NCBI GenBank assembly: GCA_030612045.1
Contig: JAUWOP010000007.1
Coordinates: forward strand, 1-41,388
Origin: Chloroflexota bacterium
GTDB taxonomy: Bacteria; Chloroflexota; Dehalococcoidia; UBA2247; JAUWOP01
Direction of reading: 5' to 3'
Length of the DNA stretch: 41,388 nucleotides
Shown in pieces: positions 1 to 41,388 of the stretch. How positions within the stretch are numbered: the first letter of the stretch is position 1; the number at the start of each line of letters is the position of its first letter. The position numbers and the translations under genes were made by a program. The notes under the pieces are model-generated. The model made no database searches and was not told the DNA's origin. It saw only the letters and a list, made by a program, of their open reading frames with translations.

Positions 1-4
1 GCTA

Positions 5-442
5 ATGGATAGCACAAGTGTTATAGACAGCGCAAGCGTTACAAAAAAAGGATTTCAACCCCGTCTGGTAGGTTTCCTGTGTAACTGGTGTAGTTACGCT
101 GGTGCTGATATGGCAGGCACCAGTCGCATGACCTACCCCACCAATATCCGAATCATTCGGGTGCCCTGTTCGGGGCGAGTTGACCCTCTCCTGATAATCA
201 AGGCTTTTCAACAGGGAGCCGATGGGGTTCTGGTGGCTGGCTGTCACCCCGGCGACTGCCATTATATCAATGGCAACTACTTTGCCCGTCGTCGTCTGGC
301 AGTATTCCGCTCCCTTCTGGGGTTCATAGGGATTGATGAGAGGCGTCTGCGAGTAGCGTGGGTCTCAGCAGCTGAAGGCAAGAGATTTCAGGGAGTAATT
401 ACCTCCTTCACCGAGGAAGTAACCAGGTTGGGACCAGCATAG
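5..442 (+). CDS. MvhD/FlxD-like iron-sulfur subunit (methyl-viologen-reducing hydrogenase delta subunit family)
   Basis: Translation QPRLVGFLCNWCSYAGADMAGTSRMTYPTNIRIIRVPCSGRVDPLLIIKAFQQGADGVLVAGCHPGDCHYINGNY matches the MvhD family pattern (CNWCSYAGAD, VPCSGRVDP, GCHPGDCHY). Confidence 0.93.
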   Translation: MDSTSVIDSASVTKKGFQPRLVGFLCNWCSYAGADMAGTSRMTYPTNIRIIRVPCSGRVDPLLIIKAFQQGADGVLVAGCHPGDCHYINGNYFARRRLAVFRSLLGFIGIDERRLRVAWVSAAEGKRFQGVITSFTEEVTRLGPA

Positions 443-465
443 TACTATAAATGAGGGTGGTTGTT

Positions 466-996
466 ATGTTCTGCAGGAGTTGTGGGAGTGAACTACCCGA
501 AGGAACGAAGTTCTGTACCTCGTGTGGTGTGGGACCCTCTGAAGGGAATAAGTTTTGTAGTGTATGCGGTGCTGAGGTACAACCTGGAGCTGAAGTTTGC
601 GTAAAGTGTGGGGTAAGACTAGCAGAACCAGAGATTTTGATCGAAAAAGAGGGCGGGGGAGCTATGTTCTGCTGGAATTGTGGAAAGGAGCTACCTGAAG
701 GAGCAGAATTCTGCTCCTCGTGCGGGGCCAGTCTACTCAAGGGCGAAGTGAGGCTGGCGAGATCAGAAGCAGCAGAAGTTTCAGGAGTTTCAGAGAAATC
801 AAGACTTGCTGTTACTCTGCTTGCCTGGTTTCTGGGAGAATTTGGTGTCCACCGCTTTTATCTAGGGAAGATCGGAACCGGAATAGCGATGCTCTTCACT
901 CTAGGTGGTCTTGGGATTTGGGCCCTGATCGACTTTATTTTCGCGGTTTCAGGTAAAATGAAGGATAAAGAGGGCATGATTATTGAGAAGTGGTAG
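466..996 (+). CDS. Multiple zinc-ribbon plus TM2-domain membrane protein
   Basis: Repeated CxxC zinc ribbons (FCRSCG..FCTSCG, FCSVCG..CVKCG, FCWNCG..FCSSCG), then a TM2-like domain (LLAWFLGEFGVHRFYLGKIGTGIAMLFTLGGLGIWALIDFI). Start at 466 preferred (SD-like gagggtgg upstream); track start is 451. Confidence 0.88.
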   Translation: MFCRSCGSELPEGTKFCTSCGVGPSEGNKFCSVCGAEVQPGAEVCVKCGVRLAEPEILIEKEGGGAMFCWNCGKELPEGAEFCSSCGASLLKGEVRLARSEAAEVSGVSEKSRLAVTLLAWFLGEFGVHRFYLGKIGTGIAMLFTLGGLGIWALIDFIFAVSGKMKDKEGMIIEKW

Positions 997-1020
997 GAAT
1001 TCTAGTAATCGTTCACCCAG

Positions 1021-1098
1021 TGTCTTTGCGAGGGGCAGAGCCCCGAAGCAATCTCATTCCCTCACCACCGAGATTGCTTCGCTTCGCTCGCAATGACA
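1021..1098. repeat. REP/MITE-like palindromic intergenic repeat
   Basis: Inner perfect inverted repeat GAAGCAATCTC (1045-1055) / GAGATTGCTTC (1070-1080); outer near-perfect GTCTTTGCGAG (1022-1032) / CTCGCAATGAC (1087-1097). Confidence 0.8.
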
Positions 1099-1177
1099 TG
1101 GCGAAGGGCTCGTAATAACAGGGAAATAAGGGAGTGAGGCTTAACCTAGAAAAGAAGGGTTAGTTAGCGTAAGCGTT

Positions 1178-2032
1178 ATGGAAAAGCAGATTCGGGATAA
1201 GGCTAAAGAATTACTCAGTAGCCAGGCGGTAGACTGTGTTATCGGCTACGGGCGAGCTACCGATGGAGTAACCTCTCGTCCATTGTTTGTCTATGAGCCT
1301 GAGAAGGCAGACGAGCTTATCTTCGATAAGACCTGTACCCATAACCTGACCAAGTATCTCTTGAATCGCAAGGGGAAGAAGACAGGTATCGTGGTCAAGG
1401 GCTGTGACTCACGGGCAATCAATGTGCTCCTTAATGAGGAGCAAATCAAGCGAGAAGAGGTCTCTATTATTGGTGTGGTCTGTGAGGGGATAGTAGAGGT
1501 AAGCTGGAACCAGGTTAGTGAGATACTTCAGACTCGCTGCCGCTATTGCCACCAGCATGCCCCGTTGGTCTATGACTTCCTGGCAGGAGAGCCTATAAAG
1601 GAGTTGCTACCCACCGGGGAGGAGCACCCTGCTGTTACTGAGATAGAGGCTAAATCACTAGAAGAGAGGGAGGCTTTCTGGTCAGAGCATTTCGACCGCT
1701 GCTGCCGTTGCTATGCCTGCCGTCAGGTTTGTCCTGGCTGCTATTGCACGGAGTGCTTTGTAGATAGTCTGGACCCGTTGTGGGTAGGCATCAGGATTGC
1801 TCCCGCAGAAAACCAGATATGGCACTCTATCCGTGCCTTCCACCTTGCCGGGAGGTGCGCTGGCTGTAATGAATGTGAGCGGGTCTGCCCGATGAATATC
1901 CCTCTTAGATTGCTCAACCGTAAACTGGCAAATACAGTAGAGGAACTCTTTAACTTCCAGGCAGGACTTAATGCTGAGGAGATGCAACCCCTGGGCACCT
2001 TTATCAAGGAAGAGAATGTGGGAATAGGATAA
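1178..2032 (+). CDS. 4Fe-4S dicluster oxidoreductase subunit (FlxC / FrhB-FdhB-related)
   Basis: Two ferredoxin-type clusters, CCRCYACRQVCPGCYC and CAGCNECERVCPMNIP; N-terminal GVVCEGIV-type region typical of Hdr/Flx-linked subunits; next to MvhD. Confidence 0.8.
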   Translation: MEKQIRDKAKELLSSQAVDCVIGYGRATDGVTSRPLFVYEPEKADELIFDKTCTHNLTKYLLNRKGKKTGIVVKGCDSRAINVLLNEEQIKREEVSIIGVVCEGIVEVSWNQVSEILQTRCRYCHQHAPLVYDFLAGEPIKELLPTGEEHPAVTEIEAKSLEEREAFWSEHFDRCCRCYACRQVCPGCYCTECFVDSLDPLWVGIRIAPAENQIWHSIRAFHLAGRCAGCNECERVCPMNIPLRLLNRKLANTVEELFNFQAGLNAEEMQPLGTFIKEENVGIG

Positions 2033-3045
2033 TGACGCAAATTATATCTAAAAGTGACCTGATAACCTGGCTCAACAAATTAGCTGAGAGCCATGTTCTT
2101 ATTGGACCAGTCAATGATAACGCTGGAGTAACCCTTTTCCGAAAGGTCTCCCAGGCAGAGGAAATTGCCTTCGACTTTACTAATACCACCCTTTCTCCCA
2201 AGGAATGGTTCTTCCCCCCTACAGAGACCCTGTTTACTGTAGAGAGGAAGGATGGACAGGTTGAGCTAGTGCCGGCGGAGGATGTTGAGGCAAAGGTTAT
2301 CTTTGGGATGCGTCCCTGCGATGCCAGGGGTATTGCACTGCTGGACAAGCCCTTCCTGAACGAACCAGCCGATACCCTCTACCAGCAGCATCGTGATAAA
2401 ACTGCCCTGATAGGTCTCTCCTGCCGTGAGGTTCTCCCCGAATGTTTCTGCACCTCCATGGGCACGGCTCCTGATGATTCCTCAAATATGGATATATTAT
2501 TAACCGAGGTGGCAGATGGTTATATTATCCAGGTCGTTACCGAAAAGGGTGCGGCATTACTAGCAGAGTGCCCTGAAGGTTTGCTGAAACAGTCTGAGGT
2601 AACCCCTCCCGCTCTCTCTTCCGCGGCAACGGTACCCATTGAAGGTATCACAGAGATAATGGCGGAGAACTTTGATAATGTCTACTGGGAACGGCTGGCT
2701 GACCGTTGTCTCCATTGTAATCTATGTGCCTATGTCTGTCCTACTTGCTACTGTTTCGATGTGCGGGATTATAATGACAAAGGGAAGGTGGAACGGGTGC
2801 GGACATGGGAGAGCTGCCAGTCCTCGGGGTTCACTCGCATTGCGGGAGGGTATGACCGCCGTGCTGGCAAAGCCCCTCATCTCAGGCAGCGTTTCTATCA
2901 TAAATTATTCTACTTCCCTGCTGAGTTTGGCTCTGTTGCCTGTGTGGGCTGTGGTAGATGTGTAAAGGCATGTCCGGTGAATGTAGACATCCGAGAGGTT
3001 ATTATGGATGTTCATAATCTGGGAGGGCAAAGTGGACAGCAGTAA
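2032..3045 (+). CDS. 4Fe-4S dicluster protein, sulfhydrogenase beta / AsrA / FlxB-like
   Basis: VIFGMRPCDARGIALLDKPF motif and two clusters CLHCNLCAYVCPTCYC and CVGCGRCVKACPVNVD; TAATG overlap with the previous gene. Confidence 0.85.
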   Translation: MTQIISKSDLITWLNKLAESHVLIGPVNDNAGVTLFRKVSQAEEIAFDFTNTTLSPKEWFFPPTETLFTVERKDGQVELVPAEDVEAKVIFGMRPCDARGIALLDKPFLNEPADTLYQQHRDKTALIGLSCREVLPECFCTSMGTAPDDSSNMDILLTEVADGYIIQVVTEKGAALLAECPEGLLKQSEVTPPALSSAATVPIEGITEIMAENFDNVYWERLADRCLHCNLCAYVCPTCYCFDVRDYNDKGKVERVRTWESCQSSGFTRIAGGYDRRAGKAPHLRQRFYHKLFYFPAEFGSVACVGCGRCVKACPVNVDIREVIMDVHNLGGQSGQQ

Positions 3046-3865
3046 TCCCTTTATTCCCCATCTAGCCACTATACAGAGTGTGACTGACCTGACCTCTGAT
3101 GTTAAGCTGTTCAGGATAGAATTGAATGACCCTGCTGTTCAGGAGAATTTTGATTACAAGCCGGGGCAGTTTGCTTTTGTTTCTGCCTTCGGGATAGGTG
3201 AGTCTCCTTTTTGTATTACCTCAGTAGCGCATCTCAGCGAGGGATTGGAGTTCGCTATACGCCGTGTTGGTACTGTTACTAATAGTCTCCATGAGCTTGA
3301 GGAAGGAGCAATCGTAGGTGTGCGTGGTCCCTATGGCAACAATTTCCCTCTGAAGGATTACGAGGGAAAGAACATCTTCATTATTGGTGGTGGAATTGGT
3401 ATGGCGCCGCTGCGTCCAGTTATAAATTTTATCCTTGGCCACAGAGATTCTTATGGTGACCTGCTCGTAATTAATGGAGCTCGCACCCCTCAAGACCTGG
3501 TTTTCGCTCCTGAATTTGATACTTGGTCACAGTCGCCTAATGCTAAACTGGAGCTTACTGTTGATAGGGGTGATGAGAATTGGACAGGGCGGGTAGATCT
3601 TGTCCCCAATGTAGTTAAGGAAATCAAACCTTCACCTGAGAATACTATAGCGATTACCTGTGGTCCTCCCATTATGATACGGTTTACTCTTGCAGCTCTA
3701 AAGGAACTGGGTTTTGCTCCTCGTCAGATTGTTACCACTTTAGAAGGGAATATGAAGTGTGGCTTGGGTAAGTGTGCCCGCTGCAATGTGGGGGACAAGT
3801 ATATCTGTAAGGATGGACCCGTCTTCAACTTCGAGCAGATTTCCTCACTCTTCGAAGAAGCCTAG
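3032..3865 (+). CDS. FAD/NAD(P)-binding reductase subunit, sulfhydrogenase gamma / AsrB / FlxA-like
   Basis: GQFAFVSAFGIGESPF (flavin site), GGGIGMAPLRPVI (nucleotide site), C-terminal [2Fe-2S] type Cys motif CGLGKCARCNVGDKYIC. GTG start at 3032 preferred (GGGAGG upstream); ORF track begins 3008. Confidence 0.88.
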   Translation: MDSSNPFIPHLATIQSVTDLTSDVKLFRIELNDPAVQENFDYKPGQFAFVSAFGIGESPFCITSVAHLSEGLEFAIRRVGTVTNSLHELEEGAIVGVRGPYGNNFPLKDYEGKNIFIIGGGIGMAPLRPVINFILGHRDSYGDLLVINGARTPQDLVFAPEFDTWSQSPNAKLELTVDRGDENWTGRVDLVPNVVKEIKPSPENTIAITCGPPIMIRFTLAALKELGFAPRQIVTTLEGNMKCGLGKCARCNVGDKYICKDGPVFNFEQISSLFEEA

Positions 3866-4923
3866 CTCCCCAGGTGCATGCTGCTTACCTGCTCTATATT
3901 ATGCATCTTCTTAACTTGCGACAAAATCCCATCTATATTTGGTGTTTGGTGAGGGGTATCAGGTGCACCAAGTGAGTCGTAGGTTTGAGTCTCCCCCAGG
4001 AGCACCTCGAAACTTGCCCTTACGGAATAAGGTAGAGCTTCAGGGTGATACCCCCCCTCAAGGACAAGAACCAACTTTCCATCACAAGTCTCATCTGCAA
4101 GAGCCTTGAGGATATATGTCAGTTGGGCATAACCACTTGTGGTTAGCTGCATTGAGGCAATAGTATCCTTCCAGTGAGCATCATATCCTGCTGAAACCAG
4201 TATCAGTTGAGGATTAAAAGCTAGAGCCCGAGGCACCAGAATTTCATTGTATGCTCTCAGATACTCAATATCACCACATCCTGCCGGTAGGGGAACATTA
4301 AGAGTAAAACCCTTCCCCTCGTCTCTTCCTATTTCCTCTGCCCGACCGCTTCCTGGGTAGAAGGGGAACTGATGGGTGGAGAAGTAGAGCACATGAGGAT
4401 TGGAATAGAAGGTATCTTGAGTGCCATTACCGTGGTGCACATCAAAATCCGCAATAAGGATACGCTCCAGGGAGTATTTTTCCAGTGCATTCCTGGCAGC
4501 GACTGCAATGTTATTAAACAGGCAGAAGCCCATAGCCCAGTCCCAGGTAGCGTGGTGGCCTGGAGGCCTTACTAAGGCGAAGGCAGTAGTAACCTCTCCC
4601 TCCATCACTGCCTCAACTGCCTGCATAACACCACCGGCGGCACAGAGAGCCGCTTGATAAGAATCGGGAGAGACTATCGTATCAACATCCAGCCAGCCAC
4701 CCCCTGATTCAGACCTCGCTTTAATATTCGAGATATGTGCCTTGGAATGTACTCGTGCGAGTTCCTCGATGGTAATTTCTCGTGAAGGAATGGCTATGAG
4801 TTGTGCCTTCACCTCACTCTCCTCCAACACACTCATGATATTCCTCAGCCTGTCGGAATTCTCCGGGTGCTGACCTGTATCGTGCTCCAGATAAATATCA
4901 TCGTATACGAAACCAACTGTCAT
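3862..4923 (-). CDS. Histone deacetylase / AcuC-family deacetylase
   Basis: RPPGHHATWDWAMGFCLFNNIAVAAR, IADFDVHHGNGTQDTFYSNP, VSAGYDAHWKD, LEGGYHPEAL: complete zinc deacetylase motif set. Confidence 0.95.
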   Translation of the reverse strand: MTVGFVYDDIYLEHDTGQHPENSDRLRNIMSVLEESEVKAQLIAIPSREITIEELARVHSKAHISNIKARSESGGGWLDVDTIVSPDSYQAALCAAGGVMQAVEAVMEGEVTTAFALVRPPGHHATWDWAMGFCLFNNIAVAARNALEKYSLERILIADFDVHHGNGTQDTFYSNPHVLYFSTHQFPFYPGSGRAEEIGRDEGKGFTLNVPLPAGCGDIEYLRAYNEILVPRALAFNPQLILVSAGYDAHWKDTIASMQLTTSGYAQLTYILKALADETCDGKLVLVLEGGYHPEALPYSVRASFEVLLGETQTYDSLGAPDTPHQTPNIDGILSQVKKMHNIEQVSSMHLGS

Positions 4924-5127
4924 TCTGATATTTCCTCAACTTATCGTCTCTTGGTTTGTGGATAGCCAGAAATACCTTATCCTGCAAGCAGATGCATATT
5001 TGCATATTATAACTGGTATGTCAATGCTCTATCCAAGTACAAAAGTGTCGTAACTCTATGATAATGTCACACTTCACACCGTAATCTTTTTGAGGGGGAA
5101 CTTTAGCCGTAACTGTTCACCACAATA

Positions 5128-5162
5128 GAGTTTGTTGGGTTAGTGAGTAACCCAACAAACTC
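5128..5162. other. Perfect 15-bp stem / 5-nt loop hairpin
   Basis: GAGTTTGTTGGGTTA (5128-5142) gtgag TAACCCAACAAACTC (5148-5162), between two minus-strand genes. Confidence 0.9.
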
Positions 5163-5237
5163 AAAGAACCCAAAACAGCAGCCTGACGGTCAGGGGCAGC
5201 ATTGCCTCTGGCTTGGTTTGTCAGCTACGCGGTGCAG

Positions 5238-5804
5238 CTATATTACTTCCGCTTCTTCCTGTAACCTCTGGAATATTGACTCAACACCTAGCTCTTTTAC
5301 CCAACTGTGTAGATAATTCATGTCCAGCTTTTCGAATTGCACTTCATAAACACGCAAAGCATCCATGAATTGCTTCTCGCTGCCTCCACTTAGTTTAGCC
5401 CAATTCAATTTCGCCAGGATAGTATCCTCGGGGCTAGAAACCACGAGCCTCATCCCCAGCACTTCCTCAACATACCTGCGCGCGAAACGTGAGCGATCAA
5501 AAGGTTCATCTGTCAGTATCCAGAAATCAACCTTGTCGCCCGCGTTCACATCAATCAGGTTGAACATACCTTGCTGAGTTATTGCGTCAAGGATACTTTC
5601 CTCGGATAGATAGTAATCAGGTGAGGAAAAAACCTTGACCAGGTTTATTGCTCCCGCTTGTTGAATCGCGATTACGAAATCTATATCATGGGTAGATCGC
5701 GGCTCTCCCTGCAAGCTTGAAGCAACAGAACCTGTCAGCATATATTCGATCCTGGTGTCATCAAGTACCTGCACAACTTGTCTTAGTAATTCCTGTTGTG
5801 ACAT
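5238..5804 (-). CDS. Nucleotidyltransferase-fold protein (AbiEii / MNT-like)
   Basis: YMLTGSVASSLQGEPRSTHDIDFVI resembles the nucleotidyltransferase GS..S..G..RST.DIDf motif; KVDFWILTDEPFDRSRFARR. Confidence 0.82.
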   Translation of the reverse strand: MSQQELLRQVVQVLDDTRIEYMLTGSVASSLQGEPRSTHDIDFVIAIQQAGAINLVKVFSSPDYYLSEESILDAITQQGMFNLIDVNAGDKVDFWILTDEPFDRSRFARRYVEEVLGMRLVVSSPEDTILAKLNWAKLSGGSEKQFMDALRVYEVQFEKLDMNYLHSWVKELGVESIFQRLQEEAEVI

Positions 5805-5998
5805 TTATTCAGGCGCTCCAAATAGATCTTCTTGATTGCATCATCCGACAAATTGGGGAATCTCTTTTGCAACCCGTGAAAAAACAACCCTCTGGAGAAC
5901 TCGGACAATTCGAAGGACTTGAGCAACCTTGCTTCAGATGTCATGCGACGAAGTGTTTCAATATACAATCTGTGGTTTGGTCGTTCCTTGATGTTCAC
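5783..5998 (-). CDS. Small conserved protein paired with the nucleotidyltransferase
   Basis: 71 aa, PNHRLYIETLRRMTSEARLLKSFELSEFSRGLFFHGLQKRFPNLSDDAIKKIYLERLNKCHNRNY; overlaps the NTase start by 22 nt. Familiar from recall as a small partner of such NTases. Confidence 0.72.
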   Translation of the reverse strand: MNIKERPNHRLYIETLRRMTSEARLLKSFELSEFSRGLFFHGLQKRFPNLSDDAIKKIYLERLNKCHNRNY

Positions 5999-6069
5999 AT
6001 CATGATGCTTTTCAAGTAGATTTTACCGTAACCCGCACAATTCTGTTGTTCACTGGATAGCCTTCTAAC

Positions 6070-6310
6070 CTAACTCAAGTTTACCACAATTTCCTTTCTG
6101 GAAGGAATTTTTGCATGTCTTAGCTTGGCCGCTTCGATATCTCGGATACCTTCCAGCCGAAGCTCCTTAACCCCTCGGTCTTAATATACCCCATGTTTGC
6201 GCTCTGCCCGTCCCTTGGCATGGGGAGAGTTTGCAGGCACAATCCCCACTCCCAGCTTCTATCTTCCCAAACTGCGTCAGCGGCAACTCCCAGGACAGCA
6301 TCATAGAGTT
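6070..6310 (-). pseudogene. Degraded transposase fragment (integrase-core, ISNCY-like)
   Basis: Manual minus-strand translation gives LTQFGK..., then in another frame LGVGIVPANSPHAKGRAERKHGVY*DRGVKELRLEGIRDIEAAK. This is the LTQFGR...GI..IPANSPQAKGRVER.HGVYQDRLVKELRL.GI..IEEA transposase signature, with an in-frame stop and a frameshift. Confidence 0.85.
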
Positions 6311-6656
6311 ACAACAACAATGCTGCTCCAGCTTAACAAAAGAGGGGAAAACCTATACGATGAAGAGGTAATTTTAAATTGGGAGATGATGATAAGAAAG
6401 ATAGGACTAGCAACGACCATTATTTCCTAATAGCACTGCTTGTTATATGTGACGACACAAGTATTTGCGTATAGGATATATGAGGAATTTCTAAATACTA
6501 ATCTCCAAACTCTAAACAAATTCAAATGACCCAAATCACAATCTCAAAACCAGCCATAGCCGTATCTTTTAGGGTGTGTTAGAGCCGCAAGTTAAAGACA
6601 CAAAGCTCTGCAGCTAGTGTAGTGTCTCCTAAATGACTCGACAATGAAGTGCCCCA

Positions 6657-6747
6657 TGTCATTCCCGCCCCGTATCAAGTACGGGGTAAACTCCAGCGGG
6701 AATCCAGAAGGTCCAGGGATGGATTCCGTGTCAAGCACGGAATGACA
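6657..6747. repeat. MITE-like palindromic repeat with 9-bp terminal inverted repeats
   Basis: TGTCATTCC (6657-6665) / GGAATGACA (6739-6747). Two internal hairpins share loop TCAAG: CCCCGTA-tcaag-TACGGGG (6668-6686) and TTCCGTG-tcaag-CACGGAA (6724-6742, overlapping the right terminus). Confidence 0.85.
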
Positions 6748-7134
6748 AACTGTATAGTTATTACAATTACACTACACTAGAAGGTTTTGCTTATTCTAAT
6801 TTGGGTATTATTTAGGATTTAGAACTTAGAGATTAGAGTTTGATTCCAGTGTATGCGCATTTAATTATGTCGTTCTATATAACAGGGAGACCGGAAGCTG
6901 GAGTTACTGGGTGACTAATACGATGCAGCAGGAGGTGGAAAATCCACCACAAGGAAAGAGCATCTTTTACTCCGCCTAGAAATTGCTTGGCTTGTTCTAT
7001 CGTCTGCATTCGTTCATCGTTCATAATCAGCCTCATGTCCCAATTATAAACGAGATGCCCGAACCCTTCAGTATCTCTTATGTTAGAAATCGATGCCCTC
7101 TTCAGGCTCGCCTTGTGTTGGAAGAGACTAAAAG

Positions 7135-7163
7135 TTGACTTCAGCCAATAGTGTTTGTATATT
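7135..7163 (+). promoter_or_regulatory. Putative sigma70-type promoter for the 7204 gene
   Basis: TTGACT (7135-7140), 17-nt spacer, TATATT (7158-7163), about 40 nt upstream of the ATG. Confidence 0.5.
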
Positions 7164-7203
7164 ATTTATTTGGGCTTTTTAGTTAGGTGGAGGAGAAGAG
7201 AAA

Positions 7204-7836
7204 ATGAATGGGTATTTTACACTTGTTACGGTCACAGGGGCGCATCTACAGGAGAAACCAGAAGAGTCTCCAACACGAAAGGATAAGGGCCCAGTTGGTC
7301 TTGGTTTAAACTATGAGTGGGATGGAGAGTTCGTCCTTAAAGAGGGAAGAGAGGTTTCTAGCCTCACCCTTGAAGAGGCTTGTAGGGCTTTAGCCGAAAC
7401 CTGGAGCTTACTGTACCGCAGTGGTTTCCATGCAGCTCTATATTCGGCGAATTTCTCCAAATCCGGGCGATCACTGGTATTTCAGCTATCACAGAGAATC
7501 GCCATACTAGATCCAGAGGGGTATGTGAAAAGGTCAAAACCGACCCATAATCTACCAGCCCATAGACTGCTGAGGGAATCTGAAGAATATGTTCCTCAGA
7601 GCATTAAGCTCGCTGAGGCTAGAGAGTTGGCTAACTACTATCATCCAGAGACCAAAGAGGAACGGATAAGGATTACTGCAGCTATAGCCCAAGCAGCACA
7701 GAATCTTATAGTTCGTGGGAAAGAAGAAGCTGAGCCTCCTTCAGATGAAGAGGTATTAGGTGAGAGCAAAGCTCAACTTACATTAGATCAAAAATTTGGT
7801 ACAGGAGGTTTAGCTGCTTTTACATCAGCTCCTTAG
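7204..7836 (+). CDS. Hypothetical protein upstream of nurA
   Basis: Complete 210-aa ORF with a plausible SD (ggtggaggagaagag) and promoter; no domain recognised. Confidence 0.7.
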   Translation: MNGYFTLVTVTGAHLQEKPEESPTRKDKGPVGLGLNYEWDGEFVLKEGREVSSLTLEEACRALAETWSLLYRSGFHAALYSANFSKSGRSLVFQLSQRIAILDPEGYVKRSKPTHNLPAHRLLRESEEYVPQSIKLAEARELANYYHPETKEERIRITAAIAQAAQNLIVRGKEEAEPPSDEEVLGESKAQLTLDQKFGTGGLAAFTSAP

Positions 7837-7909
7837 GTGTATGGTTTCTCATGTTCTGACTCCTCCCACTGGAAGAAAGGATCATAGAAGGTTTTACGCT
7901 TAACATAAT

Positions 7910-9109
7910 ATGACATTGGACCTCGTTCGTGTAGTAGCCCAGATTGATAGCCTTGCTCATAATTTGAGAGCAGAGGAGAAGGTGCGCTACGAGCGCCTTC
8001 ATTCTGCCATGAGTCTGCTCTCATCATATGCATGTGAGACCGAGAAGCTAAGAGGGAAGATAGCTACCAGCAAGACAAGCTGGCTGATAGCCGAACCACA
8101 GGGAAAGCTAGACCAGTCCTGTCCTCCTTCACCCTGCCCCGACGATTTTACTGTCATTGCTACCGATGGTTCCCAAATAGATGTTGACCGTCACTACTCA
8201 GTAAGCTGCTACCTTATTAACATTGGAGCTGTTACGCTCCATTATGGGGGGAATCCCTATGCTTCTCTGGAGAGCACGCCTTTTCTTTACTTTGGTGAAG
8301 AATCCAATCTTGCTGACCCCAAAGGTATGTGGAAGCAAGCTATCAAAGGAGACCTCTTGGGAATAAAGCGCAGTGTAGATGAATGTCGTCACCTGACAGA
8401 GTTAGCACAGAGTTTACCATTAGGAACTCCTGCACTTGCCCTGCTGGATGGCTCTCTGGTTCTGTGGAGACTGGAAACTCAAGGTTATCCTGACTTTGTG
8501 AAGCAGAATTTACTGGAGGAAGGATTTCTCAGCTCTCTTGATAGCCTCAGTAAATTGAGTGAGCAGGGAAATCTTACAGTGGCAAGCTATATTAGCTCTC
8601 CCGGGAGTACCGAGGTGGTTAATATTCTGCGCCTCGCTCTTTGCCCCTATGAAATAGCCAACTGTGACCGCTATTGTTCAGGCAGAGACACGGTGAGGAA
8701 ATGCGAGGTGGTAGCAGGGATTCGTGACCGGGACTTATTTCAGCAACTTCTCTCTCCTGGTGAAAGGTCAGCGCTCTTTCTTACCCGCTCTAAAATTGTT
8801 AGAGAAAGTTACCGTGAACACCAGATACTATTCTTCTATCTTCGGCTGGAAGATGAGGTTGCCAGGGTGGAAATCCCTCGCTGGGTGGTGGACAATGGGC
8901 ATCTTGAGCTGACTCATGCTCTGATTCTGGACCAGTGCCATCGGGGTGAAGGCTATCCTGTAGCTTTGAGTGAAGCCCATGAGAAGGCAGTGGTAAGCTC
9001 TACTGACAAAGAGCAATTCTGGCATCTAGTAGAACTTGCTCTAAATCACTCTCATCTTCCCTTCACCACCTCAGCCAAGAGTCAGAGTAAGAGAACGAGA
9101 TGGGTATAG
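7910..9109 (+). CDS. nurA: NurA-domain DNA nuclease
   Basis: FTVIATDGSQIDVDRH N-terminal NurA motif, later RWVVDNGHLELTHALILDQCHRGEGYPVALSEAHEKAVV; directly upstream of a HerA helicase. Confidence 0.87.
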   Translation: MTLDLVRVVAQIDSLAHNLRAEEKVRYERLHSAMSLLSSYACETEKLRGKIATSKTSWLIAEPQGKLDQSCPPSPCPDDFTVIATDGSQIDVDRHYSVSCYLINIGAVTLHYGGNPYASLESTPFLYFGEESNLADPKGMWKQAIKGDLLGIKRSVDECRHLTELAQSLPLGTPALALLDGSLVLWRLETQGYPDFVKQNLLEEGFLSSLDSLSKLSEQGNLTVASYISSPGSTEVVNILRLALCPYEIANCDRYCSGRDTVRKCEVVAGIRDRDLFQQLLSPGERSALFLTRSKIVRESYREHQILFFYLRLEDEVARVEIPRWVVDNGHLELTHALILDQCHRGEGYPVALSEAHEKAVVSSTDKEQFWHLVELALNHSHLPFTTSAKSQSKRTRWV

Positions 9110-9708
9110 AAATGCCTCTCAAGGTAGCAGAAGTTATCGAAGCCAATACCACAGAGTTTACCGCTCAGTGTTATGAGCTTTACCAGGCTCCGCCATTTGG
9201 CAGTCTGGTAAAGACCTCTACCGCACCAGTGGAGATTTACGGAATCATATATAATACTACTACTGGCAGCATTGACCCCGGACGTCGTCCTCTTGCCAGG
9301 GGGAAGGAGGAGAGCAAAGAGGAGGACATCTATCGCATTCACCCTCAGTTTTCCTCTCTGTTTCGTACCGAGTGTAATGTTCTGGTGGTAGGATATAATG
9401 AAGAGGGCAGGATTCATCACTACCTGCCCCCTCATCCTGCTCACATCCACAGCTTTGTATATCAATGCTCCGATGAAGAGGTGTACCAGTTCAGCCAGTC
9501 ACTAGACTTCCTTAGCCTGATACTGGCATCCCAAGGCAAATCTCCTGTACCTGTAGAGGAACTCTTAGCTGCCTCCCTGCGTTATGCCAGTAGAACACAC
9601 CCTGAGAGAGGAGAGTTTCTCATCACTGCCGGCAGGGAACTGACACTGCTTCTAAGTAAAGAAGTAAACTGTCTTAGCACTATACTGAAAAGAATCCAGG
9701 GCGAGTAA
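9100..9708 (+). CDS. Stand-alone HAS-barrel-like protein between NurA and HerA
   Basis: KVAEVIEANTTEFTAQCYELYQAPPFGSLVKTS...IYGIIYNTTTGSIDPGRRPLARG; resembles HerA-ATP synthase barrel proteins of NurA/HerA loci. 10-nt overlap with nurA. Confidence 0.72.
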   Translation: MGIEMPLKVAEVIEANTTEFTAQCYELYQAPPFGSLVKTSTAPVEIYGIIYNTTTGSIDPGRRPLARGKEESKEEDIYRIHPQFSSLFRTECNVLVVGYNEEGRIHHYLPPHPAHIHSFVYQCSDEEVYQFSQSLDFLSLILASQGKSPVPVEELLAASLRYASRTHPERGEFLITAGRELTLLLSKEVNCLSTILKRIQGE

Positions 9709-9734
9709 GCTGACTGATGTCAGTCAGCTTACTC
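9703..9734. other. Perfect 15-bp stem / 2-nt loop hairpin spanning the stop codon before herA
   Basis: GAGTAAGCTGACTGA (9703-9717) tg TCAGTCAGCTTACTC (9720-9734); stop TAA at 9706-9708. Confidence 0.9.
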
Positions 9735-9754
9735 ATACTAAGGAGAGCCCGGCC

Positions 9755-11395
9755 GTGAATAAGAACATGCATTATGAAGAACAGGAAGACCTCCGACTTG
9801 GTATAGTTACTGGTGGGTCACTCACCAGAGGACTGGATGTCAAGCTAGATAATACTGACCTCATTGAGGATGTATCTGTGGGCACATATGTCACTATTGC
9901 AGGGGAGAGACATCACTTCCTGGGTATGATTACAGATATTAGCCTGGAAATGGTTGACCCGATGTTGAGTATAAACCCTCCCGACCTCTCCAACCCTTTT
10001 CTCTCCAGGGTACTGAACGGAACTATCATCTATGGGAAGCTCCATATTCTGCCCCAACTCACGCTGAGCGGTAGTGCTGCTAGCCTCCTGGAGGGTCCAC
10101 AGCAGGTCAAGACCATTCCCTCTCATTTTGCTATGGTGCGGCAGGCTAGCGAGCAAGATATAGCTCGTGCTTTTGGTGAGGAAGATGAGAAGCACATCTA
10201 CATCGGTAACCCTCTCGATATGGAGACTAAGGTTTGTCTGGATGTATCTCGACTGATAGAACGCAGCAATGGTATCTTTGGCAAAAGTGGCACCGGTAAG
10301 ACCTTCCTCACCCGGATACTTCTTGCCGAAATGGTGCAGCGAGGGAATGCAGTTAACCTTATCTTCGATATGCACAATGAATATGGTTGGATGAGTACCA
10401 GTGAGTCCGGTTATGAGGTGAAGGCTCTGAAACAGCTCTTCCCCTCTCGTGTAGCGGTATTTACCCTGGACGAGCAAAGTTCCAGCCGTCGTGGTGTCAG
10501 CACCGACTTCGTAGTAGAGATAGGCTATGATGAGATAGAGCCTGAGGATATTAGCATACTCCAGGAGACCCTCAACATTACTGATAAGGGTATCGAGCTG
10601 GTATATGAACTCCACGAGCACTATGGCAAGAAGTGGCTGGATAGGTTTCTATCTCAAAGTGTTCAGGAAACCCAAGAAGAGCTGGAACAACGGATAGAGG
10701 TTCATCGTGGCACACTACAGGCACTCCGCCGCAGCCTTAGCCAGCTTAAACGGCTTCACTTTTTAGTGTCTGAAGCCAGGCAAAATTCTGTAGCCTCTCT
10801 TCTTGCATATCTCAACCGTAAGATGAATGTGGTGCTGGAGTTTGGCAGGTATCGCGACAATATTCTCGCCTATGTTCTGGTGGCTAATATGCTCACCCGC
10901 CGTATCCACGATAGCTATGTGAGGAGGAAGGAGCAGGCAATGGGAGAGAGTGCGGATGAGCCGGTACCACTCATCATTACCATCGAGGAAGCACACAAGT
11001 TTCTTAATTCCAGCGTAGCTTCTCAAACTATCTTTGGTACTATTGCACGGGAGATGCGTAAGTATAATGTCACCCTTCTGGTCATTGACCAGCGCCCCGG
11101 CAGTATTGATGAGGAGGTAATGTCTCAGATTGGTACCAAGATGAGTTGTCTGCTGGATAATGAGAAGGATATTGACAGTGTGCTCACAGGGATACATGGG
11201 AAGAGTGACCTCAAGGTAGTACTCTCCAGACTGGAGACCAAGCAACAGGCACTCATCTTCGGACATGCTGTGCCCATGCCAATAGTGGTAAGGGTAAAGA
11301 CCTATGGCACACCAGACTCATACGAACACTATGGCTCCATTACCCCCACCAGGGCAAAGCTAGAGACAGAAGATATAGATGATTTATGGGGATAG
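9755..11395 (+). CDS. herA: HerA-type DNA translocase/helicase (DUF87)
   Basis: Walker A GIFGKSGTGKTFLTR, Walker B PLIITIEEAHKFLN, TIAREMRKYNVTLLVIDQRPGSIDEEVMSQIGTK. GTG start. Confidence 0.93.
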   Translation: MNKNMHYEEQEDLRLGIVTGGSLTRGLDVKLDNTDLIEDVSVGTYVTIAGERHHFLGMITDISLEMVDPMLSINPPDLSNPFLSRVLNGTIIYGKLHILPQLTLSGSAASLLEGPQQVKTIPSHFAMVRQASEQDIARAFGEEDEKHIYIGNPLDMETKVCLDVSRLIERSNGIFGKSGTGKTFLTRILLAEMVQRGNAVNLIFDMHNEYGWMSTSESGYEVKALKQLFPSRVAVFTLDEQSSSRRGVSTDFVVEIGYDEIEPEDISILQETLNITDKGIELVYELHEHYGKKWLDRFLSQSVQETQEELEQRIEVHRGTLQALRRSLSQLKRLHFLVSEARQNSVASLLAYLNRKMNVVLEFGRYRDNILAYVLVANMLTRRIHDSYVRRKEQAMGESADEPVPLIITIEEAHKFLNSSVASQTIFGTIAREMRKYNVTLLVIDQRPGSIDEEVMSQIGTKMSCLLDNEKDIDSVLTGIHGKSDLKVVLSRLETKQQALIFGHAVPMPIVVRVKTYGTPDSYEHYGSITPTRAKLETEDIDDLWG

Positions 11396-11444
11396 TGAAG
11401 ATGGTTAGTTCAATGAGCTCAGACTGGCTACAACAGGTGAGATT

Positions 11445-11927
11445 ATGAATCAAATAATAATGTATCCAATCGGGATAATCCATTCACCCTACAAAGAGAG
11501 CAAGGATATTCCCATCCAGGGAACTTTCAAAAGTGAAGTAGAAGCTTGGCTTGAACTAAAAGATAAATATGCCAATGGCTTAAAGAACCTGGATGAGTTT
11601 AGCCATGCCATAATAATATACTATTTCCATAAATCTCAGAGAGAGGAAATTGAGGGGAAACCATTTCTTGAACAAAATAAACATGGGATATTTGCTATAA
11701 GAAGTCCTAACCGTCCCAATCATATAGGGTTTTCTGTTGTAAAAATCAAGAGCATAGAGGGAAACAAAATGCATTTTACAGAAGTAGATATCTTAGATGG
11801 GACACCTCTTCTTGATATTAAACCTTATGTCAAGTATTTTGATAGTAGGAACAATGTTATTTCTGGTTGGGTAGATAAGCACTTCAAGAATGGAAATATC
11901 CCAGATGAGACCATTATAAAAGTGTAA
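11445..11927 (+). CDS. TrmO/TsaA-like tRNA m6t6A methyltransferase family protein
   Basis: MYPIGIIHSPYKESKDIPIQG, GIFAIRSPNRPNHIGFSVVKI, DILDGTPLLDIKPYVKYFD. Confidence 0.9.
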   Translation: MNQIIMYPIGIIHSPYKESKDIPIQGTFKSEVEAWLELKDKYANGLKNLDEFSHAIIIYYFHKSQREEIEGKPFLEQNKHGIFAIRSPNRPNHIGFSVVKIKSIEGNKMHFTEVDILDGTPLLDIKPYVKYFDSRNNVISGWVDKHFKNGNIPDETIIKV

Positions 11928-11974
11928 GCAGGAATACCGATTTTGTGGTTAACTGCAATTAGGAGGTGGGGTAG

Positions 11975-12820
11975 ATGAATATCCGACTTACTACACTGAG
12001 TGAGAACACAGCGTCGAGAATGGGTCTTCTGGGGGAGTGGGGGCTGAGTATCCTCGTAGAGGTAGAAGACCTCAGTATCTTGCTGGATACCGGGCAGACT
12101 ATATCTGCGGCGCATAATGCCACTGCTATGGGGATAGACCTGTCTCAGATTGATAAGATTGTGCTCAGCCATGGTCATGTTGACCATACTGGAGGTCTTA
12201 AGCAGGTACTCTCAGGTATTGGGCATGAGGTAGAGGTCATTGCTCATCCTGATATATGGGCTCCCAAGTATGCTAGCTCACGCACAGGAGAAGAGACGCG
12301 ATATAACTATATTGGCATCCCTTTCCAGCGTAAAGAGATGGAAGAGCTAGGAGCAAAGTTCCATCTAACCACGGAGCCGACATGGCTCTCTGAAAAGGTA
12401 GTAACCAGTGGTGAAGTCCCTATGACTACATCCTATGAAGCAGTTGATGACCCTCGCCTCGTAGTTAAGGAAAATCGGGAGTATAGACCAGACCCTATTC
12501 GTGATGACCAGGCTTTATTCGTAGTAACCGAACTGGGGTTAGTCGTGATTGCTGGTTGTGCTCATCGAGGCATCATCAATACCATAGAGCATGCCCAGAG
12601 GCTGACAGGAGTAGAATCAGTATTTGCCATAGTTGGTGGCACTCACCTTGGTAATGCTTCTGTAGAACGGGTGGATTTGACTATTGCTGCACTGCTGGAG
12701 AAGGATGTGCAGCATGTGGGTGTATCCCACTGCACAGGATTGCCGGCCGCAGCCAGGATGGCAGGAGTATTAGAGGAAAGGTTCTTCTTCAATAACGCTG
12801 GCACAGTCATTATATGGTAA
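11975..12820 (+). CDS. MBL-fold metallohydrolase
   Basis: ILLDTGQT..., VLSHGHVDHTGG metal-binding motif, later VIAGCAHRGIINTIEHA and VSHCTG. Confidence 0.9.
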   Translation: MNIRLTTLSENTASRMGLLGEWGLSILVEVEDLSILLDTGQTISAAHNATAMGIDLSQIDKIVLSHGHVDHTGGLKQVLSGIGHEVEVIAHPDIWAPKYASSRTGEETRYNYIGIPFQRKEMEELGAKFHLTTEPTWLSEKVVTSGEVPMTTSYEAVDDPRLVVKENREYRPDPIRDDQALFVVTELGLVVIAGCAHRGIINTIEHAQRLTGVESVFAIVGGTHLGNASVERVDLTIAALLEKDVQHVGVSHCTGLPAAARMAGVLEERFFFNNAGTVIIW

Positions 12821-12858
12821 GCTTCAGCTCTCAGAACATGTTAGGAGGAGGCATTCTT

Positions 12859-14316
12859 ATGGCGCCACAAGAGGATTTAGATGCCAAGTTGGAACAGATA
12901 ATGAACGAACTTAGAAAAATGCAAGCAGAGGGTGATGCAGCTACAGGGGGAACGCGGCAAGCCCTAGCACTTTGCCTTACCGATATATATTATAAGACAA
13001 AACCCCAGAATTACCTCCGTTACAACACCATTAAGAGTTATAAGTTAGGAGACCCTGTGCCTCCTGCCCTAGAATATATTAAGCGATTCTGTTCGAGTAA
13101 GAATCGCAGATATTTGATTGCAGATGCTGAAATTCTACAACTATTCCACAATGAGGGCTTAGAACCACCTTCATTTCTTGAAGCAGGCTCGTATAGGGAG
13201 CTTGCATTTGAACCAGAGCAGGTTAGGGTAGGCATTGTTGCTTCAGGAGGAGTTGCACCTGGCCTAAACACTGTTGTTCACAATATCGTGAGCCGCCACG
13301 AGGGGTATGTTACGCCTGATAGTAGAGTGAAGCCTACTATCTTGGGAGTAAGAGGAGGATTCAAGGGATTACACGAGGGCAAATACAAAGAGCTTACTTC
13401 TAAAGATACTGCTGACTGGGTTCATCTCGGAGGTTGTGAACTGGGGGTAGGGCGCGATAGGGAGATGAAAAATAATCCCGGTTATATTGAGGAAATTGTA
13501 ACCCGGCTATATCTTGATAAAATCGATATGCTCTATGTTATTGGGGGAGATGGTTCGATGACAGGCGCACATAAGGTGGCAGAGCAAATCAAAGAAAAAG
13601 GTTACAAAATATCCGTAGTTGGTATACCGAAGACTATGGACAATGATGTGCTGTGGTGCGAGGAAACCTTTGGATTTGATACCACCATTAATGAAGCTGC
13701 CCGGATGATCAGAGCTCTGCATGAGGATGTAAAGGCCACCGGGAGACTCGGTATTATTCAACTCTTTGGTGCAGAGGCTGGATTCGTAGCCGAATTTGCT
13801 GCACTCGCTTCTGGGGAATGTGATGCCTTTTTAATTCCTGAAATGTTCCAGGATGATGAGCTCCCCAGAAAAGCTATAGAGAGAAAAGTTAATCAAGTTG
13901 TCGAGCAAATTATAATGCAGGGTGAAGAACCACCACATGGTATTATCGTAGTTGCAGAGGGAGTAAAGCCCGATAGAAGTCAAGACAGAGACCAGTCTCT
14001 CGCAGAAATAGTTAATATGGCACAGAAAGCACTGAAACAATATCCAAGAATTAAGCTTACTGTAATAACAAATCAGCCGCGCCATTTAATCAGGGCAATT
14101 CCTCCTACCTCCACAGATCAGATTCTCTGCCGAAGACTTGCATCTCTAGCGGTAGATTGTGCACTTGCAGGATACCATGATATTATGATAAGCCAGCTAT
14201 TAAGAGAATATGTAATGGTCCCACTCGCGCTAGTAGTGGACCTCCCTGTGAAAAAACGGCTGCCAGTTCATGAGATGTTGTTTGGAATGGCAATGGCTTC
14301 ACAAGCTGGTATATAA
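12859..14316 (+). CDS. 6-phosphofructokinase family protein, plant/trypanosome-like type, with about 100-aa N-terminal extension
   Basis: IVASGGVAPGLNTVVHNIV, VIGGDGSMTGAHKVAEQI, GIPKTMDNDVLWCEETFGFDTTINEA, FLIPE. ATG at 12859 after taggaggaggc SD; ORF track start is 12814. Confidence 0.9.
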   Translation: MAPQEDLDAKLEQIMNELRKMQAEGDAATGGTRQALALCLTDIYYKTKPQNYLRYNTIKSYKLGDPVPPALEYIKRFCSSKNRRYLIADAEILQLFHNEGLEPPSFLEAGSYRELAFEPEQVRVGIVASGGVAPGLNTVVHNIVSRHEGYVTPDSRVKPTILGVRGGFKGLHEGKYKELTSKDTADWVHLGGCELGVGRDREMKNNPGYIEEIVTRLYLDKIDMLYVIGGDGSMTGAHKVAEQIKEKGYKISVVGIPKTMDNDVLWCEETFGFDTTINEAARMIRALHEDVKATGRLGIIQLFGAEAGFVAEFAALASGECDAFLIPEMFQDDELPRKAIERKVNQVVEQIIMQGEEPPHGIIVVAEGVKPDRSQDRDQSLAEIVNMAQKALKQYPRIKLTVITNQPRHLIRAIPPTSTDQILCRRLASLAVDCALAGYHDIMISQLLREYVMVPLALVVDLPVKKRLPVHEMLFGMAMASQAGI

Positions 14317-14354
14317 CCAGCAGACGGCAACAGGTTACTGACTAATGTTTAAGC

Positions 14355-14430
14355 ATGGCACCAGTGTACTCGTTCCGCTCTCATCTCTTTTCCAGGTGTT
14401 CACCTATTTATTCTGAACGGTGCCATTTTT
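14355..14430 (+). terminator. Putative terminator or structured 3' region downstream of the PFK gene
   Basis: ATGGCACC (14355-14362) pairs with GGTGCCAT (14419-14426), followed by a T run; internal AGGTG-tt-CACCT hairpin at 14394-14405. Confidence 0.4.
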
Positions 14431-14530
14431 ACCAATGCTAGTTATGTTAGCTAAAATTCAGTAGTCCAGCCTCTGGACAGGGTGGTACTTCAGTCTATTC
14501 TAAGTATTTGGGTAAGATACTATATGTCTG

Positions 14531-15709
14531 GTGAAGGGAAGGTTAAGGTTAGAGATGGTGGAGGCGTTGAGTCGTAGTGCGTGGCCAAACATTCCTCCTC
14601 GTACTAAGGAAGACAAAGAGGAATTCCTCGATATTACCAGGCGCAAATTTCAAAAAATGGCAAAAGAGGCGAGTCCCCTGGAATGTTGGTATAGCGTTAC
14701 TGAGAGATGTAACTTACACTGCAAAGTTTGCTTTTCCAACTCTGGCAAACCCTGGGAAGATGAGCTGACTACCACGGAAGCTCATCGGCTTCTCGATAAC
14801 ATTGCTCAGGCGGGCACCCGGACGATAGTCTTCGGCGGTGGGGAGCCAACATTAAGGGAAGACCTACTAGACCTGGCGTGCTATGCAGCCCAATGGAAAC
14901 AGATGGCTGTTGCCGTAAATACTAATGGGCTATTACTTGACCGTAAATATGTGGCGGCATTGGCACAGGCTGGGGTTATGCAAGTAAGGATTAGTGTTGA
15001 TGGATTACAGCAGAGTCATGAGTGGAATCGAGGAAGGGGTACTTTTGAGAGGGCTATCCAAGCGATTAAGAATTGTGTAGCTGAGGGTATCCCTAGTGTG
15101 GTCATGGCATCTATTATTTGTCAGTTGAATCATAAGGAAGTCCCCGAACTTGTAAAGCTAGCTTTGGGGTTAGGTGCTAGCAGCGTCATAATGCCGCTTA
15201 TCCCCGAGGGAAGGGGTAAACCCTTTGAGTACCTCACTTTGACTAAGGAGCAGACCCGAGATTGGCAGAGGTATCTGTTTAAACAGCAAAAGGCCTACGG
15301 GGTAAATAAAATTCAGTTTCAGCAGTTTTGCATGATCTCAGAAGACCGATTTGCTCTGGAGGTAGCTGCTAATCCTGACAGAATTGGCACCCATGTTGAT
15401 ACCCCTATAGGGCATGCTGACGGCATGTATCAATATGCCATAAGCGCTAATGGTAAGGTATACCTGGTAGGTACATTCACCCCTGAGCTTTTTTTATGTG
15501 ATTTGAGAGAACAGCGGCTAAGCGAGGTGTGGCACAACTCTGAGTTGATTAACCTTTTACAGGACAGGGATAAATTGGAAGGTAAGTGTGGTAGATGCGA
15601 ATACCGCTTTGTCTGTGGAGGGTCCAGGAGAAGGGCTTTTCTTTATACTGCAGATGTTATGGCAGAGGACCCCAAGTGCTGGTACGAACCAACTGAGGAA
15701 GCTGAATAG
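14531..15709 (+). CDS. Radical SAM/SPASM-like protein, copy A
   Basis: CNLHCKVC (CxxxCxxC), FGGGEPTLREDL, C-terminal KCGRCEYRFVCGGSRRRAF...DPKCW. GTG start. Confidence 0.9.
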   Translation: MKGRLRLEMVEALSRSAWPNIPPRTKEDKEEFLDITRRKFQKMAKEASPLECWYSVTERCNLHCKVCFSNSGKPWEDELTTTEAHRLLDNIAQAGTRTIVFGGGEPTLREDLLDLACYAAQWKQMAVAVNTNGLLLDRKYVAALAQAGVMQVRISVDGLQQSHEWNRGRGTFERAIQAIKNCVAEGIPSVVMASIICQLNHKEVPELVKLALGLGASSVIMPLIPEGRGKPFEYLTLTKEQTRDWQRYLFKQQKAYGVNKIQFQQFCMISEDRFALEVAANPDRIGTHVDTPIGHADGMYQYAISANGKVYLVGTFTPELFLCDLREQRLSEVWHNSELINLLQDRDKLEGKCGRCEYRFVCGGSRRRAFLYTADVMAEDPKCWYEPTEEAE

Positions 15710-16178
15710 AAGTTGCCCTGGCACTTACCGTGATGCCGCTACAGTGCTTATGGTTATCAGGGTCACTTGCAGTGTCTTTCCTTTCTAGGGAGGTGAAAAA
15801 ATGATTCGGGAACTGTCCCGTGTATTAAATGCGATCGTGCTCCGCAGCAATGGGCAGGCAAGGAGCAATGTTTTATGGGGGTTTACTGTGATGATGGACA
15901 GAGTGATGAGGTGTGGCAGTTTCTCGCTAACTTTGGGGTGAAGGAGAAAAAGTGGGTGTACGAGAGAGACCTGATACAGAAATGGATGCCCAGTGGAGTA
16001 TTCATGGAGAGATGGATTACTGCCCACGGACTGAAGGACACGGAGGCAGGGAAACTTAGGGAAGAAGCTCGCTGCAAATACTAGGCAGCATTTTTGACAG
16101 ACCAGATGATATCTGCCTTGGCTGGCCACAGCTTGATGTTAATCTCGTGGAGGAATAGCTGCAAAACATCGTGTGATT

Positions 16179-16242
16179 CACCCTGACCCTTTCCCATTGA
16201 GGGGGAGGGATTTTTATACAAAGTTATGCAGAGGGCTATAAT
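16179..16242. repeat. Dispersed terminator-like intergenic repeat, copy 1
   Basis: ccctttcccattgagggggagggatttttatacaaagttatgcagagggctata; related to the copy at about 38084-38137. Confidence 0.65.
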
Positions 16243-16319
16243 ATCTTATTCTCCTTCATTTTCTCAGAGTTCTCTGTGAACTCTGTGACTATCAATTGCC
16301 AGTTGAGTAGTTACGTCTG

Positions 16320-17510
16320 ATGAAAGAAGGCTTAGAGATGGTGGGGGCGTTGAGTCGTAGTGCGTGGCCAAACATTCCCCCTCGTACTAAGGAAGACAAA
16401 GAGGAAATCCTCGATATTACCAGGCGCAAATTTCAAAAAATGGTAAAAGAGGCTGAGCCCTACATGTGCTGGTATGATGTTACCGAGAAATGTGATTTAG
16501 GCTGCAAGCTTTGTTTTGCTGCTTCCACCAACGAACCCCTGGAAGATGAATTGACTACCACGGAGGCTCATTGGCTTCTCGATAACATTGCTCAGGCGGG
16601 CACACGAGCGATAGCCTTTGCAGGAGGAGAGCCAACATTAAGGGAAGACCTGCCAGACCTTATACGCTATGCAGTCAGAGAGAAGCAAATGTTTGTTGCT
16701 ATAAACACTAATGGTCAATTGCTTGCTGACAGGAAATATGTGGCGGCATTGGCACAGGCAGGGATGCAGCGAGTAAAGGTTAGTGTCGATGGATTACAAC
16801 AGAGCCATGATTGGAACCGAGGAAGTGGCACCTTTGAAAAGTGCATCCAAGCACTCGAGAATTGTGTTGAGGAGGGTATCCCAAGCCGTGTTTTCATTTC
16901 CACTATTACTCAAATGAATTTAGGGGAAGTTCCCCGGATGATAGAGCTAGCCCTCGGTTTGGGTGCAGATATTTTCATGATACCAGTTATCCCTCTGGGG
17001 AGGGCTAAAGCCTTCAAGCACTTGATGCTCACTAAGGAACAAACCCGGGAGTGGCAGAGATATTTATTCAACCAGCAAAAGATTTATGGGGTGAGTAAAA
17101 TACAATTTGAGGACCGTTACCAAATATCGGAGGATGAAGATGCTCTGTGGGTGGCTATTGACCCCCAGAGCATTGGTACTTTTATGGATACTCCGGTAGG
17201 GTGCACTGCTAGCATATGGCAATACATGATAAGCGCTAACGGTAAGGTATTTGTAGGAGATGTAATCACTCCTGAGACTGAGATATGTGACTTAAGGGAG
17301 CAGCGGTTGAGTGATGTGTGGCACAATTCTGAGGTAGCTGACTCTTTACGAGATAGGGACAAATTGAAAGGTAAGTGTGGTAGATGCGAATACCGCTTTG
17401 TCTGTGGAGGATGCAGAAGGCAGGCATTTGCTGCTACGGGAGATTTTATGGAAACAGACCCACAGTGCTGGTATGAGCCATCTAACCCAAGTTTTCCTAA
17501 CACTAGCTGA
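16320..17510 (+). CDS. Radical SAM/SPASM-like protein, copy B
   Basis: CDLGCKLC (CxxxCxxC), FAGGEPTLREDL, C-terminal KCGRCEYRFVCGGCRRQAF...DPQCW; N-terminus nearly identical to copy A. Confidence 0.92.
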   Translation: MKEGLEMVGALSRSAWPNIPPRTKEDKEEILDITRRKFQKMVKEAEPYMCWYDVTEKCDLGCKLCFAASTNEPLEDELTTTEAHWLLDNIAQAGTRAIAFAGGEPTLREDLPDLIRYAVREKQMFVAINTNGQLLADRKYVAALAQAGMQRVKVSVDGLQQSHDWNRGSGTFEKCIQALENCVEEGIPSRVFISTITQMNLGEVPRMIELALGLGADIFMIPVIPLGRAKAFKHLMLTKEQTREWQRYLFNQQKIYGVSKIQFEDRYQISEDEDALWVAIDPQSIGTFMDTPVGCTASIWQYMISANGKVFVGDVITPETEICDLREQRLSDVWHNSEVADSLRDRDKLKGKCGRCEYRFVCGGCRRQAFAATGDFMETDPQCWYEPSNPSFPNTS

Positions 17511-17841
17511 CTCTATTCTAATCCAAAAATGAGCCTGAGCGATAGTAGTAGTGGTAATAATCCTTTCTTTCTTTTTGCTGTTTTTCTCTTTCTTTGTGGA
17601 CAGTGGTGGATATGTGGATAAAAGAAAGAAAACAGCTTCAGGCAACTCAGTTCATAAATCTTGAGATTTGTTGGAAGAGACTACTTCTTGTTATCTAAGC
17701 GCACTAGATGGTATATTTAGCTTACATCTTTTAGTTGGAGTATCGTAGGTTCGAGTCTCACATACTCTATCTTAGTTATCAGCCCCCAGATTTCAGTTGG
17801 ACTGAAGACTGACAGGTAATGTCTGAAAGGAAGATAGGACT

Positions 17842-18636
17842 ATGGTGACGGAAGAGGAAAATGCAGAGCGGCTGGCCAGTAGGGTAGCTGACTTAATTCT
17901 TAATGCCAAAAAGGTAGTGGTGTTTACTGGAGCTGGGGTTAGCACCGAATCAGGAATTCCCGACTTCCGTAGTCCTGGTGGATTATGGGATAGGTATGAC
18001 CCTGAGGAATTTACTTATCAAAGGTTCGTGAGCAGCTATGAGTCGAGGAGAAGGCACTGGGAAATGTTAGCAGATTCCTCTCTTCTGACCATAGAGGCAA
18101 AACCTAACCCTACCCATTATGCTATTGCTGAGCTGGAGAGGTTGGGGAAACTGGATTGCGTCATTACCCAGAATGTAGATAACCTGCACCAAAGAGCAGG
18201 GACCTCCGAAGAAAATGTACTGGAGCTTCATGGGAGCACACAGCGTGTGGTCTGTCTGAACTGCGGAAAATGCTACCCATCAGCACACATCCATAATGAG
18301 ATAAAAAAAGGAGTCGAGGTGCCTGAATGTGAGGCATGCCATGGAATGTTGAAACCGGATGCTGTCCTCTTTGGTGAGGCATTACCTCAGAGAGTGCTTA
18401 GTGAAGCAATTCGTCGCTCCCGTAGCTGCGACCTGTGTATCGTCATCGGCTCTACCCTCATAGTGTATCCTGCTGCTGCTATGCCTAGTTATGCACTGGA
18501 AGCGGGAGCAAAACTGGTCATCGTCAATATTACCCCTACTCCACTGGATAGGCAAGCTGAGGTACTCTTTCATGGGAAGGCAGGTAACTTCATGTCAAAA
18601 GTAGTGGAGAAGGTGAGGGGGCGACTAATCCCTTAA
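17842..18636 (+). CDS. Sir2-family NAD-dependent protein deacylase
   Basis: VVVFTGAGVSTESGIPDFRSPGGLWDRY, ITQNVDNLHQRAG, LHGS, zinc Cys4 CLNCGKC...CEACHG, KPDAVLFGEALP, IGSTLIVYPAA. Confidence 0.97.
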   Translation: MVTEEENAERLASRVADLILNAKKVVVFTGAGVSTESGIPDFRSPGGLWDRYDPEEFTYQRFVSSYESRRRHWEMLADSSLLTIEAKPNPTHYAIAELERLGKLDCVITQNVDNLHQRAGTSEENVLELHGSTQRVVCLNCGKCYPSAHIHNEIKKGVEVPECEACHGMLKPDAVLFGEALPQRVLSEAIRRSRSCDLCIVIGSTLIVYPAAAMPSYALEAGAKLVIVNITPTPLDRQAEVLFHGKAGNFMSKVVEKVRGRLIP

Positions 18637-18637
18637 C

Positions 18638-20923
18638 CTACAAGTGTAATGGATGACACAATTCATCCATGAGCATCACTGCAGCCTCCTTGTCCAGGGG
18701 CTGGTTGTTATTGCCGCACTTGGGTGAGTGGATGCAACTGGGACAACCTTCCTCACAGGGGCAGTCAACAATCATTTTCTGGGTAACCTCCCACAACTGC
18801 TGAATTAATTCAAAGCCCTTCTCTGCAATGCCAATCCCGCCGGGATGTGCATCATAGATAAAGATTTGAGGTTTGCCTGTATCAGGATGAAGCAGCGTCG
18901 AAATCCCTCCAATGTCGTTACGGTCACAGAGAGCGAAGAGGGGAAGCATAGCAATAGTAGCATGCTCAGTAGCATGTAATCCCCCGGCAAAATCAAGTCC
19001 AGCATCATATATCACTTGTTTTACTTCAGGAGGAATGTCAAACCACACGGCAACAGTTTGGAAGGAATAAGGGGGCAGTTCCACTACCTCTTCCTCTATC
19101 ACCTCTTCAGTGTACTGCATCTTCTTCTTAAACCCTATGACAGTAGTGGTAACTTCTACTTCACCCAGGTAAATCCGGCTCTGAGCCATCTCCTTTTCCT
19201 GTATTACACTGATTATCCTGAGTTCAGAGAGTTCCCTTGCCTGAGTATAATAAGAGACATCAACATGCTGGGCATAGGCAGTATGAGAATGTAAATCCAA
19301 CTCAACGACCAGAAAAGTCTCACCCTGGTGCAGATATATTGCTCCAGGATGAAGCTGCAATAAGGCAATACTTCCCTCCACGGTCTCCATCAGCTTATTC
19401 CTCTGAGATGAGTCGACCAAGGTATAACGATAATCTGAGACAGAGCGCAGATTAATTGCTGCAGCAGGATAGTTTATAGTCGGTGAAGGATACCAGCGTC
19501 CCTTACGCATTCGAAGCTGCCCGCTTTGCTCCAATGTCTCTAACACCTGAGTAAAGCTCTCGCCAAAAAACTCTTTATCAGTGCCAACCAATGGTAACTC
19601 CCAGGCGGCACAGAGTAGGTGGGATTTCAGGATATGGATATTCCCTGGGTTAATCAGAGCATTCTCAAACCCTTTATGGAAGAAGGAGTCAGGGTGGTGC
19701 ATAAAATATTGGTCCAGCGGATTACTCGCTCCAATAAGAATACTCAGTGACCTTTGTTGTTTTCTTCCACTGCGCCCTGCCTGCTGCCATGTACTGGCGA
19801 TGCTCCCCGGGTAACCGGTTAGTATTGTGGCATCAAGGTCACCAATATCAATCCCCAACTCCAGTGCTGTGGTAGCTACTATACCTCTCAAGTTACCCTG
19901 AAAGAAGTCCCGTTCTATCTGGCGACGTTCTTCGGGAAGATAACCTGCACGGTAAGGCTTAATTTGCTCTGCCAGACCCAGGTCAACCAAGCGTTCATGA
20001 GAATACCTATAGATTAGCTCAGTCAGTTTGCGGGTATGAGCAAAGGTGAGGGTACGAATATTACGATGAACTAACTCTGCCAGTAAAGAAGCTGCTTCAC
20101 TATTAGTGCTGCGTCTTACCATGTGGGCTTCATCAATAAGGGGGGGATTCCAGAAGACAAAGTCCTTACCACCATAAGAGGAACCATTCTCCTCTATCAG
20201 GTCGAAGGGTAATCCTACCAGTTTCTCAATGTGTTCCTTAGGGTTGGCAATAGTAGCTGAGCAGCAGATAAACTGGGGAAAGGAATTGTAATATCCACAC
20301 AGGCGCCGCAACCGTCGTAACACGTTGCCTACCTGAGAGCCAAACACTCCACGATACATATGAGCCTCATCTACTACTACAAACCTGAGACAGCGCAGAA
20401 ATCGTGACCACATGGAATGGTTGGGAAGGATTCCAAGGTGAAGCATGTCGGGATTACTGAGCACAACTCGGGAGCGTCTCCTTATTCCGGCACGCTCCGC
20501 TTGAGGTGTATCACCATCAAAGAGGGCACACTCTATGTAGTGGAGATGCGAGGATAGACGCAGTAGAGTTTGCATCTGGTCTTGGGCCAGTGCTTTAGTG
20601 GGAAAGAGATAAAGGGCACAACAATTCTTATCATTCAGAAGTGCCTCTAGTATGGGAAGGTTATAGCACATGGTTTTACCACTGGCAGCCGAGGTAGATA
20701 CCATAACATTTCTTCCTGCACGAGCTACCTTTAGTGCCGTTACCTGATGAGTATAGAGAGGGAACATACCGGCAGATTTCAGAGCGGATTCCAGCAGTGG
20801 GGGCAGAGGCTTATCCAGCTCACCATAACTTGCTGATTGGGATGGTATATGCTCTACATGAACAATCTGATTTTGATAAAAAGGTAACTCTTTAAGTTGC
20901 TCTAGCAGGAAGGCAGTATCCAT
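18638..20923 (-). CDS. DEAD/DEAH helicase with DUF1998-type Cys4 C-terminus (MrfA/YprA-like)
   Basis: STSAASGKTMCYNLPIL, VVVDEAHMYRGVFGSQ, ATTALELGIDIGDLDATI, QQAGRSGRKQQRSL, C-terminal CPCEEGCPSCIHSPKCGNNNQPLDK. Confidence 0.93.
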   Translation of the reverse strand: MDTAFLLEQLKELPFYQNQIVHVEHIPSQSASYGELDKPLPPLLESALKSAGMFPLYTHQVTALKVARAGRNVMVSTSAASGKTMCYNLPILEALLNDKNCCALYLFPTKALAQDQMQTLLRLSSHLHYIECALFDGDTPQAERAGIRRRSRVVLSNPDMLHLGILPNHSMWSRFLRCLRFVVVDEAHMYRGVFGSQVGNVLRRLRRLCGYYNSFPQFICCSATIANPKEHIEKLVGLPFDLIEENGSSYGGKDFVFWNPPLIDEAHMVRRSTNSEAASLLAELVHRNIRTLTFAHTRKLTELIYRYSHERLVDLGLAEQIKPYRAGYLPEERRQIERDFFQGNLRGIVATTALELGIDIGDLDATILTGYPGSIASTWQQAGRSGRKQQRSLSILIGASNPLDQYFMHHPDSFFHKGFENALINPGNIHILKSHLLCAAWELPLVGTDKEFFGESFTQVLETLEQSGQLRMRKGRWYPSPTINYPAAAINLRSVSDYRYTLVDSSQRNKLMETVEGSIALLQLHPGAIYLHQGETFLVVELDLHSHTAYAQHVDVSYYTQARELSELRIISVIQEKEMAQSRIYLGEVEVTTTVIGFKKKMQYTEEVIEEEVVELPPYSFQTVAVWFDIPPEVKQVIYDAGLDFAGGLHATEHATIAMLPLFALCDRNDIGGISTLLHPDTGKPQIFIYDAHPGGIGIAEKGFELIQQLWEVTQKMIVDCPCEEGCPSCIHSPKCGNNNQPLDKEAAVMLMDELCHPLHL

Positions 20924-20978
20924 TTCACCATTACATTATACGCCAAACGGAACTGAAATTTATACGACCCCGGGCGCA

Positions 20979-21734
20979 TTAGATGCTAAGGGTTACCTCC
21001 CCGTCTACCACAGTAGTTAGAGTTCCATCTGGGTGCCTCAACACCAAGCTACCATCAGGGTTAATAACCTCCACGAATCCTTCCTCAATAGTATCACCAC
21101 GTTGGAGACGAATGCTTTTGCCCAAGGTTTCCACATGGGTAATCCAGAGTTCATGTAGTGACTCCCCCTGGTGTAATAATAGGTAGAGGTTTTCAAATTC
21201 CTGGAGCAACACTCGCAATACCTCTTGCCGTGAGAAGTCTCTTCCTGCTTCTATAGAAAGGCTGGTAGCCAGAGTAGAGATTTCGGGAAACTGAGAAGGG
21301 TCAAGGTTTACATTGAGCCCAATACCCACAATGGTTGCCTTAATAGTCTTACCAAGGAAGACATTCTCTATCAAAATGCCACATACCTTTTTACCGTTGA
21401 TAAGAACATCATTAGGCCATTTAATAACGGAACTCAAATGGGCAGTCTTCTCGATGCTTTGAACCACTGCCAGAGATGCTGCCATATTCATCTGGAAAAC
21501 ATCACTCAGGTGTGGGTAGAGGATGATGGAAAGTAGCAAGCTACTATCTGGAGCCGAGACCCACTTCCTACTGTAGCGTCCCCTCCCCTCCAACTGCTCA
21601 TCAGCAACAATAACTGTCCCTTCAGCAATCCCATTCTCTGCTTTTCGCTTTGCCTCACTCATAGTAGAAGGAAGAGAGGGATAGTGAAGTATATTCTGTC
21701 CTATGAAGCTTGTTTGCAGCCCTTCGAGTCTCAT
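20979..21734 (-). CDS. birA: Biotin-[acetyl-CoA carboxylase] ligase
   Basis: LPSTMSEAKRKAENGIAEGTVIVADEQLEGRGRYSRKWVSAPDSSLLLSIIL, IKWPNDVLINGKKVCGILIE, GIGLNVNL. Confidence 0.95.
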   Translation of the reverse strand: MRLEGLQTSFIGQNILHYPSLPSTMSEAKRKAENGIAEGTVIVADEQLEGRGRYSRKWVSAPDSSLLLSIILYPHLSDVFQMNMAASLAVVQSIEKTAHLSSVIKWPNDVLINGKKVCGILIENVFLGKTIKATIVGIGLNVNLDPSQFPEISTLATSLSIEAGRDFSRQEVLRVLLQEFENLYLLLHQGESLHELWITHVETLGKSIRLQRGDTIEEGFVEVINPDGSLVLRHPDGTLTTVVDGEVTLSI

Positions 21735-21917
21735 TTATATACAACTATAGCAGTTGTCCTTAGAGGGAGCAACTCAGCCGAATCCATTCTCAAGGTAGAA
21801 TGAAGACAGTGGTAGAAATCTTTGATATAATGCCCAAGGTAGCGGTTGTGGAGCAGGCTGCTATAATGGTAAAAGTAGGCTGGGCTGGTATGCCTGGTGA
21901 GTACGGGGAGTGAGATT

Positions 21918-22727
21918 ATGCGAATAGCTTTTATTGGTGGAGGTGTTATGGCTGAAGCCATAATACAGGCTCTCTTGCATAAAGAAATAGTTACCCCTTC
22001 CGAGCTTGTGGTCAGCGATATTAGCACAGTACGATGTTCTTATCTTGGTCATAAGCATGGAATAATTGCCCTTCAGGATAACATAAGGGCAATAGATGGG
22101 GCAGCAGTAATCATCCTGGCTATTCAACCTCGCTCATTAGCCGAAGTCATGTCTGAATTGAATGGGCAGATTCAGTCTCAGCAATTGATTCTCTCCATAG
22201 TTGCTGCAACCCCTATAGCAGTAATTCAGAAGGGACTTAGCCACTGCTCTGTTGTTCGTGCTATGCCTAATATGCCAGCTCAAATTGGCGAAGGGGTAAC
22301 TGTATGGGCAGCTGCTACCGAGGTAGATGAGTCAGAGAAGGAATCAGTACATTCTATCCTTGGTAGCCTGGGGAAAGAATTCTTCGTCCCGGATGAAAGG
22401 TATATTGAGATGTCTACGGCAGTAAGCGGAAGTGGCCCCGCTTATGTTTTTCTATTTATTGAAGCCCTCATGGATGCTGCACTGCGTATTGGACTCCCTC
22501 ATGACCTATGCAAAGAATTGGTATTGCATACTGTAAAGGGCTCTGTTTCCCTGCTACAACAAACAGGAAGTCATCCGGCTGAATTAAGACACAGGGTCAC
22601 TTCCCCGGGAGGAGTAACTGCTGAAGGTTTAAGACAACTGGAAGAGGATGGCATTCGTGCTATCATTCAGCGAGCTGTTACTAGTGCCTATAATAAGGTA
22701 ATGACTGTTGCTTCAGGAGAGCGGTAA
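21918..22727 (+). CDS. proC: Pyrroline-5-carboxylate reductase
   Basis: MRIAFIGGGVMAEAIIQ, VVRAMPNMPAQIGEGVTVW, AVSGSGPAYVFLFIEALMDAALRIGLP, LRHRVTSPGGVTAEGL. Start at 21918 preferred. Confidence 0.96.
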   Translation: MRIAFIGGGVMAEAIIQALLHKEIVTPSELVVSDISTVRCSYLGHKHGIIALQDNIRAIDGAAVIILAIQPRSLAEVMSELNGQIQSQQLILSIVAATPIAVIQKGLSHCSVVRAMPNMPAQIGEGVTVWAAATEVDESEKESVHSILGSLGKEFFVPDERYIEMSTAVSGSGPAYVFLFIEALMDAALRIGLPHDLCKELVLHTVKGSVSLLQQTGSHPAELRHRVTSPGGVTAEGLRQLEEDGIRAIIQRAVTSAYNKVMTVASGER

Positions 22728-22987
22728 TGACAGGAATGATAGTAGTACGCTTCATTGACACCCTCTGTTGGGTGCTTTCTATAGCTATTATTATACGTGT
22801 TATCCTATCTTGGTTTTCTATCCGTCCTGATAACCCCGCTGCTATAATTATATATCAGATTACCGAACCAATTCTTGCCCCCTTGAGGCGTATAATACCC
22901 TCTATAGGTATGATTGATATTACTCCGATGGTAGCAATAGTAATCCTGTGGGTAGTGGATATGCTGATAGTATCCTTGCTTACCTAG
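22727..22987 (+). CDS. YggT-family membrane protein
   Basis: 86 aa, IRVILSWFSIRPDNPAAIIIYQITEPILAPLRRIIPSIGMIDITPMVAIVILWVVD; overlaps the proC stop. Confidence 0.92.
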   Translation: MTGMIVVRFIDTLCWVLSIAIIIRVILSWFSIRPDNPAAIIIYQITEPILAPLRRIIPSIGMIDITPMVAIVILWVVDMLIVSLLT

Positions 22988-23052
22988 TGTGCTTTCACCT
23001 GATGTCGGCTTTTTAATGTCCTCGTAGGTTGTGTAAAAAAGGAGGGAACACA

Positions 23053-23880
23053 ATGAGAGTCACCATAAATAACATCAAGGGGATGAAGGAACGGGGAGAA
23101 AAAATTTCTATGCTCACTGCCTATGACTATGCTTTCGCCAAGATAATTGATGAGGCAGGAATTCCCATTATTCTGGTAGGAGATAGTTTGGGGATGGTGA
23201 TGCTGGGGTATGAATCAACTATCCCGGTGACATTAGAAGAGATGCTACACCATACCAGGGCGGTGGTCAGAGGCACCAAACAGGCACTGGTTGTTGGAGA
23301 CATGCCTTTCATGACCTATCACACCAATACTGCTGAGGCACTGCATAATGCTGCCCGTTTTCTCCAGGAGGGTGGTGCTCAGGCAGTGAAGCTAGAAGGT
23401 GGGGTGAGGATGGCAGATACAATAAAAAAAGTGGTGGAGTGTGGCATACCTGTGATGGCACATATTGGGCTTACCCCACAGTCTATTCATCAGCTTGGTG
23501 GATTCAAGGTGCAAGGGAAGACCCCCGAGTCAGCATCAAGGCTACTGCAGGATGCACTGGCAGTAGAAGAAGCGGGAGCTTTCGCTGTTGTTCTGGAATC
23601 TGTCCCTACACCACTGGCACGATTGGTAACTGAAAAACTCCATATTCCTACTATTGGTATTGGAGCTGGAGAGTGGTGTGACGGGCAAGTTCAAGTTGTC
23701 AGTGATATCCTCGGTCTGTTTACCGATTTTGTTCCCCGGCATGCCAAGCAATACACTCATCTGGCAGATATAATCAAGGCTGCGGTCGGAGATTATATTT
23801 CTGAGGTACAGAGTGGTAGTTTTCCCACAGTAAAACAAAGCTATACTATGGATGAAACTATCATCGAGGGTCTGAGGTAA
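23053..23880 (+). CDS. panB: 3-methyl-2-oxobutanoate hydroxymethyltransferase
   Basis: SMLTAYDYAFAKIIDEAGIPIILVGDSLGMVMLGYESTIPVTLEEMLHHTRAV, AVKLEGG, MAHIGLTPQSIHQLGGFKVQGK. ATG at 23053 after aaaggaggg SD. Confidence 0.97.
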   Translation: MRVTINNIKGMKERGEKISMLTAYDYAFAKIIDEAGIPIILVGDSLGMVMLGYESTIPVTLEEMLHHTRAVVRGTKQALVVGDMPFMTYHTNTAEALHNAARFLQEGGAQAVKLEGGVRMADTIKKVVECGIPVMAHIGLTPQSIHQLGGFKVQGKTPESASRLLQDALAVEEAGAFAVVLESVPTPLARLVTEKLHIPTIGIGAGEWCDGQVQVVSDILGLFTDFVPRHAKQYTHLADIIKAAVGDYISEVQSGSFPTVKQSYTMDETIIEGLR

Positions 23881-24719
23881 TGGAAGTCTCCTCTACTATT
23901 GCTGAGTTCCGCCGGACAAGGGAGAAACTAGTTGGCTCTGTAGGTTTTGTTCCTACTATGGGATATCTGCACGAGGGACATCTGAGTCTGGTGCGCCAAG
24001 CACGAAGAGAGAATGACAGGATAGTGGTTAGCATTTTCGTCAATCCTGCACAATTTGGACCACAGGAAGACTTTGCTCAATATCCCCGTGATACCAAGCA
24101 GGATTTGAATTTACTAGAGAAAGAGGGTGCTGATGTAGTGTTTATGCCCTTGGTAAAGGACATGTACCCCACTCACTTCAGCACTTGGGTAGACGTAGAA
24201 GGGGTTGCTGCAAGGCTGGAAGGAGCAGTGAGGCCGGGCCACTTTAGGGGAGTAGCAACAGTAGTTGCTAAGTTGTTCAATATTGTCAAGCCCTACCGTG
24301 CATATTTTGGACAGAAGGATGCTCAGCAGGCAGTGGTTATCAGAAGAATGGTATCTGACCTGAATATGGATTTGAAAGTTCTAGTAGCACCTACAGTAAG
24401 AGAACTGAATGGACTGGCAATGAGTAGTCGTAACATCTACCTCAGTTCTACCGAAAGACAATCTGCCACTATCCTCTGGAGGTCACTTTGTCTGGCAAAG
24501 CAACTTTGGGAGAGAGGTGAGCAGGATGCTGAGCATTTGCGTGTAGAAATGACAAAGCTTATTCAGAAGGAAAGGCTGGCACACATTGATTACATCAGTA
24601 TAGCTGAGCCTGAGACCCTCGAAGAATTAGCTAAAATAGAAGGTTCTGCATTGGTCTCTCTGGCAGTCCGTATTGGTAAAACAAGGCTTATTGATAACAT
24701 TCTTCTGGAGGAATCATAA
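23880..24719 (+). CDS. panC: Pantothenate synthetase
   Basis: VGFVPTMGYLHEGHLSLVRQARRENDRIVVSIFVNPAQFGPQEDFAQYPRD, AYFGQKDAQQAVVIRRMV, GLAMSSRNIYLS. Confidence 0.98.
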   Translation: MEVSSTIAEFRRTREKLVGSVGFVPTMGYLHEGHLSLVRQARRENDRIVVSIFVNPAQFGPQEDFAQYPRDTKQDLNLLEKEGADVVFMPLVKDMYPTHFSTWVDVEGVAARLEGAVRPGHFRGVATVVAKLFNIVKPYRAYFGQKDAQQAVVIRRMVSDLNMDLKVLVAPTVRELNGLAMSSRNIYLSSTERQSATILWRSLCLAKQLWERGEQDAEHLRVEMTKLIQKERLAHIDYISIAEPETLEELAKIEGSALVSLAVRIGKTRLIDNILLEES

Positions 24720-26119
24720 TGACCCCATCACCACTAAAACATTTCTTTGAACCGGAAAGCATCGCTGTAATCGGCACATCCCGGACTAAAGGGAGGCCAG
24801 GGTACACTGTAGTGGAGAACCTTACTCGAGAAGGTTTTACTGGTAAGATATACCCCATCCACCCTGAGGCAAAGGAAATCCTGGGACTCAGGACATTCAC
24901 CAATATAGAAGAGGTACCCTATGATGTGGAGATGGCACTCTCACTAGCTCCTGTGAGTGAAACTCGACAGGTAGTAGAGCAGTGCATACGCAAAGGGGTC
25001 AAGGGTATCGAAATTCTAACTGGGGGCTTCTCTGAGGTAGGTGAAGAGGGACAGTCACTAGAAAAGGAGATTGTTTCTCTCGCTACTAATGCTGGGGTAA
25101 GAATCATGGGACCGAATGTCGTTGGTCCGATGAACTCGAAGAATAACCTTATTGTAACCCTGGGACCATTTAAAATTGCTAGAAAAGGCTCCGTGGCTTT
25201 AATCTGCCAGTCAGGTAACCTGCTCCATCCTAAAGAGGAGTGGATGTTTTCCTTTCATCGGATGGGGATAAGCAAGTCTATCGACCTGGGCAACAAGTCT
25301 GATATTGATGATGTTGATGTGCTGGAATATCTCAAGGATGACCCTGATACTAATGTTATCATTATTCACATGGAGGGGGTGAAGCGCGGCAGGGAGTTTC
25401 TAAGGGTCGCAAGAGAAGTTTCTCGTAAAAAGCCCGTGGTAGTGTATAAGACTGGGACAACAGAGGCAGGGTCAAAAGCAGCTTATTCCCACACAGCTTC
25501 ACTGACAGGAAGTAATCAGGTCTATGACGCCGCCTTCAAGCAGGCGGGAATAGTAAGGGCTGACAGTATTGAGGAACTTATGGATTTTGCCAAGGCATTC
25601 GCCTTTCTTCGCCCGCCACAGGGGAATAGGGTGGGAATAATTGCTAATAGTGGTGCTGCTGCTGTCATCGCCTCTGATGCCTGTGAGCAGTGTGGGTTGA
25701 AGGTGGCACCAATAGTACCACAAACGGTAGAAAAACTCGGGAAGGTCTTCCCTCTGCAGCTTGTCTCAAATCCCATGGATGTATCAAGCTTTGGCATATG
25801 GGCACTTGGGCCTAATGAGGCATTCAGAATAACAGCCCAGGCTTTTATAGAGGATGAAAATACGGATTGCCTCATCATTTTTATAGTATGCTTTTGGGGT
25901 GGGGGCTATTGGGAGCCAGAGGTATCTATTTTTGAGCCACTGGTCAAGCAGAGAAACAAACCGGTAGCAATAGTTCTTACTGGTTATGCAGATATTATAG
26001 CAGAAAAAGCTGAACATTATGAGGCAATAGGGCTACCTGTATTCCCCTCTGAAGAACGTGCTATAAAAGCCATCGCTGCCCTTTACCATCACAGAAATTA
26101 CTTCACCAACCCATGCTGA
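24719..26119 (+). CDS. ADP-forming acyl-CoA synthetase alpha-type subunit
   Basis: FFEPESIAVIGTSRTKGRPGYTVVENL, GPNVVGPMN, CQSGNLL, SHTASLTGSNQVYDAAFKQAG (candidate phospho-His), NPMDVS; no ATP-grasp beta domain within the ORF. Confidence 0.88.
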   Translation: MTPSPLKHFFEPESIAVIGTSRTKGRPGYTVVENLTREGFTGKIYPIHPEAKEILGLRTFTNIEEVPYDVEMALSLAPVSETRQVVEQCIRKGVKGIEILTGGFSEVGEEGQSLEKEIVSLATNAGVRIMGPNVVGPMNSKNNLIVTLGPFKIARKGSVALICQSGNLLHPKEEWMFSFHRMGISKSIDLGNKSDIDDVDVLEYLKDDPDTNVIIIHMEGVKRGREFLRVAREVSRKKPVVVYKTGTTEAGSKAAYSHTASLTGSNQVYDAAFKQAGIVRADSIEELMDFAKAFAFLRPPQGNRVGIIANSGAAAVIASDACEQCGLKVAPIVPQTVEKLGKVFPLQLVSNPMDVSSFGIWALGPNEAFRITAQAFIEDENTDCLIIFIVCFWGGGYWEPEVSIFEPLVKQRNKPVAIVLTGYADIIAEKAEHYEAIGLPVFPSEERAIKAIAALYHHRNYFTNPC

Positions 26120-26248
26120 AGTCTGAAGTACTTTAGTCTATAGCCTTCGGTCTTCTTCACAAGCTCTATAGCTCTATAAACTCGGTGTGCTCTGTGGCTG
26201 TGTAGTTACTTTCAGCATCCCCGAGGTAAGTCAAGAAGAGACAAAGCA

Positions 26249-26277
26249 TTGACAACCACTATAAATTGTGGTATGGT
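26249..26277 (+). promoter_or_regulatory. nrdR promoter with NrdR-box-like palindrome in the spacer
   Basis: TTGACA (26249-26254), 17-nt spacer, TATGGT (26272-26277); spacer includes CCACTATAAATTGTGG (26256-26271). Confidence 0.75.
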
Positions 26278-26286
26278 TGCTTGTGT

Positions 26287-26302
26287 ATCCAATATATAGT
26301 GT
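26287..26302 (+). promoter_or_regulatory. Second NrdR-box-like palindrome
   Basis: ATCCAATATATAGTGT, 14/16 to ACACWATATATWGTGT; centre 31 bp from the first box; ends 11 bp before the nrdR ATG. Confidence 0.8.
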
Positions 26303-26313
26303 AGGCGTGGTTT

Positions 26314-26820
26314 ATGCGCTGTCCTTATTGTGATTATCAGGATTCTAAGGTGATTGATTCCCGCAGCACCAGTACGGGGATACGCCGCCGCCGTCAGTGT
26401 CTCCACTGCAGTTCTCGCTTTACTACCTATGAGCAAGTCCATTCCGACACCTTTCTCGTAGTTAAGAAGGATGGGAGACGGGAAGAGTTCAATAGAGATA
26501 AGCTAATTGCAGGTATTCGTAAGGCGTGCATTAAGAGACCTGTAGATAGTGAGAGTATTGAACACCTGACAGACCAGATTGAGGAGGAGCTTCATCAGCA
26601 GAACAAGGTGGAGGTAGTAAGTCAGGTTATTGGCGAAATGGTAATGGAGCATCTCAGGCTACTAGACCGTGTGGCGTATATCCGCTTCGCCAGTGTCTAC
26701 CGAGAGTTTGCTGATGTGGAAACCTTCAGGGAAGAGGTTGATGCACTGATTCAAGAACATGAAAAGACAACCTCACTCCAATTACCCATGATACCTGAGG
26801 TAAAACAAAAACAAGCTTAA
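26314..26820 (+). CDS. nrdR: Transcriptional repressor NrdR
   Basis: MRCPYCDYQDSKVIDSRSTSTGIRRRRQCLHCSSRFTTYE zinc ribbon plus ATP-cone (VVKKDGRREEFNRDKLIAGIRKACIKRPV). Confidence 0.98.
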   Translation: MRCPYCDYQDSKVIDSRSTSTGIRRRRQCLHCSSRFTTYEQVHSDTFLVVKKDGRREEFNRDKLIAGIRKACIKRPVDSESIEHLTDQIEEELHQQNKVEVVSQVIGEMVMEHLRLLDRVAYIRFASVYREFADVETFREEVDALIQEHEKTTSLQLPMIPEVKQKQA

Positions 26821-26871
26821 ATCTCTCATTTTTTGTGTTCTCTGTGATGAAACAAAAAGGAGAAGCTAGTC

Positions 26872-29478
26872 ATGGTCAGTCGAAAGAAGGGAGCCATTAA
26901 TCCAGAGCGGGTAGCGCAGGACAGGATAGCTCAGGCTATCTTCGCCGCTACAGAATCAGTAGGAATATCTGATAGGGAACTGGTGGAACAGATTACTTCA
27001 GAGGTTATCCACCGCCTGGAGCGAGGACGGCTAGGAGAGAAGCTTCCCTTGCCAGGAATGGAGAGCCTTATCCCAGGGATTAAGCAGAAAGCTAAACTGG
27101 CTACTAAACCCACAGAGATTAATGAAACAATCAAAACAACACTGATAGAGATGGGACATCCCGAGATTGCTAAGGCGTATCTCTCCCACCAAAAGCAGTC
27201 TGCCACCTCCCCCTCTGTTATTGAACCAAGAAAGGCAGAACCTGTTCAGCATGGTACCCTCAAACTACAGGCTAATGCCCTAAGGGTACTGGAAAAACGA
27301 TATTTGCGTAAGAGTGAAGATGGAGAGGTCATTGAGACAGCGGAGGAGATGTTCCGTCGCGTTGCTCATAGTATTGCCTCAGCCGAAATGGCATTCAATC
27401 CCGATGCAGATGTGAAGGACTGGGAGGAAAGATTCTATAACCTGATGGTAAATCTGGAGTTCCTGCCCAACTCACCTACCCTGATGAATGCAGGACGAGA
27501 ATTAGGACAGCTATCAGCCTGTTTTGTCCTCCCTGTGGAGGACTCTATGGATTCTATCTTCGAGGCAGTTAAACACACGGCAATGATTCATAAAAGTGGG
27601 GGAGGAACAGGTTTCTCCTTCAGCAAGCTGAGACCTGAAAACGATAGAGTGGGCTCCACAGGTGGAGTAGCGAGTGGTCCTGTTTCCTTTATTCGTGCCT
27701 TCGATACTGCTACCGATGTCATCAAGCAAGGGGGAACACGCCGTGGAGCCAATATGGCAGTGCTTAGTGTTGACCACCCCGATATTCTAAAGTTTATTAC
27801 AGCGAAGGAAAATAATGATACCTTCAGTAATTTCAACTTCTCAGTAGCTACCACCGAGAAGTTTGTAGAGGCGGTCGAAAGCAGCAGTGAATATGAGCTT
27901 ATAAATCCTCACACTAAAAAGGCGGTAGGAAGACTCAATGCCAGAGAGGTCTTTGATACCATTATAGAGATGGCATGGAAAACGGGAGACCCGGGCATCG
28001 TCTTCATCGACCGCATAAATAGAGATAATCCTACACCCCATCTTGGGGAGATTGAGAGCACAAATCCTTGTGGTGAGCAGCCTCTCCTTCCCTATGAGTC
28101 ATGTAACCTGGGGTCAATTAACCTCAACAAGTTTTTGCGATGCCAGAATGAGAAGACAGAGATTGATTATCCTAAGCTCTCTCGTATTATCGGTGAGACA
28201 ATCCGATTTCTTGACAATGTGATAGAGGTTAATAAATTCCCCCTGCCTCAGATATCCCAGATGAGTCGGAAAACCAGGAAGGTTGGGTTAGGTGTAATGG
28301 GCTTTGCCGACATGCTTATTCAGCTAGGTATACCCTATGACTCTGAGGAGGCACCTGGAATAGCAGATGAACTCATGCGCTTCATTAGTCAGGAGGCACT
28401 TGTTGCCTCGGTAGAACTCGGTAATGAAAGAGGCGTCTTCCCTGCCTTTGAAGGCAGCATATATGATGTTCCAGGAGATTCACAGGTGAGGAATGCTGCT
28501 CGTACTACCATCGCTCCCACAGGCACCCTAAGTATTATTGCCGGGTGCTCCAGTGGTATTGAACCACTCTTCGCCCTTTCCTATACTCGGACTATTCTCG
28601 AAGGGGAACAGTTACTTGAGGTAAATCCCCTGTTTGAGGAGATGGCACGGAAGAAAGGGTTTTACTCAGAGGATTTAATGCGTAGAATTGCTGAGAGTGG
28701 TACGGTGCGTGGGTTGCAAGATGTACCTGAGGAAATACAGAAGGTTTTTGTTACCGCTCACGATATATCCCCTGAGTGGCATGTAAGGATGCAGGCAGCA
28801 TTCCAGAAATATACTGATAATGCTGTATCTAAGACAGTCAACTTGCCCCACCATGCTACTAAGGAGGAGGTAGCCGATGTTTTCTTCCTTGCATATAAAG
28901 AGGGTTGTAAGGGAATAACTATCTATCGAGACGGCAGCAAGGATAGCCAGGTGCTAAGCGTCACTCCCCGGAAAGGAGCCCCTCAGGCAGTAACCCCTGC
29001 TCCCCGGAAAAGGCCGGGAATTACTAGAGGGTTTACTAAGAGGGTATCTACGGGGTGTGGGCATATCTATATTACGGTAAACTCTGATGAGCGGGGTCCT
29101 TGCGAAGTCTTTTCCAGTTTAGGTAAGTCAGGAGGATGTGCTTCAGCACAGCTTGAAGCTATCAGTCGGTTAATCTCTCTAGCACTGCGCTCCGGGATAG
29201 AACCGAGCTCTATCAGCAAGTATCTGCGGGGCATTCGCTGCCCCTCCATTGTATGGGAGGATGGCCATGCTGTCCTTTCATGTCCTGATGCTATAGGCAG
29301 TGTGCTGGAGGGATGTACACAAATCGGCAAAGGTGATGCTGGTAATAGCAACACACATAGCGAAGCTGTAACAGTTACGGAGAGCTATGGGGGACAATGT
29401 CCCGATTGTGGAAACATATTAGTATATCAAGAGGGGTGCCATATCTGCCATAATTGCGGATACACCAAGTGCGGCTAA
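26872..29478 (+). CDS. nrdJ: Adenosylcobalamin-dependent ribonucleotide reductase, class II
   Basis: LSACFVLPVEDSMDSIFEAVKHTAMIHKSGGGTGFSFSKLRP, NPCGEQPLLPYESCNLGSINL, APTGTLSIIAGCSSGIEPLFALSYTR; C-terminal Cys motif CPDCGNILVYQEGCHICHNCGYTKCG. Confidence 0.96.
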   Translation: MVSRKKGAINPERVAQDRIAQAIFAATESVGISDRELVEQITSEVIHRLERGRLGEKLPLPGMESLIPGIKQKAKLATKPTEINETIKTTLIEMGHPEIAKAYLSHQKQSATSPSVIEPRKAEPVQHGTLKLQANALRVLEKRYLRKSEDGEVIETAEEMFRRVAHSIASAEMAFNPDADVKDWEERFYNLMVNLEFLPNSPTLMNAGRELGQLSACFVLPVEDSMDSIFEAVKHTAMIHKSGGGTGFSFSKLRPENDRVGSTGGVASGPVSFIRAFDTATDVIKQGGTRRGANMAVLSVDHPDILKFITAKENNDTFSNFNFSVATTEKFVEAVESSSEYELINPHTKKAVGRLNAREVFDTIIEMAWKTGDPGIVFIDRINRDNPTPHLGEIESTNPCGEQPLLPYESCNLGSINLNKFLRCQNEKTEIDYPKLSRIIGETIRFLDNVIEVNKFPLPQISQMSRKTRKVGLGVMGFADMLIQLGIPYDSEEAPGIADELMRFISQEALVASVELGNERGVFPAFEGSIYDVPGDSQVRNAARTTIAPTGTLSIIAGCSSGIEPLFALSYTRTILEGEQLLEVNPLFEEMARKKGFYSEDLMRRIAESGTVRGLQDVPEEIQKVFVTAHDISPEWHVRMQAAFQKYTDNAVSKTVNLPHHATKEEVADVFFLAYKEGCKGITIYRDGSKDSQVLSVTPRKGAPQAVTPAPRKRPGITRGFTKRVSTGCGHIYITVNSDERGPCEVFSSLGKSGGCASAQLEAISRLISLALRSGIEPSSISKYLRGIRCPSIVWEDGHAVLSCPDAIGSVLEGCTQIGKGDAGNSNTHSEAVTVTESYGGQCPDCGNILVYQEGCHICHNCGYTKCG

Positions 29479-29546
29479 GGAGTTTATTGAGTTCCTTACC
29501 CTTCGATTCCCACACAGATCAGTTCCGTCGATGAGGTTTAGGGGAG

Positions 29547-31724
29547 ATGACATATCCTATCGTGGCTGGAAAGCCGCTCCTACAGTTACCAGACAAGCTA
29601 ACGCGGCTGGGGGAACTTGCCTACAATTTTTGGTGGACCTGGAACCAGGAAGCTGGTGACTTGTTTCGACAGCTTGCCCCCAGCTTGTGGGAGACAACAG
29701 GACAGAACCCTGTACTTATGCTGGGAACAATAAGTCAGTGGCGGCTCCAGGAGTTAGCCAATGACAAAGGATTTCTATCAAACCTGGAGCATGTTTGTAG
29801 GAAATTCGATGAGTACATGGGTAATGAACAAACATGGTACAAAAGAACCTATGGTACCACAGGAGAGACATGTACTGCCTATTTCTCGGCTGAGTTTGGT
29901 CTTACGGGATGTCTTCCCATTTACTCTGGTGGCTTGGGAGTTTTAGCTGGGGATCACCTGAAATCAGCCAGTGACCTGGGGCTTCCTTTGGTTGGAGTTG
30001 GACTCCTCTACCAGGAGGGGTACTTCCACCAGTGTCTCAGAAGAGACGGTCGGCAGAGCGAACTATATCCCAGCAACGACTTCCACAACATACCGATTCA
30101 ACTACAGCGGCAAGAAGATGGATCACCGCTAATTATTGAAGTAGGTTACTCTACTCACCAAGTTACGATTCAGGTATGGCATGCCCAGGTCGGACATGTG
30201 CCTCTCTTCTTACTTGATGCAAACCTGGTAGCAAATTCTGCACAGGACAGACAGATTACCAATCGCCTATATGGTGGTGACCTGAATATGCGCCTCTGCC
30301 AGGAAATCGTGCTGGGCATTGGTGGCATCCGCGCCCTGAATGCTATGGGAATACAACCAACAGTGTGCCATATGAACGAAGGCCATGCCGCTTTTGCCGC
30401 ACTAGAACGAATCCGCATTACGATGTCCCAAAACCATCTTTCTTTTGCTGAGGCTCGAGGGCTGGTGTCGGTAAGCAACATATTTACCACTCATACAACA
30501 GTTCTGGCTGGCATTGATGAGTTCCCTCCAGGGCTTGTGGATAAGCATCTCTGTGACTACTATTCATTGCTTGGCCTATCATGCGATGAATTCCTGGCTC
30601 TAGGGCGACGGAACCCCACAGACGAAAGCGAACCCTTTTGCATGCCGGTCCTTGCCTTCCGACTATCCACCCAGGCAAATGGGGTCAGCAAGTTGCACGG
30701 CGAGGTATCACGTCGGCTGTGGCAGAACATCTGGACTGATCTATCTGAAGAGGAAGTGCCCATCACCTCAGTGACCAATGGTATTCACCTCCGTTCATGG
30801 ATATCCGGGAATACCACAGGTTCACTCTTCGACCAATATCTGGGGAAGCATTGGCGAGATGACCCATCGAATGTTAGCATCTGGCAGAAGATAGATAATA
30901 TCCCTGCTGAGGAACTGTGGCAGGCGCATGAGCAGTGCCGTGAACGGCTCGTGATGGTGGTCCGCCAGCGGCTGCGGGCGCAGCTTAGGCAACAAGGTGC
31001 TCCTCCAGACGAAATTAGGATGGCTGACAAAGCGCTGGACCCAAAAACCTTGACTATAGGGCTCGCTCGGCGCTTTGCTGAGTACAAGCGCCCCACTTTG
31101 ATCCTCCATGACCCAGAGCGTCTACAGCGTATTCTGACCAATCGGGATCACCCCGTTCAAATTATATTTGCAGGGAAAGCCCACCCTGACGACAAGATTG
31201 GTAAGAAGTTGATTCAGCAGATAGTTCACTTCACGAGGAGGAAAGGGCTATACTACCAGATTGCCTTCATTGAAGACTATGACATGACTCTGGCACGCTA
31301 TCTCGTCCAAGGGGTAGACATCTGGCTCAATACGCCCCGCCGTCCCCTAGAGGCCTGTGGTACCAGTGGAATGAAAGCGGCCGCTAACGGTGTCCTCAAT
31401 GTGAGTGTTCTAGATGGTTGGTGGCCGGAGATATATCAACCTGACATCGGGTGGGCTATCGGGTGCGGGGAAGTGTACAAGGACGCTAAGTATCAGGATG
31501 AGGTCGAATCTCAGGCTATCTATGACATCCTGGAGAGGGAAGTTATCCCTCTGTTTTACAACCGAGACAACGATAACCTACCCCAAAACTGGATCAAACG
31601 GATGAAGTCTACCATGCAGGCTATTTGTCCCAGGTTCAACACAGATCGGATGGTCCGCGAATACTATGAGCATTTCTATACTCCTGCCATTGAGCAATAT
31701 AAGCATCTTACCACTGATGGTTGA
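29547..31724 (+). CDS. glgP: Alpha-glucan phosphorylase (GT35)
   Basis: N-terminal LGELAYNFWWTWNQEAGDLFRQL, AYFSAEFGLTGCLPIYSGGLGVLAGDHLKSASDLGLPLVGVGLLYQEGYFHQ, CHMNEGHAAF, TNGIHLRSWIS, WLNTPRRPLEACGTSGMKAAANGVLNVSVLDGWW. Confidence 0.96.
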   Translation: MTYPIVAGKPLLQLPDKLTRLGELAYNFWWTWNQEAGDLFRQLAPSLWETTGQNPVLMLGTISQWRLQELANDKGFLSNLEHVCRKFDEYMGNEQTWYKRTYGTTGETCTAYFSAEFGLTGCLPIYSGGLGVLAGDHLKSASDLGLPLVGVGLLYQEGYFHQCLRRDGRQSELYPSNDFHNIPIQLQRQEDGSPLIIEVGYSTHQVTIQVWHAQVGHVPLFLLDANLVANSAQDRQITNRLYGGDLNMRLCQEIVLGIGGIRALNAMGIQPTVCHMNEGHAAFAALERIRITMSQNHLSFAEARGLVSVSNIFTTHTTVLAGIDEFPPGLVDKHLCDYYSLLGLSCDEFLALGRRNPTDESEPFCMPVLAFRLSTQANGVSKLHGEVSRRLWQNIWTDLSEEEVPITSVTNGIHLRSWISGNTTGSLFDQYLGKHWRDDPSNVSIWQKIDNIPAEELWQAHEQCRERLVMVVRQRLRAQLRQQGAPPDEIRMADKALDPKTLTIGLARRFAEYKRPTLILHDPERLQRILTNRDHPVQIIFAGKAHPDDKIGKKLIQQIVHFTRRKGLYYQIAFIEDYDMTLARYLVQGVDIWLNTPRRPLEACGTSGMKAAANGVLNVSVLDGWWPEIYQPDIGWAIGCGEVYKDAKYQDEVESQAIYDILEREVIPLFYNRDNDNLPQNWIKRMKSTMQAICPRFNTDRMVREYYEHFYTPAIEQYKHLTTDG

Positions 31725-31771
31725 AAATTAAATATAAAAAGCCAGCACACCCACTGAAATCAGTATTAGCC

Positions 31772-32992
31772 TCAGTCAGATAGTTCATGGTAGATACCGA
31801 TAAGCTTCTTAGCTGCTTTTTCCCATGTGAGCCTTGCTACCTCTTGGGTAGCACCATTTGAGAGCTCTTCAGCCAGGGAGTCACGATTATTGACCATAGT
31901 GAGAATCCCTTCGGCAATGCTATCTATGTCCCAATAGTCAACCCGTAGGCAGCACTTAACCACCTCGGTAACTCCAGCATGCCGTGGAATAATGACAGGA
32001 ACTCCATGTTGCATTGCCTCTAGAGCCACGAGGCCAAACGGTTCAGATACTGAGGTCATGACACAAACACTAGCCAATGTGTATATGCGACTCAGGTCAA
32101 ACTGTGATAAAAATCCAAGAAAGCGCACATTGTCTGCAATACCCAAATCATTAACCATTCTCTCAAGGTAGTATCGCATATCACCATCTCCTACTATGAG
32201 GAAGTGCAACTCAGGGGCAAATTCCAAGACTCTTTTTGCCGCCAGCAGAAAATACTGTGGTCCTTTTTGAACAGTGAGTCTACCCACAAACAGAACGATC
32301 TTTGTCCGATGAGAACAAGATTGCTTCATCGCTACATTCTCCATAATGGCAGGTGATAATAGGTGAATGTCCTTATCTATCCCATTGTGAATCACCTTCA
32401 CCTTGCGAGGGCATACTCCGTAATTCTTGATGACCTGTTGCTTGGTATATCTACTTACGGTGATGACCTGGTCAGCGGCAATAAGCCCCTCCTTCTCTAA
32501 AGCGCAAATCTGAGGGCTAGGAGTTCCAGGGGTGCGGTCATGTTCAGTGGAGTGTACGTGCACCACCAGTGGTTTTCCTAAAGCCTGCATTGCCAATATG
32601 CCTGCTCGGTATGTCATCCAATCATGAGCATGGATGACATCAAAAGTATCCTGTTGCCCAGTTTGTATTACTGCCTCCCCAAAGCGGTTTACCTCATCCA
32701 GAATATTATCACCATATAAACTAGCACCATAACCAGAAATGCAAAATTGCAAAGGGTTGATCATACTGGATTCAGTTACCTCGCCAATCCGAACACTACC
32801 TAAGACACCGATAACATTTATGGAGCCTTTTCCATAATGCTTGTGTTGTCCCAAGTCCTGAACTGCCCATGGCATAACAAATACGACGTCCTCTCCTTCA
32901 TGCCTCAGTGCTCTAAGTAAGCCATTACAAGCGGTGCCCAGGCCACCACTAGCTAGTGGTGGTAGCTCCCAACCTAACATCAGAATCTTCAT
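31772..32992 (-). CDS. GT4-family glycosyltransferase (glycogen synthase-like)
   Basis: MKILMLGWELPPLASGGLGTACNGLLRAL, VIHAHDWMTYRAGILA, VLFVGRLTVQKGPQYFLLAAKRV, SVSEPFGLVALEAMQHGVPVI. Confidence 0.92.
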   Translation of the reverse strand: MKILMLGWELPPLASGGLGTACNGLLRALRHEGEDVVFVMPWAVQDLGQHKHYGKGSINVIGVLGSVRIGEVTESSMINPLQFCISGYGASLYGDNILDEVNRFGEAVIQTGQQDTFDVIHAHDWMTYRAGILAMQALGKPLVVHVHSTEHDRTPGTPSPQICALEKEGLIAADQVITVSRYTKQQVIKNYGVCPRKVKVIHNGIDKDIHLLSPAIMENVAMKQSCSHRTKIVLFVGRLTVQKGPQYFLLAAKRVLEFAPELHFLIVGDGDMRYYLERMVNDLGIADNVRFLGFLSQFDLSRIYTLASVCVMTSVSEPFGLVALEAMQHGVPVIIPRHAGVTEVVKCCLRVDYWDIDSIAEGILTMVNNRDSLAEELSNGATQEVARLTWEKAAKKLIGIYHELSD

Positions 32993-33035
32993 TCACATAT
33001 ACTCCTATTATCTTACATTTACAGATGGAGGCTTA

Positions 33036-33072
33036 GGACAGAGATAGAGAAGGGAGGTCTCTATCTCTGTCC
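33036..33072. other. Perfect 14-bp stem hairpin upstream of the GT4 gene
   Basis: GGACAGAGATAGAG (33036-33049), loop AAGGGAGGT (33050-33058), CTCTATCTCTGTCC (33059-33072). Confidence 0.88.
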
Positions 33073-33583
33073 CTGGTCTGTTTTTCCTCAGCCCCAAAAT
33101 TCAGCCGTGGGAGCAGTATTCCTGCCATAGCCTATCTCAGAAGGCTATATAAGTCGATGCAGGGCAACTACCCTTAAGAATTTAGTATGAATTATAATTC
33201 TAAGGTAGCCAATCAGTTAATGACAAGAAATTGTAATCACCATTGCTTTGGGCTAGCTTGTTTCTAGTACCCCTTCCTTAAAGGCACTTTTGAGGAGACA
33301 ATCTATAAGCACTCATTTGCTTAGCTACTTTTCACAATGCCTACTTTGGTGTCCTGATAGTATCATTTTTCACTGTATGGTTGCACTGCCCATCTCATCT
33401 TTTATTTTTTCGCAACGCTTATGCTAATCACTCTACGAGTCCCCATATGAGTCATGCAACCCTTCAAATAGTATCAAATAATCCTCGCAATAATATTGGG
33501 TGCACCCCAGGTGAGTGCTCGTGATAATTTATGCTACAATACTGAACAGTAACTGGTATAATATAAGTGGGAGGAAGAAGCCA

Positions 33584-34885
33584 ATGATTTACTGGGCACC
33601 ACTCTTGCATTTTTATCAACCCCCGACACAATTACATCGGGTTCTGGACAAGATCTGCGACGAATCCTACCGACCCTTGGTCAAGGTTTTCCAGGACATT
33701 CCCTCAGCCAAGGTGACAGTCAATATCAATGGGATTTTGACTGAACTTCTGCGTGACCACGGTAAGTGGGACATTATTAAGGGATTAGCTAAGCTAGCGG
33801 AAAGTGGGCAACTTGAGTTTACTGACTCCGGAGCATATCATCCCATTCTGCCCCTTATCCCCAGGGATGAGATGAAAAGACAAATAGTTCGCAATAGACA
33901 GAGGAACAGTCTCCTTATTGGCGAGTGCTTTGCTCCCAAGGGGTTTTTCCCTCCCGAGATGTGCTACAGCCAAGAAATTGTTGCGCCTATTATCGAGACT
34001 GGACACCAGTGGCTTATAATCAGCGGTATAGCATGTCCTGTAGATTGGCCATTGGATGTTATCCATGAGGTGTCTAGCGATGATAAGAAGCTCGCGGTTT
34101 TCTTCCGTGACGATATATTAAGCAACCTGATAAGCTTTCATGGTATTGATGCTCAAAGCTTCCTTGATAAATTGAGGCAGTTGCGAGGCGAGCGGGAGAA
34201 CATATATGTGATAACAGCTATGGATGGTGAGACCTTCGGTCATCACATCAAGCATTGGGAGAAGATATTCTTAGCCGGTGTCTATAAGGCTCTGGAAACA
34301 CCCACATCGGCATTACCAGATATTCACCAAACTCAGCTACTCGCCAATAGCCATCGTGGAATCTTCACCCTTCGTGAAAGAGAAGAGCCAGGAGAGATAG
34401 CGATAGTAACCATCAGCGAGCTTCTGGATATTTTCCCTCGGGGGTCTTCCATCGAACCAAAGCCTTCGTCGTGGAGCACCACGATCCAGGACATTGAGGC
34501 GGGTAATCCCTATCCTCTTTGGGCTGATCCCCATAACCGGATTCACCAACTACAATGGGAGCACATGAATATCTGTATAGATATGGTCAAGAAGGCTATC
34601 GAGTGGGCTGACAATGAGACTAGCAAATATTATGCTGACATCGCGCGCGGGTTAATGGATCGAGCTCTCCACAGTGACCAATTCTGGTGGGCATCAGGAC
34701 GCCCGATGTGGGATATCAATCTGATAAACAGAGGGCTGATGCAGCAGACTGAATCGCTACTGAATGCCTACAAAGCGATAAAGACCAGTGGCGTAGGCGA
34801 TGAGGAGAAACAGGAGCATTACTACCGAGAGATTGCCGCCCGCGACCTGAGAGCTAAGATCCGCGACCGTCTCTTCAGAGACTGA
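33584..34885 (+). CDS. Glycoside hydrolase family 57 protein
   Basis: MIYWAPLLHFYQPPTQLHRVLDKICDESYRPL, GFFPPEMCYS (candidate nucleophile region), AMDGETFGHHIKHWEK (candidate acid/base region). ATG at 33584 after gggaggaag. Confidence 0.9.
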   Translation: MIYWAPLLHFYQPPTQLHRVLDKICDESYRPLVKVFQDIPSAKVTVNINGILTELLRDHGKWDIIKGLAKLAESGQLEFTDSGAYHPILPLIPRDEMKRQIVRNRQRNSLLIGECFAPKGFFPPEMCYSQEIVAPIIETGHQWLIISGIACPVDWPLDVIHEVSSDDKKLAVFFRDDILSNLISFHGIDAQSFLDKLRQLRGERENIYVITAMDGETFGHHIKHWEKIFLAGVYKALETPTSALPDIHQTQLLANSHRGIFTLREREEPGEIAIVTISELLDIFPRGSSIEPKPSSWSTTIQDIEAGNPYPLWADPHNRIHQLQWEHMNICIDMVKKAIEWADNETSKYYADIARGLMDRALHSDQFWWASGRPMWDINLINRGLMQQTESLLNAYKAIKTSGVGDEEKQEHYYREIAARDLRAKIRDRLFRD

Positions 34886-34897
34886 GAGGGTGAACTC

Positions 34898-37141
34898 TTG
34901 AAACGAATCTACCTTGGACTGGTTCTTCATAGCCATCAACCTGTAGGCAACTTTCCCTGGGTCTTTGACCAGGTATACCATGATGCCTATCTGCCTATGG
35001 TGGAGTGCCTGGAAAGACATGTTTCCGTTCGCCTCTCACTGCACTATAGTGGTGCGCTTCTGGATTGGCTGTGGGTAAATCAACCAGACATGATCAGGCG
35101 AATCAAGGCATTGGTGGAGCGGGGTCAGGTGGAGATATTGACCGGCGGTTACTACGAGCCTATCTTGCCTGCTATCCCTGATGCTGACAAACTTGGCCAG
35201 GTAGCAAAGTTGACTAAAGTGGTTCAGGATAGCTTCGGATGTACGGCTGAAGGGTTGTGGCTTGCCGAGCGGGTTTGGGAGCCACAATTAGCTAAAGTGC
35301 TGGCACAGGCTGGTGTCAGGTGGACTGTGGTGGATGATACCCACTTTAAACTGGTCGGCTTAAGCGATGATGACCTCTTTGGTTATTACACTACTGAGGA
35401 GCAGGGCAACATACTCAAGGTCTTTGGCACCAGCAAGCACCTGCGCTATTTAATCCCCTGGCATGAAGTCGAAGAGATTATCAGCTTCCTTCATGATCAG
35501 GCGACAGAAGATGGGACGAAGATTGCAGTTATGGGAGACGACAGTGAGAAATTCGGTAGCTGGCCGGGAACATATAAACTCTGCTGGCAGGATGAATGGA
35601 TAGAAACATTCTTTACTACTCTGGAGGAGAACGGGAACTGGCTCAAGACCATTCCCCTCGGTGACTATGCCAACCTCTTTCCCTCTCTGGGACGTGTTTA
35701 CCTTCCCTGCGCTTCCTACGATGAGATGCTGGAGTGGGCATTGCCTGCCAACAAATCCTGCGAGTTTGCCAAACTCTCACGGGGGCTGGAATCAAAAGGC
35801 CGTCAGGATATTCTGCATTACATGCACGGCGGATTCTGGCGGCACTTCTTGGTAAAATACCCCGAGATCAATACGATGCACAAAAAGATGCTGCGGGTGC
35901 ATGAGAAGGTATACCGGGCTCGCCAGGTGAGCGAGGCTGATTGTGGCTTGGAGGACCTCTGGCGGGGGCAATGCAATTGTCCTTACTGGCATGGTATCTT
36001 CGGAGGCGTCTATATGACTGATATCCGAGCAACAACATACAGCCACCTTATTCAGGCCGAAAACAAAGCTGATGCTGTATTGCAGGGCAACAACTGGTTG
36101 AGATGGGAAAGAGCTGACTTTGACTGCGATGGTGAGGATGAATTGCTGGTAGAGGGAGACGCCCTGGCTTTATATATAGACCCTGCTCGTGGCGGAACTA
36201 TATTCGAGTGGGACCTGCGCCGCTACAACTATAATCTCGCCAGTGTCTTAACGCGGCGGCCCGAAGCCTATCACCAAGCGCTTGCGCAGGGCAAGGGCAA
36301 AAAACAAGTTCAGGATGACCAAGAGGTGAGGACGATTCACGATGACATTCGGATAAAGGAGCGTGGTCTCCGCCGTCATCTCCATTATGACCGTTATCGT
36401 CGAGTTTGTATGATTGACCACTTCTTGGGCATTAATACCACGCTGCGAAAGTTTGTCCGTTGCTTCTACCCTGAATTAGGTGACTTTGCGGAGCAATCCT
36501 ACGAGTGTATGATAGATGAGACCAGCGATAGACTCAGGATACTTCTCAAACGCAATGGCCACCTGAGATATAATCGAAGGCTGTTGCCCTTCAGGATAGA
36601 AAAGGAGCTAACCTTAGTAGCTGGTAAGGATGAACTAGCAATAACATATCAGTTGACAAACCTGGGGAACATTGCTGCCAGCAGCATCTTTGGCACAGAG
36701 TGGAACTTCAATCTCCTCGGCGGTGGCCACAACGACCAGGCTTACTATGTAGTGCCCGGTGTCAAGCCCAACAACTGGCATCTTAATGCCACGGGAGAGT
36801 TGTTTGATATCCAGGAATTGGCTCTGGGGAATAGACGCTTGGGCATCGAGATACTACTAAGGCTGACTCAAAAAGTCAGATTGTGGTGGTTTCCGGTAGA
36901 GGCCATCTGCAACTCGGAGAGTGGACTGGAGAAGGTTTATCAGGGAAACTGCTTAGTGCTCCTTCTGCCGTTCAGCCTTTCCTCAGGTGAGAGCTTCCAC
37001 TTGGGACTGAACATAAGCATTCAGTCACCAGTTTCCACTCCGATTTTGAGGTCTGAGGAAGAGGACTTCCCTAGTTTACTACCCATGCTAGCAAGGTCAC
37101 CCAGTACCCCTCGGAGTCACTTACCTCTTCCCACATCGTGA
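34898..37141 (+). CDS. GH57 alpha-amylase / 4-alpha-glucanotransferase with DUF1925/DUF1926-type C-terminus
   Basis: LGLVLHSHQPVGNFPWVFDQVYHDAYLPMVECL, GLWLAERVWEPQLAKVLAQAGVRWTVVDDTHF, MGDDSEKFGSWPGTYKLCW. TTG start. Confidence 0.92.
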   Translation: MKRIYLGLVLHSHQPVGNFPWVFDQVYHDAYLPMVECLERHVSVRLSLHYSGALLDWLWVNQPDMIRRIKALVERGQVEILTGGYYEPILPAIPDADKLGQVAKLTKVVQDSFGCTAEGLWLAERVWEPQLAKVLAQAGVRWTVVDDTHFKLVGLSDDDLFGYYTTEEQGNILKVFGTSKHLRYLIPWHEVEEIISFLHDQATEDGTKIAVMGDDSEKFGSWPGTYKLCWQDEWIETFFTTLEENGNWLKTIPLGDYANLFPSLGRVYLPCASYDEMLEWALPANKSCEFAKLSRGLESKGRQDILHYMHGGFWRHFLVKYPEINTMHKKMLRVHEKVYRARQVSEADCGLEDLWRGQCNCPYWHGIFGGVYMTDIRATTYSHLIQAENKADAVLQGNNWLRWERADFDCDGEDELLVEGDALALYIDPARGGTIFEWDLRRYNYNLASVLTRRPEAYHQALAQGKGKKQVQDDQEVRTIHDDIRIKERGLRRHLHYDRYRRVCMIDHFLGINTTLRKFVRCFYPELGDFAEQSYECMIDETSDRLRILLKRNGHLRYNRRLLPFRIEKELTLVAGKDELAITYQLTNLGNIAASSIFGTEWNFNLLGGGHNDQAYYVVPGVKPNNWHLNATGELFDIQELALGNRRLGIEILLRLTQKVRLWWFPVEAICNSESGLEKVYQGNCLVLLLPFSLSSGESFHLGLNISIQSPVSTPILRSEEEDFPSLLPMLARSPSTPRSHLPLPTS

Positions 37142-37537
37142 ACACATTGTAGTGTAACCTTAGGAAGTTCACTAAAAGATATGCTTACAGTGATGTATGA
37201 CAAAATCATATAGTAGATTCAGTTTAAATCAGTTAGTGCCTCTCCTACAAATGGATTAACCTAACTAGTGGTTTTGATGGATTGAACTCCAGCCCCAGAT
37301 AACTTAGAATGAGTTTGCACTTAGGATATCTAGGGTAGGGGATAAATAAGGTCTGCCAAAATAAGATGTGAGGATGCGATGAAGCAAAGCTTATAACTGG
37401 TTGTTTTGAGCTTTAAGGTCGGTTTTTTAATGTGCGAATCTGCTCTAGGTTCTCCTTTAGTAGAGCTGCAGGTTCAGCAGATTGTGGGTAGTAGCGCAGA
37501 TTCGGCCAATATTCTTATAATGAGGAGAGGTGATAGC

Positions 37538-37978
37538 ATGCTAAAAGTTAAAGTTAATGATATCATGAATAGTGAGTTTGTTTTTGTCCCGCCTTCTGCT
37601 CCCATCATTGAGATAGCACAGAAGATGATAGGCTCGGGAACAGGGATTGTCTCCGTTTGTACTAACGGGAGGTTTCGGGGAGTAATTACTGAGAGAGACA
37701 TCATTACTGATATCGCAGCCAGTACCTATAACCCCACAAGAGAACGTGCTGGGTCATTAATGAATAACCACTATCCCATAATCCCACCTGGCGAGGAAAT
37801 AACACAGGCAGCCAAAGTGATGGTAAGCCATGGTATCCGAATGCTACCAGTAGCTCAGAATGGCAAGCTGCTCGGGATCTTTACCATGGATGACCTGGCA
37901 CAGGAAAGCTTGGCACTGGCTGCTATGGTCCTTATCAAGACTGCCAAGCTGAAGGTATTGAGGGAGGCAAAGGCATGA
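37538..37978 (+). CDS. CBS-domain pair protein
   Basis: VNDIMNSEFVFVPPSAPIIEIAQKMIGSGTGIVSVCTNGRFRGVITERDIITDI...AAKVMVSHGIRMLPVAQNGKLLGIFTMDDLAQ. Start at 37538 (or 37520). Confidence 0.93.
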   Translation: MLKVKVNDIMNSEFVFVPPSAPIIEIAQKMIGSGTGIVSVCTNGRFRGVITERDIITDIAASTYNPTRERAGSLMNNHYPIIPPGEEITQAAKVMVSHGIRMLPVAQNGKLLGIFTMDDLAQESLALAAMVLIKTAKLKVLREAKA

Positions 37979-38083
37979 TAGAGAGGCTAAAACCCTCAAT
38001 CTAGTGAATAGAAATATAGCTGATTACATAATAACTCTTCATATTCTCCTTTTAACCTTCTCACATCAAAGAAGAAGGAAGTT

Positions 38084-38137
38084 CTCCCTCTCCTGGTAAG
38101 GGAGGGTTTTTATGTAGAGTTATGCAGAGAGCTATGA
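38084..38137. repeat. Dispersed terminator-like intergenic repeat, copy 2
   Basis: CTCCCT...AGGGAG hairpin plus GGTTTTT, followed by gagttatgcagagagctatg; matches copy 1 near 16200. Confidence 0.65.
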
Positions 38138-38238
38138 GTATTTATCTGGGATTTTATGTTTCAGAATTAGTATTTAGGTCTCTGTGGTAAATGGTCAGGT
38201 TATAGCTAAAGTTTTAAAAATAAAGAGGAGATGATGAA

Positions 38239-39621
38239 GTGAAACGAGGAAGTATTACCGCTAATAATACTGTATTTCTACTTTTATCCTTCGAAGGTCC
38301 GGACCACTACTCTTTAGCTGGGGGGTTAGGGGTGAGGGTGACCAACCTTTCACAGACCCTGTCCTACCTGGGCTTCCCTACTCACCTCATCTTTGTTGGT
38401 GACCCAAGACTAAAAGGTGAGGAACTCAGCAATGGGGGAAAGCTCATCCTTCATCGCTGGTGTCAATGGATCAGCCAGTATTACCCCAGTGGAGTCTATC
38501 AGGGGGAGAACGAGAAACTCTACGATTTTAACGAGTCAGTACCCTGGTTCGTTATGGAGCATATCATAAAGCCAGCGGTGGCTCAGGACAAACTGGTGAT
38601 CATCTTAGGTGAGGAATGGCATACTACTGAGGCTATGTGCCGTATCAGCGATCTTCTCCGTAGCAATAGCCTGAGAGATAAGGTGGTAATGTTCTGGAAT
38701 GCTAATAATACCTTCTCTTTCCATCGTATAGACTGGGGGCGGCTGACCTACAGCACCACTATCACCACGGTTAGCAGGTATATGAAACACATTATGTGGG
38801 GGATGGGGCTAAATCCCCTGGTAATCCCTAATGGAATCCCAAAATCCTTATTGAGTGAGGTTAATGAAAAGTTAGTTACCCGGCTCAAGAAGAGTCTTGG
38901 GGTTGATTTGATCCTGTCAAAAGTGGCTCGCTGGGATCCTGACAAACGCTGGAATATGGCAGTAGAGGCCATAGCCAGACTAAAGACCAGGGGTGTAAGA
39001 ACAGTGCTCATAGCCAGAGGGGGGGTAGAACCTCACGGTGAAGAGGTAATTTATAATGCTCGCTCCCTGGGACTCAAGGTCAGAGAGGCAAGTAGCAGGG
39101 AGGATACCCTTGAGGGCTATTTTGAGGCTATCGAAGGGGATGGTACAGCAGATGTATTGAATCTGAAGTTTCACTGTCCCCAGCAATTCCTAAGCATAAT
39201 CTACCACACTTCAGATGCTGTACTGGCCAATAGTGGTCATGAACCCTTCGGTATAGTTGGCTTAGAAGTTATGGCAGCCAAAGGGATTACCTTTACCGGT
39301 AGTACTGGCGAGGATTATGCCATTCCTTTCTATAACTCCATTGTCTTGGAAACATCTGACCCGAAAGAGATCGAGTTTCATATGATGTATCTTGAGGAGT
39401 ACCCGGAGGAGAAGGAGAGGATGCGTCAGGCGGCCGGACAAACAGCCATGCAGTTCACCTGGGAAGAAGTCATAAAGAACTTGATCCGAAAGCTGGAGTA
39501 CCAGACTAGAACTCAAGGGCTCCTGGCTACACCGAGGAGGATTCCTACGCTAGAACCATATCCATTTGAGTTTCGGGAGGCAGTACCAAGACATGAGACT
39601 GTTCTCACAAGGAGTATGTAG
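38239..39621 (+). CDS. GT4-family glycosyltransferase
   Basis: LSFEGPDHYSLAGGLGVRVTNLSQTLSYLGFPTHLIFVG, VARWDPDKRWNMAVEAIARL, AVLANSGHEPFGIVGLEVMAAKGITFTG. Confidence 0.9.
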   Translation: MKRGSITANNTVFLLLSFEGPDHYSLAGGLGVRVTNLSQTLSYLGFPTHLIFVGDPRLKGEELSNGGKLILHRWCQWISQYYPSGVYQGENEKLYDFNESVPWFVMEHIIKPAVAQDKLVIILGEEWHTTEAMCRISDLLRSNSLRDKVVMFWNANNTFSFHRIDWGRLTYSTTITTVSRYMKHIMWGMGLNPLVIPNGIPKSLLSEVNEKLVTRLKKSLGVDLILSKVARWDPDKRWNMAVEAIARLKTRGVRTVLIARGGVEPHGEEVIYNARSLGLKVREASSREDTLEGYFEAIEGDGTADVLNLKFHCPQQFLSIIYHTSDAVLANSGHEPFGIVGLEVMAAKGITFTGSTGEDYAIPFYNSIVLETSDPKEIEFHMMYLEEYPEEKERMRQAAGQTAMQFTWEEVIKNLIRKLEYQTRTQGLLATPRRIPTLEPYPFEFREAVPRHETVLTRSM

Positions 39622-39622
39622 A

Positions 39623-40828
39623 ATGGCGGAGAATCTAGCAATCTACACTGTGGTACACCAGCCCCGACGGCTGAAGCTCCCCGCCCAACCCATCCCCCAA
39701 GGAACAAAGGTGGAGGATATAGAGCAATACTTGTTCGACGAAGAGTTGAATGAGCACTATTTCCATAAAGTAGCAACCTACTGCTACTATCCTACTACTG
39801 AGATATTCTTAAAACTAGTAGAACAGGGATTCAAGCTAGCCATTGGTTTTTCGGAGTCCTTCTTGAGGCAAGCCCGACACTGGGATAATAAACTTCTGTC
39901 CCTTTTCCAGGAGCTAGTGAAACACCCCAATGTTGAGCTTATCGGCGTTGAGCCTTACCATAGTTTTCTGCCCCTTATTGACCTGCGCTTATTCCAGAGT
40001 CAGATGACCCGGGCTCGGGATAACTTAGAGAGGATTTTTAGTAAAAAACCTCAGGTTACCGACACCACAGAGATGCTGATGTCAGACGGCATCTATCACG
40101 CCCTAGATGGCTCAGGATTCGCTGGTACCTTCATTGACGGACGGGAGTGGGTCATGGGGTGGCGTGACCCCATGTATCTCTATCATCAGGGAAAGAGCCT
40201 AATGCTACTGGCGCGTCATTATCAACTTAGTGATGATGTAGGCTATAGATTTTCCAACAGGTCTTGGTGGGGGTATCCTCTGCTGGCAGATACTTACGCT
40301 CACTGGATAAAAGAGTCCAGGGGAGATTTTATTTTCCTGGCATGGGATTATGAGACCTTTGGTGAGCACCACTCCAGAGAGACCGGTATTTTTGAGTTCA
40401 TACAGCAACTGCCTGAGGAATTAGATAAAAGGTGCATCACCCTGCTTACACCCAGTGAAGTTATAGCCAAGTATAGGGAACGAAGCTTTTACCTACCATT
40501 GCCGGCGTATCCCAGTACTTGGGCTGGCGAAGGGGGTATGGAGTTCTTCCTCGGCAATAATGTCCAGCAGGCTTTATTCCAGCTAATGCTGCATACCTAC
40601 AATAAGGCTATCTTGAGCGAAAACCATGAGCTAATTGATCTCGCCCTCTGGCTTGCCCAGTCAGATAATCTGCATTTAATCCAGTGGTTTGGTCGTTCAG
40701 GACCAGAAGCAGAGGTATCAGCTTATTTTACCCCAGATGAATGGTGGCAACTGGGTCCATCAGGTATTGTTTGGGAGATGCAGCAGGTATACAAGAACTT
40801 TATCAGGGCTCTAGATACTTATCTCTAA
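39623..40828 (+). CDS. GH57 alpha-amylase-like protein
   Basis: AIYTVVHQPRRLKLPAQPIP, VTDTTEMLMSDGIYHALDGSGFAGTFIDG, FLAWDYETFGEHHSRETGIFEFI. ATG at 39623. Confidence 0.9.
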   Translation: MAENLAIYTVVHQPRRLKLPAQPIPQGTKVEDIEQYLFDEELNEHYFHKVATYCYYPTTEIFLKLVEQGFKLAIGFSESFLRQARHWDNKLLSLFQELVKHPNVELIGVEPYHSFLPLIDLRLFQSQMTRARDNLERIFSKKPQVTDTTEMLMSDGIYHALDGSGFAGTFIDGREWVMGWRDPMYLYHQGKSLMLLARHYQLSDDVGYRFSNRSWWGYPLLADTYAHWIKESRGDFIFLAWDYETFGEHHSRETGIFEFIQQLPEELDKRCITLLTPSEVIAKYRERSFYLPLPAYPSTWAGEGGMEFFLGNNVQQALFQLMLHTYNKAILSENHELIDLALWLAQSDNLHLIQWFGRSGPEAEVSAYFTPDEWWQLGPSGIVWEMQQVYKNFIRALDTYL

Positions 40829-40865
40829 ATAGAGCAGGCCAATATCATGAGAAGAGGTGACTGCT

Positions 40866-41171
40866 ATGCCTAGAAGATCAAAGCAGGATACAGAGAGACT
40901 CCTGGCCGATGTAGTGGAGGAGCATGTATTCAAGTGCTGCAATGGCAATATCTTGAGGAACATGCGAGAGCTTGCGGAGTCCTTCGCTACCATGACAGAT
41001 GAGACTTTTGCTTTTCACTCAAATACAGAGAGGAATGATTTTAGTAGCTGGGTAAGAGATATAATCAGAGATGAAAAGCTAGCAAGGGATCTTGAAAAGT
41101 CACTGAGCAGAACACAGGCAGCAAGGAGTGTGACACGGAGAATAACTTTTCTTTGTGGCAAATTAGCCTAG
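40866..41171 (+). CDS. DUF5752-like small protein
   Basis: FKCCNGNILRNMRELAESFATMTDETFAFHSNTERNDFSSWVRDIIRDEKLARDLEKSLSR resembles DUF5752 proteins, from recall; follows the GH57 gene. ATG at 40866 after gagaagaggtgac. Confidence 0.78.
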   Translation: MPRRSKQDTERLLADVVEEHVFKCCNGNILRNMRELAESFATMTDETFAFHSNTERNDFSSWVRDIIRDEKLARDLEKSLSRTQAARSVTRRITFLCGKLA

Positions 41172-41266
41172 ATAGACTATAGCTGCATGCTACACAATTG
41201 TAACTGTTCACCTCGCTGTCATTCTGAGGGAGTGGAGCAACCGAAGAATTGAGGTGGTCCCCATCA

Positions 41267-41388
41267 TCAGGACAGAATAGGGGCTATGTTAAGATTGGGT
41301 CCCGCTACTCTCAGGGAGTCTGTTGTTAAGGTATCCAGTGTTAGGGATTCTACCACAACTCCATGGATAGCTTCCACCTGGCTTGAGG
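41267..41388 (-). CDS. C-terminal end of an unidentified protein (partial)
   Basis: Minus-strand reading gives SSQVEAIHGVVVESLTLDTLTTDSLRVAGPNLNIAPILS*, open to the window edge. Confidence 0.5.
   Translation of the reverse strand, partial: SSQVEAIHGVVVESLTLDTLTTDSLRVAGPNLNIAPILS

Follow-up and report, generated by a model that had tools for sequence, protein, structure and literature searches.

The nurA-herA locus and its layout

The window, a 41,388-nucleotide stretch of DNA from a Dehalococcoidia (Chloroflexota) genome, carries nurA, a gene for a HAS-barrel-like protein and herA in tandem, with one further gene upstream. The four open reading frames that a first-pass annotation had placed here were all confirmed, each on the plus strand. 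The features of the locus are as follows:

7204..7836, + strand: 210-aa ORFan gene, 5' of nurA and possibly co-transcribed; outside the conserved module
7910..9109, + strand: nurA, 399 aa; NurA-family 5'-3' nuclease, RNase H-like fold predicted from the family
9100..9708, + strand: stand-alone HAS-barrel gene (HAS), 202 aa; alternative start at 9112
9703..9734, + strand: perfect 15-bp inverted repeat with a 2-nt loop, covering the HAS stop codon, 20 nt 5' of herA
9755..11395, + strand: herA, 546 aa; HerA/FtsK-family hexameric DNA-translocase ATPase with its own N-terminal HAS barrel

The window NurA matched PF09376 (E 6.9e-36), and comparison with 39 homologues identified D86-G87-S88, D180, R286, Y310, R319, E321, Q342, Y349-P350, E355 and H357 as invariant. 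D86 of the DGS motif and D180 would be the conserved acidic catalytic residues of a NurA-family enzyme. A sequence search of the PDB returned no match to this protein, and a predicted model built from three sequences (pLDDT 38) was left out of the analysis. HerA matched PF01935 (E 6.5e-33) and has the features of a nurA-adjacent HerA ATPase, with Walker A (GKSGTGKT) and Walker B (IITIEEAH) motifs and, at its N terminus, the barrel noticed in the first pass, which was recovered as a PF09378 match (E 1.7e-6). Its nearest solved structures were Sulfolobus HerA, the closest by profile, and SIR2-associated HerA; TdpA was the weakest of nine profile matches. Two antisense open reading frames within herA (9845-10621 and 10763-11266) were discarded as spurious, the herA strand scoring better.

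The 46-nt gap between the HAS stop codon and the GTG start of herA was found as described. The reported 10-nt overlap between nurA and HAS holds if HAS starts at the ATG at 9100, but is lost if it starts at the in-frame ATG at 9112 (MPLKV...), which suits most homologues equally well. The inverted repeat at 9703..9734 occurs once in the genome and has a fold z-score of -4.8. It is not a canonical terminator, because it lacks a T-run; it is possible that this candidate RNA hairpin acts on herA expression.

The codon usage of the upstream 210-aa gene resembles that of its neighbours, so the gene is probably real. In agreement with the initial reading, it gave no family match above cut-off. Among 393 genomes of the class it was present only in this one, the other 392 having no relative, and none was found in phages or IMG/VR contigs. 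The suggestion that it belongs with nurA and herA was not borne out: it is an ORFan that interrupts a conserved HDAC-nurA arrangement, and we rejected it as a module member. The promoter attributed to it, TTGACT-17-TATATT at 7135-7163, is present and is the best in the region (10 of 12 matches), but promoter-like sites are no commoner there than chance (10 versus 8.9 +/- 3.1 expected), which makes it weak evidence.

A stand-alone HAS-barrel protein

The HAS protein consists of an N-terminal HAS beta barrel (residues about 8-57) followed by a short helix, a conserved segment at residues 74-92 that matches the HerA region following the barrel, and a C-terminal helical domain (about 125-200). When its AF2 model (pLDDT 82.4, pTM 0.77) was searched with Foldseek, HerA structures made up all 50 best PDB matches, with E values from 3.1e-6 for the best to 5e-4, pointing to a predicted HAS-barrel fold as in HerA. 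A profile of the HAS family matched the N-terminal barrel of HerA at E 9.1e-4, and another comparison gave E 0.0056 in the same register. On its own, the window protein fell below the Pfam cut-off for PF09378 (E 0.025; 15.1 bits versus 25.2), but 25 of the 47 sequences in its family matched PF09378 at E values of up to 0.5, the best being 4.1e-5. The predicted HerA-like fold and these family matches uphold the earlier description of the protein as HAS-barrel-like, and dispose of the concern that it might fold as something unrelated.

The weak Pfam match of the window copy might also be read as the mark of a decaying or accidental herA fragment without function. The conservation of HAS already contradicts this: homologues keep their full length of ~200 aa across 47 sequences, with P31, R62, G68, P82 and L87 invariant, and the family is retained phylum-wide. 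The confident predicted fold also includes an extra C-terminal domain, and we give the fragment explanation practically no credence. The HAS-like gene product is genuine and specific.

In Thermococcus kodakarensis, helix alpha-1 of the HerA HAS domain and the loops preceding it contact NurA (PMC12977600), and in Deinococcus radiodurans the HAS barrel mediates the HerA-NurA contact (PMC9960219). On the basis of sequence and profile alignment rather than coordinates, we propose that segment 74-92 of the HAS protein is the equivalent of the NurA-binding helix of HerA. Our literature search found no description of a stand-alone HAS protein with NurA, although an earlier mention in the FtsK-HerA superfamily comparison of Iyer et al. 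2004 is possible.

Conservation, gene order and the question of defence

Among 100 relatives, 56 carried the HAS gene, and HerA was also present in all 56; 53 of the 100 had nurA, HAS and herA, and only one HerA occurred without HAS. Phylum-wide, 151 of 400 Chloroflexota genomes contained a member of the family. HAS homologues usually adjoin nurA and/or herA, contrary to the possibility, raised in the first-pass annotation, that they never do. In 79 loci with HAS, the order was a contiguous nurA-HAS-herA in 36, nurA-HAS only in 18 and HAS-herA only in 21, and a HerA that was not adjacent was still encoded elsewhere in 19 of 20 genomes tested. Because HAS adjoins NurA without HerA as well as HerA without NurA, this is the pattern expected of a subunit that touches both. 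The trees of the three proteins also share structure (Mantel r 0.83-0.89). The HAS fold, the conserved adjacency to both partners and the unbroken co-occurrence with HerA support the original idea that the protein is an adaptor.

A different way to read this arrangement is that HAS inhibits NurA/HerA or chaperones their assembly, for example by keeping NurA inactive until HerA arrives, and is not a stable subunit. Stoichiometric co-expression and frequent close junctions would suit such a role, and HAS resembles a decoy of the HerA docking domain. However, HAS is equally conserved beside HerA where NurA does not adjoin it, and the 21 HAS-herA loci argue against a NurA-only inhibitor, which needs no HerA adjacency. 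We consider this role rather unlikely.

We also found a likely relative in haloarchaea. Plasmids of DL31, Natrinema and Halobaculum (CP002989, NZ_CP084885 and NZ_CP119991) carry mre11-rad50-nurA-X-herA clusters, and the part of a Halorussus plasmid that was seen (NZ_CP099995) carries X-herA, with nurA lying where the circular record begins. X encodes a protein of ~200-230 aa, annotated only as hypothetical, in the same slot between nurA and herA. With wider profiles it matched the HAS family at E 7.7e-5, whereas single-sequence hhalign comparisons were marginal: the DL31 and Natrinema proteins ranked above all 60 control proteins and the Halobaculum protein below four. One profile comparison and the shared position thus make X a likely homologue of HAS. 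Given this likely relative and the phylum-wide conservation with nurA and herA, HAS probably belongs to the NurA-HerA machine as a genuine component that had been overlooked.

The module is dispensable, as none of the 14 members sampled from the order to which the window belongs had it, and 44 of the 100 relatives lacked it too. In 19 of 23 families with several genomes, either every genome had the module or none did, against 9.0 such families expected under shuffling; because presence and absence are phylogenetically clumped, the genomes are not independent. The module lies in chromosomal synteny with HDAC, SelB, SecDF and anthranilate-synthase-type genes. Full-length SbcD was found in 49 of 56 genomes with the module versus 20 of 44 others (p 9e-6; p 0.005 with one genome per family). 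AddAB-size nucleases were rarer with the module (10 of 56 versus 23 of 44, p 5e-4), a difference that was not significant with one genome per family (p 0.16), and no AddAB-size PDDEXK_1 protein was found in the window genome. The evidence leans towards housekeeping repair over defence, since the module is chromosomal and family-consistent, is found together with Mre11/SbcD and tends to stand in for AddAB. The first pass had left repair or defence undecided and had considered a universally conserved housekeeping operon; a conserved chromosomal end-processing module is what the data favour, but not a universal one (56 of 100).

The role of NurA-HerA is itself disputed, with end resection (PMC9960219) set against destruction of foreign DNA (PMC12977600). 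A 2026 study argued against an end-resection function for HerA-NurA of T. kodakarensis and suggested antiviral degradation (PMC12977600), and PMC7776575 cites higher UV resistance after nurA/herA deletion in T. thermophilus. By analogy with the T. kodakarensis proposal, the trio could be an antiviral DNA degrader in which HerA passes the double-stranded DNA of invaders to NurA, with HAS as a sensor or gate. HerA partners effectors in the SIR2-HerA, HerA-DUF4297 and TdpAB structures, and the window HerA matches several PADLOC HerA models, though not distinctively; NurA, HAS and the upstream gene had no PADLOC match, and PADLOC identified neither an established defence effector nor a modification gene in the operon. 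The plasmid-borne haloarchaeal relatives lend a defence role some plausibility; just before the DL31 cluster lies a helicase that matches Shango SngC (4e-153). In contrast, no Chloroflexota-type copies were found in the plasmid, phage and viral collections searched, and neither HAS, HerA nor the archaeal X was matched in viral scans. Toxin- or TIR-like genes sit between nurA and HAS in a few Dehalococcoidia, but what is inserted there varies, and most of it does not resemble defence genes. Genomes of one family tend to agree in having or lacking the module, with no patchiness between strains, the neighbours are housekeeping genes, and SbcD co-occurs with the module. A defence island is unsupported by PADLOC, the inserts or the distribution, and we regard an antiviral role as unlikely.

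A proposed three-subunit machine and its relation to known systems

We think it probable that the locus encodes a three-subunit NurA-HAS-HerA machine for processing DNA ends, with HAS as a docking adaptor. Double-stranded DNA would be pumped by the hexameric HerA motor, and a dimer of NurA would serve as the nuclease at the mouth of this motor. The stand-alone HAS protein may be a duplicate of the N-terminal docking domain of HerA to which a helical C-terminal domain is joined. We infer that it binds NurA through its HerA-like surface, the helix and loop after the barrel (residues 74-92), while the C-terminal helices may bind HerA or DNA. As an adaptor or gate, HAS would load NurA on the ring and control when it cuts. 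The likely task in Chloroflexota would be double-strand end resection or clearance, alongside Mre11/SbcD and instead of AddAB. More speculatively, and with considerable doubt, a three-subunit NurA-HerA may be the primitive state in many bacteria and some archaea. The free HAS paralogue would then join or cap the HAS collar, link the two-fold NurA dimer to the six-fold HerA ring, and switch between protected resection and destructive degradation.

The published structures and biochemical studies consulted treat NurA-HerA as two proteins. HAS would be a third component, conserved in Chloroflexota and with a likely haloarchaeal counterpart, and could explain part of the dispute over resection and destruction. 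The analysis also offers a provisional function for a protein that is widespread in the sampled phylum and essentially without annotation.

T. thermophilus mutants in TdtA/NurA and HepA are defective in DNA donation (PMC5365140, PMC5448004), so the trio might be imagined to move DNA during transformation or a transfer resembling conjugation, as TdtA does with a NurA-like partner. However, TdtA lies within an integrative element with a recombinase and a restriction enzyme, whereas the neighbours scanned here are chromosomal metabolic genes, with no recombinase, integrase or type IV secretion gene among them. We hold such a function to be very improbable.

The antiphage systems TdpAB, HerA-DUF4297 and SIR2-HerA, like the trio, join an effector enzyme to a ring of the HerA type; they differ in using other effectors or another HerA branch, and the locus here has no modification gene. 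We know of no stand-alone HAS protein in these systems. AddAB and RecBCD would do the same job, double-strand end processing, with unrelated proteins. D. radiodurans NurA-HerA (PDB 7F6D; PMC9960219) likewise pairs a bacterial nurA with herA; there, the HAS barrels of the HerA hexamer dock NurA and DNA-end resection was shown in vitro, but a stand-alone HAS protein was not described, and the window NurA has no sequence-level PDB match. Archaeal HerA-NurA with Mre11-Rad50 (Sulfolobus 4D2I; T. kodakarensis 9X1M) is the same enzyme pair, but is described as two-component, and SbcD of the window genome is on a different contig, outside the operon. The window set is a variant of these NurA-HerA complexes, because it includes a third, co-conserved HAS protein. 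The haloarchaeal clusters, which differ in being plasmid-borne and in one cluster with mre11-rad50, share with it a gene of similar size in the same slot, whose product is a likely homologue of HAS at profile level.

A stand-alone HAS-barrel gene between nurA and herA

The window corresponds to contig C22 in a 97%-complete draft genome of 1.62 Mb. The relatives identified in named records belong to Dehalococcoidia, which places the genome in that class of Chloroflexota. The four open reading frames proposed in the first-pass annotation were borne out with unchanged coordinates, and the gene order at the locus is as follows.

7204-7836: 210-aa ORF that looks coding
7910-9109, + strand: NurA (Pfam match, E 6.9e-36)
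9100-9708, + strand: HAS-barrel-like protein (Pfam HAS barrel, sub-threshold, E 0.025)
9755-11395, + strand: HerA with its own HAS barrel (Pfam)

An opposite-strand histone-deacetylase (HDAC)-type gene lies upstream of the trio, and a Pfam scan of the neighbours placed trmO and then metabolic genes 3' of herA. A nucleotidyltransferase gene and the 210-aa gene separate the HDAC gene from nurA; because the HDAC gene and nurA are neighbours in many relatives, these two genes are probably later insertions. No relative of the 210-aa gene was found in 392 other genomes of the class, or in phages or viral contigs. The long non-coding stretch from the nucleotidyltransferase gene to this ORFan contains a short imperfect repeat-like sequence (6650-6750, around CCCGTATCAAGTACGGGG). 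A perfect 15-bp inverted repeat at 9703-9734, 20 nt 5' of herA, spans the HAS stop codon; it folds strongly, lacks a T-run and occurs once in the genome. About 6 kb 3' of herA (17842-20923), a Sir2-family gene adjoins an MrfA/HRQ1-type DEAD helicase, a repair-related family.

The HAS-like protein represents a real, conserved family. Homologues of about 200 aa, mostly 30-58% identical to the window's copy, occur in 56 of 100 relatives and in 151 of 400 Chloroflexota genomes, one-contig genomes among them, and in a 47-sequence alignment P31, R62, G68, P82 and L87 are invariant, with many further positions nearly so. A confident AlphaFold2 model built from four sequences (pLDDT 82.4, pTM 0.77) combines a beta barrel with a short helix and a C-terminal part made up of helices, and its best 50 Foldseek matches in the PDB were all HerA structures, among them those of Sulfolobus, Thermococcus, Deinococcus, TdpAB, HerA-DUF4297 and SIR2-HerA. 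Profile-profile comparison matched the family to the N terminus of the cognate HerA (E 0.0056; 9.1e-4 with wider profiles). The aligned region, all in a single register, starts with the first strand of the barrel and ends with a conserved segment, H...V...(D/E)V, ahead of the ATPase. These Foldseek and profile matches, which uphold the earlier reading of the third ORF as HAS-like, identify the protein as a stand-alone relative of the HerA docking domain, probably an old duplicate of it.

Linkage to NurA and HerA, and a proposed docking role

HAS is linked to NurA and HerA across the phylum. Among the 100 relatives, NurA was found in 58, HAS in 56 and HerA in 57, with all three in 53 and HAS without HerA in none. 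Neighbourhood conservation, suggested earlier as a check, held for HAS: 79 HAS loci from Dehalococcoidia and other classes included 36 with contiguous nurA-HAS-herA (a lower bound, as some loci stop at contig ends), 18 with nurA-HAS alone and 21 with HAS-herA alone. Staying by either partner when the other departs is the pattern expected of a protein that touches both. In 19 of 20 genomes, picked mainly for HerA not seen adjoining HAS, a HerA orthologue was present in the genome. The NurA, HAS and HerA trees agree in distance (Mantel r 0.83-0.89), much of which is expected from common descent alone. Various other genomes carry differing insertions in the nurA-HAS junction, with no common theme; in family f23 (L097:7302-8336, L095:7131-8391) these unrelated genes include one TIR-like (judged by eye) and one HicA-like gene, and two larger genes of unassigned kind without a Pfam or PADLOC match.

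HerA of T. kodakarensis contacts the NurA dimer with its HAS domain, using helix alpha-1 and the preceding loop (PMC12977600), and in D. radiodurans contact with NurA is likewise mediated by the HAS barrel (PMC9960219). In our profile alignment, the stretch IHPQFSSLFRT (~80-90), among the most conserved parts of the HAS-like protein, pairs with HerA LSNPFLSRVLNGT. Because this stretch matches HerA's NurA-contact region, we propose that the HAS-like protein would present NurA with a HerA-like docking surface, while its additional C-terminal helices may bind HerA or DNA. It could thereby serve to load NurA, to link the two-fold dimer with the six-fold ring, or to keep NurA inactive until DNA is threaded.

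Repair or defence in Chloroflexota

Four observations lean towards a core end-processing role. Of 23 families represented by two or more genomes, 19 were uniform for presence or absence (shuffling gives an expected 9.0). Housekeeping genes often surround the locus (divergent HDAC upstream, SelB directly upstream, SecD/SecF and anthranilate-synthase-type genes). Full-length SbcD/Mre11 was found in 49/56 genomes with HAS versus 20/44 without (p 9e-6; p 0.005 at one genome per family), and the window's genome carries one (C10:14123-14905). AddAB-size PDDEXK_1 proteins showed the opposite trend (10/56 versus 23/44; p 5e-4), which was not significant at one genome per family (p 0.16), and the window's genome has none; the tests for SbcD and AddAB share one phylogeny and are not independent of each other. 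No Chloroflexota-type HAS copy was found among the plasmids, phages and viral contigs searched. Against a core role, 44 of the 100 relatives lack HAS, as do all 14 others sampled from the window's order, and a 2026 study proposes that T. kodakarensis HerA-NurA works in antiviral degradation (PMC12977600). We infer that the Chloroflexota trio would act in repair.

A likely counterpart on haloarchaeal plasmids

When the window's NurA was used as a query against plasmids, three haloarchaeal plasmids (DL31, Natrinema and Halobaculum) matched, all with mre11, rad50, nurA, a 'hypothetical protein' gene (X) and then herA. A fourth, from Halorussus, was found with the hypothetical protein as query; herA directly follows X, and the start of the circular record carries a nurA match.

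L205:5698-9309, L206:4905-8345, L207:4698-8471: mre11-rad50-nurA-[unannotated ~200-aa gene]-herA clusters
L208:307-2744 (Halorussus): locus covering the last two cluster genes (X, herA)

A 162-base 'DES-1 beta-lactamase' (PLSDB; L208:2710-2871) overlapping the herA end is almost certainly a spurious prediction.

X is ~194-233 aa on three plasmids and longer as annotated in Halorussus; the DL31 copy had no Pfam match. A four-sequence X profile aligned with the Chloroflexota HAS family over 156 columns (E 7.7e-5), relating the two at the profile level. Orthology, though not certain, is likely from their position, their size and the order of their motifs. These clusters could form a plasmid-borne end-processing or defence system. 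The DL31 cluster is preceded by a helicase whose match to SngC, a component of Shango, scores 4e-153, and this plasmid version may therefore be defensive.
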